Below are positions 1 through 64,000 of a stretch of 64,000 nt of DNA, piece by piece. The first letter of the stretch is position 1. Each line of letters starts with the position of its first letter. The notes under the pieces are model-generated. The model worked only from the letters and a program-made list of their open reading frames with translations. It made no database searches and had not been told where the DNA came from. Made by a program: the position numbers and the translations under genes. The stretch is from contig NZ_CP015102.1 of assembly GCF_002214485.1 (NCBI RefSeq), positions 682,001 to 746,000 of the forward strand. The letters are read 5' to 3'. Origin of the DNA: Thermococcus pacificus. GTDB lineage: Archaea > Methanobacteriota_B > Thermococci > Thermococcales > Thermococcaceae.

Positions 1-111
1 GCGCTTATGAACCGGGGAGAAGTGAAATGGGAGCTGAGCTATGTTATAGAATCGGAGAGGCCCCTCCTCATTGGGGATGACGAGCTCAAGAAGCTGGCCT
101 CAGGTGCCTGA
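1..111 (+). CDS. C-terminal end of an unidentified protein (partial)
   Basis: An open frame enters from the left edge and runs 36 residues to TGA at 109-111. The visible end is charged and hydrophilic (ends LKKLASGA) with no motif I recognise, so I assign no function. Its stop TGA is directly followed by the reverse-strand stop of the asparaginase gene, so the two genes meet tail to tail with no spacer (TGATCA at the junction). Confidence 0.6.
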   Translation, partial: ALMNRGEVKWELSYVIESERPLLIGDDELKKLASGA

Positions 112-1101
112 TCAGCCCCTCGGGGTGATTTCCCCGGCAATGTTTCTTTCCATAATTTCCCTGACTTCAGCGACGTCCGCAGTGTGGCCGAGGGCCCACA
201 TGAGCTTGGTCAGCGTGGCTTCCTTCGTCATGTCGCCCGCGGGGATGATTCCCGCTTCCAGTGCCCTCCTCCCGACCTCGTAGCGGGTGAGGTCAACACC
301 CCCGTAAACCGCCTGGGTGGTCATCACCACGGGCTTTTCTCCCGCGACCCTCTCCACGGCTTTCAGGAGGTTCCTCTTCCTGTAGGGGATTCCGCCGGCT
401 CCGTAGCCTTCGAGAACAATTCCGTGGCTCCATTCCCCTATGGAGGAGAACACCTCCGGGGAGAGACCGGGGGTCAGCCTTATGTGGACGACGTTTGGAT
501 CCAGAAGGGGGTCGAAGATAACCTCTCCCTGGGGCACCTCCGGCCTGTGGAGAACCTTCAGCTCGCCGCCCTTCACGTAGGCGATATCCGGGTAGTTTAT
601 GCTCTGGAAGGCGTTGAGGCCGAGGGAGTGAACCTTTGAGACCCTCGTTCCCAGCATTATTTTGTCCATGAACGCTACGTAGATTCCGGGAAACCCCTTA
701 GAGGCGAAGGTCAGGGCGGTCCTGAGGTTCCGGGGGGCGTCGCTCTTCGGCTCCGTTATCGGGAGCATCGAGCCGGTTAGAACGACGGGGATTGGAACGT
801 TCCGGAGCATGAAGCTGAGGGCGGAGGACGTGTATGCGAGGGTGTCCGTCCCGTGAGTTATGACGATGCCGTCGTAGTCGCTGAGGTTTCTGAAGACGGC
901 TTCCCCTATCGTTACCCAGTCCTCAGGCTGGATGAGCGTGCTGTCCAGGTTAAGGATGTCCTCGGTCTCTATGATGAGCCCGTTCCTCTTTTTGATTCCC
1001 GCCACCTCGAGGATTTCATCGGCACTCAGCGCCGCTTTGTAGCCCTTCTCTGTCCTCGCGCTGGCTATGGTGCCCCCGGTTCCTATTATCAGAATCCGCA
1101 C
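112..1101 (-). CDS. L-asparaginase, type I-like
   Basis: Hydrolyses L-asparagine to aspartate and ammonia, probably in the cytosol. The 329-residue protein has both asparaginase threonine motifs: TGGTIAS near the N-terminus and HGTDTLAYT about residue 85, with GSMLPI and the C-terminal GGVDLTRYEVG typical of the Thermococcus/Pyrococcus enzymes. I chose GTG at 1101 because GGTGAGG lies just upstream and the chain then begins directly with the RILIIGTGGT strand; an upstream GTG at 1110 is also possible. It has its own leader, transcribed away from the MFS gene end. Family assignment is sure; the exact start is not. Confidence 0.93.
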   Translation of the reverse strand: MRILIIGTGGTIASARTEKGYKAALSADEILEVAGIKKRNGLIIETEDILNLDSTLIQPEDWVTIGEAVFRNLSDYDGIVITHGTDTLAYTSSALSFMLRNVPIPVVLTGSMLPITEPKSDAPRNLRTALTFASKGFPGIYVAFMDKIMLGTRVSKVHSLGLNAFQSINYPDIAYVKGGELKVLHRPEVPQGEVIFDPLLDPNVVHIRLTPGLSPEVFSSIGEWSHGIVLEGYGAGGIPYRKRNLLKAVERVAGEKPVVMTTQAVYGGVDLTRYEVGRRALEAGIIPAGDMTKEATLTKLMWALGHTADVAEVREIMERNIAGEITPRG

Positions 1102-1188
1102 TTTCCTCACCGGTGGGGAATGTGCACATCACCTTTTAGTCTTTTTGACAAAATTCCACCGAAAAAGGCACTAAAAATGGGAAAAATG

Positions 1189-2373
1189 TCAATGAGATTC
1201 CGGAACGAAAAACATCATGACAAAAGCGAGGGCGTTCATCAGGGCGGCGTAGGTGAATGCGAGCTCGAGGGAGCGGGCCTGCCACAGGTAGCCCGCTATG
1301 ACCGAGGCGGGGAAGACGAAGAGGCCAAAGACGGTGTGGTAGGCACCTATTATCGTCCCCTTCTCGTGCTCCCCCGCTAAATCCGCCATGTATGCCCTCG
1401 GGATGGTGTCCTCTATGGCTATGTAGACCCCGTAGAGGACGAAGGCCACAACAAGCGTGTAGAAGTCCCTCGCGTAGGCGAAGGCTAAAGAGGCCAGCGT
1501 CGCAACGAGGAAGCCTATGGTTATGAGCCTCTTCTTGCCGAAGCTGTCCGAGACGACGCCGAGCGGGTATGCCGAGAGGGCGTAGATGAGGTTGAAGAGG
1601 GCGTAGAACGCTATCCCCTGGACGACGGTAAAGCCGAGCTCCTCCGCCTTCCAGAGTGTGAAGGCGTAGCTGTACCTGCCGAGAGCTCCCACCGCAACGA
1701 CGGCAAGGAAGAGCTGTAAGCCTCTGCTCCTCAGCGTGGAGATGCCCTTGATCTTTTTCTTTACCTCGCTTCCCCGGTCCCTGACGAAGAGGACTATAAC
1801 GAAGAGCGATAGGAGGCCGGGAATCGCAGATAGCAGGAAGATATAACGGTACATCGTCTCCTTCGGCAGACCCCTGAGGAGCTCAATGAGGGCTATGGCA
1901 GCGAGAGGACCGGCCACAGCTCCAAGCGTGTCCATCATCCTGTGGAAGCCGAAGGACTTGCCGCTCTTCCCCTTCTCGCTCGACTCCGCTATGAGCGCGT
2001 CCCTCGGTGCCGTCCTTATGCCCTTGCCCACCCTGTCTAGGGCGCGCAGCGTTAGAAAGTCCCACCAGTAGCGAGTAAAAGCGAGGGCACCCTTGGCGAG
2101 GGTCGAGAGCGCGTAACCGGCTAAAACGAAGGCCTTCCTTTTTCTAAAGCGGTCGCTGACGTAGCCGAAGGCCACCTTGAAGAGGGAGCTCATGCTCTCT
2201 ATCGCTCCCATCACGGAGCCGCTGACCAGCTGGCCCTCCCTGAGGACACCGGTGAGATAGCTCGGCACTATCGGGTTTATCATCTCGCTGCTCATGTCGT
2301 TCAGGAAGCTCACTATTCCGAGCAGGAAGACGTTCCAGCTTATTCCAAAGATTTTGCGCTCCTTCTCTTCCAT
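1189..2373 (-). CDS. MFS transporter
   Basis: A 394-residue integral membrane protein with about 12 hydrophobic segments. The MFS loop 2-3 type motif is visible (GYVSDRFRKRKAFVLAG) and its counterpart in the second half (GVVSDSFGKKRLITIG). A conserved RALDRVGKGIRTAPRDALIA stretch marks a subgroup of uncharacterised MFS carriers, so drug or metabolite export is possible but the substrate is unknown. ATG at 2373 follows the PadR gene stop (2375-2377) with GGTGAT inside the PadR end as ribosome binding site, so the two genes are co-transcribed and the carrier is probably controlled by the PadR regulator. Confidence 0.88.
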   Translation of the reverse strand: MEEKERKIFGISWNVFLLGIVSFLNDMSSEMINPIVPSYLTGVLREGQLVSGSVMGAIESMSSLFKVAFGYVSDRFRKRKAFVLAGYALSTLAKGALAFTRYWWDFLTLRALDRVGKGIRTAPRDALIAESSEKGKSGKSFGFHRMMDTLGAVAGPLAAIALIELLRGLPKETMYRYIFLLSAIPGLLSLFVIVLFVRDRGSEVKKKIKGISTLRSRGLQLFLAVVAVGALGRYSYAFTLWKAEELGFTVVQGIAFYALFNLIYALSAYPLGVVSDSFGKKRLITIGFLVATLASLAFAYARDFYTLVVAFVLYGVYIAIEDTIPRAYMADLAGEHEKGTIIGAYHTVFGLFVFPASVIAGYLWQARSLELAFTYAALMNALAFVMMFFVPESH

Positions 2374-2374
2374 A

Positions 2375-2674
2375 TCAATCACCCAGGATCTCGGTGCACA
2401 GTTCCCTAACCTTCTCTCTCGCCTCCTCGAGGAGTTCCTCACCTTTGGGCGTTGCCCTGTAGAGCCTCACCCGCCTACCGTTTCTAACCTCTGTTCTGCT
2501 CCTCAGGAGGCCCATCTCCTCCATTTTGTGGAGGAGGGGGTAGATGGTTCCCGGGCTGACCTTGTAACCGTGCCTGCTCAACTCCGCCATCATGAAGGTC
2601 CCGGTTACCTCTCCCCTGCTCGCGTGGTGAAGGATGTGAATCCCCATGAACCCCAAGAGCACTCGGCGCATCAT
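2375..2674 (-). CDS. PadR-family transcriptional regulator
   Basis: A winged-helix protein of about 99 residues with the PadR core: LGFMGIHILHHASRG, then SPGTIYPLLHKMEEMGLL and a wing with RRVRLYRATPKGEELL. It lacks the long C-terminal dimer helix of larger PadR proteins (PadR-s2 size). ATG at 2674 or a GTG at 2683 could start it; neither has a strong ribosome binding site. It precedes and is coupled to an MFS gene. A perfect palindrome with a third half-site lies at its own transcription start, which points to autoregulation. Confidence 0.88.
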   Translation of the reverse strand: MMRRVLLGFMGIHILHHASRGEVTGTFMMAELSRHGYKVSPGTIYPLLHKMEEMGLLRSRTEVRNGRRVRLYRATPKGEELLEEAREKVRELCTEILGD

Positions 2675-2702
2675 ATCGAACACCGATATCGAAATTCGAT
2701 AT
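2673..2702 (-). promoter_or_regulatory. Palindromic operator at the PadR-MFS promoter
   Basis: ATATCGAA-A-TTCGATAT is a perfect 8-1-8 palindrome at 2686-2702, and a third ATATCGAA half-site follows at 2673-2680. A TATA-like run (TTTTTTATA on the minus strand, about 2707-2715) sits about 25 nt upstream of the palindrome, so the palindrome covers the expected transcription start. This is the usual geometry for a repressor that controls its own gene. Confidence 0.6.
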
Positions 2703-2723
2703 AGTGCTATAAAAAATTTTGGA

Positions 2724-3140
2724 TCACTCGAGCACGTGCCTCTCCAGGACGTAGCAGTGGAACGTCCCCTCGAAGACCTTCTCGTTTCTCTCGTTGAAAA
2801 CCTCCGCCTTCACGAGCTTCTTTCTCCGGGGGGACGTTCCGTCCCCCACACCCCCCTCATTGCTTTCGAGAACTCTTGCCTTCGCCGTCAAAATCTCCCC
2901 AGCTTTAACCGGCTTGAGGAACTTCACCTCCGCCTTTCCAAGGACCACTGTCGGCTCGTTCACAGCGAGCATCGCGGCGTAGTCTGCTAAGCCAAAGGTG
3001 AAGCCGCCGTGAACGAGGCCGTACTCGTCAACCGCCATCTCCTTCGTCGTCCTGAGCTCCACTTCCGCGTAGCCGGGTTCAAGTTTGAGCGGCTTTCCAA
3101 CCAGCCTCTCCGAGGTCAGCCTGTGCGTCCTCTGCTCCAT
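2724..3140 (-). CDS. Hotdog-fold thioesterase (PaaI-like)
   Basis: A 138-residue hotdog-fold protein, probably an acyl-CoA thioesterase. The core helix with its preceding loop reads DEYGLVHGGFTFGLADYAAM, typical of the PaaI/4HBT superfamily, followed by the beta strands KAEVKFLKPVKAGE. A Gly-rich insertion (EGGVGDGTSPRR) near residue 105 looks like a lengthened loop. ATG at 3140 is preceded by GGAGGTGG. The gene stands alone between the PadR promoter and the divergent DUF2240 gene. The substrate cannot be told from sequence. Confidence 0.82.
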   Translation of the reverse strand: MEQRTHRLTSERLVGKPLKLEPGYAEVELRTTKEMAVDEYGLVHGGFTFGLADYAAMLAVNEPTVVLGKAEVKFLKPVKAGEILTAKARVLESNEGGVGDGTSPRRKKLVKAEVFNERNEKVFEGTFHCYVLERHVLE

Positions 3141-3220
3141 CTCAACCACCTCCAATCCATTGGGGTCCGTTCACCGTTGGAGGCAAAAGTTTATCTATTC
3201 CAGCACCCTAAAAAAGTTAG

Positions 3221-3625
3221 ATGCCTATGCACCCGCTTAAGCGTGCGGTTGACTATAAGGGCTCAACTGAGTTCACGAAGAGCGAGCTGGTCGGTATACT
3301 CTCCTTCAGCCTGCGGATAATGGGGGTTAAGGAGGCCAAGGAGTTCATAGCCGAGGCCGTGAAGAGCGGGCTCCTTACCGAGAGGGACGGAAAACTGGTC
3401 GTGAATGAAGCCGCGCTTGATGAGGAGAGGAAGGGGGGTGACCTCTTCGAGGAGATGGTGGAGCACATAGCGAGCTCACTCGGCTGGGAGCGTGCGGACG
3501 TAATTGACGGGATAAACGGTATGAGGGAGCGCTACGGCGACCTGGACAAAAAGGTGCTCGCCTACCTCTTCGGCATGGACAAAGGGGTTGACATGGCCCG
3601 CTTCAGGGAGAGGCTTGAGTTATGA
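3221..3625 (+). CDS. DUF2240 family protein
   Basis: A 134-residue soluble protein matching my recollection of archaeal DUF2240 proteins: an N-terminal part with KSELVGILSFSLRIM and KEFIAEAVKSGLLTERDGKLVVN, which looks like a winged-helix-type domain, and a helical C-terminal part. No catalytic motif is visible, and the function is unknown. A TATA-like AGTTTATC lies about 28 nt upstream of the ATG and there is no ribosome binding site, so the mRNA is probably leaderless. Confidence 0.75.
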   Translation: MPMHPLKRAVDYKGSTEFTKSELVGILSFSLRIMGVKEAKEFIAEAVKSGLLTERDGKLVVNEAALDEERKGGDLFEEMVEHIASSLGWERADVIDGINGMRERYGDLDKKVLAYLFGMDKGVDMARFRERLEL

Positions 3626-3716
3626 GAACAGCACCCTCTTTTTAGTTGCTTCATGATTGCTCTATCATTCAAAAATGATTTTTAAGTTCCCCACCGAACT
3701 CTTTTAGGGTGGTACC

Positions 3717-4253
3717 ATGCCGGAGGAGGCACTGATCGTTGTTGACATGCAGCGCGATTTCATGCCAGGGGGAGCGCTCCCGGTTCCGGATGGGGACAGG
3801 ATAATCCCGTGGTGCAACCACTACATCGAAGAGTTCAGGAAGCGCGGGGCGCTCATAGTCGCTACCCGCGACTGGCACCCGGAGAACCACATAAGCTTTA
3901 AAGAGCAGGGCGGGCCGTGGCCGGCGCACTGCGTCCGGAACACCCCTGGTGCCGAGTTCGTTGTAGATCTCCCCTCCGATGCCGTGATAATCTCCAAGGC
4001 CACCGAGCCTGACAAGGAAGCTTACTCCGGCTTCGAGGGCACAGAGCTCGCCGAAATCCTGAGAAAGAACGGCGTGAAGAGGGTCTACGTCTGCGGCGTT
4101 GCCACCGAGTACTGCGTGAAGGCGACTGCCCTCGACGCTATCAAACACGGCTTTGAGACCTACCTCCTCAGCGATGCTGTGAAGGGCATTAATCCTGAGG
4201 ATGAGGAGAAGGCGCTGAGGGAGATGGAGAGGGCTGGTGTGAAGGTTCTTTAG
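3717..4253 (+). CDS. pncA: Nicotinamidase / isochorismatase-family hydrolase
   Basis: Converts nicotinamide to nicotinic acid for NAD+ salvage. The 178-residue chain carries the family residues: Asp in VVDMQRDF, the metal-binding DWHPENH (D-x-H-x3-H), and the nucleophilic Cys in CGVATEYCVKATALD. ATG at 3717 follows GGTGGTACC. The 3' end overlaps the convergent permease gene by 65 nt. The size and motifs match the Pyrococcus nicotinamidase type. Confidence 0.92.
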   Translation: MPEEALIVVDMQRDFMPGGALPVPDGDRIIPWCNHYIEEFRKRGALIVATRDWHPENHISFKEQGGPWPAHCVRNTPGAEFVVDLPSDAVIISKATEPDKEAYSGFEGTELAEILRKNGVKRVYVCGVATEYCVKATALDAIKHGFETYLLSDAVKGINPEDEEKALREMERAGVKVL

Positions 4254-5235
4254 CCGACACAATCCTCTTCCACTCCTTCAGGAGGACCAGGAGCAGGTTG
4301 AGGACTATCGGCCCTATTATCAGCCCCTTTACCCCCATGGCCCAGGTGCCGCCTATCATTCCAATGAAAACGAGCGTCTCGTCGAGGTTGGTGTCCCGGG
4401 CCACCATCATGGGCCTTACCGTGTAGTCCGGCATCGGGGAGACGAGAAATAACCCGTAGAGCGCTATCCCGACAGCGCGCAGGTAGGCGCCGTTCACGGC
4501 GAAGTAGGCCGTAGCCGCGAGCCATATCATCCAGCCCTCAAAGAGGGGTATGAAGCTGAAAAGGAAGGTCAGAAAGCCTGCCACTATGGCGGTGTAGAGG
4601 TCGGAGACCCCGAATATTATAAAGCCGATTGTCATGAGGGCGCCTTTTATGACATTGAGGACGAGCCATGCCCTGACGAGCGCCCCAAGGGTCTTGTTGA
4701 GGCTCTCAAGTATCTCTTCACCTATGTGGCGGTTTCTCTCCGGCAGGGAGAGCACTATCTGCCTGTAGATTTCCCCGGAGTATGCGAGCGTGTAGTAGAA
4801 GGTGAGCAGGAACACAAGGAGCTGGAGGAGGTACATCGGCAGCGAGAAGGCACCCCTTGAGATGTATTCCGAGAGTCTTGGGATCAGCTGGTTGAAGAAG
4901 CGCTGTATGAACTCGAGCACATCCTGTGGAAGCGGTTGTGCCATGATCCAGCTGAAGACGTCGACGGTGCTGTTGTAGAATGAAACCGCCACCTGGACGG
5001 ATATCTTGATGAGCTCAAATGTCACCATTCCGCCGAGACCGACGGTGACCAGGGTGAGGAGGGCGGCCGATTCTTTCTTACCCGTTCTCACAGCCAGCCT
5101 GCGGTGGATGGGGTATGAAGCGTAGGCGAGGACAACGCCGAAGAATATGGGTGTGACCAGTGGGCTTACCGTTTTCCAGGCTATGTAGAGGATGATTATA
5201 ACCGCGATGCTCCACGCGATGGTCTCTGTCCGCAT
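4189..5235 (-). CDS. AI-2E transporter family (DUF20) membrane protein
   Basis: A 348-residue polytopic membrane protein of the AI-2E exporter / UPF0118 family with about eight hydrophobic segments. The family signature region is around GEEILESLNKTLGALVRAWL, and a re-entrant-looking segment (GMIGGTWAMGVKGLIIGPI) lies near the C-terminus. Family members export small solutes or act as Na+/H+ antiporters; the substrate here is unknown. The C-terminal tail is rich in Ser and Pro (SPSPSAPSPHPQ), and its coding sequence is antisense to the pncA 3' end for 65 nt. Confidence 0.85.
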   Translation of the reverse strand: MRTETIAWSIAVIIILYIAWKTVSPLVTPIFFGVVLAYASYPIHRRLAVRTGKKESAALLTLVTVGLGGMVTFELIKISVQVAVSFYNSTVDVFSWIMAQPLPQDVLEFIQRFFNQLIPRLSEYISRGAFSLPMYLLQLLVFLLTFYYTLAYSGEIYRQIVLSLPERNRHIGEEILESLNKTLGALVRAWLVLNVIKGALMTIGFIIFGVSDLYTAIVAGFLTFLFSFIPLFEGWMIWLAATAYFAVNGAYLRAVGIALYGLFLVSPMPDYTVRPMMVARDTNLDETLVFIGMIGGTWAMGVKGLIIGPIVLNLLLVLLKEWKRIVSAKEPSHQPSPSPSAPSPHPQD

Positions 5236-5321
5236 GGCCCCTCGGGGGTTTTATTAACGTCTTCCTTATAAAGGCTGTGTGGGGTGACAAATGAAAAGAG
5301 GTTCATGAAAAAGGCTTTCGC

Positions 5322-5799
5322 TTACTTTTCCCTCGGGAAGCTCTGTCCTCTAGAGGGAATCCTCCTCGATGATATTAGCCTCTCTTCTACGTTCTCGCTT
5401 TGCCTGCACGCCTCAACCGCGCTTTTTAGGGTCTCTGCAAACCCGCGGTTTCCGTAGAGAGTGACCACCACCAGCGCGCCCGTTTGGGACGGGAACGTTA
5501 TCTCAACCTCCCCAGTGGACTCTTTCACGCTGACATCCCCTGGCTTCATTCTCAGGAGGAGCGCTTCTCTACCGCCGTTATCCCAGAATCCAACCAGCTC
5601 CAGCCCCCCTTCAGTGTAGAAAACGTTGATAAAGGGTAATGTCCCGTCCTGCGGGGGTGAGGGGGTATTCACCGTCCAGGTACAGAACCGCCTTTCCCCT
5701 GGCGGTCCCGAGGTGTATCGAGCCGCTCAGGTCATCTATGTAGCTACCCAAAGCTTCATAAATAACATCAGTTAACATACCCACCGCTTTCACCACCAC
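5322..5799 (-). pseudogene. Small hypothetical gene broken by a frameshift
   Basis: Two overlapping minus-strand frames together make one plausible protein of about 158 residues. The first (5611-5799) reads to YLDGEYPLTP and then runs into a short nonsense tail. The second (5322-5672) continues sensibly with QDGTLPFINVFYTEGGLELVG. Removing one base from either of two five-base runs (about 5653-5657 and 5661-5665, GGGGG on the plus strand) joins them. This is either a real inactivating insertion, a programmed slip, or an assembly error. No family is recognised. The GTG/ATG start near 5776-5799 is uncertain. Confidence 0.6.
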
Positions 5800-5850
5800 A
5801 TACTATGTCCCAGGGTGTATATTGGTAATTGCCCGTTAATGGTGGTTTCG

Positions 5851-6534
5851 ATGAAGTTTGTGGCCGCTGATACAGGGGGTGCACTGCTGACCGAGGATTA
5901 CGAGCCGGTTGGACTCATAGCGACGGCTGCGGTCCTCGTCGAGAAACCCTACAGGACGGCAACGCTCAGCGCGGTAAGGTACGCCGACCCGTTCAACTAC
6001 GACATGAGCGGCAGGCAGGCGGTTAGGGACGAGGCGTTTTTAGCGGTTGAACTGGCGAGGGAAGTCAAGCCTGATGTGATTCACCTCGACTCGACGATAG
6101 GCGGAATAGAGGTCAGGAAGCTCGACGAGCCTACCATCGATGCCCTAACGATAACAGACCGCGGAAAGGAAGTGTGGAAGGACCTCGCGAAGGATTTACA
6201 GCCCTTAGCAAAGAAGTTCTGGGAGGAAACCGGCATCGAGATCATAGCGATCGGCAAGTGGAGCGTCCCGGTGAGGATAGCCGAGATCTACTCCGGAATA
6301 TACACGGCGAAGTGGGCGATCGACTACGCGAGGGAGAACGGGAAAGTTATGGTGGGCCTTCCACGCTATATGAAGGTCGAGATAAAGCCCGGACAAATCT
6401 ACGGGGAAAGCCTCGACCCGCGCGAGGGCGGCCTCTTCGGGGAGATTGAGGCAGATACCGATGGAATCGGCTGGGAACTCTATCCGAACCCGCTTGTGAG
6501 GAGGTACATGGTTCTGGAAGTGTGGAGGGAATGA
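5851..6534 (+). CDS. DUF4152 family protein
   Basis: A 227-residue protein that I recall as the archaeal DUF4152 family, seen mainly in Thermococcales. It opens with MKFVAADTGGALLTEDYEP and has HLDSTIGGIEVRKLDEPTID and a C-terminal GEIEADTDGIGWELYPNP. Conserved acidic residues (AADTGG, LDSTIGG) suggest an RNase H-like or ATPase-like fold, but that is only an impression. ATG at 5851 follows GGTGG. It converges on iorA with a 4-nt gap. Confidence 0.7.
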   Translation: MKFVAADTGGALLTEDYEPVGLIATAAVLVEKPYRTATLSAVRYADPFNYDMSGRQAVRDEAFLAVELAREVKPDVIHLDSTIGGIEVRKLDEPTIDALTITDRGKEVWKDLAKDLQPLAKKFWEETGIEIIAIGKWSVPVRIAEIYSGIYTAKWAIDYARENGKVMVGLPRYMKVEIKPGQIYGESLDPREGGLFGEIEADTDGIGWELYPNPLVRRYMVLEVWRE

Positions 6535-6538
6535 GGGG

Positions 6539-8452
6539 CTAAGCCCCTCTCTCCAGCTCGTTCGGGAACTTTATTGCCTCGAACGGGCACGTCTGGTTGC
6601 AGACGCCGCAACCGGTGCAGATGAGTTCGTCTATGCGGACCTTCTTCGTCTCAGGGTCGTAGACCAATGCTGGACAGCCAGTCAGGAGAATGCACGCCTT
6701 ACAGCCGGTGCACTTGTCCTCGATGACAACTGGCTTCTCTCCAATCTCGCCGCGCCTTATGACGGGTATGACGCACTCGCGCTTCGCTATTATCACAGCG
6801 GGCCCCTCAACCTGCATGGCCTCCTTTATGGCCTCTCTGGTTGCCTTAAGGTCGTAGGGGTCAACGGTCTTGACGTACTTCACTCCCAGCGCCTTAACCA
6901 GCGCCTCAATGTCAATCTCGTTGAACTTCCTGCCGGTTTCGCTTCCTCCTGTTCCTGGGTGCGGCTGGTGGCCAGTCATTGCCGTCGTCCTGTTGTCGAG
7001 TATCATCACCAAGACGTTTAGGTTCTTGTAGACGGCGTCAATCAGGGGCTGGATTCCGTTGTGGAAGAAGGTTGAGTCACCAATGGTCGCTATTATCTTT
7101 TTGTCCATGACGACGCTCTGGCCGTTGGCCAGGCTGATGCTCGCGCCCATGACGTATTCCGTCCATATCGCTTCAAGCGGCGGGAGAAGCGATAACGCGT
7201 AGCAACCTATATCGCCGTGTATGGGAACCTTGTAGCGGCCGAGCTTGAGGTCACGAAGGGCGTCCAAAGCGGCCCTGTAGCTTCCGCGGTGCGGACAGCC
7301 GGGGCACATCACCGGAGGCCTCTTTGGGGCTAAACTTTCGGCGTGGGCGACCTCCTCCGGCTTGGTGTATTCCTCGCCTTCTTCGCCGATGAGCTTCAGC
7401 AGGGCGTTTCTAACGAGGCTCGGCGTGAGCTCGCCCTCGAGTGGCAAATGCCCGGTCCTCTTTCCGTATATCGGGACGTTTAGGCCGGCCTCGTAGGCCG
7501 CTATCTTGACCTCCTCCTCGAGGAAGGGTGCGCCGTCTTCAACGACTATCGCGTAATCAACAGTTTTCAGGAAGTCAGTGACCAGCTTTCTCGGGAGCGG
7601 GTGAGGTGTTGAGAGCTTGAGAACCTTGAAGTCCGCGTTGATCTTCGGGAGCACTTCCCTCACGTAGTTGTAAGGTGCTCCCTCGACGATTATTCCGATT
7701 CTGGCTTCTTCCTTACCCTCGATCCAGTTGAAGGGCATTGAGTTGAACTCCTCCTCGATTTTAGCGAGAGTCTCGTTGAGCCACTTATGCCTCTTCCTGT
7801 TGCCCTCCATGCTGGCCCTAACGTATCTCTCAATGTCCTTCTTGAAAACTGGCTTCCTGTCGAGTTCGACAAACTCGCCTACCTCCACATCGGCCGTCGT
7901 GTGGTTTACCCTCGTTGTGGTGCGGAAGATTATTGGGACTTTGTATTTCTCGCTCAGCTCGTAGGCGTACTTTATGAGGTCGTGAGCCTCCTGAGGATCA
8001 GCGGGTTCAAGAACTGGCAGGAGTGAAATTTTACCATAATACCTGTCGTCCTGCTCCGTTTGAGAGGTGTGCGGCCCGGGGTCGTCCGCCACGAGGACAA
8101 CGAGACCGCCCTCAACTCCAGAATAAGCCAGGCTCATTAGCGGGTCGGCGGCGACGTTAAGACCGACACACTTCATCGTGACGAGGGCTCTCAGCCCGGT
8201 GTAGGCAACGCCGGCCGCTTCCTCTAAGGCCACTTTCTCGTTGGGAGCCCACTCGGCGAAAACCTCTGGCTTAAGCCTCGCTATAGTCTCTACCACCTCG
8301 GTCGAGGGCGTTCCGGGGTAGCCAGTCGCGAAAGCAATCCCGCTCTCAAGGGCACCGTAGGCTATCGCCTCGTTGCCCATGAGAAGCTTCCTCTCGCGCC
8401 TCTCCGTTTTTACCTCAGCCGAATCAGAAGGGTAAGCCTTAGTCGCTTCCAC
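6539..8452 (-). CDS. iorA: Indolepyruvate:ferredoxin oxidoreductase, alpha subunit
   Basis: Oxidative decarboxylation of aryl pyruvates (from Trp, Phe, Tyr) to aryl-acetyl-CoA with ferredoxin as acceptor. About 637 residues: an N-terminal pyrimidine-type domain with GNEAIAYGALESG and TGYPGTPSTEV, a central domain, MCPGCPHRG, and the thiamine diphosphate motif starting GDSTFFHNG and ending LDNRTTAMTG. The C-terminal ferredoxin domain has two cysteine groups (CTGCKACILLTGCP and CTGCGVCNQTCP). GTG at 8452 (or 8461) fits GGTGGTGA and a TATA box at 8484-8490. No iorB lies beside it, although the beta subunit is needed for activity and is usually adjacent. Confidence 0.93.
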   Translation of the reverse strand: MEATKAYPSDSAEVKTERRERKLLMGNEAIAYGALESGIAFATGYPGTPSTEVVETIARLKPEVFAEWAPNEKVALEEAAGVAYTGLRALVTMKCVGLNVAADPLMSLAYSGVEGGLVVLVADDPGPHTSQTEQDDRYYGKISLLPVLEPADPQEAHDLIKYAYELSEKYKVPIIFRTTTRVNHTTADVEVGEFVELDRKPVFKKDIERYVRASMEGNRKRHKWLNETLAKIEEEFNSMPFNWIEGKEEARIGIIVEGAPYNYVREVLPKINADFKVLKLSTPHPLPRKLVTDFLKTVDYAIVVEDGAPFLEEEVKIAAYEAGLNVPIYGKRTGHLPLEGELTPSLVRNALLKLIGEEGEEYTKPEEVAHAESLAPKRPPVMCPGCPHRGSYRAALDALRDLKLGRYKVPIHGDIGCYALSLLPPLEAIWTEYVMGASISLANGQSVVMDKKIIATIGDSTFFHNGIQPLIDAVYKNLNVLVMILDNRTTAMTGHQPHPGTGGSETGRKFNEIDIEALVKALGVKYVKTVDPYDLKATREAIKEAMQVEGPAVIIAKRECVIPVIRRGEIGEKPVVIEDKCTGCKACILLTGCPALVYDPETKKVRIDELICTGCGVCNQTCPFEAIKFPNELERGA

Positions 8453-8483
8453 ATTCACCACCGGAGAAGCTTCGTTTTGCGAG

Positions 8484-8490
8484 TATAAAA
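8484..8490 (-). promoter_or_regulatory. TATA box of iorA
   Basis: TTTTATA on the minus strand, about 25 nt upstream of the region 8459-8464 where the GGTGGTGA ribosome binding site begins. The leader is therefore very short. It shows that iorA has its own promoter although it lies just after the 8535-8792 gene on the same strand. Confidence 0.55.
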
Positions 8491-8534
8491 CTTGTGGCTC
8501 GAAAAGGGGGAAGAAATCTCGAAAAATTTTCGGA

Positions 8535-8792
8535 TCATGGCCTCTTTCCTTGGCGGGAGTCATAGAAGTACTTGGCATGGGCCTCCGCCCGGGCATCGAG
8601 CAATTTTCGGCCAGTAGTGAAGGCGTACACCAGTGCCAGAACCAGTAGCAGTCCTCCCACAAAGAGCCCGAAGAGCCTGACAACCGCGTAGACGTAGAGG
8701 CCAAGTATTCCGAATATCACGAGCAGAACCAGACCAAAGAGACCAAAGAGCATCTTGTAACCGTACCTCTCCATGAAGAGGTCGAAGTCCAC
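8535..8792 (-). CDS. Small two-helix membrane protein
   Basis: An 85-residue hypothetical membrane protein. Two hydrophobic helices (about residues 14-40 and 43-60, LFGLFVGGLLLVLALVYAF) are followed by a charged C-terminal tail (KLLDARAEAHAKYFYDSRQGKR) likely on the cytosolic side by the positive-inside rule. GTG at 8792 lies just after GGTGCAG. It is divergent from the 8885 gene. No family is recognised. Confidence 0.6.
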   Translation of the reverse strand: MDFDLFMERYGYKMLFGLFGLVLLVIFGILGLYVYAVVRLFGLFVGGLLLVLALVYAFTTGRKLLDARAEAHAKYFYDSRQGKRP

Positions 8793-8884
8793 CCTGCACC
8801 ACCATAGGATTTTCTTCCTTGAGGCGTAAAAGCTTTTCGGTAGGGCTTAAATACTCTGGCCCAGATATAGAAACCGTGGTGAAC

Positions 8885-9172
8885 ATGAAGATTGGAGAAC
8901 TGCTCGAGCTTATCGACGAGACGATAGCGAACCTTAAGATAGCGGTAGTCGCCAATCAGCAGAGGGCCCTCGAGAGTCCGCACACAAGTTACGAGTTCAC
9001 CCAGCGGGCTATTGAGCTCCAGGAGGACCTTGACGACCTCATGAAGGCCCGCGAGATGCTCGCAAAGCTCAATCCTGAGGACGATGCTGAGGAGCACTTC
9101 TCAAGGGAAGAGCTTGGGGAGTTCCTTAAAATGCTGGAGCTGCTGGGGAGCGCCGATGCCCACGTTTACTGA
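8885..9172 (+). CDS. Hypothetical helical protein
   Basis: A 95-residue, strongly charged, all-helical protein; heptad-like stretches (IGELLELIDETIANLKIAV, AIELQEDLDDLMKAREMLAKL) predict a coiled coil or helical bundle. ATG at 8885 follows GGTGGTGA, and a TATA-like CTTAAATAC lies at 8847-8855. The MazG-like gene follows 15 nt later, so the two are probably co-transcribed. No family is recognised. Confidence 0.65.
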   Translation: MKIGELLELIDETIANLKIAVVANQQRALESPHTSYEFTQRAIELQEDLDDLMKAREMLAKLNPEDDAEEHFSREELGEFLKMLELLGSADAHVY

Positions 9173-9187
9173 CCGTGGGGTGATAGG

Positions 9188-9514
9188 GTGGATTTTAAGG
9201 AGCTTGAGCGGAGGCTTGTCGAGTTCAGGGACGCGAGGGGCTGGCGAAAGTACCACACGCCCAAGAACCTCGCTATCTCTGCCGCAGTTGAGCTGGGAGA
9301 ACTGCTTGAGCACTTCCAGTGGGAGAGCGATGGGGAGATACTCGAGGCTGTGAAGGAGTCGGGGAAGAAGGAGGCCATAGCTGACGAGATAGCGGATGTC
9401 GTAATCTACCTCACCCTGCTCGCCCATGAGCTCGGGATAGACCTTAGTGAAGCGCTTGAAAGGAAGATTGAGAAGAACGGGAGAAAGTATCCTGTCGGTG
9501 TCACTTCCGACTGA
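9188..9514 (+). CDS. MazG-like nucleotide pyrophosphohydrolase
   Basis: Expected to hydrolyse (d)NTPs to the monophosphate and pyrophosphate as housecleaning. The 108-residue single-domain chain shows the all-alpha NTP pyrophosphatase motif: ELGELLEHFQW, then DEIADVVIYL, giving the paired E-x2-E and E-x2-D acidic residues that bind Mg2+. This length is typical of the small RS21-C6/MazG-like enzymes. GTG at 9188 is the only suitable start. The 3' end overlaps the convergent HIT gene by 14 nt. Confidence 0.82.
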   Translation: MDFKELERRLVEFRDARGWRKYHTPKNLAISAAVELGELLEHFQWESDGEILEAVKESGKKEAIADEIADVVIYLTLLAHELGIDLSEALERKIEKNGRKYPVGVTSD

Positions 9515-9953
9515 ACGCCGCCCTCAGCCTCTCGATTTCCTCCCCGCTCAGCCTGTTCCTCACCCAGCGCTCCCTTAGGTTTAAGTTCTCGTCCTCCAAG
9601 TCGAGAACCGCCTTCCTAACCCCTCCCCTTGGGCTCCTGCAGTCGCCCTCCCACCTTGGAATCACGTGGAGATGGAGATGGGGAACGGTTTGACCCGCTG
9701 CCCTTCCGAGGTTCATGCCCACGTTGAACCCATCCGGCTTCAGCGTCCCCCTTAACTTCTCCATCGCTAGCTCCATACCCCTCAGGAGGGCGAGCTTCTC
9801 CTCTTCTCTGAGCTCCTCCCAGCTCTCGACGTGCCTCTTCGGGACGACCAGCAGGTGCCCCCTGTTCGCTGGGTAGGAGTCTATCAGTATCCTGATCAGC
9901 CCATCCTCGTAGAGGAGAGCCTCTTTATCCGGGTTGCAGAAGGGACACTCCAT
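9501..9953 (-). CDS. HIT-family nucleotide hydrolase
   Basis: A 150-residue histidine-triad protein; such enzymes cleave nucleotide phosphoramidates or dinucleoside polyphosphates. The catalytic motif is HLHLHVIPRW, and an N-terminal CPFC pair probably binds zinc. ATG at 9953 is chosen because the conserved domain starts immediately with ECPFCNP. It is convergent with the MazG-like gene; the two housecleaning-type enzymes may be unrelated in control. Confidence 0.88.
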   Translation of the reverse strand: MECPFCNPDKEALLYEDGLIRILIDSYPANRGHLLVVPKRHVESWEELREEEKLALLRGMELAMEKLRGTLKPDGFNVGMNLGRAAGQTVPHLHLHVIPRWEGDCRSPRGGVRKAVLDLEDENLNLRERWVRNRLSGEEIERLRAAFSRK

Positions 9954-10008
9954 CGCCAACACCAAAGGCTTAAAACGGGTTCGGAATAAAAAGCCCCCGG
10001 TGGGAGAG

Positions 10009-10230
10009 ATGGGTGAGACCTTGGAGGTTATGAAGAGGAGCTACCAGAGGTTTTTGGCGGTTGGCCTTGGCCTCATGCTGATCGCGTTCCTGCTGATGAT
10101 ATGGCAGCCCCTTGGTAGAGAGCCCTCGCTGGTTCTGGCTGTGATAGTCTTCCTCGTGGCGTTCTTGCCCCTGGAGTTCGCGCGCAGGATAGCGAGAAAG
10201 ATGGCGCTGGTTGCTCTGAGGGGTGAATAG
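10009..10230 (+). CDS. Small two-helix membrane protein
   Basis: A 73-residue hypothetical protein with two hydrophobic helices (about residues 17-32 and 41-58) and a basic C-terminal tail (EFARRIARKM). ATG at 10009 follows GGTGGGAGAG, and a TATA-like GCTTAAAA lies about 40 nt upstream. It is divergent from the HIT gene. No family is recognised. Confidence 0.6.
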   Translation: MGETLEVMKRSYQRFLAVGLGLMLIAFLLMIWQPLGREPSLVLAVIVFLVAFLPLEFARRIARKMALVALRGE

Positions 10231-10312
10231 AAAAGCTTAATTAATGACCGCGTCCAAATTGACTGGGAAGAGAGTAGGAGAAATGACGATAATCCTTTAG
10301 AGGTGATGTAAA

Positions 10313-11095
10313 ATGGCGTTTGTACCACCACAGGCCGGCTACGACAGGGCTATTACCGTTTTCAGCCCTGATGGAAGGCTTTTCCAGGTGAACTACGCGA
10401 GGGAGGCAGTGAAGCGCGGAGCCACCGCTGTCGGCGTCAAATGGAAGGACGGCGTCGTCCTCGCGGTCGAGAAGAGGATAACCAGCAAGCTCATAGAGCC
10501 GAGCAGCTACGAGAAGATATTCCAGATCGACGACCACATAGCCGCGGCTCCGAGCGGCATAATAGCCGACGCCCGCGTTCTTGTCGACAGGGCCAGACTT
10601 GAGGCCCAGGTCTACAGGCTTACCTACGGCGAACCCGTCCCGCTCACCGTTCTGGTGAAGAAGATATGCGACCTCAAGCAGGCCCACACCCAGTACGGCG
10701 GTGTGAGGCCCTTCGGTGCCGCCCTCCTCATGGCCGGCGTCAACGACAAGCCCGAACTTTATGAGACGGATCCGAGCGGTGCATACTTCGAGTGGAAGGC
10801 CGTTGCAATAGGAAGCGGAAGGAACGTGGCTATGGCCATCTTCGAGGAGCACTACACCGACGACATAGACAGGGAAGGCGCGGTAAAGCTCGCCATACTG
10901 GCCCTCGCCAAGACCCTCGAAGAGCCGAGCGCGGAGGGGATAGAGGTAGCATACATCACCACCGAGGACAAGCGGTGGAAGAAACTGTCAAAGGAAGACA
11001 TCGAGAAGTACCTTGCTGAAATCCTCGAAGAGGTCAAGGAAGAGGAAGTCGAGGAGAGGGAAGAGGACTACTCCGAACTCGACCAGAACTACTGA
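10313..11095 (+). CDS. psmA: 20S proteasome alpha subunit
   Basis: Forms the outer rings and gate of the archaeal 20S proteasome. The 260-residue protein has the alpha-subunit N-terminal signature ([20 protein letters not shown]), the gate residues before it, and the [15 protein letters not shown] strand. A strongly acidic tail ([17 protein letters not shown]) ends the chain. It leads the classical archaeal operon psmA-SBDS-rrp4-rrp41-rrp42, here with 11-nt spacing to the next gene. Confidence 0.97.
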
Positions 11096-11106
11096 GGTGA
11101 CGGGCG

Positions 11107-11817
11107 ATGCCCATAAGCGTTGATAAGGCCGTCATCGCCCGTCTGAAGACGCACGGTGAGACCTTTGAGATACTGGTCGACCCATACCTTGCGAAGGACT
11201 TCAAGGAGGGCAAGGAAGTCCCGATAGAGGAGATTCTTGCCACTCCCTACATTTTCAAGGACGCCCACAAGGGTGACAAGGCCAGCGAGCACGAGATGGA
11301 GAAGATATTCGGCACCAGCGACCCCTACGAGGTCGCCAAGGTTATTCTCCGCAAGGGTGACGTCCAGCTCACAGCCGAACAGAGGAGGCAGATGCTTGAG
11401 GATAAGAAGCGATACATAGCGACGGTGATACACCGGCACGCCGTTGATCCGAGAACCGGCTATCCCCACCCCGTCGACAGGATTCTCAAAGCAATGGACG
11501 AGGCTGGGGTTCACGTTGACCTCTTCAAAGATGCAGAAGCGCAGGTTCCGGGGGTCATCAAAGCTATCAGACCGCTCCTCCCGATAAAGCTGGAGATGAA
11601 GGTCATCGCCGTCAAGATACCGAGCGACTACGTGGGCAAAGCCTACGGAGAGGTTAGGAAGTTCGGGAACATAAAGAGGGAGGAGTGGGCCAGCGACGGC
11701 TCGTGGATGTTCCTCATTGAGATCCCCGGAGGAGTTGAGGAGGAGTTTTACGAGAAGCTTAATGCCCTTACAAAGGGCAGTGCCATAACTAAACTTATAG
11801 AGAGGAAGGGGTTATGA
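11107..11817 (+). CDS. Ribosome maturation protein SBDS (Sdo1) homologue
   Basis: A 236-residue archaeal SBDS protein, which in eukaryotes helps release eIF6 from the large ribosomal subunit. Domain I ([23 protein letters not shown]), the helical middle domain ([21 protein letters not shown] with [16 protein letters not shown]) and a C-terminal ferredoxin-like domain are all present. It lies between psmA and rrp4 and overlaps rrp4 by ATGA, matching the conserved cluster. Confidence 0.95.
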
Positions 11818-12584
11818 AGAGGATTTTTGTTAAGCCAAGGGAGCTTGTGGTTCCTGGGACTCTGCTTGCCCAGGGGCCTTTTAAGAACGGAAGAGGGACC
11901 TTCAGGGAAGGCAACAGGATATACTCCACGGTCGTGGGGCTGGTCGAGGTCAGGGGAGACGCCATAAGGGTCATCCCGCTTGAGGGCCCTTACATGCCTG
12001 AGGTGGGAGACAACGTCCTCGGAAAGATAGTGGACGTCCGCTTCTCAAACTGGGTCGTTGACATAGGCGCACCCTACGAGGCCAGCCTGCGCGTTCAGGA
12101 TGCCACAGAGGAGCGCATCGATCTCATGAAGACCGACCTGAGGAAGATATTCGACATAGGCGACATAATCTACGCCAGGATAAAGGGCTACAACGAGATA
12201 AACCAGATAGACCTTACCACGAAGGGCATGCCCTTCCACGGCGGCCCGCTCAGGGGCGGTCAGCTTGTAACAATAACGCCCTCCAAGGTGCCGAGGCTCA
12301 TCGGCAAGGGCGGTTCGATGATAAACCTCATCAAGAAGCTGACCAACACGCGCATAATAGTCGGCCAGAACGGCTGGGTATGGGTCAGCGGAAAGAACGA
12401 TGAACTTGAGAAGCTCGCGATAGAGGCCATCCTTAAGGTCAACAGGGAGAGCCACACCCAGGGACTCACCGACAGGATCAAGGAGCTCCTCACCACTAGA
12501 CTTCAGGAGCTCAAAGAGCAGGGAGTTATTGAGGAGATACCGCAGATTGAGGAACCCAAGAACGGAGAGGGTGAAGGAGAATGA
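11814..12584 (+). CDS. rrp4: Exosome RNA-binding subunit Rrp4
   Basis: Cap subunit of the archaeal RNA exosome that guides RNA to the Rrp41 active sites. The 256 residues contain the N-terminal domain, an S1 domain (about 60-140, [20 protein letters not shown]) and a KH domain ([20 protein letters not shown], then GWVWVSG). ATG at 11814 overlaps the SBDS stop, and its own stop overlaps the rrp41 start, so translation is coupled. Confidence 0.96.
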
Positions 12585-13330
12585 TGGGCAGACCTGAGGG
12601 TTTAAAGCTCATAGACGAGAATGGAAAGAGACTTGACGGGAGAAAGAAGTATGAACTGAGGCCCATTAAAATGGAGGTCGGCGTGCTCAAGAACGCCGAC
12701 GGTTCTGCCTACGTTGAGTGGGGCAAGAACAAAATTTTGGCTGCTGTCTACGGTCCAAGGGAGATTCACCCCAAGCACCTCCAGAGGCCTGACAGGGGGA
12801 TTCTCAGGGTTCGCTACAACATGGCCCCCTTCAGCGTCGAGGAGAGGAAGAAGCCGGGACCGGACAGGAGGAGCGTTGAGATAAGTAAGGTCATAAGGGG
12901 AGCGCTCGAGCCGGCTCTCATGCTCGAGATGTTCCCGAGGACAGCGGTGGATGTCTTCATTGAGGTTCTCCAGGCCGACGCTGGAACCCGCGTCGCCGGC
13001 ATCACAGCTGCCTCCCTGGCGCTCGCCGACGCGGGCGTCCCAATGAGGGACCTCGTCGCAGCTTGTGCCGCCGGAAAGATAGACGGGGAGATAGTCCTCG
13101 ACCTCAACAAGGACGAAGACAACTACGGCGAGGCGGACATTCCAGTGGCTATAATGCCGCTCAAGAACGACATAACGCTCCTCCAGATGGACGGCTACCT
13201 CACCAAGGACGAGTTCGTCGAGGCCGTGAGGCTGGCAATCAAGGGAGCCAAGGCCGTCTATCAGAAGCAGCGCGAGGCACTCAAGGAGAAGTATCTCAAA
13301 ATAGCCGAGGAGGTCGGTGGAGGTGAGTGA
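12581..13330 (+). CDS. rrp41: Exosome catalytic subunit Rrp41
   Basis: RNase PH-fold phosphorolytic 3'-5' exoribonuclease, the active subunit of the hexameric exosome ring. The 249 residues include the phosphate and RNA-binding region ([19 protein letters not shown] after KPGPD) and the active-site area ([20 protein letters not shown] and [14 protein letters not shown]). The start ATG lies within the rrp4 stop. All expected parts of the family are present. Confidence 0.96.
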
Positions 13331-13331
13331 G

Positions 13332-14141
13332 ATGGAAGTCATGGCAGGGATCATGCGCGACAGGATCCTCGAGCTCCTCAAGGACGGCAGGAGAATAGAT
13401 GGGAGAGGTCTAGAGGATTACCGCGACCTCGAAGTTAAGGTCAACGTCATCGAGAAGGCCGAAGGTTCCGCCTGGGTCAGGCTCGGGGACACCCAGGTTC
13501 TCGTCGGCATAAAGGTTGACATGGGCGAGCCTTTCCCTGACCTCCCTGACAGGGGTGTCATAACCACCAACGTCGAGCTCGTCCCGCTTGCTTCACCGAG
13601 CTTTGAACCGGGCCCGCCGGACGAGAACGCCATCGAGCTGGCGAGGGTCGTCGACAGGGGCATCAGGGAGAGCCAGGCCGTTGAGCTTGAGAAGCTCGTC
13701 ATAGTGCCGGGCAAGCTCGTCCGCGTTGTCTTCATAGACGTCCACGTTCTCGACCACGGCGGCAACCTCCTCGACGCGACCGGAATAGGCGCCATAGCTG
13801 CCCTCCTCAGCACCAAGATGCCGAAAGTGAGGTACAATGAGGAGACCGACGAGGTCGAGGTTCTCGACGAGTACGAGCCCCTCCCCGTCAGGAGGCTTCC
13901 CATACCAGTCACGTTCGCTAAGATCGGGTCCAACCTGCTCGTGGACCCAAGCCTTGACGAAGAGATGGTCATGGACGGCAGGATAACCATCACCACCGAT
14001 GAGAACGAAATGATATCCTCCGTCCAGAAGGGTGAAGGGGGAAGCTTTAAGCTCGAGGAGGTCATGTACGCCGTTGACACTGCCATCAAGAAGGCGGCGG
14101 AGCTCAGGGAGAAGGTTCTTGAGGCCGTCAAGGCCGGGTGA
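13332..14141 (+). CDS. rrp42: Exosome subunit Rrp42
   Basis: Non-catalytic RNase PH-fold partner of Rrp41 in the exosome ring. The 269-residue chain has LLKDGRRIDGRGLEDYRDL at the N-terminus and HVLDHGGNLLDATGIGAIAA. It lacks the phosphorolytic residues, as expected. ATG at 13332 is one base after the rrp41 stop and has GGAGGTGA upstream, inside the rrp41 end. Last gene of the psmA-exosome operon; a T-rich stretch with TTTTCCTTTT follows the stop. Confidence 0.96.
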   Translation: MEVMAGIMRDRILELLKDGRRIDGRGLEDYRDLEVKVNVIEKAEGSAWVRLGDTQVLVGIKVDMGEPFPDLPDRGVITTNVELVPLASPSFEPGPPDENAIELARVVDRGIRESQAVELEKLVIVPGKLVRVVFIDVHVLDHGGNLLDATGIGAIAALLSTKMPKVRYNEETDEVEVLDEYEPLPVRRLPIPVTFAKIGSNLLVDPSLDEEMVMDGRITITTDENEMISSVQKGEGGSFKLEEVMYAVDTAIKKAAELREKVLEAVKAG

Positions 14142-14261
14142 TCCTTTTCCTTTTGGTGATTTTTCTTTGTCCTTATGGGCCTCTGCTCATTCCAGTACCT
14201 GCTTTTAAAACCCTTCATTCCTATTGTGGTTGAGTTTGCAGATGATGGATTTCAGAAAGAG

Positions 14262-14269
14262 ATATAAAC
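14262..14269 (+). promoter_or_regulatory. TATA box of sepF
   Basis: ATATAAAC in a 178-nt gap after rrp42, about 28 nt upstream of an expected transcription start near 14290. It separates sepF from the exosome operon. The rest of the gap (14142-14261) holds a T-rich exit from rrp42 and nothing else that I can identify. Confidence 0.5.
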
Positions 14270-14319
14270 ACCAATTCCCAAAATAATCCAGCCCTTACGA
14301 TTAATTGGGGGGAATAGTC

Positions 14320-14724
14320 ATGGGGTTGTTTGACAGTCTCAAGAAAAACGACACAAAAACCAAGCCGGCCAGGAAGCCTCCCGCGGCCGTTAAAAAGGAG
14401 GTTTCTGCTTCCAGGCGTGACATCGATGTAGTCCCTCTCGAGGAGGATGTTCTTGCTAAGGAGATAGTGAAGCCTCAGATACGCTACCTGAAGAAGATAG
14501 TCGTGACCAGCTACGCAGACCTTGAGAGGATCTCCGAGGAGCTCCAGAGCGGCAACATCGTTCTCGTCGACCTTACCCCGCTCGAGGTCAAGCCCGAGGT
14601 TCTCGAGAAGGTGGCGGAACAGCTTAAGGGCATGGTCAACGCCCTCGGCGGCCAGGCCGCTAAAATCTGCAAGCACGAGATAAAGCTGATCCTCGTCCCG
14701 TCGGACATAAGGATCGCCAAGTGA
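14320..14724 (+). CDS. sepF: Archaeal SepF cell-division protein
   Basis: Membrane anchor for FtsZ at the division site in archaea. The 134-residue protein starts with an amphipathic membrane-targeting helix (MGLFDSLKK), followed by a basic Pro/Lys linker and a SepF core (RYLKKIVVTSYADLERISEE, then GNIVLVDLTPLEVKP and VNALGGQAAKI). ATG at 14320 gives exactly this targeting helix at the N-terminus. No ftsZ is nearby. Confidence 0.88.
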   Translation: MGLFDSLKKNDTKTKPARKPPAAVKKEVSASRRDIDVVPLEEDVLAKEIVKPQIRYLKKIVVTSYADLERISEELQSGNIVLVDLTPLEVKPEVLEKVAEQLKGMVNALGGQAAKICKHEIKLILVPSDIRIAK

Positions 14725-14747
14725 TTTTGCTTTTCTCCCCCTATGAA

Positions 14748-14755
14748 TTTATAAG
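14748..14755 (+). promoter_or_regulatory. TATA box of the ZPR1-like gene
   Basis: TTTATAAG lies 40 nt before the ATG at 14788, and GGTGGTGTG precedes the ATG. The upstream T-rich GATTTTGCTTTTCTCCCC after the sepF stop probably ends the sepF transcript. Confidence 0.55.
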
Positions 14756-14787
14756 GGGAGCTCGGTTCTATTCTTTGGTGGTGTGAG

Positions 14788-15498
14788 ATGACTGAGAAGC
14801 GCGAGAAGGAGCTAAAGCCGGATGACGTTCAGGTCATATCCCTCGGCGACTGCCCGATATGTGGCGGGAGGGGGACTCTGAAAGCCATCCAGTACGTTCA
14901 CGACATCCCCTACTTCGGTAAGGTCATGGAGAGCACGATAATCTGCGAGAAGTGCGGTTACAGAAACGCGGACGTCATGATACTCGAGGACAGACCGCCG
15001 AAGCTCTACACGGTCAAGGTTGAGGAGGAGAAGGACCTCTTCACAAGGGTCGTGAGGAGCAAGAGCGGGACCATAGAGCTGGACGAGATAGGCGTCAAGA
15101 TAGAGCCTGGACCAGCGGCAGAGGGCTTCGTCACCAACGTTGAAGGAGTCCTTGAGAGGGTTCGCGAGACCCTTCTAATGACCAGGCACTTCAAGGAGCA
15201 GGAGGGCGACGACGAGGCCGTTAAGAAAGTGGACGAGATCATGGACTACATCGAGAACGTTAAGGACGGAAAGAAGCCCCTAACCATCAGGATAATGGAT
15301 CCCCTCGGAAATAGCGCGCTGATAGGCGAGAAGGTCAAGAGCAGGCTCCTCACGCAGGAGGAGATAGACTCCCTCAGTCTCGGCCCCTACGTGAAGGTAA
15401 ATCCGGAAGAGTTTGAGACCGAGGGAAATTCAGAGGGTTCAGAAAAATCCGAGGATTCCTCTGAGAAAAAGCCCGGAGAAGAGGCCTCTCAGAGGTAA
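14788..15498 (+). CDS. ZPR1-type zinc finger protein
   Basis: A 236-residue protein with one ZPR1 zinc finger: CPICGGRGTLKA about residues 22-33 and CEKCGYRNADV about 55-65. This is followed by the beta-rich domain ending in DPLGNSALI. Eukaryotic ZPR1 binds eEF1A; archaeal forms have one repeat. The tail is Ser/Glu-rich and disordered-looking (SEGSEKSEDSSEKKPGEE). The 3' end overlaps the convergent ASCH gene by 10 nt. Confidence 0.86.
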   Translation: MTEKREKELKPDDVQVISLGDCPICGGRGTLKAIQYVHDIPYFGKVMESTIICEKCGYRNADVMILEDRPPKLYTVKVEEEKDLFTRVVRSKSGTIELDEIGVKIEPGPAAEGFVTNVEGVLERVRETLLMTRHFKEQEGDDEAVKKVDEIMDYIENVKDGKKPLTIRIMDPLGNSALIGEKVKSRLLTQEEIDSLSLGPYVKVNPEEFETEGNSEGSEKSEDSSEKKPGEEASQR

Positions 15499-16013
15499 AC
15501 CACTTCTCTCGTCAGGAGGTCCTCTATCAGGTTTTTCACCCACTCCTTTCTCGTCCTCCTCGAGAGATGAATTATTCCCTCCACATGGATACCGTATCGC
15601 TCCTTCATTTCTTCCCTGCTCATGGGTTCCTTGAATAGGAAGGGTCTCTCTATGGTAAAGGCGTAGCCGTATTCTCGTATGTATTCTCCAAGCCACTTCT
15701 TCCCATTCTCGCCGTGAACGAGGGTTAAGCCGCTCGTCTCCTTCGTCATCTCCCACAGTGTATCTAAGTCGGCTTTGATAACCTCCCCCACCTCGAAGCC
15801 GCCGGCTATCGTTCCCCTCTGGGTCAGGGTCTGCTCTTCGTGGAGGCCGAGCCTTCTGAGGGTATCGCGAAGCTCGTAGGGATTGCCCCTCGCGACGTAG
15901 AGGAAAACGAGGTCTCCTTCCTGAAAAGCACGGCTCTTCCGTATCTCCACGGTCTTGAGGCCCCGGAATATTAGTTCAGCGTAAACCTGGTGGAGCGCTA
16001 TGACGTGCTCCAT
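15489..16013 (-). CDS. ASCH-domain protein
   Basis: A 174-residue protein whose N-terminal half is an ASCH domain (PUA-like fold): ALHQVYAELIFRGLKTVEIRK, then EGDLVFLYVA. ASCH proteins bind RNA or act in nucleoside metabolism. The Lys and Arg in the first motif (GLKTVEIRK) are the family's likely binding residues. The C-terminal half has a Glu-rich helical part. ATG at 16013 is preceded by a GGTGGTGAAAGC leader. Confidence 0.78.
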   Translation of the reverse strand: MEHVIALHQVYAELIFRGLKTVEIRKSRAFQEGDLVFLYVARGNPYELRDTLRRLGLHEEQTLTQRGTIAGGFEVGEVIKADLDTLWEMTKETSGLTLVHGENGKKWLGEYIREYGYAFTIERPFLFKEPMSREEMKERYGIHVEGIIHLSRRTRKEWVKNLIEDLLTREVVYL

Positions 16014-16070
16014 GCTTTCACCACCAAGGGCTCGAAAAAGGATTAAAAAGGGTTATGGCCATCTGTTGCT

Positions 16071-16481
16071 GTGAAGCTCGAGAAAATCACCCTCAGGAAC
16101 GAATTGTTCTGGAAGACTGGTGTGGCATATTTGGTTCTGTCGGTGGTACTGCTTGCGGTTGAAGTGATGAGAGGGGACACTTTGTTCTCGCTGCCCAATG
16201 TCTTTGTTGGGGTCGTCTTTATTGTTATGGCCAACAGATTTCGTGCAGTTAAACTTGAGTGCGATGCGGAAACGTTTTTCCTTATCCCGGATTACTCGAC
16301 CTCATCCGTCATTCTGAAGGACTCCGGTGGGCAGGTTTTCCTCAAGAGGTCCTTTCCCCTTTTTGAGGCGGAGGAGATAGAAACTCCGTGTGGGACGGTA
16401 AAAATTCAGGCCATTACTCACCGATTTGGAAAAATTGAGCTGGTCATATGGAAGGAAAACAAAAAGATCACCCTCCCGTGA
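16071..16481 (+). CDS. Hypothetical membrane protein with a C-terminal beta domain
   Basis: A 136-residue protein: two hydrophobic helices near the N-terminus (about 15-32 and 40-54) followed by an apparently beta-rich domain (about 60-136) resembling small PH-like membrane-attached domains. GTG at 16071 lacks a ribosome binding site and follows GATTAAAAAG by about 30 nt, so the mRNA is probably leaderless. The 3' end overlaps homoserine dehydrogenase by 14 nt. No family is recognised. Confidence 0.55.
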   Translation: MKLEKITLRNELFWKTGVAYLVLSVVLLAVEVMRGDTLFSLPNVFVGVVFIVMANRFRAVKLECDAETFFLIPDYSTSSVILKDSGGQVFLKRSFPLFEAEEIETPCGTVKIQAITHRFGKIELVIWKENKKITLP

Positions 16482-17478
16482 TAGTGAGAGCAGCCTTCAC
16501 AATATCGCTCACAACCCCGCTGGCGGTTTCTTTCAACCCTGCACCAGCTCCTTTTATCACGAGTTCCCCGAGGAGGTCGGTCCATATCACCGCCGCGTTC
16601 TCGTGGCTCTCCACTGACAGCGGACTATCCAGCGGCACCTCCTTCGGCTCGACGGTTATGTTTCCCCTCTCGACAGTTGCGACCAGCCTTATTGTTTTTC
16701 CTTTCTTCCTGGCTCTCTGGACTTCTCCCAGCGTTATCTCGGCTATGCCCTTTACCCTCGCATCGTCGAAGGTTTTCGGTCCAAAAGCGACGCAGTGCAG
16801 AATTGTGGCCTTGTAGCCGGCGTCTATGCCGAGTATGTCCCCGCTCGGATCCCTCTCGGCTATTCCAAGGGATTGGGCCTGCCTCAGCGCCTCCTCGAAG
16901 TGGAGCCCCATCTCCATCCTGCTTAGGATAAATGTTGTCGTCGCGTTCAGAACGGCATCTATCCTCTCGACGGTGTCCCCGAGGAAGTTCTCGCGAAGAA
17001 GGCCAATGATCGGTGTCCCGGCCATCACCGTCGCCTCAAAGAGGTAGGGAACGTTTCTCCTCTCCGCCTCACCAATAAGTTTCGCGTAGTGAAAAGCCAA
17101 CGGCGGCTTGTTGCTGGTTATGACGGCCTTCCCTTCCCTGAGCGCGGTGAGGTGCCACTCATGGGCGTTCTCCACGTTGGTTACGTCGATAACGATATCG
17201 GCGTCAATTTCCTTAACTGCTTCCTCGGGAGTGAGATTGTAGACCTCATAGTCGTTTGTCCAGGAAGAAAGCTTTCCAAAGGTCTCCTTTACCAGGAGGG
17301 CTTCCCTGAGATCAACGCCCTCGGGGAGCCAGAGCGTTCCGCTCGTGTCCGATATGCTGACTACTTTAAAGTCCATTCCATAATTTTCCCGGAAGAGCTT
17401 TCCCTTCTCGACGAGAACCCTCGCCACGGCGCGTCCGACGTTGCCAAAACCGAAGAGGGAAACTTTAACCTCCCTCAC
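16468..17478 (-). CDS. hom: Homoserine dehydrogenase
   Basis: Reduces aspartate semialdehyde to homoserine for Thr and Met synthesis. The 336-residue, single-domain form has the Rossmann motif LFGFGNVGRAVARVL, the EATVMAGTPIIGLLRE segment and the signature DPSGDILGIDAGYKATIL with catalytic Asp and Lys. There is no ACT domain, so feedback control through one is unlikely. GTG at 17478 is best placed after GGTGGTACTG; a GTG at 17487 is possible. Confidence 0.92.
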   Translation of the reverse strand: MREVKVSLFGFGNVGRAVARVLVEKGKLFRENYGMDFKVVSISDTSGTLWLPEGVDLREALLVKETFGKLSSWTNDYEVYNLTPEEAVKEIDADIVIDVTNVENAHEWHLTALREGKAVITSNKPPLAFHYAKLIGEAERRNVPYLFEATVMAGTPIIGLLRENFLGDTVERIDAVLNATTTFILSRMEMGLHFEEALRQAQSLGIAERDPSGDILGIDAGYKATILHCVAFGPKTFDDARVKGIAEITLGEVQRARKKGKTIRLVATVERGNITVEPKEVPLDSPLSVESHENAAVIWTDLLGELVIKGAGAGLKETASGVVSDIVKAALTITGG

Positions 17479-17521
17479 CAGTACCACCGCTAAGAAGGGG
17501 AGAAAAGGGGTTTAAAAACGC

Positions 17522-18367
17522 TCACTTGTTGAGGATTACCTTTATGATGTCCATGTCCCTGACGATGCCGACGAGCTCGCCCTCTCCTCTGATGACGGGC
17601 AGCTGCTCGATGTGGTATTGCACCATCTTCTGGGCAACGTCGTAGACGCTCATGTGTGGTGTGGCCACCACAACGTTTGGATTCATTATTTCTCCCACAG
17701 GTTTCTTGGGAAGCTGGAGCTCGGCCTTCTCGAAGAGTAAAGTGGGGTTACTCTCGAGCATCCACTCCTCTTCACTCAGTGCTGCTAGCGAGGTCTGCTT
17801 CATAATGCGGACGACTTCACTGTCCTTGAGGAGGTCTGTCTCGTCCACCATGCCAACGAGGTTGCCTTCGTCGTCTATAACCGGTATTGCCATGGAGTTG
17901 GAGAGTAGAAGTGCCTTGAGAGCGGCTTTTAGCGGTGTTCCCCTCCACACCACGCCCACGTTTCTCTGGTAGTACGGCTCTATGGTAACCTCCTTGAGCT
18001 TTTCGTTTTTCGCCAAGTAGCGCCTCACGATGTCTCCAACGGTCAGTATGCCGAGAACGCGGTTCTCATCGTCAACGACAATGACGCGTCTGTAGTCCAT
18101 CTCGAGCATGGCACGGACTGCCTTCTTGAGGTCATCGTCAGGCTTGACAACTGGAACGTCCCTCCTTATGAGCATGGCAAGCTGGTCCTCGTCTGGATGG
18201 AGGAGAACCCTCTTTATGCTTATGATGCCCACGAGGGATTTGGTGTTCTTGTTGATGACCGGGAATGACCTAACCTTGTGCTTCCTGAAGAGTTCGAGGG
18301 CGTACTCCCTCGTGGCCGGAAGCTCTATGACCACTGGATCCTTAGTCATCAAAGTCTTCACACGCAT
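17522..18367 (-). CDS. Protein with four CBS domains
   Basis: A 281-residue protein made of two CBS pairs and nothing else. The repeats begin at MTKDPVVIELPATR, RRDVPVVKPDDDLKKAV, EPYYQRNVGVVWRGTPLKAA and IMNPNVVVATPHMSVYDVA, each ending in a strand like VGIISIKRVL or LVGIVRDMDII. CBS pairs bind adenosyl nucleotides and serve as energy sensors. ATG at 18367 follows GGTGGTGA. The partner is unknown. Confidence 0.9.
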   Translation of the reverse strand: MRVKTLMTKDPVVIELPATREYALELFRKHKVRSFPVINKNTKSLVGIISIKRVLLHPDEDQLAMLIRRDVPVVKPDDDLKKAVRAMLEMDYRRVIVVDDENRVLGILTVGDIVRRYLAKNEKLKEVTIEPYYQRNVGVVWRGTPLKAALKALLLSNSMAIPVIDDEGNLVGMVDETDLLKDSEVVRIMKQTSLAALSEEEWMLESNPTLLFEKAELQLPKKPVGEIMNPNVVVATPHMSVYDVAQKMVQYHIEQLPVIRGEGELVGIVRDMDIIKVILNK

Positions 18368-18450
18368 TTTCTTCACCACCGCTTTAAGTTAAAGCGTCCT
18401 CCTCCTATTTTAAGCTTTTCATTTGAAATTTGGCAAAAAGTTGAGAAGGG

Positions 18451-19656
18451 TCAGCCGAGAACGGCAAGGAAAACACCTGCGGCAACGGCGGTTCCAATAA
18501 CTCCTGCGACGTTCGGCCCCATGGCGTGCATGAGGATGAAGTTCCCTGGGTCTTCCTCACTGGCTATCCTCTGGACAACCCTGGCGGACATCGGAACTGC
18601 GGAAACTCCAGCGGCGCCTATCATCGGGTTGATCCTTCCTCCGGAGAGCTTCATCATTAGCTTTCCGAAGAGCACTCCCCCGGCGGTGGCGCTGGCGAAG
18701 GCCACTATACCGAGGCCGAGGATCATGAGGGTCTGCGCTGTGAGGAAGCTGTCGGCGCGCATTGTGGAGCCAACGCCGAGTCCGAGGAAGATCGTGACGA
18801 TGTTCATGAGCTCTTCCTGGGCGGCTTTACTTAAGCGCTCGACGACGCCGCTCTCCCTGAACAGGTTGCCAATCATGAGCATTCCAACCAGCGGAGCGGC
18901 GCTGGGGACGAGGAGGCCGATGACGATCATGGCAACTACTGGGAAGATAATCTTCTCGCGCTTTGAGACCGGCCTGAGCTGCTCCATCCTTATCTTCCTC
19001 TCCTCCGGGCTGGTCATTGCCCTGATGATCGGCGGCTGTATCAGCGGAACCAGGCTCATGTAGGAGTAGGCAGCAACCGCTGTCGCTCCCAGTATCTCCG
19101 GTGCGAGCTTCGTCGTCAGGTAGATGGTGGTCGGCCCGTCGGCACCGCCGATGATGCCTATCGAAGCCGCCTGGTCCAGGTTGAAGCCGAGCGCCAGAGC
19201 GGTGAGCATCGCTATGAAGACACCTATCTGAGCCGCCGCGCCCATGAGGGCCGTCTTTGGGTCTGCTATCATTGGACCGAAGTCGGTCATCGCACCCAGC
19301 CCGAAGAATATCAGGAGCGGCACGAGCTCAGTCCTGATGAGGGTGTAATAGATTATGTCGAAGATTCCGGGCGGCCCGTACTGCTGGTTCAGGTAGCTGA
19401 GCGTGGAGAAGATGTTGTCCGCTATGTGTTCGGGTAGGTTTGGCGCCACCGGCCAGTTGGCGAGATGTCCCAGGGGTATGTTAACGAGCACCGCGCTTAT
19501 TCCTATCGGGAGCAGCAAGAGGGGCTCCATCTCGTAGCGGATGGCCAGGTAGACGAGGGCCAGCCCCACAAGTATCATGACCACGTTGCCCCACGTGAGG
19601 TTGAGGAGCCCCATGCCCTGGAAGAACGTCACTATTGATCCTACGAGTCCAGCCAT
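18451..19656 (-). CDS. Na+-translocating decarboxylase, beta subunit (OadB/MmdB-like)
   Basis: Membrane subunit that decarboxylates carboxybiotin and pumps Na+. The 401 residues span about nine to eleven membrane segments and hold the conserved AGGVLFGKLMMKLSGGRINP and GGADGPTTIYLTTKLAP stretches; the Asp in GGADGPT corresponds to the Na+-site aspartate of the family. ATG at 19656 follows GGTGAGAACC, immediately after the biotin carrier gene. Last gene of the four-gene decarboxylase operon. Confidence 0.92.
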   Translation of the reverse strand: MAGLVGSIVTFFQGMGLLNLTWGNVVMILVGLALVYLAIRYEMEPLLLLPIGISAVLVNIPLGHLANWPVAPNLPEHIADNIFSTLSYLNQQYGPPGIFDIIYYTLIRTELVPLLIFFGLGAMTDFGPMIADPKTALMGAAAQIGVFIAMLTALALGFNLDQAASIGIIGGADGPTTIYLTTKLAPEILGATAVAAYSYMSLVPLIQPPIIRAMTSPEERKIRMEQLRPVSKREKIIFPVVAMIVIGLLVPSAAPLVGMLMIGNLFRESGVVERLSKAAQEELMNIVTIFLGLGVGSTMRADSFLTAQTLMILGLGIVAFASATAGGVLFGKLMMKLSGGRINPMIGAAGVSAVPMSARVVQRIASEEDPGNFILMHAMGPNVAGVIGTAVAAGVFLAVLG

Positions 19657-19661
19657 GGTTC

Positions 19662-20135
19662 TCACCCGAGCTCTATTAGGGCCTGTCCGGTGTCTACGGT
19701 GTCGCCTTCCTTCACGAGAATCTTCTTGACCACACCATCCTTTGGCGCTGGAATCTCGTTCTCCATTTTCATAGCCTCAAGGATGAGTAACCCCTGGCCC
19801 GTCTTTACTTGCTCCCCCTCTTTGACGAGTATTCTCAGGATTTTTCCTGGCATCGGCGCTGTGACGACGCCCTCACCAGCCGGGGCTGGGGTCGGTGCTG
19901 CAGGGGCGGCTGGGGCAACTGGCGCTGGAGCAGGTGAAGGAGCACTTGGGGTGGCAGTCGGGGCAGGAGTTGAAGCCTGAACAGGTGCACTTAGAGCTTC
20001 AAAGTCTATCCCAAGCCCCTTGGCCTCGACAGTGTATTCCTTGTCCTCAAAGCTTACCTTAAACCTTCCTCCCGGGAGTTCCTCAACTTCAACCTCGTAT
20101 TCTATACCATCAACGATGACTTTGACCTTGGCCAT
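19662..20135 (-). CDS. Biotin carboxyl carrier protein of the decarboxylase
   Basis: Carries CO2 on biotin between the carboxyltransferase and the membrane subunit. The 157 residues comprise an N-terminal small domain (VKVIVDGIEYEVEVEELPGG), a long Pro/Ala linker (about 55-90) and a biotinyl domain with the biotinylation site EAMKMENEI. The flexible linker is typical of the family. ATG at 20135 follows GGTGAAA. Confidence 0.94.
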   Translation of the reverse strand: MAKVKVIVDGIEYEVEVEELPGGRFKVSFEDKEYTVEAKGLGIDFEALSAPVQASTPAPTATPSAPSPAPAPVAPAAPAAPTPAPAGEGVVTAPMPGKILRILVKEGEQVKTGQGLLILEAMKMENEIPAPKDGVVKKILVKEGDTVDTGQALIELG

Positions 20136-20137
20136 TT

Positions 20138-20524
20138 TCACCACTTCCCTATCTCGTAGTTGAAGTCCTCAACATCTTCCATCTGAGTCTGAAGGCCGTA
20201 GAGGCGCCAGGAATCGGAAATCTTCCTCTTAAACGGCAGGGGCCTGAGCTGGCTTGCCTTCTCGGCGGTGTAAGCCAAAACCGCCGCGGTTATGACCGCG
20301 AGGTCCCTCGGCGGTATGGCCGGCTTCTCCTCTTTCGCCTCAGGTGCGGGGGCTGGAGTGGATGCTGGAGAGGGGGCGGTCTTGGCCTCCTTCTCCACGA
20401 GCCTCCTCTCTGCCCAACCTACGGCGTAGAGGACCACCGCGAGTATGGCCAGCACTGTGAAGACTATCGTAACGCCCAGCACGGTTAAGTTAAGCCCTTC
20501 CATGAACTCCGCCATAGTCGTCAT
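20138..20524 (-). CDS. Small membrane subunit of the decarboxylase (OadG-like)
   Basis: A 128-residue protein with one N-terminal transmembrane helix (LTVLGVTIVFTVLAILAVVLYAVG), a Pro/Ala/Glu linker and a soluble C-terminal part (DLAVITAAVLAYTAEKAS, then FKRKISDSWRLYGLQTQM). This layout matches the gamma subunits that hold the decarboxylase complex together. ATG at 20524 follows GAGGTGTTAGC. It overlaps the biotin carrier gene region closely. Confidence 0.85.
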   Translation of the reverse strand: MTTMAEFMEGLNLTVLGVTIVFTVLAILAVVLYAVGWAERRLVEKEAKTAPSPASTPAPAPEAKEEKPAIPPRDLAVITAAVLAYTAEKASQLRPLPFKRKISDSWRLYGLQTQMEDVEDFNYEIGKW

Positions 20525-20533
20525 GCTAACACC

Positions 20534-22102
20534 TCACAGCGGTATGTTGCCATGCTTCTTCGGTGGAAGCTTGACGCGCTTGCTCTCCAGGGCCTCGAGA
20601 GACATGATTATCTTCGCTCTTGTCTCGGCTGGATCGATGACGTCGTCGATGTAGCCCCTTGCCGCGGCAACGTACGGGTTGGCGAACTTGTCGCGGTACT
20701 CCTTGATTTTCTGCTGGCGAACCTCCTCCGGGTTCTCTGCCTGAGTTATCTCCTTCCTGAATATGATGTTCGCGGCTCCTTCCGGCCCCATGACCGCTAT
20801 CTCCGCGGTGGGCCACGCGTAGACGAAGTCGGCACCGAGGTGCTTGCTTCCCATCGCGAGGTATGCTCCGCCGTAGGCCTTCCTGAGGATGACTGTCACC
20901 ATCGGGACGGTCGCTTCAGCGTAGGCGTAGAGGACCTTGGCACCGTGCCTGATGATTCCACCGTACTCCTGCTGGGTGCCCGGCAGGTAGCCGGGAACGT
21001 CGACGAGTGTAACTATCGGGATGTTGAAGGCGTCGCAGGTTCTCACGAAGCGCGCTATCTTGTCCGAGCTGTCTATGTCAAGAACGCCCGCGAAGTGTAT
21101 CGGGTTGTTGGCGACTATACCAACTGTCTGTCCGTTCATCCTTCCGAAGCCAACAACAGCGTTGGGGGCGAAGTACGGGAGAATCTCAAGGAAGTCCGGG
21201 TTTCCGTTCTCGTCCCTATCGACTATCTCGTAGATGACCTGCCTCACGTCGTAGCCCTTGTTCGGGTCATCCGGGACGATGCTGTAGAGGTTCTCGGTCT
21301 TCCTGAACGGTAAATCGTTCGTCTTAACCCTCGGCGGCTTCTCCATGTTGTTTGACGGCAGATAGCTCAAGAGACGCCTTATGAGAGCCAGAACCTCCTC
21401 GTCGCTCTTCCCTATGAGGTGGGCCTGACCGGAGCGCTGGGCGTGGACCATCGCTCCACCGAGCTGTATCGGCGTAACCTCGACGCCGGTAACTGCCTTA
21501 ACGACCTGTGGGCCAGTGATGAACATGAAGCTGGCCGGGTTGTCCACCATGAGGATGAAGTCACCGATGGCAGGGCTGTAAACTGCTCCGCCGGCACATG
21601 GACCCATAATAGCTGTAATCTGCGGAACCACACCGCTCAGAAGGGTGTTCATCTTGAATATCTCGCCGTAGCCCTTGAGCGAGTCAACGCCCTCCTGAAT
21701 TCTGGCCCCTCCAGAGTCGTTGAGGCCGATAACCGGGGCGCCGGCTTCGAGGGCAAGCTCCATGACGCGCTTTATCTTCGCCGCGTGCATCTCACCGAGC
21801 GAACCGCCCATGACTGTAAAGTCCTGGGCGTAGACGAAGACGAGCCTTCCGTCGATGGTTCCGTAGCCGGTTATGACGCCGTCTGCGGGCAGTTCCTTCT
21901 TGTCGAGACCGAACTCGGTGCCGCGGTGCTTCACAAACGCTCCAATCTCGACGAAGCTCCCAGGATCGAGGAGCTTCTCAATCCTCTCGCGGGCGGTTAG
22001 TTTTCCCTTGGCGTGTTGCTTTTCGACGGCCGTTTCGCCGCCCATTTCGAGAACTTTCCTCTTCCTTTCATACAGTTCGTTGACCTTTTCCTCCATGCTC
22101 AT
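20534..22102 (-). CDS. mmdA: Methylmalonyl-CoA decarboxylase / acyl-CoA carboxylase, carboxyltransferase subunit
   Basis: Transfers the carboxyl group between acyl-CoA and biotin. The 522-residue chain has the two crotonase-like halves: GYGTIDGRLVFVYAQDFTVM with GAPVIGLNDSGGARIQEGVD in the first, and TLVDVPGYLPGTQQEYGGII with KAYGGAYLAMGSKHLGADF in the second. With OadG-, BCCP- and OadB-like partners in one operon the likely role is Na+-pumping methylmalonyl-CoA decarboxylation. A carboxylase role cannot be excluded, but no biotin carboxylase gene is present here. Confidence 0.93.
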   Translation of the reverse strand: MSMEEKVNELYERKRKVLEMGGETAVEKQHAKGKLTARERIEKLLDPGSFVEIGAFVKHRGTEFGLDKKELPADGVITGYGTIDGRLVFVYAQDFTVMGGSLGEMHAAKIKRVMELALEAGAPVIGLNDSGGARIQEGVDSLKGYGEIFKMNTLLSGVVPQITAIMGPCAGGAVYSPAIGDFILMVDNPASFMFITGPQVVKAVTGVEVTPIQLGGAMVHAQRSGQAHLIGKSDEEVLALIRRLLSYLPSNNMEKPPRVKTNDLPFRKTENLYSIVPDDPNKGYDVRQVIYEIVDRDENGNPDFLEILPYFAPNAVVGFGRMNGQTVGIVANNPIHFAGVLDIDSSDKIARFVRTCDAFNIPIVTLVDVPGYLPGTQQEYGGIIRHGAKVLYAYAEATVPMVTVILRKAYGGAYLAMGSKHLGADFVYAWPTAEIAVMGPEGAANIIFRKEITQAENPEEVRQQKIKEYRDKFANPYVAAARGYIDDVIDPAETRAKIIMSLEALESKRVKLPPKKHGNIPL

Positions 22103-22233
22103 AAGAACTCCCCCTCAGTGGCTTGATGCGTGGCACTTGTAGTTTGTAAAGTTTAAAAGGGTTTTCAAAGCCGCGAGATGAACAGAAGAAGGGATGTATA
22201 CAGTAGTCCAGAGAAAAAAGGAATGGAGGTGGC

Positions 22234-22665
22234 TCAGATGTGCTGTATCGGAGTTTCGGCTCCACAGGCCTCACACTTGAGGAAGTGGAAGCGGCCCTTC
22301 TTGATGATCTTGGTGTCGGGACTTCCGCAGACAGGGCAGATGACGAACTCCTTGAGGTACTTCTTCATCTTGTTGGCTATGAGGTAGGGCGTAAAGCGTC
22401 CCTGAAGTATGACGCGCCTCCCCTCGAGCGTTCCAGCCGTTGCCACCTCACGCAGGATGAACTTGAGCAGGTGGCTCGGGTCGCGGTTCATAGCCTCGGC
22501 TATGTCCACGAAGTTCTCTATGATTGTCCTGTTTCCAGCTATCGTAACCTGGGCTGGCGGGACCTCAAAACGTGAAGCGTGATGCTTGACGTTCTCCGGG
22601 AGTTCCTCGTAAGCCTTATCGAGGAGTCCTTCGAAATCGTAAAAGTCAACCTTCTTCTCGCTCAT
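22234..22665 (-). CDS. Translation initiation factor aIF2, beta subunit
   Basis: Subunit of the aIF2 heterotrimer that brings initiator tRNA to the ribosome. The 143 residues include an N-terminal helix that binds the gamma subunit ([15 protein letters not shown]), a central alpha-beta domain and a C-terminal zinc ribbon ([11 protein letters not shown], then [10 protein letters not shown]). ATG at 22665 follows GGAGGTGA. It lies downstream of mcm on the same strand, as is common in Thermococcales. Confidence 0.96.
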
Positions 22666-22744
22666 GCTCTCACCTCCATCTTAACTATCCTGTGGCGTTT
22701 ATAACCTTTTGGCGTGGTGGATGAAATGGGAGGAGAAAGGGCCA

Positions 22745-25264
22745 TCAGAGAACCCTGTAGAAGCCTGCCCTCGGCTCGTATATCCTCGCGTCCCTCTTGA
22801 GGTCGTCGATGAGCTTCCTGACGTCCCTCTCCGTGCCGATTCCGGCCTGTTTTGCTGCTTCGAGCACTTTCTCCTCCGGAGCCCCGAACTCTCCCTCGCC
22901 CTCGAGGTTCTTGATGATGTCGATGAGCCTGTCGATCTTGTTTATCTGCTTTGAGCTCTTGCCAACTTCGAGTATCGAGATGTCGAGCGTCCCCTCCTCG
23001 TCGGTGGCGACGTTCTTTATCATCTCCTCGATTATCTGGATTGCGGCTCTGGCATCCTCCCTCGTCACGGTCTCGCTCAGGCGCATCCTCGCATGGGCCT
23101 CGCTGAGACGGATGAGGGCCTCGAGTTGCCTTGCAGTAACTGGAATCGGCTGAACGCCCTCATCCTCTCCCGAGCGCTTGAAGCCCTTCCTCATCCTGAC
23201 GTAGTAGCGCTTTATCTCGTCCATGGCTTCCCTGCTTAAGACGGGGTGGACGTTCTTCCTTGCGTAGGCTATGTACTTCTTGAGCAGGTCGTAGGGTATC
23301 TTCGGCGTCACAGCCTCGGCCTCTCCCCTGCGGACCTTGAGGATGTGCTCTGCTATACTTGCGTCCACCTTCTCGTCCGGCTCGTCGAGGAGGAGGAAGA
23401 TGAGGTCAAAACGGCTGAGTAGTGTGGGTGGGAGGTCAAGTTGCTCCGGGAGGCTCTTGTGCCTGTTGAAGCGCCCGTACTTCGGGTTTGCGGCCGCTAT
23501 GACTGTTGTCCTTGAGTTTAGGGTTGCCGTGATGCCCGCCTTACTGATGCTGATGCTCTGCTGCTCCAGCGCTTCATGTATGGCGCTCCTATCCCTGTCG
23601 CTCATCTTGTCGAACTCGTCTATGCAGTTGTGGACGATTATTCCCTCGGCGACGAAGTTGTGCTCTCCGGGGACGTAGAGGTCGTAAACGTAGCCCTCGT
23701 AGGGAACCTTTTCGATGGAGATGATTTCATCCCGGCGTGGATTTAACTCCTCATCCACGGCCATGATCGAATCGCCAACCCTGAACTTCTCAGCCTCCTT
23801 CCACTCAAGCGTTCTTCCGTCAACCAGGAGGTGGTCTGGAGTTAGGGTTACCTCGCTGCCCGAGCGGAACCTTATCCTGAGGAGCTCTCCCTTCCATGGC
23901 TTCCTGCGGATTATCGTGGCCTTTGAAGTTTTTGTCTTCATGCTTCCAAGGTCGAGGGCTACAACCTTCATTTCCTTCTCTTGAATGTCCACGACTTGGC
24001 CGTTGGAGAGAGCCTTGTATGACTTACTCAGCTCGAAGAGGTCTTCAATTCTCTGGTATTTCCCATCAACGAGAACCCTTGAGTCCGGATGCAGGCAGGC
24101 GAACCCGCCGTCCGCTAAGACGAGAACACCCGCTTCCAGAACCCAAGAACCTGTGAACTCATCCCTCACGGCGGCTGCCGTAAGACCGGCCGCAGAACTG
24201 CTCTTACCACTCGTGTAAATCGCCCTTGGGGCCAAATTGGCCACGTAGCGGAGAATTTGAGATTTAGCTACTCCAGGATCACCCACAAGCAGGACGTGGC
24301 TCTCTCCCCTCAGTTTTGTCCCATCAGGTAGAGTTCTCTGCACGCCGCCGAAGAGAGCTAAAGCTATGCCCTTCTTCACGGTCTTGTGGCCCCAGATAGC
24401 GGGGGCGATGGAATCCACTATGGCATCGACTATGTCCTTCCTCTTGGCCAGCTCGCGAATCTTCTGCTCGTCCTCGGGCGAAATCTCGAGTTCCTCTATC
24501 TCCTTGCTGAGCTGTTCGATGTGGTTGACCTCCAGGACCTTTTTGAAGATCGGCCTCTTGTCCTTCTGCTCGAGGATGACGCGCAGGATTCCTGTGACGA
24601 GGACGCGGTCTCCTGGTAAAGCCGTATCCACGAGGTCGTCAAGGAGTATTGCATCAACGAAGCGGGGCATCTGGCCGCCCTTAAGGCTCTCTGGCCTGTC
24701 CTGAAGGCGGAAGCTCTGGAAGTTGATGAAGCGGCTCTTCTCCACATCGAGGTCTATGTTTCTGCTCCCGCAGGCGTCGCACTTGGCCGGCTTCACGAGG
24801 TTCTCGTAGGGCCTCTGGAGCCTTATCATCTCGTTGCCGCAGTCCTTGCACACGAAGACGGCCTTCTCGACGAAGGGCTTGACCTCGCTCATACGCGTGA
24901 TTATCCCCTCGACCTGGATGAAACGGTTTATGTGCTCGCTCCCGAGTTCTTTCACCAGGAGGGTCTTTGGGAGGTTGAAGAAGCGCGCGTGGACCTTGAA
25001 CTCATCCTCCTTGAGGAGCTGCTCGCGGAGGACTATCTGTATTGCATCCTCGGCGGCTAAAATGCTCTCTTCCGGGTTCTCCAGCAGTTCTGCGGCAAGC
25101 TCCGGGTCAAAGGAGTTGAGATGCGTCCAGTCTATCGAGAGCGAGCGCTTTGGGGTGAGGGTCAGTAAATCCTTCAGCTTGTTGAGGTAGACCTCTCTCC
25201 CCTCATCGTCAACGTATCCCCTCAAAAACCTCGCGTACCTCTCTATCATGTCCTCCCTTTCCAT
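22745..25264 (-). CDS. mcm: Replicative helicase MCM with an intein
   Basis: 3'-5' replicative DNA helicase. Precursor of 839 residues: N-terminal domain, zinc finger (CKDCGNEM, then CDACGSRN), OB fold, AAA+ core with Walker A GDPGVAKSQ, Walker B CIDEFDKM, arginine finger region LLSRFDLIF, and a C-terminal winged helix. A 157-residue intein interrupts the Walker B motif just before its Cys; after splicing the mature protein is about 682 residues, the normal length. ATG at 25264 overlaps the gins23 stop (TGATG), so the two are translationally coupled. Confidence 0.97.
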   Translation of the reverse strand: MEREDMIERYARFLRGYVDDEGREVYLNKLKDLLTLTPKRSLSIDWTHLNSFDPELAAELLENPEESILAAEDAIQIVLREQLLKEDEFKVHARFFNLPKTLLVKELGSEHINRFIQVEGIITRMSEVKPFVEKAVFVCKDCGNEMIRLQRPYENLVKPAKCDACGSRNIDLDVEKSRFINFQSFRLQDRPESLKGGQMPRFVDAILLDDLVDTALPGDRVLVTGILRVILEQKDKRPIFKKVLEVNHIEQLSKEIEELEISPEDEQKIRELAKRKDIVDAIVDSIAPAIWGHKTVKKGIALALFGGVQRTLPDGTKLRGESHVLLVGDPGVAKSQILRYVANLAPRAIYTSGKSSSAAGLTAAAVRDEFTGSWVLEAGVLVLADGGFACLHPDSRVLVDGKYQRIEDLFELSKSYKALSNGQVVDIQEKEMKVVALDLGSMKTKTSKATIIRRKPWKGELLRIRFRSGSEVTLTPDHLLVDGRTLEWKEAEKFRVGDSIMAVDEELNPRRDEIISIEKVPYEGYVYDLYVPGEHNFVAEGIIVHNCIDEFDKMSDRDRSAIHEALEQQSISISKAGITATLNSRTTVIAAANPKYGRFNRHKSLPEQLDLPPTLLSRFDLIFLLLDEPDEKVDASIAEHILKVRRGEAEAVTPKIPYDLLKKYIAYARKNVHPVLSREAMDEIKRYYVRMRKGFKRSGEDEGVQPIPVTARQLEALIRLSEAHARMRLSETVTREDARAAIQIIEEMIKNVATDEEGTLDISILEVGKSSKQINKIDRLIDIIKNLEGEGEFGAPEEKVLEAAKQAGIGTERDVRKLIDDLKRDARIYEPRAGFYRVL
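23627..24097 (-). mobile_element. Mini-intein in MCM (Walker B site)
   Basis: A 157-codon in-frame insertion between LVLADGGFA and CIDEFDKM. It starts with Cys (block A CLHPDSRVLV), has block B with TPDHLL, block F with YEGYVYDLYVPGEHNFVAEG and ends in block G IIVHN followed by extein Cys. No LAGLIDADG homing-endonuclease domain fits in this length, so it is a splicing-only mini-intein. The site is the known b site of archaeal Cdc21/MCM inteins. Cys1, the terminal His-Asn and the +1 Cys are intact, so splicing should work. Confidence 0.95.
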
Positions 25265-25758
25265 CACTCCTCACCGAGCCATTCATTCCTTATCTTTGAC
25301 AGCTGCAGATAAACCCGCCTCTCCTCTGGGGAGAGCCTGGAGAGAAGTTCTAAGCTGTTCGGGCGCCACATAACGGCCTTCAGGATCTTGTTGAAGCGGA
25401 TCGTCTTGAGGTGCTCCGTCTTCTTCTTCAGGTTGGCGAGCTTCGTCAGCTTGACGTTTATCGTCTCTATACTCTCGCCAGCGTTCAGCCTGACGTAGTT
25501 CTCAAGGTAGTACATGTAAAAGGCAGCCCTCTCGTAGAGTCCGGCTGGAAGGGGCATCAGCGGCTCATTGGAGCGCTCCTCGGCTATGGCCTTGTCTATC
25601 TCGCCTATGACCTTGTCGGTCTCGTCAACTACCTCAACAACCCCCGCTTCCCAGAGCTCCTTCGCTTTCCAATCCTCTATGAGCACGATATCGCCGGTCT
25701 TCCAGTCGCCGAAGGGGCGAAGGATTTTAACGGCTATGACTGCCCTCCCGGTGAACAT
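25264..25758 (-). CDS. gins23: GINS complex subunit Gins23
   Basis: Replisome scaffold that activates MCM. The 164-residue protein has the small B domain first (AVIAVKILRPFGDWKTGDI to VEVVDETDK) and the helical A domain after it (LPAGLYERAAFYMYYLENYVRL to SKIRNEWL). That B-A order identifies Gins23 rather than Gins51. ATG at 25758 follows GGGTGGTGTC. It is the first gene of the gins23-mcm pair. Confidence 0.93.
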   Translation of the reverse strand: MFTGRAVIAVKILRPFGDWKTGDIVLIEDWKAKELWEAGVVEVVDETDKVIGEIDKAIAEERSNEPLMPLPAGLYERAAFYMYYLENYVRLNAGESIETINVKLTKLANLKKKTEHLKTIRFNKILKAVMWRPNSLELLSRLSPEERRVYLQLSKIRNEWLGEE

Positions 25759-25803
25759 GACACCACCCTCTCGAATATACCCCTACCCCGCGAGGCTCTT
25801 AAA

Positions 25804-25827
25804 CTTATCCGATGGGGGATGGATAAG
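25804..25827. promoter_or_regulatory. Inverted repeat between the gins23-mcm and phosphodiesterase promoters
   Basis: CTTATCC (25804-25810) and GGATAAG (25821-25827) form a perfect 7-bp inverted repeat with a 10-nt spacer. On the minus strand it sits near a TATA-like AAGTTTAAG (about 25800-25808), and on the plus strand just before CCTATAAG (25829-25836), so one binding event could affect both directions. Function is inferred only from position. Confidence 0.4.
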
Positions 25828-25866
25828 CCTATAAGCCCAGCCGCCATATTACCCCCTGGTGGGAGC

Positions 25867-26379
25867 ATGCTGATAGGGATAATGAGCGACACTCACGACA
25901 ACCTCCCCGCGATAAGGAAAGCTGTCGACCTCTTTAACCGGGAAAACGTTGAACTGGTCATCCACGCCGGCGACTTCGTAGCCCCTTTCGTCGCATGGGA
26001 GCTTAAGAAACTCGATGCACCGCTCAAGGGGGTTTTCGGCAACAACGACGGTGAGAGAAAGGGCCTCTACGAGGCTCTTGGCATATACGACGAGCTTATT
26101 GAGCTCGAGGCGGATGGCATGAAGATCGCGGTGACCCACGGGACGAACGAGGTTCTCGTCAGGGCTTTGGCCCGGAGCAATCTCTACGACGTCGTTGTCG
26201 TCGGCCACACCCACCGCTACGAGATACGCGAGGAGGGCAGGACCATACTCGTCAACCCCGGAGAGGTCTGCGGCTACGTTACGGGTGTGAAGAGCGTTGC
26301 CCTCCTTGACACCAGGAAGAGAGAAGTGAGGATAGTGAACCTCGACACCGGGGAGTTGCTCGGGGCAATGAGCCTCTGA
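25867..26379 (+). CDS. MJ0936/YfcE-type phosphodiesterase
   Basis: A 170-residue calcineurin-like metallophosphoesterase. All five metal-binding motifs are present in order: SDTHDN, GDFVAP, GNNDGE, THGT and GHTH. Single-domain proteins of this size (MJ0936 and YfcE) hydrolyse small phosphodiesters with Mn2+ or Ni2+. ATG at 25867 follows GGTGGGAGC. Divergent from gins23. Confidence 0.92.
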   Translation: MLIGIMSDTHDNLPAIRKAVDLFNRENVELVIHAGDFVAPFVAWELKKLDAPLKGVFGNNDGERKGLYEALGIYDELIELEADGMKIAVTHGTNEVLVRALARSNLYDVVVVGHTHRYEIREEGRTILVNPGEVCGYVTGVKSVALLDTRKREVRIVNLDTGELLGAMSL

Positions 26380-26465
26380 CGAGCGTCTCTAACGAGCGCC
26401 TCTGGTGAGGCCCCTGGGCCCTTTCTTTTTGAACTGATTAAACCAACGCGTTCCCGGCGGTGGAT

Positions 26466-27316
26466 ATGGACGATATACTTGTTCCGAAGGAGAGGCGTGA
26501 TGCCGTTGTGTTCGTAGGTGTAGACAGAGCTGAGAACGTTGAGTTCATAAAAGTCTATGCCGTCAGCGAGGAGACCGCCAAGGTGACCCTTGAGGAGTTC
26601 TTCAGCGCGAAAGGGCTTTTTCCCGCTGAATACAGACTCGTGAGCAGGGGTATAGAAGAGGTTGGCGACAGGAGAGCGATAACGACGAGGAGCGAGTCAT
26701 CCCTGGCCGCGGCCTTGGCCAGGCTGGGTCTCAGGCTCCTATCCAACGGCGTTCTTTACCTCGACGGCATCGAGAACCTGTACCAGTTCACCCTCGTGAG
26801 CGAGGCCCTCTACGAGAGGATAACCTCAGAGGGCCCCCAGAGGGCGAGAGTGCGAAACCTGAAGGGCATTATGCTCTGACGTCCGAGGAAATCCTCTCCC
26901 TGGGCGTTGACACGCTCGTTGAGAACCTCAGGGGAATAGAACTATCAGAGTTCCTCCCGGAAAACGCGGTTTTGCTTAAAGAACCGCCGGTCGAGAAGGT
27001 TGTCGAACTGCTGGGCAGTAAGCGGGATTATCCCATCGTTGTCGAGACCAAGGATGCTGGGAAGTACAGTTTCCTTGACTTTTCCGCGGTTCTGAGGATC
27101 CCGCCCCTCTCACCTGAAGAGTTCGCGGCGGAGCTTTCGGCGAGGCTTGGCTTTGAGGTCGCGCCAGGCTACTTCCTAGACTACCCTCCGGAAAAGCTCA
27201 ACCTGCAAAACGTTGAGGCCCTGGCGAGGCTGGTCATGGCTCTCATCGAGAAGAAGGGGTTGGCTGAGAAAGAGGCTGTCTCCCTGGCGGTGAGGCTCAA
27301 CCTCGGAGGGCTTTGA
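26466..27316 (+). pseudogene. Hypothetical gene, probably one 283-residue protein interrupted by a frameshift
   Basis: The first part (26466-26879) ends in a basic tail ARVRNLKGIML. The second part (to 27316) is open upstream to about 26822 in another frame but has no ATG or GTG before a TTG at 26972. Adding one C to the five-C run at 26834-26838 joins them as ITSEGPPEGESAKPEG and on into ALTSEEILSLGVDTLVENL, giving a continuous, sensible protein. No family is recognised. The N-terminal half has a mixed alpha/beta look, the C-terminal half a small helical domain. The end overlaps the next gene by 20 nt. Confidence 0.6.
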
Positions 27317-27887
27317 AGTACCTGAGCACCGCCGCCTTGAACTCTGGGTTGTGCCTGCCCAGTGCCGCGTTTATAAGCCCCCTCAGCTTTTCGTCCTCCG
27401 CAATGTAGCCGAGGAGCAACCCCTCATCCACGGTGAGCTCGGAGAGAAACGCGGCTTTCTCCAGGAATTCTCTCTGGAGGGCACCTTTTCCCTGAACTTC
27501 CACCACCCTCCTCAGGTAGGGCCTAACCCTTTCGGCCCTCCTCTCGAACTCCAGCCAGTCTATCGAGAGTCTCTCCCCCGGTGAAATGTATCTCCCAGGG
27601 CTTTTGAGGTAGGTTCTCAGGCCTTCCGCGGACTTTGAATCCAGGAGCTTTCTCCCGAAGGCCACTATGGAGTCGTAGTCCCCGCTCAGTCTCTTCTTGT
27701 CCACCATGTCAAGGGAGTCGAAGAGCGCTATCCCTGTCAGGTAGCAGAGGGCCGCGAAGGGAACCTCTGGAAGGGTGATTTTACCACCTACTACATGGAT
27801 AAACTCCCCTGGTTTCTTCTCAAGCTTCTCAAGGAGCATCCCTATGGGGTAGCTCAGGCTTTTGATGCAGAACTCAAGCTCGTCCAT
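27297..27887 (-). CDS. Hypothetical protein
   Basis: A 196-residue soluble, mostly helical protein without a motif I recognise. It begins DELEFCIKSLSYPIGMLLEKLE and ends in a helix NPEFKAAVLRYFKALRG; a DWLEFERRAERVRPYLRRVV stretch near the middle resembles a charged coil. ATG at 27887 has GGTGTGTCC upstream; an ATG at 27917 has no ribosome binding site. It is convergent with the frameshifted gene before it and divergent from rtcA. Confidence 0.65.
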   Translation of the reverse strand: MDELEFCIKSLSYPIGMLLEKLEKKPGEFIHVVGGKITLPEVPFAALCYLTGIALFDSLDMVDKKRLSGDYDSIVAFGRKLLDSKSAEGLRTYLKSPGRYISPGERLSIDWLEFERRAERVRPYLRRVVEVQGKGALQREFLEKAAFLSELTVDEGLLLGYIAEDEKLRGLINAALGRHNPEFKAAVLRYFKALRG

Positions 27888-27921
27888 GGACACACCGGTG
27901 AGTGTTGGTTCCTTCATGTAA

Positions 27922-29010
<1,089 letters not shown>

Positions 29011-29057
29011 CGGAGGAGTTAAATACGCGGAAGTCAAAAAACTACTTCGGTGGGAGC

Positions 29058-29684
29058 ATGGCTATTCCAGAAGAGGTTTTCAGACACCTTGAACTCGCAG
29101 AGGAGGAGCTGTCCTCGGCCAAAATCCTTCTCCAGAACAGTAAGCTCAGGGACGCGATTAGTCGCGCCTATTATTCCATGTTTCACGCGGCGAAGGCCCT
29201 GCTCCTGGTGAAGGGTTTAAATCCCCGCAAACATTCCGGCGTGATTAGGATGTTTGGCCTCCATTTTGTAGACGAAGGGTTTGTCGAGAGGATTTATGCC
29301 AAGTACCTGACCTCTGCTTTCTCCCTCCGTTCTAAGGCAGATTATGATGTCTATTATGAACCAACCGAAGAAAAGGCCCAAGCTCTCAGTGAGTTCCTGA
29401 GAACCCTGCGAGAGCGCTTTGGTGACTCAATAGAGGAGGTTATTCTCTTCGGCTCATACGTGAGGGGCGACTACGACGAAGAGAGCGACATTGATGTGCT
29501 CATAGTGGGGGAGGTTGATTTCGACGAGCTTATGGAGATTGTAACCGATATTCTCCTCAAACACGGCGAGCTGGTAAGTCCCATCGTCATCAAGCCCGAG
29601 GAGTTCAAAAGGAGAAAGGACAGCTTCATAAGGACGGTTTTGGAAGAAGGAAAACCCCTCTACTCCTCCACCTCGACCCCATAA
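29058..29684 (+). CDS. HEPN-MNT fusion protein (toxin and antitoxin in one chain)
   Basis: A 208-residue protein. Residues 1 to about 113 are a HEPN domain with the R-x6-H RNase motif RAYYSMFH (R36, H43). Residues about 114-208 are a minimal nucleotidyltransferase (MNT) with a perfect GSx10DxD motif (GS at 132-133, DID at 144-146, in GSYVRGDYDEESDIDVLI). These are normally two proteins: HEPN is the RNase toxin and MNT AMPylates it as antitoxin. Here one open frame joins them. A TATA-like GTTAAATAC lies about 35 nt upstream, and GGTGGGAGC precedes the ATG. Confidence 0.88.
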   Translation: MAIPEEVFRHLELAEEELSSAKILLQNSKLRDAISRAYYSMFHAAKALLLVKGLNPRKHSGVIRMFGLHFVDEGFVERIYAKYLTSAFSLRSKADYDVYYEPTEEKAQALSEFLRTLRERFGDSIEEVILFGSYVRGDYDEESDIDVLIVGEVDFDELMEIVTDILLKHGELVSPIVIKPEEFKRRKDSFIRTVLEEGKPLYSSTSTP

Positions 29685-30505
29685 ACCTTCCTCGGATTTT
29701 CCACATGAATATTGTAAACATCCTCCTCGGTGAAGATGCCGTTCTGGAGGAAGGCCTTTGTCCTCTTCGGCACGGTCTTTGGCCCTAAAACCGCACCCGG
29801 ACGGCGTTTGTCGTCTATGTAGTCGGTTTCCATCATGAACCTGTTTCCCTGCTCTATTGCGGCTTTTATGTTCTTCCTGCTGGATATTATGCTCGGGAAG
29901 ACGCCGACTTCTTCAGCCACCTTCACCAGCGGTGGCGAGAAGTGCTTGACGACCTTGTAAGGCTTTATTCCGACTTCCTTGACGTACTCTCCCAGCTCCC
30001 TGAATTTTGCCTCGTCGAAACTCTCCGTGTGCAGCTGAACCGCGCAGTCGGCCTCCTTCGCCAGCGCCATTCCGTACTTCATCAGCTCTATGCTCGCCTC
30101 CCAGATTTCAGGAGGAACCTCGTAGTGGGGTCTGCCTATCTCACCTATTCCTATCGCCTTACCCTCAAGGCACAGTTTTTGGGCGTATTCCAAAGCCTTC
30201 ATAACTTCACTCTTCGCGTATTCGAGGCCCTTCTCCCTCGCCAGGTAATCAAACTCTGCCGGGTGGACGCCAACGACTGCATAAGCCTTCACCGGCGTCT
30301 CCTTGTTGATTTTTTCAACAAGCTCAATGTGGAAGTCCATCGCTTTGATGAAGTCCTCCGCTTTGAGGCCCGGAAAGCCGTAGTCATGGGCCGTCTTGTA
30401 AACAACGACGAGATGCGTCCCTCCGGCACGGTGGAACTCCTTCACAGCCTCAAGGAAGAGTCCGTGGTAGGGGTCAACGTGGAAGTGGTCGTCCCAGATT
30501 ATCAT
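29660..30505 (-). CDS. TatD-related metal-dependent hydrolase (COG1099 type)
   Basis: A 281-residue TIM-barrel amidohydrolase-superfamily protein. Metal-binding positions include the N-terminal DDHFHVDP, then VGVHPAE, IGEIGRPHYEVP (Glu), QLHTESF, KHFSPP and METDYIDD (Asp). This matches the archaeal TatD-like COG1099 group, for which nuclease activity is possible but unproved. The 3' end overlaps the HEPN-MNT gene by 25 nt on the opposite strand. Confidence 0.82.
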   Translation of the reverse strand: MIIWDDHFHVDPYHGLFLEAVKEFHRAGGTHLVVVYKTAHDYGFPGLKAEDFIKAMDFHIELVEKINKETPVKAYAVVGVHPAEFDYLAREKGLEYAKSEVMKALEYAQKLCLEGKAIGIGEIGRPHYEVPPEIWEASIELMKYGMALAKEADCAVQLHTESFDEAKFRELGEYVKEVGIKPYKVVKHFSPPLVKVAEEVGVFPSIISSRKNIKAAIEQGNRFMMETDYIDDKRRPGAVLGPKTVPKRTKAFLQNGIFTEEDVYNIHVENPRKVYGVEVEE

Positions 30506-30514
30506 GCTCTCACC

Positions 30515-30835
30515 TCACGACTGATAGACTTCGATTTCATCGTTTTTCCCCACCTCTACTTCTCCTTCGAGGATGAGTGCCACCATGTCACCGGGGGCGG
30601 CAAACTCGACCTCCCTGTGCCCCTTCTCGATGCGGTAGATGATGGCAACTTTCCTACCCGCTTTGACCTTGTAAGCGGGGTAAACAACCCCCTCAAGAAC
30701 CTCGCCGATGAGAACCTGTCTGCCCATGACCCGGAGGGTTTTGCTTACCCTAAACTTTCCCACTGGCTCTCTGGAGACTATTTCTAGGGGATTGTCGTCT
30801 TTGGCTCTCCTGAATACCCTGTTCAGGAACCCCAT
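30515..30835 (-). CDS. Small protein with an EF-Tu domain 2-like beta barrel
   Basis: A 106-residue protein whose core (about 22-104) resembles the domain 2 beta barrel of translational GTPases: RVMGRQVLIGEVLEGVVYPA, then PGDMVALILEGEVEVGKNDE. No GTPase domain is attached. ATG at 30835 follows GGTGAAAATCC. The TatD-like gene follows 9 nt later and may be co-transcribed. Function is unknown. Confidence 0.65.
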   Translation of the reverse strand: MGFLNRVFRRAKDDNPLEIVSREPVGKFRVSKTLRVMGRQVLIGEVLEGVVYPAYKVKAGRKVAIIYRIEKGHREVEFAAPGDMVALILEGEVEVGKNDEIEVYQS

Positions 30836-30861
30836 GGATTTTCACCGGGTTGTTTTTGCCC

Positions 30862-31530
30862 CTACTCAGAGAAAACTTCCCTCAGATCAAGCTTTATGGT
30901 ATCAATTTTCGTTCTGAACATCGAGGGATCCTTCCTGATGTCTACGGTTAGCATGCGTCCTTCCTGCTTCAGTTCAAACACCGAAGTAGCTAGGTCTTCG
31001 AGAACTGGAAGGGGTTTCATTCTGAGGTTTTCCATTATCGCGGACTCCAGTATGTAGAACGCGGTTCTCTTCCTGTTGGTGACGATGGGCTTCATGGCGC
31101 GCAGGATGGCCCAAGTTCCCGATAGGTTGTCCTGGAAAACGAAGAGCCTGTCAATGCCAAGTACGATGTCAATGAATTCTCCTTTCGGAGCCGCTGAGGA
31201 GAAGAGCTTCTCATAGTGGCTTATATACACAGTAGGGTCCATATCAAAGCGTCCCCTGTTGACCACGTTTCCAACGGTTTCATTCCCACCCATCTTGAGA
31301 ACCCTGACGCTTGAGAGGTCGGGGTTTATCCCCATGAGATTAAGGTGCTTGACGTAGAGGGGGAATGCGTCAAGGATGTCGTCAACAAAGACTGGAATTT
31401 CCCTCTCGCGGGTGTACCTGAGGAGGATTGCCAAGAGTGCCTCCGCACCCAGGGGAGCGCGGTTTTCCACGATGACAGTACTGCCGAACTTCGCCCCGTC
31501 GAGGAGGTTAAAAAGCTCGGAAAGGCTCAT
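30862..31530 (-). CDS. DUF257 family protein
   Basis: A 222-residue protein of the Thermococcales-specific DUF257 family. It has a RecA/KaiC-like order of strands without a P-loop: STVIVENRAPLGAEALLAIL, then PVFVDDILDAFPLYVKHL. It is a clear paralogue of its upstream neighbour: both have the same GGN(E/R)TVGNVV-like and DP(T/R)VYI(S/K)(H/N)YEK segments. ATG at 31530 overlaps the neighbour's stop, so they are coupled. No function is known. Confidence 0.75.
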   Translation of the reverse strand: MSLSELFNLLDGAKFGSTVIVENRAPLGAEALLAILLRYTREREIPVFVDDILDAFPLYVKHLNLMGINPDLSSVRVLKMGGNETVGNVVNRGRFDMDPTVYISHYEKLFSSAAPKGEFIDIVLGIDRLFVFQDNLSGTWAILRAMKPIVTNRKRTAFYILESAIMENLRMKPLPVLEDLATSVFELKQEGRMLTVDIRKDPSMFRTKIDTIKLDLREVFSE

Positions 31531-32204
31531 AGTTCACCACCTATATCGACTATATCAACTTTTAACTCCTCCCCGAATAGATCCACGTTGGTGCTCTTGA
31601 CAAAGCGGAGTATTGCACCTGTAGGATATGGAACCATCTCGACAACCGTGCTGGCTACCCTTTTCATCTCGCTGGAAATAATTGGGCTGAGGGAGTCTAG
31701 TATTTTCTTGTTGAGCAGGTAGAACGCCCTCCTCCTGGTATTTCCCAGGAACCTCTGAAGAATCCAAATGACCAGGTAAATATCTGATGGGCTTGAAAGG
31801 GTTTTGAGGAAGTTTTCGAGGCCGAGGACCAGGTTTATTGAATCCTCGACATCTTCGAGGACCTTGCTGGCCTCTTTCTCGTAGTTTTTTATGTAAACCC
31901 TGGGGTCAGGGTGGAAGGGGACCCTCGCCACAACGTTGCCCACATCTATTCTGCCGCCGGTCTTTATGACGTAGACCCCGCTGAAGTCCACTTTGATCCC
32001 GAGGTTTTCTATGTGGGCCGCTATGACAGGTAGAGTGTCGAAGTTGTCGTCTATTATGAGGGGTATTTTCATCTCCTCCGAGTATTCCATAAGCTTCAAG
32101 AGCGTGAGCTCCGGGATGTACGAAGGCAGGTACTCAAGAAGGGCTATCTCGCCAGGCTTAACGCTCTCGATTATTTTGAGGACGCTCGTGTCCACCACCC
32201 CCAC
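31527..32204 (-). CDS. DUF257 family protein (paralogue)
   Basis: A 225-residue DUF257 protein, first of a coupled pair. Aligned features include IALLEYLPSYIPELTLLKLM, PLIIDDNFDTLPVIAAHIE, GGRIDVGNVVARVPFHPDP and a helical C-terminal half. Several in-frame GTG codons at 32204-32195 lie within GGTGGGGGTG, so the exact start is uncertain. The pair probably arose by tandem duplication; only the fold core is conserved between them. Confidence 0.72.
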   Translation of the reverse strand: MGVVDTSVLKIIESVKPGEIALLEYLPSYIPELTLLKLMEYSEEMKIPLIIDDNFDTLPVIAAHIENLGIKVDFSGVYVIKTGGRIDVGNVVARVPFHPDPRVYIKNYEKEASKVLEDVEDSINLVLGLENFLKTLSSPSDIYLVIWILQRFLGNTRRRAFYLLNKKILDSLSPIISSEMKRVASTVVEMVPYPTGAILRFVKSTNVDLFGEELKVDIVDIGGEL

Positions 32205-32266
32205 CTTAGCTAAATTATGAAAACGATGGATATAAGAGTTTCGATAAGCTTGAGAAAATCCTGTTC

Positions 32267-32446
32267 TTAAATAACCGGTGGAATTCCCAGAATCCTCGAG
32301 AAGGGCTGAATCTCGGCTATATGCTTTGCTCCCATAATATAGCGGACGAGCCTCTCCACGCCGATTCCTGCTCCTGCGCTGGGCCTCAGCAGGCCGGCCT
32401 TTGCAACCTCGAGGTAAGGCTTGAAGGATACTTCTTCGGGGGAAGC
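32267..32446 (-). pseudogene. 3' fragment of an archaeal asparagine synthetase gene
   Basis: About 60 codons that match the C-terminus of the intact gene at 39122-40024: FKPYLEVAKAGLLRPSAG, GVERLVRYIMGAKHIAEIQ and a near-identical last stretch ending in Val-Ile. The substitutions (I/V, K/R, S/P) are mostly conservative, so the fragment was part of a working gene, not just a fresh copy. Homology stops near 32446. The fragment has no start and no promoter of its own. It shares a 60-nt identical block with the intact gene. Confidence 0.85.
32361..32420 (-). repeat. Direct repeat, left copy (asparagine synthetase 3' region)
   Basis: Sixty bases identical to 39216-39275, in the same orientation, 6.8 kb apart. 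The flanking bases on either side match only about three quarters. The block codes for the conserved LEVAKAGLLRPSAGAGIG region. Confidence 0.9.
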
Positions 32447-32593
32447 ATCATCCTGTTGTAGCCGTGGGCCATTTCTTAAACCCCCGTAAACCCCCATAGA
32501 AAGAATAAATCCTTCCTTTTTTCACTGGTCCGTAAACTTTCCCAGGCCTTTGATGAGTTGAAGAGCCTTGATTATGAATTTTCCAAACAAACG

Positions 32594-32616
32594 GTTGCCA
32601 ACCAATTGTTTCAAAC
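32594..32616 (+). promoter_or_regulatory. Tandem SurR-type operator upstream of the NuoEFG-like operon
   Basis: GTTGCCAAC (32594-32602), five bases, then GTTTCAAAC (32608-32616): exactly GTTn3AACn5GTTn3AAC. This contains the extended site known for SurR, the redox/sulfur regulator of Pyrococcus and Thermococcus. It ends 16 nt before the TATA box (TTTTATAAA at 32633-32641), upstream of the promoter elements, where SurR is known to activate hydrogenase operons. Activation under sulfur-free conditions is inferred. Confidence 0.75.
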
Positions 32617-32632
32617 ATGTGCTTTAGTGCAC

Positions 32633-32641
32633 TTTTATAAA
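32633..32641 (+). promoter_or_regulatory. TATA box of the NuoEFG-like operon
   Basis: TTTTATAAA, 45-53 nt upstream of the ATG at 32686, placing transcription start near 32662. The rest of the 32498-32685 gap holds the SurR-type sites and a short doubled ACCCCCGTAAACCCCC stretch (about 32480-32497) of unknown role. Confidence 0.65.
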
Positions 32642-32685
32642 CATCAAAGTCGAGGTTTTTTCGAAGGAAAGTACGGGTGAGGGTT

Positions 32686-33150
32686 ATGGAAGCAGATCTC
32701 GATTACATACGCTCTTATCCACCCGAGCCGAGCTCTCTCATTCCACTTCTCCAGAGGACGCAGGAGCGCTTCGGCTACCTTCCCAGAGAGGCGCTTGAGG
32801 AGATCGCCAGCTACCTGGGAATCCCGCTCAGTAGGGTCTACGGTGTGGCCACCTTCTACGCCCAGTTCCGCTTTGAGCCCCTCGGGAAGTACGTCGTCAA
32901 AATCTGCCACGGCACTGCCTGTCACGTCAACGGGGCAGTCAACATCTCCCAGGCCATAAGGGAAGAGCTTGGCATAGAGGAGGGACAGACAACGGAAGAC
33001 GGCCTCGTAACACTTGAGCGCGTCGCCTGCCTCGGCTGCTGCAGCCTGGCACCGGTCCTCATGGTGAACGAGAAGGTCTTCGGCAAGCTGACACCAGAGA
33101 AGGTGAGGAAGCTCATCAGAAAGCTCCGGGAGGGGAAGCTCGATGTCTGA
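32686..33150 (+). CDS. NuoE-like [2Fe-2S] subunit of a flavin-based oxidoreductase
   Basis: A 154-residue protein of the NuoE / 24-kDa family with a helical N-terminus (IPLLQRTQERFGYLPREALE) and a thioredoxin-like [2Fe-2S] domain with four Cys: CHGTAC and CLGCC. It is the small subunit of NuoF-containing complexes. ATG at 32686 follows GGTGAGGGTT. First gene of a three-gene operon whose products together look like an Stn-type electron-bifurcating transhydrogenase; overlaps the next gene by 8 nt. Confidence 0.92.
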   Translation: MEADLDYIRSYPPEPSSLIPLLQRTQERFGYLPREALEEIASYLGIPLSRVYGVATFYAQFRFEPLGKYVVKICHGTACHVNGAVNISQAIREELGIEEGQTTEDGLVTLERVACLGCCSLAPVLMVNEKVFGKLTPEKVRKLIRKLREGKLDV

Positions 33151-34945
33151 GATAAAGGCCATAGCGGTTGGCATGAACTCCTGCGGGATAGCAGCGGGTG
33201 CGAAGGAGACCTACGAGGCCTTAAAGCGCGAGCTCGAGGAGAGGGGCCTTGACGTAAAGCTCAAGATAGTCGGCTGCGTCGGCATGTGCTACCGCGAGCC
33301 GCTCGTGGACATCATCACCGACGATGAGATCATCACATACGGCCACGTTGACCCCAAGAAGGTTCCGAGGATTATAGAGGAGCACGTCATCAACGGAAAG
33401 CCCATTAAGGAGTGGATAGTCAAGCGCGACTGGTGGGAGAACGGAGAGAGGAAGACGTGGGACGTGGACGGCTATTTCGCCAAGCAAAAGAAGATAGTTC
33501 TTGAAAACTCGGGCTACATCGACCCGGAGAACATAGACGAGTATATAGCTGCTGGCGGCTACGAGGCCCTTAAGAAGGCCCTCCAGATGGAGCCTGAGGA
33601 GATAATAGACGTCATCATCAAGTCCGGCCTCAGGGGGAGGGGTGGTGCCGGCTTCCCCACCGGCATGAAGTGGAAGTTCACCCGCCAGGCCCCAGGGGAC
33701 GAGAAGTACATCGTCTGCAACGCCGACGAAGGCGACCCCGGTGCCTTCATGGACAGGAACGTGCTTGAAGGCGACCCGCACCGCGTCATAGAGGGCATGA
33801 TAATCGGTGCCTACGCGATTGGAGCTACTAAGGGCTTCATCTACGTGAGAGCGGAGTACCCGCTCGCGATAAGACGCCTTAAAATAGCCCTGAAGCAGGC
33901 GCGCGAGAGGGGCTTCCTCGGGGAGAACATCCTTGGAAGCGGATTCTCCTTCGACATCGCCATCAAAGAAGGGGCGGGAGCCTTCGTCTGCGGCGAGGAG
34001 ACGGCCTTAATAGCGTCCATCGAGGGGAAGAGGGGAATGCCGAGGCCGAGGCCGCCGTATCCGGCTCAAAAGGGCCTCTGGGGCAAGCCGACCAACATAA
34101 ACAACGTCGAGACCTGGGCCAACGTGCCGTGGATAATCAAGCACGGCTGGCAGGCCTACGCTTCCCTCGGGACCGAGAAGAGCAAGGGCACCAAGGTCTT
34201 CGCCCTCTCGGGTAAAATAAAGCACGGCGGCAACGTGGAGGTGCCAATGGGCATAACGCTCCGCGAGATACTCTACGAGATAGGCGGGGGCACTAAGACG
34301 GGCAAGAGGATCAAGGCGGTTCAGCTCGGCGGCCCCTCGGGCGGCTGCATCCCGGAAGAGCTCTTCGACACGCCCGTTGACTACGAGAGCGTCAACGCCA
34401 CCGGAGCGATAATGGGGAGCGGCGGAATGGTCGTCATGGACGAGGACACCTGTATGGTCGATGTGGCGAAGTTCTTCCTCGACTTTACTGTGAAGGAGTC
34501 CTGCGGCAAGTGCACCTTCTGCAGGCTGGGGACGAAGAGGATGTGGGAGATCCTGGACAAGTTCACGAGGGGCGAAGCCACCTTAGAAGACCTTGAGAAG
34601 CTCGAAAAACTGGCCTATCAGGTCAAGGCGGGCTCGCTCTGCGGCCTTGGCCAGACCGCTCCAAATCCGGTCCTAACGACGCTCCGCTACTTCAGGGATG
34701 AATACTTAGCGCACATCGAAGGGAAATGCCCAGCCAAGGTCTGCAAGCCGCTCATAAGGTACGTCATCATTGCCGACAAGTGCACCGGCTGTACGGCGTG
34801 TGCGATATTCTGCCCTGCCAAGGTCATAAGCGGCGAGAGGCTCAAGCCCCACTCCATAGACCAGGAAGCCTGCATCAAGTGCGGAACCTGCTACGAGGTG
34901 TGCCGGTTCAACGCGATTGAAATCCTCACCGGGAGGGATGAGTGA
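33143..34945 (+). CDS. NuoF-like NAD(P)H-binding flavoprotein subunit
   Basis: A 600-residue subunit with four modules: an N-terminal thioredoxin-like [2Fe-2S] domain (about 1-110, CGIAAG and VGCVGMCYREP), the FMN/NAD domain (GLRGRGGAGFPTGMKWKF, NADEGDPGAFMDRNVLEGDP), the NuoF 4Fe-4S domain (ESCGKCTFCRLGT and SLCGLGQ), and a C-terminal ferredoxin with two 4Fe-4S sites (CTGCTACAIFCP, CIKCGTCYEVCR). This layout is the BfuB-type core found in HydB and in Stn. The product oxidises or reduces NADH and splits electrons toward ferredoxin (inferred). It overlaps the next gene by one base (TGATG). Confidence 0.94.
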   Translation: MSEIKAIAVGMNSCGIAAGAKETYEALKRELEERGLDVKLKIVGCVGMCYREPLVDIITDDEIITYGHVDPKKVPRIIEEHVINGKPIKEWIVKRDWWENGERKTWDVDGYFAKQKKIVLENSGYIDPENIDEYIAAGGYEALKKALQMEPEEIIDVIIKSGLRGRGGAGFPTGMKWKFTRQAPGDEKYIVCNADEGDPGAFMDRNVLEGDPHRVIEGMIIGAYAIGATKGFIYVRAEYPLAIRRLKIALKQARERGFLGENILGSGFSFDIAIKEGAGAFVCGEETALIASIEGKRGMPRPRPPYPAQKGLWGKPTNINNVETWANVPWIIKHGWQAYASLGTEKSKGTKVFALSGKIKHGGNVEVPMGITLREILYEIGGGTKTGKRIKAVQLGGPSGGCIPEELFDTPVDYESVNATGAIMGSGGMVVMDEDTCMVDVAKFFLDFTVKESCGKCTFCRLGTKRMWEILDKFTRGEATLEDLEKLEKLAYQVKAGSLCGLGQTAPNPVLTTLRYFRDEYLAHIEGKCPAKVCKPLIRYVIIADKCTGCTACAIFCPAKVISGERLKPHSIDQEACIKCGTCYEVCRFNAIEILTGRDE

Positions 34946-37806
34946 TGGTCAAAATCACCCTTAACGGTAAGGAAATAGACGTTCCGGCGGAGAAACCGCT
35001 CATAGAGTTCCTGCGCGAGATTGGGGAACACGTTCCAGGATTCTGCTACACCGAAGAGCTCGAACCCTACGGCTCCTGCAGGCTCTGTCTCGTGAGCACT
35101 CCCAGGGGAGTTACCACCTCGTGCACCCTCAAACCAATGGAAGGGCTCTCCGTTGAGACGCTGAGCGACGAAGTTGTTTCGATGAGGAAGACTGCCCTTG
35201 AGCTCATCCTCTCCGACCACTACGGCGACTGTATCGGCCCCTGTCAGAACGGCTGTCCGGCCCACAGCGACGTGCAGGGCTACCTCGCGCTCATAGCGAT
35301 GGGCAAGTACCATGAAGCCGTCAAGCTGATGAAGGAGAAGTACATTCTGCCCGCCGTTCTCGGGAGGGTCTGTCCGGCCTTCTGTGAAGAGGCCTGCAGG
35401 AGAAACCTCGTCGAGGAGCCCCTCGCTATAAGGCAGCTCAAAAGGTTTGCGGCGGACTACGACCTTGAGCACGGCCCGTGGATGCCTGAGATTCCGCCCT
35501 CGACCGGGAAGCGCGTTGCTGTCGTCGGTGGGGGCCCGGCCGGACTGGCATGTGCTTACTACCTGAGAACGATGGGCCACGAGGTTACCATAATAGAGGC
35601 GATGCCAGAGCTCGGCGGCATGATGCGCTATGGCATTCCACCCTACAGACTGCCGAGGGACGTGCTCGATAAAGACATAGCGACCGTCATCAACACCGGA
35701 ATCGAGGTGAAAACTAATACCGCCCTCGGAAGGGACGTAACCCTTGAGGAGCTCCGCAAAGAGTACGACGCGGTCTTCCTCGGCGTCGGCGCGTGGAGAA
35801 GCAGGAAGATGGGGATTCCGGGCGAGGAGCTTGAGGGAGTGATGCACGGCATAGAGTTCCTCAGGAAGGTCAACACGGGCGAAAAGGTCGAGCTCGGCGA
35901 GCGCGTCATAGTCGTTGGAGGCGGGAACACGGCCATGGATGTCGCAAGGACAGCTTTGAGGCTCGGCGCAAAGGTCACCGTCGTTTACCGCCGCTCGAAG
36001 GCCGAGATGCCGGCAAACGAGAGGGAAGTGGAGGAAGCGATGGAAGAAGGCGTGGAGTTCCTCTTCCTCACCAACCCTGTCAGAATACTCGGCGACGGGA
36101 AGGTCGAGGAGGTTGAACTCGTAAAGATGCGCCTCGGCGAGCCGGACGCGAGCGGGAGGAGGAGGCCAATACCCATAGAGGGCTCGGAGTTCAGGGTTAA
36201 GGCCGACAACGTCATCCTCGCCATAGGGCAGTACTGCGACGAGGAGTTTCTCAAGAGCCTCGGCATCGAGGCAAAGCGCGGGAAGGCAGTTGTGGATGAA
36301 GTGACGCTCCAGACAAACCTTGAGGGCGTTTTCGCCGGCGGCGACCTCGTCCTCGGGCCTTCAACCGTCATCGAGAGCATAGCAACGGGAAGAAGGGCCG
36401 CGGTGATGATAGACATGTATCTTAAAGGCAAGCTCGAGAAAGCCAAAGAAGTCCTCACCGAGCCGGAGAAGCACATCGAGGAGGTTTTAGCCGATGACGA
36501 CCTGTACAGGGTTCTCTTCGACCTAAGGCCCTATAACCACTGGAAGAAGGTGACGGAGAAGGACTATGAGCACGTTGAGAGGAAGCCGAGGGTTAAGGTT
36601 AAGCTCCTCGACCCTGAAAGGAGGGAGAGAACCTTCGAGGAGGTCGAGCCGGCCTTAACCGAGGAGCAGGTTCTCGAAGAGGCCAAACGCTGTATGAGCT
36701 GCGGCTGTATGGAGGTCTTCAGGTGCAAGCTGAGGGAGTACGCGACGCTCTACAACGCTAGGCAGGACGCCTTCGAGGGCGAGGGGAACAGGTTTGAAAT
36801 AGACGAGAGCCACCCGTGGATTACGCTCGATAACAACAAGTGCGTCCTCTGCGGCCAGTGCGTCCGCTTCACCCACGACGTTGCCGGGGAAGGGGTTCTT
36901 GACTACCTCTTCCGCGGGTTCAAGACGAGAATCTCACCGCCGCTCGGGGAGGGCCTCGGGGACATGGAGGGCCTGTTCCTCGGCGAGATGATAGACCTCT
37001 GCCCTGTAGGAGCTATAACAGAGAGGCTCCCCTTCGTCAAGCCCGGGCCGTGGAAGACTGAGCCGGTAAAGACCGTCTGCAACGGCTGTAGCTTTGCATG
37101 CGAGATGAACGTCGAGACCTACGACGGCATGCTCGTGAGGGCTTCGAGGGCGGAAGAGAGCTGGAACAAACACCTCTGCGACCTCTGCCGCTTCGCCAGG
37201 CCTTGGGCCGAGGACTTAGCCGGGCCGCTCCTCAACGGGAAGCCGGTGTCATGGGAGGAGGCAAGGCGCTTCATAGAGGAGAAGGACTACACCCTGATAC
37301 TCACTCCTGAGCTGACGAACGAGGAGATAGCCTTCTTCAAGGCCTTTGCGGAAAAGAAGGGCATTCCAATAGGCTCCACGGTGGAAGGGGCAATATCAAC
37401 GGCCACGCTCGACGACGTTAGAAAAGCGAAGCGCGTCCTCCTGAAGGCCGACGTTGAGAAGTACCCCCTCCTCAAGATACTCCTGAAGGGCAAGGAAATC
37501 GTTGAAGAGGACTACGACGTTGCGATACTCGAGGGCGGAGAGCCGCTCGATGTCCCGACGCTGATACTGCATCCGGGCGTTAACGCGGCCGGTCTCATCA
37601 AAGCGGGGATAACCGGAATACCCGAGGTGGAAGCTTACGTCGTGATGGGGAGAACGGAGAAGGAGCTTCCGGGCGATGTGCTGGTGCTCCCGGCCGGTCT
37701 ATGGGCGGCGAAGGAAGGAACAGTAACCAACGCCTTTGGAATGGAGCTGAGGGTCGGTAAGGCGGTTGAAGAGGTCAACAGAGCCCTTGAGCTCTTCTCT
37801 CCCTGA
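34945..37806 (+). CDS. NuoG-GltD hybrid subunit (Stn-like, NADP-binding)
   Basis: A 953-residue mosaic. Residues about 1-80: plant-type [2Fe-2S] domain (CYTEELEPYGSCRLC). About 80-130: mixed NuoG/GltD cluster region (DHYGDCIGPCQNGCPAHSD). About 130-545: GltD-like flavoprotein with FAD site VVGGGPAGLACAYYLRTMG and NADPH site VVGGGNTAMDVARTALRLG. Then a CMSCGC group, NuoG-type CVLCGQCVRF with LCPVGAI, and the N-terminal cluster of molybdopterin oxidoreductases (CNGCSFACEMN, CDLCRFARPW), ending in a shortened domain. No catalytic cofactor site for formate is evident. The mix fits NADPH-NADH-ferredoxin bifurcation. Confidence 0.9.
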   Translation: MVKITLNGKEIDVPAEKPLIEFLREIGEHVPGFCYTEELEPYGSCRLCLVSTPRGVTTSCTLKPMEGLSVETLSDEVVSMRKTALELILSDHYGDCIGPCQNGCPAHSDVQGYLALIAMGKYHEAVKLMKEKYILPAVLGRVCPAFCEEACRRNLVEEPLAIRQLKRFAADYDLEHGPWMPEIPPSTGKRVAVVGGGPAGLACAYYLRTMGHEVTIIEAMPELGGMMRYGIPPYRLPRDVLDKDIATVINTGIEVKTNTALGRDVTLEELRKEYDAVFLGVGAWRSRKMGIPGEELEGVMHGIEFLRKVNTGEKVELGERVIVVGGGNTAMDVARTALRLGAKVTVVYRRSKAEMPANEREVEEAMEEGVEFLFLTNPVRILGDGKVEEVELVKMRLGEPDASGRRRPIPIEGSEFRVKADNVILAIGQYCDEEFLKSLGIEAKRGKAVVDEVTLQTNLEGVFAGGDLVLGPSTVIESIATGRRAAVMIDMYLKGKLEKAKEVLTEPEKHIEEVLADDDLYRVLFDLRPYNHWKKVTEKDYEHVERKPRVKVKLLDPERRERTFEEVEPALTEEQVLEEAKRCMSCGCMEVFRCKLREYATLYNARQDAFEGEGNRFEIDESHPWITLDNNKCVLCGQCVRFTHDVAGEGVLDYLFRGFKTRISPPLGEGLGDMEGLFLGEMIDLCPVGAITERLPFVKPGPWKTEPVKTVCNGCSFACEMNVETYDGMLVRASRAEESWNKHLCDLCRFARPWAEDLAGPLLNGKPVSWEEARRFIEEKDYTLILTPELTNEEIAFFKAFAEKKGIPIGSTVEGAISTATLDDVRKAKRVLLKADVEKYPLLKILLKGKEIVEEDYDVAILEGGEPLDVPTLILHPGVNAAGLIKAGITGIPEVEAYVVMGRTEKELPGDVLVLPAGLWAAKEGTVTNAFGMELRVGKAVEEVNRALELFSP

Positions 37807-37870
37807 TTTCTCCCCTATTTATCCACATGGGAAGTTGAAACACTGGGAAAAAGAAAAGCCCTTTTGGAAG

Positions 37871-39055
37871 TCAGCCTCCCATGGTCCCGAACAGCTCCTC
37901 CAGGAACAGTTCAACGTCCTCCATTGTGTTGTAGAGGTGCGGCGAGACCCTTATGCCATGGTGCCCTAAGACGCCGCGGTGACTGACTGCGATTCCTCTC
38001 TCGGAGAGCCTTCTGTATACTTCTTCCTCTGCTTCGTAGCCCATGCCAGTCTTTACGGTCACTATCGCGGAGTTTCCGCCAAAAACCCCGAGCCCCGCGC
38101 TCAGAGCCTCCTCCATTACCCTCTCCGCGAGCTTCAGGTTGTGGCGCTCTATCTCCTCAATTCCTATCTCATTTATCAGCTCCAGTGAGGCCCTGAAGGC
38201 CGCGGCAATAATATACGGCGGCCCGCCACCGAAATCAAGCTTTCTGGTGCCTCTGGAAATCTTCAGCTCGCCCCATGGGTCCTTGTCCGGCAGCCCCCAC
38301 CAGCTTCCCCAGTCCCCGGTTGGAGGCTCCATGCTGAGAAGGCCTGTTATGGGCTTTGCCTCCTCTAAGAACTCATCTGAGGCGTAGATCAGTCCCGCCC
38401 CGGTGTCCGGGCTCAGGAGCCACTTTTCCCCGCCGGCTGCGAGAGCATCCACCCCTTCCCTCTCCGGATAGAGCCGCAGGGAGCCGAGATGCTGGACGGC
38501 ATCAATAATAAGCCATGCCCCGTGTTCGTGGGCAACTTTGGAGAGCTCCCGCAGATTGATTCTCTCGCCGGTGACCCAATTGACGCTGCTGAGGACTAGG
38601 GCGAGGGTGTTGTCGTCTATAGCCCTTTCGATGGTCTCCAACGGGTGGAGGCCGTTTTCGTTCTTGACCACCCTGAGTTCTAGGCCGAACCTCTCGGAAT
38701 AGCTCTTCAGGAGCGCCGGTGTCGTTGGGAACTCTGTGTCAAGCGAGACTACGTTCTGTCCCTTCCGCGGCTCCATCGAGAAGAGGAGTCTCCTAAGTCC
38801 CTCTGTGGTCTGGATTGAGAGGCTTACGTTCTCTACGCTGACCCTCATGAGCTTCGCCGCTTCCCTGAGCGTTGGCTCGAGGAAAGTCGGGTTCATATAG
38901 TCCACTGAATTGACCTCGCCCTCGAACCCGATGACATCCGTTAGAAGCTCATTGGTCCTCTGGAGGGCGCTTGCTGGCATGAGACCGAGGCCCGCGGTGT
39001 TCAGGTAGGTCCTGAACTTTCTCAGCGCTGGAAACAGGCTTCTTCTCATTGCCAT
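37871..39055 (-). CDS. Class V aminotransferase (cysteine desulfurase-like fold, no catalytic Cys)
   Basis: A 394-residue fold-type I PLP enzyme. The PLP lysine lies in AAGGEKWLLSPDTG, the Asp-His pair in IIDAVQHLGSL. At the place where SufS/Csd enzymes have the persulfide Cys, the sequence reads SHRGVLGHHGIRVSPHLYNT without Cys, so it is unlikely to be a desulfurase; related enzymes include isopenicillin N epimerases and selenocysteine-lyase-like proteins. ATG at 39055 or 39049 has no ribosome binding site and lies 29-35 nt after GTTTAAATC, so the mRNA is probably leaderless. Confidence 0.85.
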   Translation of the reverse strand: MAMRRSLFPALRKFRTYLNTAGLGLMPASALQRTNELLTDVIGFEGEVNSVDYMNPTFLEPTLREAAKLMRVSVENVSLSIQTTEGLRRLLFSMEPRKGQNVVSLDTEFPTTPALLKSYSERFGLELRVVKNENGLHPLETIERAIDDNTLALVLSSVNWVTGERINLRELSKVAHEHGAWLIIDAVQHLGSLRLYPEREGVDALAAGGEKWLLSPDTGAGLIYASDEFLEEAKPITGLLSMEPPTGDWGSWWGLPDKDPWGELKISRGTRKLDFGGGPPYIIAAAFRASLELINEIGIEEIERHNLKLAERVMEEALSAGLGVFGGNSAIVTVKTGMGYEAEEEVYRRLSERGIAVSHRGVLGHHGIRVSPHLYNTMEDVELFLEELFGTMGG

Positions 39056-39121
39056 CGCCAAAAAAAGTTTGGAGAATACGTTTAAATCAATTTTGAAGCA
39101 TAAAGATGTTAAAGGCAGAGG

Positions 39122-40024
39122 TCAAATCACTGCTGGAACGCCAGGAACCCTCGGGAAGGGCTGAACTTCCGCTATGTGCTTTGCCCCGACCATGTAGCGG
39201 ACTAATCGCTCGACACCGATTCCTGCTCCTGCGCTGGGCCTCAGCAGGCCGGCCTTTGCAACCTCGAGGTAAGGCCTGAACGACTCTTCGCTCAACCCAG
39301 AGGAGCGTATCCTCGCAAGTATCTTCTCGTACTCCCACTCCCTTTCTCCCCCGCTTGAAACCTCGCCGTAGCCCTCAGGAAGGTAAAGGTCGTAGTTCCT
39401 GAAGTGGCCGGGTCTTTCAGGGTCTTCCCTGTCGTAGAACTCCCTTTCAATGTCCGTTATCCAGAAGGGCTCATCCATGAGCCTGCTGGCCTCGTCCTCA
39501 CTCCCGAACTCCTCTTTTATCTCCTCCAGTGTGAAGCGCCTGAAGGGCGGCCTTACCTTGGGGATCTCGCGTTCGAGTCCCCAGCTCCTGGCCTCCTTGA
39601 AGAGTCCGCTGATGAGCCCCTCGATGAGGCTCATAATGTCGTCCATGCTCGCGTAGGCGATTTCGAAGTCGAGCTGTGTGAACTCGTAGGCGTGCCTGCC
39701 GTCGTCTGCATCCCTTCCCTCGAGCCTCACGTTCGGCGAGAGGATGAAGAGCCTATCTATCCCCATCGCGATTGCCATTTGCTTGTGGAGTATCATGCTG
39801 TGGGTCAGCCGCAGTCTGGAGCCGTAGACCTCGACCTCGGGCGGCTTCAGGGCATCCTCCGCCGCGGGGTCCGGCCATAGGGGATCTGTTATTGAGCTGA
39901 GCATCACGGGGAGCATCCACTTGAAGCCCCTGCTTACCATGTATCTCGTCATATAGTCAATAACCTTCGTCTGTATGTTGAGTACAGGTTCAATTTTTCT
40001 GCTTACGATTTGAAGGGCGTTCAT
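39122..40024 (-). CDS. Archaeal asparagine synthetase (AsnRS-related)
   Basis: Makes asparagine from aspartate with ATP. The 300-residue protein is the catalytic core of a class II aminoacyl-tRNA synthetase with no anticodon domain, like the characterised Pyrococcus abyssi enzyme. Motif 2 region: GRDADDGRHAYEFTQLDFE; motif 3 region: AGAGIGVERLVRYMVG with the ATP-binding Arg. ATG at 40024 follows GGTGATACCC. The aminotransferase stop is about 1 kb from here, on the same strand but under its own promoter. A 3' fragment of a sister gene lies at 32267-32446. Confidence 0.88.
   Translation of the reverse strand: MNALQIVSRKIEPVLNIQTKVIDYMTRYMVSRGFKWMLPVMLSSITDPLWPDPAAEDALKPPEVEVYGSRLRLTHSMILHKQMAIAMGIDRLFILSPNVRLEGRDADDGRHAYEFTQLDFEIAYASMDDIMSLIEGLISGLFKEARSWGLEREIPKVRPPFRRFTLEEIKEEFGSEDEASRLMDEPFWITDIEREFYDREDPERPGHFRNYDLYLPEGYGEVSSGGEREWEYEKILARIRSSGLSEESFRPYLEVAKAGLLRPSAGAGIGVERLVRYMVGAKHIAEVQPFPRVPGVPAVI
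39216..39275 (-). repeat. Direct repeat, right copy (inside the intact asparagine synthetase gene)
   Basis: Identical to 32361-32420 over 60 bases. Together the two copies bracket the NuoEFG-like operon and the class V aminotransferase gene. Confidence 0.9.
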
Positions 40025-40069
40025 GGGTATCACCTGTTTTTGTCATCGAGTTTCACCTTTATGGCTTTT

Positions 40070-40087
40070 ATCCAAAAGACTTTGGAT
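40070..40087 (-). promoter_or_regulatory. Operator-like inverted repeat upstream of asparagine synthetase
   Basis: ATCCAAA-AGAC-TTTGGAT is a perfect 7-bp inverted repeat, and a third TTTGGAT lies at 40122-40128. On the minus strand a TATA-like CCAATTAAATG (40104-40114) puts transcription start near 40084, inside the inverted repeat, a position suited to repression. No regulator gene is adjacent. Confidence 0.45.
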
Positions 40088-40220
40088 TTTGGACAGAATA
40101 AGACATTTAATTGGCGAATTTTTTGGATAATTGACTAAATTCTGGTCCTAAACTGACATTTGTTTATCTGAGGTATCGATATCGTTATAACCCTCCGCGG
40201 GAATCCCGTACGGTGGTAAT

Positions 40221-40802
40221 ATGGGAGTCTACATATTCACGCCGGAAGACCTCGTCCGCTATGGCTCCGCAACGCAAGAGCAGCTTGAGGTTCTTAAAGA
40301 GGCAATCTTGGCCAAAAAGGACGTTCTCATCGTCGGTTCCAGCCGCTCCGGAAAGACGAAGCTCGTCGAGGCCTTGATGCATTTCATTCCAGATGACAAG
40401 AAGGTGGCGGTAATTACGGCCTACGGCGAGTTCAAGCCATTCAAACACCACGTGGTCGTCATAGACACCCAGTTCGACAGCCAGCCGCTCGAAAAGCGCA
40501 CTGCCGAGGTGATATCCAAAATAAAGGCCATAAACCCGGATTACGTTGTCATCGATACGCTCCACACGATAGACGTCGCCAGGGTCTTCCGGGAGCTTAT
40601 AGACGACTACGCCTTCATAGTGACATCTCTCGCGCTCACCGATGACATAAAAAGCGAGGTGAAGCACTGGCTCCGCATCGATGATGAAACCTTTGACAAG
40701 TTCGACATGGTCGTGGAACTCAAGAGGGACTGGAGGACAGGAATAAAGGGGATAAACAAAATTTACGAAGTGAAGAACGGGGAGCTGAAGCTCCTGCTCT
40801 GA
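40221..40802 (+). CDS. P-loop ATPase of the secretion ATPase (VirB11/PilT-like) type, small form
   Basis: A 193-residue ATPase with Walker A GSSRSGKTKL and a strand NPDYVVIDTLHTID that fits Walker B. Its overall plan (helices, FTPEDLVRYGSATQEQLE, then P-loop) resembles the ATPase core of type II/IV secretion proteins. But it is much shorter, lacks the N-terminal domain, and no pilus or secretion genes are near. The partner is unknown. ATG at 40221 follows GGTGGTAAT. Confidence 0.75.
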   Translation: MGVYIFTPEDLVRYGSATQEQLEVLKEAILAKKDVLIVGSSRSGKTKLVEALMHFIPDDKKVAVITAYGEFKPFKHHVVVIDTQFDSQPLEKRTAEVISKIKAINPDYVVIDTLHTIDVARVFRELIDDYAFIVTSLALTDDIKSEVKHWLRIDDETFDKFDMVVELKRDWRTGIKGINKIYEVKNGELKLLL

Positions 40803-40804
40803 TT

Positions 40805-41962
40805 TCACTTCTTCTTCAGTTCTTCTATGACTTCTCTAAGGTTGTCAAGCATCTCTTCTATGTCCTCAAAGGTCATGTATCCCATGTTTCCAATCCTGAA
40901 GGTCTTCTCGGCGACGCTTCCGTAACCCTTAGCCAGCTCGAAGCCGCGCTCGCGCATTGCGTTGTAAACGTCAACACCCTTCATTCCCTCGGGGACGACA
41001 ACGGCGGTGATGGTCGGGCTCTCGTAGCCAGGTTCTGCCAAAATTCCAAGGCCCATCTCCTTTACTCCGTTCCTTATCATCTCGCTCCTCTTCCTGTACA
41101 TTCCGAGCCATTTCTCCTTTCCGCCCATCTTCTCGACTATCCTCAACACGACGTTGAGGCCGAATATCTGCGGAAGCGGCGGGGTTGAGGGTGTTCCCTT
41201 CTTCTTCTCGTTGAACTTCTTGTAGAGGGGGAGATCAAAGTACCAGCCGCGCTCCGGCATCTTCTCGGCTATCTCAAAGACGCGCTCGCTTACTGCCGCA
41301 ACCGCCAATCCCGGTGGAACACCAAAGGCCTTCTGACTGCTCGCGAATATCATGTCGAGGCCCCACTCGTCGAACCTTATGTCGGCGCCGCCCATAGCAG
41401 AGACGGCATCAACGAAGAGGAGCTTGTCGTGCTCGTGGACAACCTTTGCCAGCTCGGGGAGCGGGTTGAGGACACCCGTTGAAGTCTCGTTGTAGGTTAT
41501 CGTCACCGCGTGGACATCGGGGTTCTTTCTGAGGGCGTCGTCGAGCTCCTCCGGCTTAACTGCCTGTCCTGGTTCCTTCTCGAAGACAACGGCCTTTCTG
41601 CCGTTGGCCTCAACGACCTCTGCAAAGCGCTTTCCGAAGGCACCTATGACGGTGACAAGAACCTTTCCGCCGCGCGGGACGGTGTTTCTAACAGCTGCTT
41701 CCATGAAGCCGGTTCCAGAACTCGGGAAGAGGATTATCTCGCCCTTATCGGCCTCGAGGAATGCCTTGAGCCTGTTGAGAGTATCAACGTGAACTTCCTT
41801 GGCCTCGGCCGAGCGGTGGCTGAACATCTGGACGCTCATTATCGCGAGAACCTCTGGGAAGCAGGCGACGGGACCAGCGGTAAAGAGCTTGTATTTGGGC
41901 TTCACCATCTCGTAAACTTCCCTGTAAGCGTCCTCGTACTGCATGTCGAACCTCAGCTCCAT
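40805..41962 (-). CDS. Alanine-glyoxylate / serine-pyruvate-type aminotransferase
   Basis: A 385-residue class V PLP enzyme. The PLP lysine is in FASSQKAFGVPPGLAV, the substrate-phosphate pocket region near FPSSGTGFMEAAVRNTV, and the Asp in LFVDAVSAMGG contacts the PLP ring. Orthologues in Thermococcales act as aminotransferases linking serine or alanine with glyoxylate or pyruvate; the exact pair is not clear from sequence. ATG at 41962 follows GAGGTGATG; it converges on the P-loop gene with 2 nt between. Confidence 0.88.
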   Translation of the reverse strand: MELRFDMQYEDAYREVYEMVKPKYKLFTAGPVACFPEVLAIMSVQMFSHRSAEAKEVHVDTLNRLKAFLEADKGEIILFPSSGTGFMEAAVRNTVPRGGKVLVTVIGAFGKRFAEVVEANGRKAVVFEKEPGQAVKPEELDDALRKNPDVHAVTITYNETSTGVLNPLPELAKVVHEHDKLLFVDAVSAMGGADIRFDEWGLDMIFASSQKAFGVPPGLAVAAVSERVFEIAEKMPERGWYFDLPLYKKFNEKKKGTPSTPPLPQIFGLNVVLRIVEKMGGKEKWLGMYRKRSEMIRNGVKEMGLGILAEPGYESPTITAVVVPEGMKGVDVYNAMRERGFELAKGYGSVAEKTFRIGNMGYMTFEDIEEMLDNLREVIEELKKK

Positions 41963-42125
41963 CAACATCACCTCGGCGGGAGTTGACGTGAGAGCTATAA
42001 AAGGGTTCTCTTCAGCCAGGGGGCTGGTTTTTGAAGCTTTTTTCTTCTAGAAGTCCAATATCTGAAAACTTTTCAACACGACCAAGGCTTTTAAAGCGTT
42101 GGACTAACGTTCAGAAGGTGGTCTG

Positions 42126-43292
42126 ATGGAACGGCGACGCCTTGCTGGAATCATCCTGCTGATTATCTCCGCTTTCACCGGCACGATAGCCTTTCGCCTC
42201 GCCACCCCAGCGATAGCGTTCTACACCCGTGATATTCTCAAAGCAAGCATGCTGTCCGTTTCAATTGTATCAATGTCCTTTGTCCTCGCTAGGGCTTTCT
42301 CCTCGGTTCTCGGCGGTTTGATGCTTGAGAGGGGTAAAAAGCTTGTTTACGTTGGTGCCCTCGCGATGATGGGTAACGCCCTGTCCGTTCAGCTCTACCC
42401 ACTCACCTCTACATGGGTCCAGGTTGCTGGGATAAAGCTCCTCAACGGCTTCCTCAACGGTCTGAGCTGGCCGATGGCCCAGTTCGTCATAGCCGTGGCG
42501 ACGCCCAACGAGATAAGGGCGAGGGTGACCTCGGTTTACTTCTTCTTCGGGAGCATAGCCTCGCTCCTCGGGAACTACGTCTACGCTTACACGATAGACC
42601 TCGGGTTGGGTGGCCAGATGTGGATTTCCTCGGCCTTCTTCGTCTTAACGGGCCTGATAATGGTGGCCAGCTACGCCCTCCTCTACGGGAGAATAACGCC
42701 CAAACGGAAGAAAACCCCTGACGGCGAAAAGCCGAGCCTCGACCCGAGGAGGATTTTGATAATAGCCTCCCTGATGGCGGTCATAGTCGCCTTTACCTCG
42801 GGGGAGATAACCTACGTCTACGTCTCCGAGGCTCTGGGAATGGACAAGGCAACGACCGCAACGCTCGTAGGCTGGGCCGGTTTTCTTTCCGCCATGCTGA
42901 GCTACGGCATCTCGTGGCTCGCCGACGTGAGGAGCGAGAGAAGGATGGTCGTTCTGACTTCTATCATGGCTGCGGTTTCCCCGCTTCTTGCCGCGGTGAA
43001 GACTGCCCCGACGGTCTTCCTTGGGATATTCCTTGCCCTCTTCGCCTTCCAGAGCTTTCGCCCGATTTCGAGGAAGGTTTTGGTAAGCTACCACCGCTCC
43101 TCTCTCGCGATAGGGGGCGTCAACGGGGTGCAGAACCTGTCCACCTTTCTCGGAGGAATGCTCTTTGGCTTCGCCTACTTTCTGGGGGAGCTTCGGGGAG
43201 TCCTAACGCTCAACCTCGCCCTTCTGGCCTTCACACCAGTCTCCCTCCTGCTCCTCTGGGAGGCCGTTAAGCTTAAAGGTGGAGTGGAGTAG
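42126..43292 (+). CDS. MFS transporter
   Basis: A 388-residue protein with about 12 membrane segments and MFS loop motifs GGLMLERGKKLVYVGAL and SWLADVRSERRMVVLTS. The substrate is unknown; no neighbour helps. ATG at 42126 follows GGTGGTCTG, with TATA-like CTTTTAAAG at about 42088-42096. That TATA lies between the arms of a spaced inverted repeat (AGTCCAA 42052-42058, TTGGACT 42099-42105), which may be an operator. Divergent from the aminotransferase. Confidence 0.85.
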   Translation: MERRRLAGIILLIISAFTGTIAFRLATPAIAFYTRDILKASMLSVSIVSMSFVLARAFSSVLGGLMLERGKKLVYVGALAMMGNALSVQLYPLTSTWVQVAGIKLLNGFLNGLSWPMAQFVIAVATPNEIRARVTSVYFFFGSIASLLGNYVYAYTIDLGLGGQMWISSAFFVLTGLIMVASYALLYGRITPKRKKTPDGEKPSLDPRRILIIASLMAVIVAFTSGEITYVYVSEALGMDKATTATLVGWAGFLSAMLSYGISWLADVRSERRMVVLTSIMAAVSPLLAAVKTAPTVFLGIFLALFAFQSFRPISRKVLVSYHRSSLAIGGVNGVQNLSTFLGGMLFGFAYFLGELRGVLTLNLALLAFTPVSLLLLWEAVKLKGGVE

Positions 43293-43318
43293 CGGCCACT
43301 GTTGGGGGACACTCCAAA

Positions 43319-43330
43319 ACTTTTATAAAA
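43319..43330 (+). promoter_or_regulatory. TATA box of rpl10e
   Basis: A strong CTTTTATAAAAG sits about 25 nt upstream of the expected start near 43350, and GGAGGTGAG lies just before the ATG at 43383. Confidence 0.65.
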
Positions 43331-43382
43331 GCGAGGGCAAGCTAAGTTTAGGCTTAGCTTACGCTTATTTGGAGGTGAGAGT

Positions 43383-43931
43383 ATGGGACTGAGGCCAGCA
43401 AAGATTGATAGGGACGTTGACAAGCCCGCTTACACAAGAAGGGAGTACATACGCGGTGCTCCGGGTCCGAAGATAACGATATTCGACATGGGTAATCTCT
43501 CGGCCGAGTTCGAGTATGAGGTCAGCCTTCACGCCGAGCAGGCCATGCAGATAAGGCAGAACGCCCTTGAGGCCATCCGTATACAGGTCAACAGGTACCT
43601 CCAGAAGAACGTCGGAAGGAGCAACTACCACTTCAAGATAAGGGTCTTCCCGTTCCAGGTTCTCCGTGAGAACCCGATGGCTACCGGAAGGAAGGCCGAC
43701 CGTTACGGAAACGGTATGCGCAGGCCCTTCGGAAAGCCGATTGGATTGGCGGCGAGGGTTAAGAAGGACCAGAAGATCCTCACCGTCTGGGTGAACGAGG
43801 CCCACCTCAAGTTCGCCCTCGGCGCCATGCACAGGGCCAAGATGAAGCTGCCTTACTCGGCTTACTACAGGATCTACGACAAGGAAGGCAACGACGTCAC
43901 CACCAAGGTTCTTTCCACGATGAAGCTCTGA
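43383..43931 (+). CDS. rpl10e: Large ribosomal subunit protein L10e (uL16)
   Basis: 182-residue archaeal L10e, part of the tRNA and GTPase-associated area of the 50S subunit. The segments [39 protein letters not shown] and [20 protein letters not shown] match the family. It is a single-gene unit here with its own promoter and a following hairpin. Confidence 0.97.
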
Positions 43932-43941
43932 TGTGCATGCT

Positions 43942-43956
43942 GAGCCCCTTGGGCTC
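43942..43956 (+). terminator. Hairpin after rpl10e
   Basis: GAGCCC-CTT-GGGCTC followed by TTCCTTT, ten bases after the rpl10e stop. It may end or stabilise the transcript; archaeal termination mainly depends on the T-rich part. Confidence 0.4.
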
Positions 43957-44064
43957 TTCCTTTACCAACTTTTGTGCGCTACTCATGGCAGATTTTGTGC
44001 TAGGGTTTTCCCATATATTCATAATGATTATTAACGATGCCGCCCTATCCTTACTGGTGGGAAG

Positions 44065-45207
44065 ATGGTAAGCTCTCACTTCATGAGCCTACTCCTTAAG
44101 ATCGGCGTTCCCGAGGACAGGCTTCTCGTTCTAGAGGGTAAGGGAGGCATCGTTGAGGACGAGTTTGAGGGCATCAGGTACGTCCGCTTCCGCGATTCCG
44201 CCAAGGGCTTCCGCAGAGGCACGGTAGTTTTTGAGAACGGCGAGGCAGTCCTCGGCTTTCCCCACATAAAGCGCGTCGTCCAGCTTGAGAACGGGGTAAA
44301 GCGGGTCTTCAAAAGCAGGCCGTTCTACGTCGAGGAGAAGGTGGATGGCTATAACGTCCGCGTCGTTAAGGTTGAGGACAGGGTTCTCGCCCTCACCCGC
44401 GGCGGCTTCGTCTGCCCCTTCACCACCGAGAGAATAGAGGACTTCGTGAACTTCGAGTTCTTTAAGGACTATCCCAACCTTGTCCTGGCTGGGGAGATGG
44501 CCGGGCCCGAGAGCCCTTACATAGTCGAGGGGCCGCCCTACGTGAAGGAGGATATAGAGTTCTTCCTCTTCGACATCCAGGAGAAGGGAACCGGAAAGAG
44601 CCTGCCAGTTGAAGAGCGCTATAAACTCGCGGAGGAGTACGGGATTCCACAGGTTGAGCGCTTCGGCCTCTTTGACCGCTCCCGCCTGGATGAGCTCTAC
44701 GACCTGATAGAGAGGCTCGGTAGGGAGAAGAGGGAAGGCATCGTCATGAAGAGCCCGGACATGAGGAAGATAGCGAAGTACGTGACGCCATACGCCAACA
44801 TCAACGACATAAAGATAGGCTCGCACATATTCTTCGACCTCCCCCACGGCTACTTCATGGGGAGGATAGAGAGGCTCGCCTTCTACCTCGCCGAGAAGCA
44901 CGTCAAGGGAGAGGAGTTCGACGAGTATGCCAAAGCCCTCGGAAAGGCCCTGCTGAGGTCCTTCGTCGAGAGCATCCACGAAGTTGCCAACGGCGGAGAG
45001 GTCGAGGAGACCTTCACTGTGCGGGTCAAGAACATAAGCACCGCCCACAGAATGGTCACCCACTTCGAGAGGCTGGGCGTGAATATTCACATCGAGGACA
45101 TCGAGGATTTGAAGAACGGCTACTGGAGGATAACCTTTAAGCGCGTTTACCCAGACGCGACGAGGGAGATAAAAGAGCTGTGGAACGGGCTGGCATTTGT
45201 GGACTGA
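44065..45207 (+). CDS. ATP-dependent RNA ligase (Rnl3 family)
   Basis: 380-residue archaeal RNA ligase that circularises single-stranded RNA, like the Pyrococcus abyssi Pab1020 and M. thermautotrophicus enzymes. The nucleotidyl-acceptor lysine lies in VEEKVDGYNVRVVK (motif I), followed by AGEMAGPESPY (motif III), EGIVMKSPDMRKIAKYV (motifs IV-V), and the C-terminal dimerisation domain with ISTAHRMVTHFERLGVN. ATG at 44065 follows GGTGGGAAG. Confidence 0.94.
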   Translation: MVSSHFMSLLLKIGVPEDRLLVLEGKGGIVEDEFEGIRYVRFRDSAKGFRRGTVVFENGEAVLGFPHIKRVVQLENGVKRVFKSRPFYVEEKVDGYNVRVVKVEDRVLALTRGGFVCPFTTERIEDFVNFEFFKDYPNLVLAGEMAGPESPYIVEGPPYVKEDIEFFLFDIQEKGTGKSLPVEERYKLAEEYGIPQVERFGLFDRSRLDELYDLIERLGREKREGIVMKSPDMRKIAKYVTPYANINDIKIGSHIFFDLPHGYFMGRIERLAFYLAEKHVKGEEFDEYAKALGKALLRSFVESIHEVANGGEVEETFTVRVKNISTAHRMVTHFERLGVNIHIEDIEDLKNGYWRITFKRVYPDATREIKELWNGLAFVD

Positions 45208-45502
45208 GGTTTCCCCTGCTTTGTTTTTGAGGCGCGTGCTTTCTTTTTAAATTCGCTGAGAATGATAATCGCCATTATGATAACCGCGGTTATTATCTCG
45301 TTGGCTTTTCTGTTTGGGTTCCTCTTCAAGAGCTGCCTTCGCGCTCGAAATAATAAAGCGGGGCGAGTTTGGAAAGGGCGAGGAGATAAAGAAGCTCTGA
45401 GGATATTTGGGCCCTTAATGGTCTTCTCAAACTTTTGTCTGTTATTAACGTTCCTGAGGAAAGCCCCATCAACTCGCACCCCGGCAAGTTAGTCCTTTCT
45501 AA

Positions 45503-45526
45503 GAAACTTTGCTTGCGCAAAGTTTC
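45503..45526. repeat. Hairpin repeat, GAAACTTTGC family, copy 1
   Basis: GAAACTTTGC-TTGC-GCAAAGTTTC, a perfect 10-bp stem with a 4-nt loop. Flanked by ATCAAAC on the right. Confidence 0.85.
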
Positions 45527-45645
45527 ATCAAACAATTCGTCCTCAAACAAGGTGGGGGTTACAACATCGGGTTTTCTTTCCAATGCCCCCGATCTAACGA
45601 AGAACGCGCATAATAAGGGTATCTTGTGAGGGTTTCCTACTCTTT

Positions 45646-45667
45646 GACGCCCTTCGGGCGTCTTTTT
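45646..45667 (+). terminator. Hairpin with T-run, GACGCCC family, copy 1
   Basis: GACGCCC-TTC-GGGCGTC followed at once by TTTTT, a shape like an intrinsic terminator. The upstream transcript it would end is not evident. Confidence 0.45.
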
Positions 45668-45814
45668 GAAGCGAACCCATTCAAAAGGATTCCTTGGAGA
45701 TGTTCTCACTCAAAAACTGAATCTCGAGGGTAAACCCTTGTTAAAATTGGCTTAGGGGAAGCACTATTATTACTTTCCGCCAGCGCTTGCTTTGCAAGGG
45801 CTGATTGGGGGTGT

Positions 45815-45853
45815 GGGGGCGTTAGCCCCCCAGCAACCTTTGCTTGCGCAAAG
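45815..45853. repeat. Two adjacent hairpins (GGGGGC stem; CTTTGC stem)
   Basis: GGGGGC-GTTA-GCCCCC at 45815-45830, then CTTTGC-TTGC-GCAAAG at 45838-45853. The second is a shortened version of the GAAACTTTGC hairpin with the same TTGC loop, and is followed by AAGCTTGACCAAA-type sequence. Confidence 0.8.
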
Positions 45854-46082
45854 CTTGACCAAATGGCTCTGACTCGACTTAATCGCCTTGAAGTAGCTCG
45901 TACGTGTTTCGTTATGTGAGGGACTTTTAGTGGCTTTCTTGGGCAGAGTAGCCGATGTCTGTTGGGTTTATCTCCTTCGCGCCCTTCGGGCGCTATTAAA
46001 AGTAAACCCCTCTTAGAGAAAACCTGCTTAAGAGGAAAACCTTCAGAATTACGGCACCTGAAAAGCACGTACAAACTTTGAT

Positions 46083-46128
46083 GAAACTTTGCGCAGGCAA
46101 AGTTTCTTTCCGTGGGGCGAAGCCCCAC
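46083..46128. repeat. Hairpin repeat, GAAACTTTGC family, copy 2, and a GTGGGGC hairpin
   Basis: GAAACTTTGC-GCAG-GCAAAGTTTC at 46083-46106: same stem as at 45503 with a different loop, so the stem, not the loop, is kept. GTGGGGC-GAA-GCCCCAC follows at 46112-46128. Confidence 0.85.
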
Positions 46129-46152
46129 TTTGGGGGTTTGAGAGTACAGAGC

Positions 46153-46169
46153 AAGCTTTAGGAAAGCTT
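46153..46169. repeat. AAGCTTT hairpin
   Basis: AAGCTTT-AGG-AAAGCTT, followed by GACCAAA, repeating the word next to the hairpin at 45838-45853. Confidence 0.75.
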
Positions 46170-46277
46170 GACCAAAAGTTTGTAGCTCTCGTTCTGAGAG
46201 TTAGTCTGAGCTAGTGATCCAGCTAATGAGGCTTTTTCTATAAAAGCAAGTCACTAAGAGTGAGTTCACTTTAAATC

Positions 46278-46294
46278 GACGCCCGAAGGGCGTC
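46278..46294. repeat. GACGCCC family hairpin, copy 2
   Basis: GACGCCC-GAA-GGGCGTC; same stem as at 45646-45662 but with the loop complement (GAA for TTC), so it is the same element in opposite orientation. A GCGCCC-TTC-GGGCGC relative lies at 45979-45993. Confidence 0.8.
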
Positions 46295-46415
46295 AGTGAG
46301 CAGGAACTCCTAATAATACCTGCCCGTTGAGTTGAATTCCGTTTTTGGAATGGGCGTTTGGGGAGGGATCACACTCTTAGCTCCGGAAGTTCAGTGATGA
46401 GCTACCAACCTTGAT

Positions 46416-46439
46416 CAAACTTCACGAAGGTGAAGTTTG
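46416..46439. repeat. CAAACTTCAC hairpin
   Basis: CAAACTTCAC-GAAG-GTGAAGTTTG, a perfect 10-bp stem with the same size and loop length as the GAAACTTTGC hairpins but a different stem, preceded by CTTGAT. Confidence 0.8.
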
Positions 46440-46490
46440 CTTTGCAAAAAAATTGTACACCTCTCAAACCAAAAAAGGGTGGAAAGGTTC

Positions 46491-46506
46491 GAAAGCCTTT
46501 TAAATA
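46491..46506 (+). promoter_or_regulatory. Promoter of the ribosomal protein superoperon
   Basis: GAAAGCC (BRE-like) then TTTTAAATA at 46498-46506, a very good Thermococcus promoter. Transcription would start near 46527, leaving a leader of about 36 nt before the SPOUT gene. Confidence 0.7.
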
Positions 46507-46562
46507 CTCTCCATAGACCCCAGTTCAGCGTTGAAGTGACCACAGCGAAGGATGACGGGAAA

Positions 46563-47333
46563 ATGGCCTGGCACGTCTTCATTCCGGATTCGCTCCTCGA
46601 AGAGAGTGACGACCCAAAGATCAGAACCTACAAGGTCGGACAGATAACCAGGGCCTGTGCCATCTTCGGCGTCGAGCACATCTGGATTTACAGGGCCGGC
46701 GGTCGGGACGGGAGGTTCATCAAGACCATCCTCGAATACGCGGAAACGCCCCAGTATCTCAGAAAGAGGCTGTTCCCGCTCATGCCAGAGCTCAAGTACG
46801 CCGGCGTTATACCGCCGCTCAGAACCCCGCACCACAAGCTCAAGGGAAAACCTAAGGTGGGCGAAATCCGCGAGGGCTTTGCCTTCAGGAAGGGGCGCAG
46901 AATCTACGCAGACATCGGCCTCGACGACCTCGCGATGGTCGAAGGGAACGTTGAAGGGCGTGCAACGTTCAGGATCGTCTCGGTAAGGCCTCTCAGGGTG
47001 ATACCAGCGAAGCCAGAGGAGTACTGGGGGTACAGGGTGCACCTAACTGGGAAGTCATTGGCGAAAACACTTAAAAAGGCCAGGCTGGATTTGGTCATCG
47101 CGACCTCGCGTAAGGGTCGCGACATTAGAGAGGTGAAGCTTCCCCCGCTGGAGGGGGAGGTCGGATTCGTCTTTGGCTCACCGAGGAAGGGCGTGATCGA
47201 GCTCCTCGGCGAGGAGGATTATACCTTTGATCTAATCCTCAACACGGTTCCAAATCAGCGGACAGCTACCGTCCGCACCGAGGAGGCGCTCCTCGCGACT
47301 CTCGCAATATTTAATCTCATAAGGAGGGATTGA
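46563..47333 (+). CDS. SPOUT-class RNA methyltransferase-like protein (COG2106)
   Basis: A 256-residue protein, first gene of the ribosomal superoperon. It has the knotted SPOUT fold features: [20 protein letters not shown] at the start, [17 protein letters not shown], and the C-terminal SAM-binding part [16 protein letters not shown] with [19 protein letters not shown]. Relatives methylate rRNA; an insert of about 80 residues is OB-like. ATG at 46563 is chosen because the conserved part starts with [12 protein letters not shown] and the promoter is at 46498; in-frame upstream codons would lie before the expected transcription start. Confidence 0.8.
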
Positions 47334-47334
47334 G

Positions 47335-48378
47335 ATGGGAAAAATACACAGGCCAAGGAGAGGTTCACTGGCTTACTCCCCGAGAAAGAGGGCTAAGAGC
47401 ATAGTCCCGAGAATCAGGAAGTGGCCGAAGGACAGCGAGGTCAGGATGCTGGGCTTCGCCGGCTACAAGGCCGGTATGACCCACGTCCTCATGATAGACG
47501 ACAGACCAGGGCTCACGAAGGGCAAGGAGATCTTCATGCCGGTCACTATCGTGGAGGTCCCGCCGCTCTTCGTCTACGGCATCAGGGCCTACAGGCAGGG
47601 CTACCTCGGGCTTGAAACGGCTACCGAGGTCTGGTTCCACGAGCTGAACGACCACGTTAAGAGGCGCATAAAGACCCTGCCGAAGGACTACAACGAGGAT
47701 GCTTTCCAGGCCAAGCTCGGCCAGCTTGAGGACCTCGTCAACGACGGCGAGATAGTTGATGTCAGGCTTCTCGTCCACACCCAGCCGTGGCTCATCAAGC
47801 TCAAGAAGAAGCCCGAGGTCATGGAGTACGCCATCGGTGGCGACGACGTCAAGGCCAAGTTTGCCTACGCCAAGGAGAAGATCGGCAAGGAGATACGGGC
47901 AAGCGAGGTTCTCCACGAGGGCGAGCTTCTTGACATCATAGCCGTCACCAAAGGCAAGGGAACCCAGGGCCCGGTCAAGCGCTGGGGCGTCAAGATACAG
48001 TTCCACAAGGCCCAGAGGGCTGGCAAGGCCAGGCACATCGGTAACCTCGGTCCGTGGCATCCGACCAGGGTCATGTGGACCGTTCCGCAGGCCGGTCAGA
48101 TGGGCTTCCACCACAGGACCGAGTTCAACAAGAGGCTCATCGCCATCGGTGAGAACGGCAAGCTCAAGCTCGACGAGAAGAACGAGGTAGACATCACCCC
48201 GAAGGGTGGCTTCCCGCACTACGGAATCATAAGGAGCGACTTCCTAATGATCCAGGGAACCGTTCCGGGTTCCTTCAAGAGGATCGTCAGGGTCAGGCCG
48301 GCTATAAGGGCACCGAAGAAGAGGCCGCCCGTTGAGAGGCCGCAGATAACCTACGTCAGTAGGGAGTCCAAGCAGTGA
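47335..48378 (+). CDS. rpl3: Large ribosomal subunit protein L3 (uL3)
   Basis: 347 residues, usual archaeal length with a long N-terminal extension. The core has [40 protein letters not shown] and [11 protein letters not shown]. The ATG is one base after the SPOUT stop (TGAGATG). It binds 23S rRNA near the peptidyl transferase centre. Confidence 0.98.
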
Positions 48379-48388
48379 GGTGAGATAA

Positions 48389-49156
48389 ATGAAGGTTAAG
48401 GTTTTCAATCTCGAAGGCGAGCCGGTGGAGGAGATCGAGCTTCCCAAGGTCTTCAGCACTCCTTACAGGCCCGACCTCATCAGGAGGGCCGTCATCGCAT
48501 CATGGACCCACAGGATACAGCCTCAGGGAAGGAGCCCATACGCCGGTAAGAGGCGCGTCACCGAGAACATCGGAAAGGGCCACGGCATGGCGAGGGTTGA
48601 GAGGATAAAGACCTCCCCCAGGTTTGCGGCCTTCGTTCCCTTCGCGGTCGGAGGAAGGAGAACCCACCCGCCGAAGGTCGAGAAGATCATCTGGGAGGAC
48701 ATCAACAAGAAGGAGCGCAGGCTGGCTATAATGAGTGCCATCGCTGCAACGGCCAACTACGACCTCGTCAGGGCTAGGGGCCACGTCGTTGACAACGTCC
48801 CGCAGGTTCCGATTGTAGTAACCGACGACCTTGAGAAGGTCTTCAAGACCGCCCAGACCAGGGAGATATTCAAGAAGCTCGGCGTCTGGGACGACATCGA
48901 GAGGGCAAAGAAGAACACCAAGATCAGGGCTGGTAAGGGTAAGATGCGTGGAAGGCGCTACAAGAAGGCCAAGGGTCCGCTCGTGGTTGTCGCGAAGAAC
49001 GAGGGCATAGTCCAGGGTGCGAGGAACCACCCGGGTGTTGACGTCGTCACAGTCGAGAACCTCAGCGCCGAGCTGCTCGCTCCGGGTACCCACCCGGGAA
49101 GGCTTACCATCTGGACGAAGGGTGCCATAGAGAGACTTAGGGAGATCTACGGGTGA
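48389..49156 (+). CDS. rpl4: Large ribosomal subunit protein L4 (uL4)
   Basis: 255 residues with the long basic loop ([20 protein letters not shown]) that enters the exit tunnel. [18 protein letters not shown] is the conserved archaeal/eukaryal segment. GAGGTGAGATAA precedes the ATG. Confidence 0.98.
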
Positions 49157-49162
49157 TGAGAG

Positions 49163-49423
49163 ATGGACCCCTACAAGGTTATAGTTAAGCCGGTCGTCAC
49201 GGAGAAGGCCGTGGCGATGATTGAGAACGAGAACAAGCTCACCTTCATAGTGGACAAGAGGGCCACCAAGCAGGACATCAAGAGGGCCGTGGAAGAGATG
49301 TTCGAGGTCAAAGTCGAGAAGGTCAACACCCTCATAACCATGAGGGGAGAGAAGAAGGCCTACGTGAAGCTCAAGCCTGAGTACAGCGCAAGTGAGGTTG
49401 CTGCCAGGATAGGATTGTTCTGA
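49163..49423 (+). CDS. rpl23: Large ribosomal subunit protein L23 (uL23)
   Basis: 86-residue protein at the tunnel exit, docking site for SRP and Sec[17 protein letters not shown] and [20 protein letters not shown] are family motifs. It lies 6 nt after rpl4. Confidence 0.98.
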
Positions 49424-49436
49424 CGGGGTGAGTGAG

Positions 49437-50156
49437 ATGGGAAAGAGTTTGATTCAGCAGAGGAGAGGTAAGGGAACCACGACCTTTAGGGCGCCGTCCC
49501 ACAGGTACAGGGGCGCCGTCAGGTACGTTCCGCTCAACATTACCAAAGAGAAGACCCTCGTCGGCAAGGTCGTCGAGATACTCCACGACCCTGGAAGGAC
49601 CGCGCCGGTTGCTCGCGTCAAGTTCGAGAACGGCATGGAGAAGCTCATCATAGCCCCCGAGGGAATACTCGTGGGTGAGGAGATTGCCATCGGACCGAAC
49701 GCCCCGGTAAAGATCGGCAACACCCTTCCGCTTGCCATGATCCCGGAGGGAAGCTACGTCTACGATATCGAGGGAGTCCCGGGCGACGGAGGGAAGTACG
49801 TTAGGGCCGGCGGTGCCTACGCACTCGTCGTCAGCAGGGAGAAGGACAAGGTCATAGTCCAGCTTCCGAGCGGTGAGCTCAAGCAGTTCAAGCCTGAGTG
49901 CAGGGCCACCATTGGTGTGGTTGCAGGCGGCGGTAGGCTGGAGAAGCCGATCGTCAAGGCCGGTAAGGCCTACTACATCGCCAAGGCGAGGAACAGGTTC
50001 TGGCCGAAGCCGAGGGGTGTCAAGATGAACGCAGTCAACCACCCGCACGGTGGTAAGGAGCACCACATCGGAAGGCCCTCAACGGTTTCGAGGCGCGCCC
50101 CGCCCGGAAGGAAGGTCGGTCACATAGCCGCGAGAAGAACTGGTAGGAGGAAGTGA
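49437..50156 (+). CDS. rpl2: Large ribosomal subunit protein L2 (uL2)
   Basis: 239 residues. [20 protein letters not shown] at the start and [20 protein letters not shown] near the end, which holds the conserved His near the peptidyl transferase centre. ATG at 49437 rather than the GTG at 49428 gives the usual length. The stop overlaps the rps19 ATG. Confidence 0.98.
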
Positions 50157-50563
50157 TGAAGATGGCGAGAAAGAAGGAGTTTAGGTACAGGGGTTACACC
50201 TTCGAGGAACTGCTCAACATGTCACTCGAGGACTTCGCCAAGCTCCTCCCGGCCAGGCAGAGGAGGAGCCTTAAGAGGGGCCTTTCCCCGGAGCAGAAGA
50301 AGCTCCTCAGGAAGATTCGCCTGGCTAAGAAGGGCAAGTACAACAAGCCGATAAGGACCCACAGCAGGGACATGGTTGTACTTCCTGAGATGGTCGGCAT
50401 GACCATCCACGTCCACAACGGGAAGGAGTTCGTCCCGATCGAGATCAAGGAGGAGATGATAGGCCACTACCTCGGCGAGTTCGCACTCACGAGGAAGATA
50501 GTCCAGCACGGATCACCTGGTGTTGGTGCTACCAGGTCATCGATGTTCGTGGCGGTCAAGTGA
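50156..50563 (+). CDS. rps19: Small ribosomal subunit protein S19 (uS19)
   Basis: 135 residues; [20 protein letters not shown] and [18 protein letters not shown] are the S19 core that binds 16S rRNA in the head. ATG at 50156 overlaps the rpl2 stop; an ATG at 50162 is nearly as good. Confidence 0.97.
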
Positions 50564-50573
50564 GGTGGTATAG

Positions 50574-51044
50574 ATGAGCAGGGGCAGGTTTTCCTACTCA
50601 TTCCAAAATTTTGACCCCGAGAGGATGGCTCGCGCTAGCGGAAGGGACCTCAGAATCTCCCCCAAGCACAGCGTTGAGCTCCTCAGGGAGATAAGGGGCA
50701 TGATGGTCAACGACGCTCTCCGCTACCTCGACGATGTCATAGCCCTCAAGAGGCCGGTTCCGCTCAGGAAGCACCACGACAGCCAGGGGCACAAGCCGGG
50801 CAAGGGCTTCGGTCCGGGAAGGTACCCGGTCAAGGTCGCCAAGGCCGTCAAGAAGGTGCTCCTCAACGCCAGGAACAACGCCGAGCAGAAGGGCCTCGAC
50901 GTTGACAGGCTCAAGATAATCCACGCGGCAGCTCACAGGGGTCCAGTGCTTCGTGGGTACATCCCGAGGGCCTTCGGAAGGGCCACACCGTTCAACGAGC
51001 AGACCACCCACATAGAGATAGTCGTCGAGGAGATTAGGAGGTGA
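50574..51044 (+). CDS. rpl22: Large ribosomal subunit protein L22 (uL22)
   Basis: 156 residues, lining the exit tunnel. [20 protein letters not shown] and the C-terminal hairpin part with [20 protein letters not shown] are present. The end touches the start region of rps3. Confidence 0.97.
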
Positions 51045-51049
51045 GACCT

Positions 51050-51679
51050 TTGGCGATCGAGAGATACTTCATTAAGGAAGGCGTTAAGGAGATGCTCATT
51101 GATGAGTACCTTGAGAAGGAGCTTAGGAGAGCTGGTTACGGTGGAATCGACATCAAGAAGACCCCCCTCGGAACCAAGGTCGTCATCTTCGCTGCCAACC
51201 CCGGTTACGTTATCGGAAGGGGCGGAAGGAAGATAAGGGAGCTTACCAGGATTCTTGAGAGGGAGTTTGGCCTTGAGAATCCCCAGATAGAGGTCGAGGA
51301 GATCAAGAACCCCTACCTCAACGCCAAGGTTCAGGCGGTTCGCCTGGCTCAGACCCTTGAGAGGGGCGTCCACTTTAGGAGGGCTGCCTACTCTGCCATA
51401 AGGGCCATCATGGGGAACGGTGCGAGGGGTGTCGAGATAAGGCTCAGCGGAAAGCTTACCGGCGAGAGGGCCAAGAGCGTTCGCTTCTACCAGGGCTACC
51501 TCGCCAAGGTTGGAAACCCTGCCGAGACCCTCGTCAGCAAGGGCTACGCCCAGGCCAAGCTCAAGCTCGGTGTCATCGGTGTTAAGGTTTCCATAATGCC
51601 GCCCGACGCCAAGCTCCCGGACGAGATCGAGGTCATCGAGAAGGTTCAGGAAGAGGTGAGCACCAATGAAGCCGAGTGA
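51050..51679 (+). CDS. rps3: Small ribosomal subunit protein S3 (uS3)
   Basis: 209 residues with a KH domain ([20 protein letters not shown]) and a C-terminal domain ([20 protein letters not shown]). The start is probably TTG at 51050, after GGAGGTGAGACC, giving the usual [10 protein letters not shown] start; GTG at 51041 would add three residues. The end overlaps rpl29 by 14 nt. Confidence 0.97.
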
Positions 51680-51866
51680 GATTAGGGAGATGAGCCTTGA
51701 CGAGATCGAGAAGAAGCTCAGGGAGCTCCGCCTCGAACTCGCCAAGGAGAGGGGTGTGCTCACCATGGGGGCTTCCACCGAGAACCCCATGGTCATCCGC
51801 AACCTCAGGCGCGACATCGCGCGCCTGCTTACCATAAAGAAGGAGAAGCTTAGGGAGAAAAGGTGA
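51666..51866 (+). CDS. rpl29: Large ribosomal subunit protein L29 (uL29)
   Basis: 66 residues, two helices: [20 protein letters not shown] and [20 protein letters not shown]. It starts inside the rps3 end. It lies near the tunnel exit and contacts SRP. Confidence 0.97.
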
Positions 51867-51872
51867 GGTTCG

Positions 51873-52169
51873 GTGCCAAGGATTGTTAACCCTCTGGATG
51901 AGATGCTCTTTAAGGAGGTCCTGAAGGAGCAGCAGAGAATTAGGGTCTACATAGAGAAAGCCAGATACGGAAAGCTTAAAACCATAATAGAGGGCATAGA
52001 CGAGAAGGAGTTCGACCTTGAAGATATAGCAAAGAAGCTGAAGGCGAAGCTGGCATGCGGCGGAACGGTGAAAAAAGGAAGGATCGAGCTCCAGGGCGAC
52101 CACAGAGACAGGGTCAAGAAGTTGCTCGCAGACCTTGGATTTTCCGAGGATCTGATAGAGATCGAGTGA
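51873..52169 (+). CDS. Translation initiation factor aIF1 (SUI1/YciH type)
   Basis: 98-residue SUI1-domain protein ([56 protein letters not shown]) that helps choose the start codon. It begins with GTG at 51873 after GAGGTTCG. Its place between rpl29 and rnp1 is conserved in Thermococcales. The stop overlaps the next GTG start (GTGA). Confidence 0.94.
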
Positions 52170-52432
52170 CTGCCAAAAACATCGTCTGGCACGAGCTCAT
52201 AGGCCTGAAAGCAAAAATTATAAGGGCATCTCATCCAGAGCTGGTTGGCATCGAGGGCTACGTCCTTGACGAGACGAGGAACACCCTCACCATCGGCGGT
52301 GAGAGGGTCTGGGTTATCCCGAAGGACGTGGCGGAGCTCGAATTTGAGGTTGGCGATAAAAGGATCCGAATCAACGGAAAAGAGCTGATTGGAAGACCCG
52401 AGATGAGACTGAAGAAGAGGTGGAGAAGATGA
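52166..52432 (+). CDS. rnp1: RNase P protein component 1 (Rpp29/Pop4)
   Basis: 88-residue subunit of archaeal RNase P, which matures tRNA 5' ends. The Sm-like barrel is visible: [36 protein letters not shown] and a basic RLKKRWRR tail. GTG at 52166 overlaps the aIF1 stop; it cannot start at an ATG. Confidence 0.94.
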
Positions 52433-52764
52433 GAGAGATCGGATTGAAGGTTCAGCCTCCCGCTGAGAAGTGTGACGATCCGCACTGCCCCTGGCACGGG
52501 CACCTCAAGATACACGGCAGATACTTCGAGGGCGTCGTCGTCAGCGACAAAGGTAAGAAGACCGTCGTCGTTGAGAGGCAGCACTACCACTACCTCAAGA
52601 AGTACGAGAGGTATGAGCTCAGGAGGAGCAAGATTCACGCCCACAACCCGGAGTGCATCGATGCAAAGGTTGGCGACCGCGTTCTTATAGCGGAGACCAG
52701 GCCGATAAGCAAGACCAAGAGCTGGGTTGTCGTGGCAGTCACCAAGAGGGCCGGCGAGAGGTGA
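52429..52764 (+). CDS. rps17: Small ribosomal subunit protein S17 (uS17)
   Basis: 111 residues with the archaeal N-terminal extension ([17 protein letters not shown]) and S17 core ([40 protein letters not shown]). ATG at 52429 overlaps the rnp1 stop. Confidence 0.97.
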
Positions 52765-52769
52765 TTTAG

Positions 52770-53195
52770 ATGGCGAAGAAAGGTGCAGGTGCTACGAGAG
52801 GAATTAGCCCCGTCAGGCCAACTCGTGCTCTTCCGGTCGGTGCATACCTCAATGTCGCCGACAACAGCGGTGCCAAGGTCATCCAGATCATTGGTGTCGT
52901 CGGCTACAAGGGAACGAGGAGGAGGCTCGCCAGCGCGGGTGTCGGCGACATGGTCATAGCCACCGTCAAGAAGGGAAGGCCGGACATAAGGCACCAGGTC
53001 GTCAGGGCCGTCGTGGTCAGGCAGAGGAAGGAGTACCGCAGGCTTGACGGTATGCGTGTCAAGTTCGAGGATAACGCGGCGGCGATAGTCACCCCTGAAG
53101 GTGTCCCGAGGGGAACTGAGATCAGGGGTGCCATCGCTAGAGAGGCTGCCGAGAGGTGGGTTAGGCTCGGCAGCATAGCGAGCATAGTGTTGTGA
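52770..53195 (+). CDS. rpl14: Large ribosomal subunit protein L14 (uL14)
   Basis: 141 residues; [20 protein letters not shown] and [20 protein letters not shown] are the L14 signatures. It contacts the small subunit and is the aIF6 docking site. Confidence 0.98.
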
Positions 53196-53205
53196 GGTGA
53201 GAATG

Positions 53206-53571
53206 ATGAAGCTCGATACTAAACAGCCGAGGAAGCAGAGGAAGTTCCTCCACACCGCTCCCCTTCACCTTAGGAGCAAGATAATGGCAGCCACCCTGAG
53301 CCCCGAGCTCAGGAACAAGTACGGCATAAGGAGCATCCCGATTAGGGTTGGCGACAAGGTTAGGGTCATGCGCGGCGACTTCAAGGGCAAGGAAGGCAAG
53401 GTCGTTGAGCTCGACCTCAAGAGGTACAGGATACACGTCGAGGGCGTCACCCACAAGAAGACCGACGGAACCGAGGTGTTCTACCCGCTCCACCCGTCGA
53501 ACGTTATGATAATCGAGCTCAACCTCGACGATGAGAAGAGGGAGAAGATAATTAGTAGGAGGGCTGGTTGA
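53206..53571 (+). CDS. rpl24: Large ribosomal subunit protein L24 (uL24)
   Basis: 121 residues with the KOW motif ([20 protein letters not shown]). ATG at 53206 is best spaced from GAGGTGAG; another ATG lies one codon upstream. Its stop overlaps the rps4e start. Confidence 0.97.
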
Positions 53572-54302
53572 TGGCGAGAAAAGGAGCTAAGAGGCACCTT
53601 AAGAGGCTTGCCGCTCCCACTCAGTGGTACATCCACAGGAAGGAGTACAAGTGGGCGGTCAGGCCGAGGCCGGGCCCGCACAGCATGAAGACCTCCATAC
53701 CGCTGCTCTACATAGTTAGGGACTACCTCGGCTACGCAAGGACCGCGAGAGAGGCGAGGAAGATCCTCAACGAGGGCAAGGTCCTCGTTGACGGCCGTGT
53801 TAGGAAGGACTACAAGTTCCCGGTCGGCATAATGGACGTCATATCCATCCCCGAGACCGGAGAGCACTACAGGGTCCTTCCAAACAGGATAGGAAAGCTC
53901 ATACTCCACCCGATAAGCGAGAAGGAAGCCAACATAAAGCCGCTCAGGATAAGCAACAAGCGCATGGTCAAGGGCGCGAAGGTTCAGCTCAACCTCCACG
54001 ACGGAAGCAACCACCTCGTCACCATGGACGAGAAGGACAGGTACATGACCGCTTACACCGTCCTCATGAAGGTCCCCGAGAGGGAGGTCATCGAGGTCCT
54101 CCCGTTTGAGGTTGGCTCCTACGTCTTCGTTACCCAAGGTAAGAACGTCGCGAGGAAGGGTAAGATCGTTGAGGTCAGGCAGTTCCCGATGGGATGGCCG
54201 GACGTCGTCACCATCGAGGACGAGAATGGTGAGCTCTTCGACACCCTGAAGGAGTACGCCTTCGTCGTTGGTAAGGACAAGCCGGAGATTTCCCTTCCGT
54301 GA
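53571..54302 (+). CDS. rps4e: Small ribosomal subunit protein S4e (eS4)
   Basis: 243 residues, archaeal/eukaryal-specific: S4-like RNA-binding part ([20 protein letters not shown]), central domain and C-terminal KOW ([20 protein letters not shown]). ATG at 53571 overlaps the rpl24 stop. Confidence 0.98.
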
Positions 54303-54313
54303 GGTGAGATGAG

Positions 54314-54865
54314 ATGCAGATCAACAGAGAGGCTATCCTTGCAGACTGGGAAGCTCACCCGATGAGGAAGCCCAGGATTGCCAAGGTCACCATAAACATT
54401 GGAGTTGGCGAGAGCGGTGAGCGCTTGACTAAGGCTGAGACGATGCTTGAGGGGCTCGTCGGCCAGAAGCCGATCAGGAGGAGGGCCAAGCAGACCAACA
54501 GGGACTTTGGAATCAGGCGCGGAGAGCCGATAGCAGTGAAGGTCACACTCCGCGGCGAGAAGGCCTATCAGATGCTCGACAGGCTCCTGGAAGCCGTTGA
54601 CAGGAAGCTCAATGTGAGCAACTTCGACGAGCACGGCAACTTCTGCTTTGGAATTCAGGAGCACATCAACATCCCGGGCGTCGAGTACGACCCCGAGATA
54701 GGAATCTTCGGTATGGACGTCTGCGTTACCCTCGAGAGACCTGGCTTCAGGGTCGCCAAGAGGAAGAGGCAGAGGAAGAAGCTCCCGACCAAGCACAAGC
54801 TGGCCAAAGAAGAAGGTATCGTCTTCGCTATTGAGGAGTTGAAGGCCAAGGTGGAGGGATTGTGA
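54314..54865 (+). CDS. rpl5: Large ribosomal subunit protein L5 (uL5)
   Basis: 183 residues; [20 protein letters not shown] and [20 protein letters not shown], then [20 protein letters not shown]. It binds 5S rRNA in the central protuberance. Confidence 0.98.
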
Positions 54866-54866
54866 G

Positions 54867-55037
54867 ATGGCGAAGGCTGACTACAACAAGAGGAAGCCCA
54901 GGAAGTTTGGGAAGGGCGCGAGAAGGTGCGTGCGCTGCGGCCAGTACGGCCCGGTGATCAGGATACACGGCCTCATGCTCTGCAGACACTGCTTTAGAGA
55001 GATAGCCCCCAAACTGGGCTTTAAGAAGTACGAGTGA
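54867..55037 (+). CDS. rps14: Small ribosomal subunit protein S14, zinc type (uS14)
   Basis: A 56-residue gene between rpl5 and rps8, easy to miss by its size. The zinc knuckle is clear: CVRCGQYG, then [14 protein letters not shown], giving C-x2-C-x14-C-x2-C. The N-terminus [20 protein letters not shown] is basic. The ATG at 54867 is one base after the rpl5 stop. Confidence 0.96.
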
Positions 55038-55048
55038 GGTGAGATGAG

Positions 55049-55441
55049 ATGACTCTGCTTGATCCGCTGGCGAACGCTCTCTCCCACATAACCAACAGCG
55101 AGAGGGTTGGAAAGAAGGAGGTCTACCTCAAGCCGGCCTCCAAACTCATGGGAGAGGTCCTCAGGGTTATGCAGGAGAACGGCTACATCGGCGAGTTTGA
55201 GTTCATTGACGACGGAAGGGCCGGCATCTACAGGGTGCAGCTCATAGGTAAGATCAACAAGGCTGGAGCAATAAAGCCGCGCTTCCCGGTCAAGGCTAGG
55301 GAGTACGAGGCCTGGGAGAAGAGGTTCCTTCCGGCCTTCGAGTTCGGTATCCTCATAGTCTCGACCTCCCAGGGTGTTATGACCCACAAAGAGGCAATCG
55401 AGAAGGGAATTGGCGGCAGACTGATAGCCTACGTCTACTGA
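55049..55441 (+). CDS. rps8: Small ribosomal subunit protein S8 (uS8)
   Basis: 130 residues; [20 protein letters not shown], and the C-terminal [20 protein letters not shown], the conserved S8 segment that binds 16S helix 21. Confidence 0.98.
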
Positions 55442-55451
55442 GGTGAGAGAG

Positions 55452-56006
55452 ATGCCGATAGACGCGTGGGTAAGGGAAGAGGTTGAGATCCCAGAGGGCG
55501 TTGAAGTCACCGTTGAGAACAACGTTGTCAAGGTCAAAGGGCCCAAGGGCGAGCTTGAGAGGGAGTTCAGCTATCCGGGTGTCAAGATATTCACCGAGGA
55601 CGGCAAGGTCGTCGTCTTCAAGGAGTTCCCGAGGAGGAGGGACATAGCCATAGCGAGGACTTTTAGGGCGCACATAGCCAACATGATCAAGGGCGTCACG
55701 GAGGGCTTCACATACAAGCTGAAGGCCGTCTACAGCCACTTCCCCATGACCATAAAGGTCCAGGGGGACGAGGTACTCATAGAGAACTTCCTCGGTGAGA
55801 AGAATCCGAGGAGGGCCAAGATACTCCCCGGAGTCACCGTCAAGGTTCGCGGTCAGGAGGTCATCGTCGAGGGCATAGACAAAGAAGCTGTGGGCCAGAC
55901 CGCTGCCAACATCGAACAGGCTACGAGGATAACCAAGTGGGACAGGCGCGTCTTCCAGGATGGAGTTTACATCGTTGAGAAGGCTGGCAAGCCGATAAGG
56001 TTCTGA
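55452..56006 (+). CDS. rpl6: Large ribosomal subunit protein L6 (uL6)
   Basis: 184 residues, two related domains: [20 protein letters not shown] and [23 protein letters not shown] at 55452 follows GAGGTGAGAG; an in-frame GTG at 55443 is less likely. Confidence 0.98.
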
Positions 56007-56016
56007 GGTGTGAGAA

Positions 56017-56397
56017 ATGAACGAGAAGGCGAGACTCCTTAGGATAAGGGCCAGGATCAAGAGGAAGAAGCCCCGCTTCCTTCGCCAGGAGTGGTGGCGC
56101 TATCCGAAGTTCAAGAACAACCCCAAGTGGAGAAGGCCTAAGGGAATCGACAGCAAGATGAGGCTCAAGAAGAAGGGCAAGCCGCGCTCACCGAGCATAG
56201 GCTGGAGTTCACCCAGGGCCGTTCGCGGACTCCACCCGAGCGGCTATGAGGAGGTTCTCGTCCACAACGTCAGAGAGCTTGAGGCCATCGACCCGAGCAG
56301 GCAGGCGGCGAGGATAGCAAGAACCGTCGGCGCGAGGAAGAGAGAGGCCATACTTGCCAAGGCCAAGGAGCTTGGAGTGAAGGTACTCAACCCGTGA
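56017..56397 (+). CDS. rpl32e: Large ribosomal subunit protein L32e (eL32)
   Basis: 126 residues; [20 protein letters not shown] and [20 protein letters not shown] are the eL32 hallmarks. Archaeal/eukaryal-specific, inserted between L6 and L19e as usual. Confidence 0.97.
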
Positions 56398-56407
56398 GGT
56401 GGGGCTT

Positions 56408-56854
56408 ATGCTCAAGATGCAGAGAAGGATTGCCGCTGATTTGTTGAAGTGCGGTGAGAACAGGGTCTGGATAGACCCGGAGAGGATAGACGACGTGGCC
56501 GCCGCTATAACCAGAGAGGACGTCAAGAGGCTCATCAACGACGGCGTCATAAAGAAGAAGCCCATCAAGGGCCAGAGCAGGGCCAGGGCAAGGGCATTCC
56601 AGGAGGCCCGGAAGAAGGGCAGGCACCGCGGCCCGGGAAGCAAGAAGGGTAAGAAGACAGCCAGGATGGGCAAGAAGGAGCGCTGGATGATGACCATAAG
56701 GGCCCTCAGGAAGGAGCTCAGGAAGCTCAAGGCCGAGGGCAAGCTCGACGAGCACACCTACAGGAGACTCTACATCAGGGCCAAGGGCGGCCAGTTCAAG
56801 AACAAGAGGCAGCTCTACATGTTCATGCAGGAGCACGGTATCTTGAAGGAGTGA
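56408..56854 (+). CDS. rpl19e: Large ribosomal subunit protein L19e (eL19)
   Basis: 148 residues, very basic and helical; [40 protein letters not shown] and the [17 protein letters not shown] region. ATG at 56408 follows GAGGTGGGG. Confidence 0.97.
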
Positions 56855-56864
56855 GGTGAGAGAG

Positions 56865-57470
56865 ATGGCACACGGACCGAGGTATAGGGTTCCGTTCAGA
56901 AGGAGGAGAGAGGGTAAGACTAACTATCACAAGAGGCTCGCGCTCCTCAAGTCCGGCAAGCCCAGGCTTGTCGTGAGGAAGACCCTCAACCACCACATAG
57001 CGCAGATAGTCGTTTACGACCCCAAGGGCGACAGGACCCTCGTTTCCGCCCACACCAGGGAGCTCATGAGGGACTTCGGCTGGAAGGGTCACGGCGGCAA
57101 CACCCCGTCGGCTTACCTGCTCGGTCTCCTCATAGGTTACAAGGCCAAGAAGGCCGGCATCGAGGAGGCCATCCTCGACATAGGCCTTCACCCGCCGACC
57201 AAGGGAAGCTCAATCTTCGCAGTCCTCAAGGGTGCCGTTGACGCTGGACTCAACGTTCCTCACAGCGAGGAGATCTACCCTGAGGACTACAGGATAAACG
57301 GCGAGCACGTTGCCAACTACGCCAAGGCACTCAAGGAGGAGGACGAGAGCCTGTATAGGAAGCAGTTCGGCGGTTACCTCGTGAGGGGCCTCGAGCCCGA
57401 GAAGCTCCCCGAGCACTTTGAAGAGGTTAAGGCCAAGATAATCGAGAAGTTTGAGGGGGCGAGAGAATGA
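56865..57470 (+). CDS. rpl18: Large ribosomal subunit protein L18 (uL18)
   Basis: 201 residues (archaeal long form), 5S rRNA-binding: [40 protein letters not shown] and [20 protein letters not shown]. The stop overlaps the rps5 ATG. Confidence 0.98.
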
Positions 57471-58174
57471 GCGACCCGAGAGAGATGGCCCAGCGCGTTC
57501 TTGAGGAGTGGGAGCCGAGGACCAAGCTCGGCAAGCTTGTCAAGGAGGGCCAGATAACTGACATTCACGAGATATTCAGGAAGGGCTACCAGATAAAGGA
57601 GCCCGAGATAGTCGATGTCCTCCTTCCGGAGGTCAACCTCAGGGAGAACCAGGAAGTGCTCGACATAGCCCTGACCGTGAGAATGACCGACAGCGGCAGG
57701 AGGATCCGCTTCAGGGTTCTTGCCGCTGTGGGCAACAGGGACGGCTACGTCGGCCTTGGAATCGGCCACGGCAAGGAGGTTGGAATAGCCATCAGGAAGG
57801 CCATTGACTATGCAAAGATGAACATCATCGAGATCAAGCGCGGCTGTGGAAGCTGGGAGTGTAGGTGCAGGAGGCCGCACTCAATCCCGTTCGCCGTCGA
57901 GGGCAAGGAGGGTAGCGTTAAGGTCAAGCTCATGCCGGGACCGCGTGGTCTTGGACTGGTCATCGGTGACGTCGGCAAGAAGATCCTTTCCCTGGCCGGC
58001 GTTCAGGACGTCTGGTCCCAGACCCTCGGTGAGACGAGAACCACCGTTAACTTCGCCAAGGCCGTTTTCAACGCGCTCTACAACACCAACAGCGTCGCCG
58101 TCAAGCCAGAGGACATCGAGCGCTACGGCATAATCGTCGGAAGGGAGATGTCAGCGAACTTCCAGGTTGAGTGA
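57467..58174 (+). CDS. rps5: Small ribosomal subunit protein S5 (uS5)
   Basis: 235 residues: S5 double-stranded RNA-binding domain ([40 protein letters not shown]) and C-terminal domain with [20 protein letters not shown]. It shapes the mRNA entry and decoding accuracy. Confidence 0.98.
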
Positions 58175-58185
58175 GGTGAGAGGAG

Positions 58186-58653
58186 ATGGCTAAGTTAGCG
58201 CTCATCAGGCTTAGGAGCGGGATAAGGGCGAAGGGTGAAGTGAGGGATACCCTCGCCATGCTCCGCCTCCACAGAATAAACCACCTCGTCCTCGTCGACG
58301 ACACCCCGAGCTACAAGGGTATGGTTCAGAAGGTCAAGGACTACATAACCTGGGGCGAGATCAACAAGGAGACCCTTGCGGAGCTCATCAGGAAGCGCGG
58401 CAGGCTCATCGGCAACAAGCCTGTCACTGATGAGTACGTCAAGGAGAAGCTCGGAATGACCATCGACGAGTTCGCCGAGAAGGTGGTCAGCGGCGAGATG
58501 AAGCTCACTGACCTCCCGAACATCAAGCCCGTCTTCAGGCTCCACCCGCCGAGGGGAGGACTTAAGGGTAGCAAGAAGCGCAGCTTCAAGGAAGGCGGGG
58601 CGCTCGGCTATCGCGGCGAGAAGATAAACGAGCTCATTGAGAGAATGCTCTGA
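58186..58653 (+). CDS. rpl30: Large ribosomal subunit protein L30 (uL30)
   Basis: 155 residues (archaeal long form): [40 protein letters not shown] and [20 protein letters not shown]. It ends 11 nt before rpl15. Confidence 0.97.
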
Positions 58654-58664
58654 GGTGGCGAGAG

Positions 58665-59111
58665 ATGATAAGGAGAAAGAAGAAGGTTAGGAAGCTCCGC
58701 GGAAGTCACACTCACGGATGGGGTTGCAAGAAGAAGCACCGCGGCGGTGGAAGCAAGGGTGGTAAGGGAATGGCTGGAACCGGAAAGAGGAAGGATCAGA
58801 AGTTCACCTGGACCATCAAGTACGCCCCCGACCACCTCGGCAAGCGCGGCTTCCACAGGCCCAAAGCGGTTCAGTACACTCCGCAGACCATAAACCTCAG
58901 CGACATCGACGAGAACCTCCAGCTCTTCCTCGACGCTGGAATAGCCTACGAGGAGGAAGGGAAGATAATCGTCGACACCACCCAGCTCGGCGTCGACAAG
59001 GTTCTTGGAACTGGCAGGCTCACCAGACCTCTGGTCATCAAGGCCTACTACGTCACCCCGAAGGCCGAGGAGAAGATCAAGGCCGTTGGCGGCGAGGTTC
59101 TCCTCGCCTGA
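58665..59111 (+). CDS. rpl15: Large ribosomal subunit protein L15 (uL15)
   Basis: 148 residues; [20 protein letters not shown] with the Gly-rich [21 protein letters not shown]-terminal extension that reaches into 23S rRNA, and a globular C-terminus. Last ribosomal gene before secY. Confidence 0.98.
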
Positions 59112-59144
59112 TTCCTTTAATTTAACTTCTGGCGGGTGTTAATC

Positions 59145-60593
59145 ATGGGGAAAGCAAGGGACATCATCTACGCCCTGGAAAGATACTTTCCTGAGGTTGA
59201 GAGGCCCAAGAGGCACGTACCCCTCAAAGAGAAATTCATGTGGACCGGACTTGCCCTGCTGCTCTACTTCGTACTCGCCGAAATTCCGCTTTACGGAATT
59301 CCGGAGAACATCCAGGACTACTTCGCCACTCTGAGGTTCGTGCTTGCCGGAAGGAGCGGTTCTCTTCTTACCCTCGGTATCGGCCCCATCGTTACCGCGA
59401 GTATCATCATGCAGCTTCTCGTCGGGTCTGAAATCGTTCACCTCGATCTCTCAAATCACGAGGATAGGAGGTTTTATCAGGCCGCCCAGAAGCTCTTTGC
59501 AGTCTTCATGAGCTTCTTTGAGGCCGCCATATACGTCTTCGCCGGTGCGTTTGGGAAGGTTGATACGGGAATAGGAGCGTTCCAGACGGTTTCCACACCA
59601 GGAGGTGCCGTCTACATAGGGTTAGGCCTTGGAATACTCATCATACTCCAGCTCGGCTTTGCATCGACCCTGCTCATCCTCCTCGATGAGCTGGTCAGCA
59701 AGTGGGGCATAGGGAGCGGTATCAGCCTCTTCATCGCCGCGGGTGTTTCCCAGACGGTCATTGTCAAGTCCCTTAACCCGTTTACCACCAGTCAGTACAT
59801 CGACCCGGTTACGGGCGGTCCCGCCATTATCGGTGCCATTCCGGCGTTCATACAGCACCTCATCCACGGCGATCTAACGGGAGCCCTCTACAGGGGCACA
59901 CTACCCGACATAATGGACGTTCTGGCAACCATAGTAGTGTTCCTCGTCGTCGTTTACCTCGAGAGCATGCGCGTTGAGATACCCCTCAGCTATGGCCGCG
60001 TCACAGTCCGCGGAAGGTATCCGATAAGGTTCATGTACGTGAGCAACATACCCATCATCCTAACCTTCGCCCTTTACGCCAACGTCCAGCTCTGGGCCAG
60101 GCTCCTTAACAACTACGGCTATACCTTCCTCGGAACCTTTGACCAGAACGGTAACCCACTGAGCGGTCTCGTCACGTACCTCTACCCGCCCAGAGACATC
60201 TACCACGTCATAGCTGATCCTGGAAGGGCCCTCGTCTACGCTCTGATGACGATATTCTGGGCCATAATATTCGGGTTCCTATGGGTCGAGCTGACGGGCC
60301 TCGACGCCAAAAGTATAGCCAGACAGCTCCAGAACGCTGGACTTCAGATACCCGGATTCAGGAGGGATCCGAGAATACTCGAAAGGGTGCTCAACAGGTA
60401 CATACCATACGTTACATTCTGGGGTTCCTTCACCCTGGCAATCGTGGCGGTGCTCGCAGACTTCCTCGGCGCCCTCGGTACGGGAACTGGAATACTGCTT
60501 ACGGTCGGCATCCTCTACAGGTTCTACGAGGAGATAGCCAGAGAGCAGGCGACGGAGATGTTCCCGGCGTTGAGGAAGTTCTTCACCAAGTGA
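59145..60593 (+). CDS. secY: Preprotein translocase subunit SecY
   Basis: Channel of the Sec translocon in the cytoplasmic membrane. The 482 residues form ten transmembrane helices with a plug region after TM1 ([20 protein letters not shown]), [16 protein letters not shown] in TM2-3 and the cytosolic loops that bind the ribosome. An extended periplasmic-side loop between TM7 and TM8 (about [20 protein letters not shown]) is as in other Thermococcales. T-rich CTTTCTTTTTTTCAC follows the stop and may end transcription. Confidence 0.97.
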
Positions 60594-60610
60594 GCACTTT
60601 CTTTTTTTCA

Positions 60611-60624
60611 CAAAACCTTTTAAA
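60611..60624 (+). promoter_or_regulatory. Promoter before adkA
   Basis: CAAAACC (BRE-like) followed by TTTTAAA at 60618-60624, placing a start near 60647. With the T-run just after secY (about 60598-60609), the superoperon probably ends at secY and a new unit begins here. Confidence 0.6.
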
Positions 60625-60668
60625 CCTGGTTCGGTTATTTCTTCCAGAAACCTTCCTGGGTGAGCGCG

Positions 60669-61259
60669 ATGCCGTTTGTGGTCATGATAACAGGGATTCC
60701 AGGGGTGGGTAAGAGCACTATCACTCGACTGGCACTCAAGAAGTCCCGTGCCAAGTTCAGGCTGGTCAATTTCGGGGACCTTATGTTCGATGAGGCGCTG
60801 AAATCTGGGCTGGTGAAGCACAGGGACGAGATGAGGAAGCTCAACCCCAACGTCCAGAAGGAGCTTCAGCTAAAGGCCGCGAGGAGAATAGTTGAGATAT
60901 CCCAGAGTGAGCCGGTGCTCATAGACACCCACGCCACCATAAGGACTCCAGTCGGCTACCTGCTTGGTTTCCCCAGGGAGGTTATAGAAATCATAAACCC
61001 CAACTTCATAGTGATAATAGAAGCGAATCCAAGCGAGATACTTGGAAGGCGCCTCCGTGACCTGAAGCGCGACCGTGATGTTGAAACGGAGGAGCAGATA
61101 CAGAGGCACCAGGACTTGAACCGCGCGGCGGCTGTGAGCTACGCTATGCACTCAAACGCGCTCATAAAGATTATTGAGAACCACGAGGACAAGGGCCTTG
61201 AGGAGGCCGTCCACGAGCTTGTTGAAGTGCTTGACCTGGCGGTGGGAGAATATGATTGA
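60669..61259 (+). CDS. adkA: Archaeal adenylate kinase
   Basis: Interconverts ATP and AMP with two ADP. The 196-residue archaeal-type enzyme has P-loop [32 protein letters not shown] and the lid region [20 protein letters not shown]. It differs from the bacterial adk family. ATG at 60669 follows GGGTGAGC. It overlaps the DUF106 gene by 8 nt. Confidence 0.95.
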
Positions 61260-61779
61260 GGGGATATACTCTTTCCTTGACAGTGTATTTGGACCGCTCA
61301 TACAGGCGTACCACCCGATAGTGGTGGTCACGATAGCAGGTGCCATACTCGGTGTCTTCTTTACTCTCATGAACTACTTCCTGGTGGATCAGGAGAAGAC
61401 GAAGCTCCTTCAGAAGAAGAGCAAGGAGTTCCAGAAGAAATACCGGGAGGCCCAGGCATCAAAGGACGAAAAGAAGCTCAGAAAGCTTCAGCAGGAGCAG
61501 ATGGAGCTTATGAGGCTCCAGAGTGAGGTAATGAAGGACACAATGTTCAAGGTTACCCTTCTGACCCTGCCGATATTCTGGATATTCTTCGGCTGGCTCA
61601 GGAGATGGTACGTTGAAGTCGGCATAGCCAAGGCCCCGTTTAATTTCTTCGTGTTTGACTGGTTCCACAGGATGTATCACTCGGGTCTGCCAGCGAGCGA
61701 ACTCGGCTACATCGGATGGTACTTCCTGACAAGCTATGCCGTTGGCATGATACTTAGGAAGCTCCTTGATATGAGTTAA
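61252..61779 (+). CDS. DUF106 membrane protein (archaeal Oxa1/EMC3/YidC-like insertase)
   Basis: Membrane insertase-like protein of the Oxa1 superfamily. The 175 residues have an N-terminal TM helix ([20 protein letters not shown]), a long cytosolic coiled coil ([34 protein letters not shown]) and two more TM helices. The gene order secY-adkA-DUF106-L34e is conserved in archaea. ATG at 61252 follows GGTGGGAGAAT inside the adkA end. Confidence 0.9.
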
Positions 61780-61782
61780 ATT

Positions 61783-61791
61783 TAAAAACGA
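61783..61791 (+). promoter_or_regulatory. TATA box before rpl34e
   Basis: TTTAAAAAC, about 39 nt before the rpl34e ATG, right after the DUF106 stop. GAGGTGAGAGG precedes the ATG. Confidence 0.5.
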
Positions 61792-61821
61792 TTCCCAAAA
61801 AGGAAAGCCGAGGTGAGAGGA

Positions 61822-62094
61822 ATGAAGCCTATGTACAGGTCAAGGTCATGGAAGAGGAAATACGTCAGGACTCCGGGTGGAAGGACGGTCATACACTTCG
61901 AGAGGAGGAAGCCAAAGGTTGCCCACTGTGCCATGTGCGGAAGGCCGCTCAACGGCGTCCCGCGTGGAAGGCCCAGTGAACTCAGGAAGCTCCCGAAGAC
62001 CGCAAAGAGGCCGGAGAGGCCCTACCCGAACCTCTGCCCGAGCTGCATGAGGAAGGTCATGAAGGCCCAGGTCAGGGCCGGCATTGCCCTCTGA
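61822..62094 (+). CDS. rpl34e: Large ribosomal subunit protein L34e (eL34)
   Basis: 90 residues with a zinc ribbon: [10 protein letters not shown] and [11 protein letters not shown]. The [20 protein letters not shown] start is typical. ATG at 61822 follows GAGGTGAGAGG. Confidence 0.96.
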
Positions 62095-62104
62095 AGGTGT
62101 TTCC

Positions 62105-62698
62105 ATGCCGAAGGGCTGCCTCGTCATCACAGTCAGCGGCTTAGCCGGTTCGGGAACCACAACCCTATGCAGGAATCTTGCCAGGCACTACGGGTTCAAG
62201 CACATATACGCGGGACTCATCTTCCGCCAGATGGCGAAGGAGAGGGGAATGACCCTGCAGGAGTTTCAGGAGTACGCCGAACTTCACCCTGAGATAGACA
62301 GGGAGGTTGACAGGAGACAGGTTGAGGCAGCCAAAGAGTGTAACGTCGTTATAGAGGGCCGCCTGGCCGGCTGGATGGTAAAGGAAGCTGATCTGAGAAT
62401 ATGGCTCGACGCGCCCATAATGGAGCGCGCCAAGAGGGTTGCCAGGCGGGAAGGCATCTCCGTTGAGGAGGCCTTCGTTCAAATTGCCGAGAGAGAAAAG
62501 AGCAACAGGAAAAGGTATTTAAACCTCTACGGGATTGACATCGACGACAAGTCGATTTACGATTTAATCATTAATACGGCCCACTGGAATCCTGATGGCG
62601 TCTTCGCCATTGTGAAGGCCGCCATCGACCACCTGTACCCCGACGGTGACGCGGGGTCGGGTTCAAACCCGGGCAACAAAAAAGCGGAGGTGGTATGA
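62105..62698 (+). CDS. cmk: Cytidylate kinase
   Basis: Phosphorylates CMP and dCMP with ATP. The 197 residues carry the P-loop ITVSGLAGSGTTTLCRNLAR typical of archaeal cmk, and VVIEGRLAGWMVKEADLRIW, then RYLNLYGIDIDDKSIYDLII. The last 20 residues (after DHLYPDGD) form an unusual Gly/Ser/Asn tail. ATG at 62105 follows GAAGGTGTTTCC. It ends one base before the rpl14e start. Confidence 0.94.
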   Translation: MPKGCLVITVSGLAGSGTTTLCRNLARHYGFKHIYAGLIFRQMAKERGMTLQEFQEYAELHPEIDREVDRRQVEAAKECNVVIEGRLAGWMVKEADLRIWLDAPIMERAKRVARREGISVEEAFVQIAEREKSNRKRYLNLYGIDIDDKSIYDLIINTAHWNPDGVFAIVKAAIDHLYPDGDAGSGSNPGNKKAEVV

Positions 62699-62950
62699 AT
62701 GCCTGCTATGGAAGTTGGAAGGCTTGCCGTTGTTATCGCCGGCAGGAGGGCCGGCCAGAAGGTCGTCGTTGTTGACGTCATTGACAGGAACTTCGTCCTC
62801 GTTACCGGCGCTGGCCTCAACAAGGTCAAGCGCAGGAGGATGAACGTCAAGCACCTCGAGCCCCTTCCGGAGAAGGTCAACATTGAGCGCGGCGCCGACG
62901 ACGAGGCCGTCAAGGCCGCTCTCGAGCAGGCTGGAATAAGCCTTGAGTGA
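62699..62950 (+). CDS. rpl14e: Large ribosomal subunit protein L14e (eL14)
   Basis: 83 residues with a KOW-type barrel: [40 protein letters not shown] and [20 protein letters not shown] at 62699 or 62708 could start it. It lies in the conserved adkA-cmk-truB neighbourhood, though an SDR gene separates it from truB here. Confidence 0.95.
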
Positions 62951-62953
62951 TAC

Positions 62954-62970
62954 AGCGGCCTTCGGCCGCT
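62954..62970 (+). terminator. Hairpin after rpl14e
   Basis: AGCGGCC-TTC-GGCCGCT four bases after the rpl14e stop, followed by TCTTAACTTCTC. It may end or protect the ribosomal transcript before the SDR gene. Confidence 0.45.
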
Positions 62971-63024
62971 TCTTAACTTCTCAACGCTTTTAAGTCCTTG
63001 TTCTCAAGTTTTCATGGTGGTTTC

Positions 63025-63735
63025 ATGAAAACTGCACTTATAACAGGCCCAACTGGTGGACTTGGGAGACTCCTTGTTGAGAAGCTCATTGAGAGGGGCT
63101 ATAGGGTTGTTGGTGTGGCCAGAAATGAGGAGAAGCTTCGTAAACTCCGGGATGAGTTACTGTCCTTTGAATACATAGTCGCAGATCTGAGTAAGGAGAA
63201 TTTTTCGGATACAGTCCTGGAAGGGCTTGGGAGGCTCGGTGTTGAAAGAGTTGACCTTCTTGTAAACAACGCGGGTTTCGCTTTGAGGAAACCCCTTCTT
63301 GAGCACTCAAGGGAGGAGCTGGAGAACCTGTTCAGGGTAAACACCCTCGCGCCCGTGGAGCTCACGAAGGCTCTCATCCCAATGCTCCCAAAGGGCTCGA
63401 CCGTAGTGTTCGTAATCAGCGGTGTTGCCTTCATCAGCGTCCCTGAACTGCCATCCTACTGCGCCGCCAAGGCCGCGCTCCACTATCTAACCATAAACCT
63501 TGAGCGGGAGCTAGGGGCTAGGGGAATCCATGTCATGAGGGTGTACCCCAAGCAGGTTAAGACAAGTTTCTGGAATGGTAGGGTCCCGAAGGGCTCAATA
63601 GAGCCCCAAAGAGTCGTGGATGCTATACTGAGAGGGCTCGATAAGGGCAAAAGGGAAGTCTTCGTGCCCGGCTATCTGAAGCTTGTTAAGTACCTGCCCA
63701 ACTGGCCGGTCTTCACATACCACTTCAAATACTAG
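63025..63735 (+). CDS. Short-chain dehydrogenase/reductase
   Basis: A 236-residue SDR. The NAD(P) motif is TGPTGGLGRLLVEKL, then NNAGFA, the catalytic Ser in VISGVAFISVP and YCAAK (Y-x3-K). VGVARNEEKL with a basic Arg after strand 2 suggests NADP(H) preference. It has its own TATA (TTTTAAG at 62988-62994) and lies between rpl14e and truB. The C-terminal half lacks the usual substrate-loop motifs, so the substrate is unknown. Confidence 0.87.
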   Translation: MKTALITGPTGGLGRLLVEKLIERGYRVVGVARNEEKLRKLRDELLSFEYIVADLSKENFSDTVLEGLGRLGVERVDLLVNNAGFALRKPLLEHSREELENLFRVNTLAPVELTKALIPMLPKGSTVVFVISGVAFISVPELPSYCAAKAALHYLTINLERELGARGIHVMRVYPKQVKTSFWNGRVPKGSIEPQRVVDAILRGLDKGKREVFVPGYLKLVKYLPNWPVFTYHFKY

Positions 63736-63741
63736 CTCAGG

Positions 63742-63749
63742 TTTATAAA
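63742..63749 (+). promoter_or_regulatory. TATA box of truB/cbf5
   Basis: TTTATAAA, 45-52 nt upstream of the ATG at 63794, placing transcription start near 63771. GGTGATGCTC precedes the ATG. Confidence 0.6.
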
Positions 63750-63793
63750 CTCGAAGACTAAATTAGGGCGATAACGCTCACCGGGTGATGCTC

Positions 63794-64000
63794 ATGGCGA
63801 GGGACGAAGTCAGGAGGATTTTGCCTGCCGACATAAAGCGAGAGGTCCTGATCAAGGACGAGAAGGCCGAGACGAATCCAAAGTGGGGCTTTCCGCCCGA
63901 GAAGAGGCCCATGGAGATGCACATGCAGTTCGGCATAATAAACCTCGACAAGCCACCGGGGCCGACGAGCCACGAGGTCGTTGCCTGGGTCAAGAGGCTA
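63794..64000 (+). CDS. truB: tRNA/rRNA pseudouridine synthase (Cbf5/TruB), N-terminal part
   Basis: Catalytic subunit of the archaeal H/ACA RNP, which also modifies tRNA U55. The visible 69 residues have the Cbf5 N-terminal extension (RRILPADIKREVLIKDEKAE) and the first TruB motif (GIINLDKPPGPTSHEVVAWV). The catalytic Asp motif lies beyond the right edge. ATG at 63794. Confidence 0.92.
   Translation, partial: MARDEVRRILPADIKREVLIKDEKAETNPKWGFPPEKRPMEMHMQFGIINLDKPPGPTSHEVVAWVKRL

Follow-up and report, generated by a model that had tools for sequence, protein, structure and literature searches.

Several described systems resemble the locus considered here. MITEs, such as ERIC, Correia/NEMIS, RUP and RPE as well as those of Sulfolobus, are by definition short (<200 bp) and non-coding; they form dispersed imperfect palindromes that carry inverted repeats at their termini, lie mostly between genes, sometimes within them, and are richer in A+T than the genome (PMC2229807). 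The BOX repeats of Streptococcus pneumoniae are modular, clustered stem-loops whose module types are joined in varied order (PMC3049150), and they are reported to create target duplications. REP/BIME-RAYT systems and IS200/IS605 are marked by terminal or near-terminal hairpins, the REP/BIME repeats being single hairpins in head/tail pairs. In the Thermococcales, pTN3 and TKV4 are directed to tRNA genes by SSV-type tyrosine recombinases, share a stretch of tRNA with the attachment site and carry an integrase. The enzyme Int-pTN3 also recombines non-att sites, and in T. nautili two tRNA-Gly genes have been described as the partners of a spontaneous inversion that took place in a segment of 176 bp, which shows one corrected base; the study also remarks on "strictly conserved sequences immediately following" (PMC5495485).

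The window analysed here is a stretch of 64,000 nucleotides (G000:C1:682001-746000) of the T. pacificus genome, which comprises 1,785,673 bases in one contig. Within it lies a hairpin-rich island. Pfam identifies its neighbour on one side as an RNA-ligase gene (PF09414/PF18330) and that on the other as the methyltransferase gene (PF02598) with which the ribosomal superoperon begins. A sequence-only reading had described this island as an array of short perfect hairpins with shared stems, and the hairpins are confirmed at the positions given. Shuffling shows them to be in excess: between positions 45208 and 46517, perfect stems of >=5 bp that close a 3-4-nt loop number 17, against 3.5 +/- 1.9 in dinucleotide shuffles (300 for each count), together with seven stems of >=7 bp (0.29 shuffled) and four of >=8 bp (0.08 shuffled), and this 1.3-kb island holds 7 of the 19 stems of >=7 bp in the entire 64 kb. 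The stem GAAACTTTGC/GCAAAGTTTC is indeed shared by the hairpins at 45503 and 46083, with a trimmed form (CTTTGC/GCAAAG) at 45838; likewise, GACGCCC/GGGCGTC recurs at 45646 (loop TTC) and 46278 (loop GAA), with a GCGCCC/GGGCGC relative at 45979, while CAAACTTCAC/GTGAAGTTTG lies at 46416 and further hairpins are found at 45815, 46112 and 46152. The words that had been seen to recur beside these stems, ATCAAA/ACCAAA and TTTGAT/TTGGT, prove to be inverted repeats immediately inside the terminal hairpins. The open frames of the island, which had been suspected of being spurious, match no Pfam family, and an Rfam search of the window returned no match. The GC content of the island is about 0.45-0.50, against 0.52-0.60 in its surroundings.

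The island is made up of three tandem copies of one 240-300-bp quasi-palindromic, non-coding repeat (Table 1); the single hairpins noticed earlier are genuine, but the true unit is a palindrome that contains three of them. Comparison of the islands of T. pacificus and its relatives shows a unit that is bounded by a terminal hairpin on either side and centred on a third hairpin, with one arm of an inverted repeat between the centre and each end. Terminal hairpin A (CAAACTTTGC/GAAACTTTGC/CAAACTTCGC/CAAGCTTTT and variants, with a loop of 3-4 nt) is followed by the terminal inverted repeat ATCAAAG or ACCAAA, which is accompanied by a variable paired word (GTAGCTC, GTGATTC or GCATGTC). About 110 nt then lie on each side of the central hairpin B, itself often flanked by GGGTTTA..TAAACCC, and the complementary repeat followed by hairpin A' closes the unit; many units fold as a rod with B at the tip and one hairpin at each foot. 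Other termini are type E, CAGCCCTTTGC-N3-GCAAAGCGCTGGCGGAAA, which closes unit 1, and type F, CGAAAGAC-AAGGGGGC-TCC-GCCCCCTT-ATCTCTCTGTACTCTC. Full units fall into size classes of 296-304 and 266-271 bp in G063 (taken to be T. nautili 30-1) and of 236-242 and 299-301 bp in G010, and 235 bp of unit 2 are 82% identical to the tRNA-Arg island of T. pacificus. A second small palindromic module (CGTTGGAGC..GCTCCAACG, ACGGGAC..GTCCCGT) is nested in an arm of terminal hairpin A at L010 2127-2200, L009 3600-3660 and in L101.

Table 1. Repeat units, linkers and acceptor sites (window coordinates unless a genome is named).
Feature	Position	Strand	Remark
Unit 1: hairpins A, B, E	45503..45804		E type known from tRNA 3' flanks and from empty and occupied superoperon sites
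Unit 1 terminal hairpin A, GAAACTTTGC-TTGC-GCAAAGTTTC, then ATCAAA	45503..45526	+	R1 match G000:727503-727546, E 1.8e-9
Unit 1 central hairpin B, GACGCCC-TTC-GGGCGTC	45646..45662		stem scan
Unit 1 terminal hairpin E, CCGCCAGCGCTTGC-TTT-GCAAGGGCTGA	45777..45804	-	sequence
Linker hairpin GGGGGC-GTTA-GCCCCC	45805..45833		recurs between units of other islands
Unit 2 (273 bp): terminal hairpin, ACCAAA .. B (45979-45993) .. TTTGAT, A'	45834..46106		
Unit 2 terminal hairpin A', GAAACTTTGC-GCAG-GCAAAGTTTC	46083..46106	-	best R1 match of the genome, E 1.1e-11
Linker: hairpin GTGGGGC-GAA-GCCCCAC and TTTGGGGGTTTGAGAGTACAGAG	46107..46151		recurs between units
Unit 3 (288 bp): hairpin CAAGCTTT-AGG-AAAGCTTG, ACCAAAAGTTTGTAGCTC .. 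B (46278-46294) .. GAGCTACCAACCTTGAT, A'	46152..46439		
Unit 3 terminal hairpin A', CAAACTTCAC-GAAG-GTGAAGTTTG	46416..46439	-	stops one base before the superoperon-upstream motif
Acceptor side, not element: TTTGCAAAAAAATTG .. CGAAAGCCTTTTAAATA (superoperon promoter region)	46441..46506	+	conserved
Methyltransferase-gene insertion	G063 1934849-1935119		L116, L131, L140-L142

The distribution was followed with R1, a covariance model of the A end, at a cut-off of E<=1e-3 and with mirror matches set aside. T. pacificus holds 46 independent ends, grouped in islands, and 77 of the 115 genomes of the class match R1; the abundance of copies in this genome and across the Thermococcaceae excludes a region with neither copies nor conservation, and the proposal of a dispersed, MITE-like hairpin family is borne out. 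In the home genus, 58 of the 61 genomes carry ends, with copy numbers from 2 to 54, and no R1 ends were detected in G003, G018 and G075. Among the other genera, ends are present in all three genomes of g8 (probably Palaeococcus), in 7 of the 13 genomes of g10, in at least 7 of g11 and in one of g12, while R1 detected none in the nine genomes of g9 (probably Pyrococcus). Outside the Thermococcaceae, the search of the 115 genomes gave a single marginal match and nothing convincing, and the element appears confined to this family. The genome G010, with 50 ends, is presumably that of T. kodakarensis KOD1, and G064 is taken by us to be T. onnurineus NA1. A viral origin was rejected, as no viral contig matched a specific hairpin pattern.

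The ends are concentrated behind genes for stable RNAs, a link that is seen only beyond the window. In T. pacificus, the distance to one of the 44 tRNA genes is at most 1.5 kb for 34 of the 46 ends (2.6 expected nearby), and all but one of these 34 are on the tRNA 3' side; 11 are adjacent (<=20 nt from the end of the tRNA model), where 1000 rotations of the genome never gave more than one adjacency, and by eye the adjacent ends begin 2-9 nt past the CCA. TRNA-adjacent ends number 15 in G001, 7 in G061 and 4 in G047, which belongs to another genus, with 3'-side splits of 35:0, 36:6 and 5:1, respectively. Six more T. pacificus ends belong to islands that lie behind two tRNA genes with introns, tRNA-Trp at 252 kb and tRNA-Met at 1665 kb, both of which are missed by the RF00005 search; the tRNA-Trp intron carries an sR3-like C/D RNA (L012 1968-2107, L126 2087-2226). 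Similarly, element ends start 0-4 nt behind two other stable RNAs: the C/D RNA sR36 is met directly by an E end in three genomes and in a fourth by an F end, and Pab160, an H/ACA RNA, is met by an A end; in other genomes the E-type end abuts tRNA CCA ends, sR36 and the superoperon motif. A promoter-side case is provided by rpl37ae (T. pacificus 1083.9 kb, L059; gene named by eye from the peptide). Many tRNA genes of T. pacificus have no element; where a copy does lie at a tRNA, it may be tolerated, or it may serve as a boundary for transcription at the 3' end. Rfam searches of the islands returned only tRNA, sR36, Pab160 and HgcC, all of them outside the units save for one sub-threshold HgcC match (L012 2603-2718, 37 of 50 bits) that overlaps a unit; the Thermococcales HgcC RNA may be related to, or inserted in, such islands.

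At the superoperon, ends of types A, E and F all halt 0-1 nt before the motif TTTGCAAAAA, the end position of unit 3 is shared with other Thermococcus, and the motif is kept without the element at nine sites (L074, L076, L080, L083-L086, L088, L089). A stretch of about 55 nt (window 46441-46497) that separates the element from the TATA box of the superoperon is conserved across the Thermococcales even where the element is missing. Its minus strand has a T-run, and it could represent a regulatory element or mark where a short divergent transcript ends.

Comparison of loci shows, furthermore, that copies move. For instance, 327 nt are identical, in inverted orientation, at 127.6 kb (tRNA-Val island) and 807.4 kb of T. 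pacificus, and the superoperon island of G011 is 95% identical over 388 nt to a second island of that genome, the one at the Val/Arg tRNAs; at the superoperon of its relatives G001 and G013, different units are found between shared flanks. Filled and empty sites can be compared directly in a SAM-methyltransferase gene, in which exactly 63 bp (21 codons) separate two flanks in 20 genomes. In G061, G063, G015 and G071 these 63 bp are replaced by a 268-271-bp unit, and in G091 a unit begins at the identical left base with only 29 bp lost, so that 21 or about 10 codons are gone just before the VGCG motif; no target-site duplication is seen between filled and empty sites. On the flank tree, which is built from about 700 columns of this one locus, the five carriers are not a single clade (p-AU 8e-4 when the long-branched G015 is left out, 1.6e-54 when it is included). 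Because the lost 63 bp cannot restore themselves, the pattern requires several insertions (about four on the flank tree) unless the filled allele was passed on in short tracts; in principle, horizontal transfer of such tracts among the carriers, and not independent insertion, could have spread the interrupted allele. New copies evidently appear over evolutionary time, and one protein gene received them at an identical base in several lineages; the units are discrete, with precise termini (A, E or F), fixed acceptor bases and loss of target. Repeated insertion at a single base, with no transposase recognised, points to a novel enzyme.

The copies within one genome share tracts through ectopic copying. 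Their interiors are often only 65-75% alike and the terminal hairpins remain paired, a state unlike that of a recently spreading MITE, which suggests selection or repair acting on the structure; the pairing may be conserved through selection, hairpin-templated repair or a requirement of movement. Between the close relatives L055 and L056, a clean loss of about 92 bp starts at a hairpin tip. In T. nautili, tRNA-Gly(TCC) and tRNA-Gly(CCC) share 86 + 1 + 89 = 176 nt (L155 578-790, L160 76-290), composed of the tRNA 3' half and the element up to near hairpin B, that is, half an element. The published inversion segment of this species appears to be partly this element, the genes having been matched by length and description, and the element in the crossover segment would therefore lengthen the homology used by recombination. 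Thermococcales chromosomes invert often, with breakpoints at tRNA genes, and close relatives are therefore unalignable.

From these observations, the repeat is probably a non-autonomous, non-coding, hairpin-ended and MITE-like element whose targeted insertion is performed by a trans-acting enzyme. A cutting or recombining enzyme would recognise the folded hairpin ends and deliver a copy to acceptor sites, one junction being set by the cut and the other by repair; the copies would later be homogenised by ectopic recombination, with breaks tending to fall at hairpins. The low-specificity tyrosine recombinase of the genus, Int-pTN3, is proposed as a candidate mover only. The Y1 transposase domain PF01797 is absent from T. 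pacificus and from 10 of 11 other genomes, including some with about 50 copies, so membership in the RAYT-linked REP/BIME group was rejected and the suggestion of a REP family in the strict sense is not supported. Reverse transcriptase (RVT_1, PF00078) was found in none of the 12 genomes, so retro-mobility, an idea prompted by the combination of a fixed with a variable junction, was rejected; as movers in the present genomes, Y1 transposase and reverse transcriptase are excluded or unlikely. No autonomous relative was noticed among the islands retrieved.

Spread without any dedicated enzyme was weighed against this proposal. The repeats could be passive, carried by the cell's break repair, by template switching at hairpins and by low-specificity recombination between tRNA loci, and several features of the copies speak for such a process. 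Of 96 ectopic identity tracts, some of which are plain tRNA paralogy, 33 end within 6 nt of a hairpin where 23% would be expected, an excess that could be partly a product of fast-changing loops; one island shared by the sister species G001 and G011 (about 96% identity) shows several hairpin-tip changes that replace both arms or invert the loop (TTGC/GCAA). The 176 nt shared by the T. nautili tRNA-Gly loci, half of them element, match the reported inversion crossover in length (PMC5495485). However, passive spread leaves unexplained how the same base of a protein gene was reached in separate lineages without visible homology, and how three different end types come to reach the superoperon motif at one base, and we regard it as unlikely, although worth keeping in view. 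Chance is a weaker explanation by far: decaying intergenic DNA with fortuitous inverted repeats would suit a gene-free region that is A+T-richer than its surroundings, but it is ruled out by the shuffle controls and by copies across genome and family, and its probability is practically negligible.

A selected structure that does not move, such as an RNA 3' end or terminator, an insulator, or a DNA structure of chromatin (TrmBL2 or SMC stalling), would account for the position at the 3' ends of stable-RNA genes and beside r-protein promoters, and for terminal hairpins that stay paired despite changes in both arms, for example at the orthologous superoperon site. The units are also more stable than shuffled sequences, with z values of -4.7 for unit 1 (computed on 45503-45855), -3.8 for unit 2 (MFE -89.8) and -6.3 for unit 3 (MFE -104.8). 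Nevertheless, the structure is missing from 3 of 61 genus genomes and from all nine of g9, varies from 2 to 54 copies, is absent behind many T. pacificus tRNA genes and interrupts a protein gene. The pairing count (96% paired cells, 40 two-sided changes) was not used as proof of an RNA, since the sequences had been picked for pairing and the copies convert each other. Downstream of tRNAs, both strands fold equally well (19 of 34, mean -2.3 kcal), and the undescribed structured RNA proposed earlier is at most a possibility; with no strand bias, no Rfam match to the units apart from the HgcC overlap in L012, and absence from whole species, an RNA function, while conceivable, is without positive support. 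A Box C reading of TTTGATGAAAC was discarded, as the variable base lies in the hairpin. Archaeal terminators require no hairpin, and a scan for ordinary terminators gave 1 site against 2.5 expected, which eliminated them. A fixed functional structure is judged quite improbable. Of the two ideas in the sequence-only reading, the MITE-like one is the better, and the unit, its placement and its movement are new information. Since genetic models (G010) carry the element, direct tests can be made of how it inserts, how it affects tRNA expression and what part it plays in inversions.

Compared with the known systems, the MITE-like element resembles MITEs in being non-coding, dispersed and short (no Pfam family, 46 ends), mostly intergenic and A+T-rich, although its units of 236-304 bp exceed the <200 bp of the definition (PMC2229807); its terminal inverted repeats, ATCAAAG/CTTTGAT or ACCAAA/TTTGGT, pair into a long rod. 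In contrast to MITEs, its terminal hairpins stand outside the inverted repeats, its ends lie at the 3' ends of RNA genes, acceptor bases recur, no parent transposon was found, and the filled methyltransferase sites lack 63 or 29 bp instead of showing a duplication; target duplication having been sought and found absent, the element is named MITE-like and not a MITE proper. With BOX it shares modularity, stem-loops, clustering and varied module order, but no sequence relation is known, and the three-hairpin unit and the placement at tRNA and sRNA 3' ends are not BOX features. From REP/BIME and IS200/IS605, which it resembles in its hairpin ends, it is separated by the Y1 domain missing in 11 of 12 genomes, and from REP/BIME also by units that are whole palindromes with inverted ends. 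It has tRNA targets and the host genus in common with pTN3 and TKV4, but it duplicates no tRNA and encodes nothing. In a limited search, no description of this family was found in the searchable literature. It is possible, and put forward here only tentatively, that these repeats represent a new class of mobile DNA in archaea: site-selective, transposase-less, hairpin-ended palindromes that an enzyme inserts at the exact 3' ends of small RNAs and at a few fixed bases, deleting the target where other systems duplicate it, and that also shape inversions at tRNA loci.
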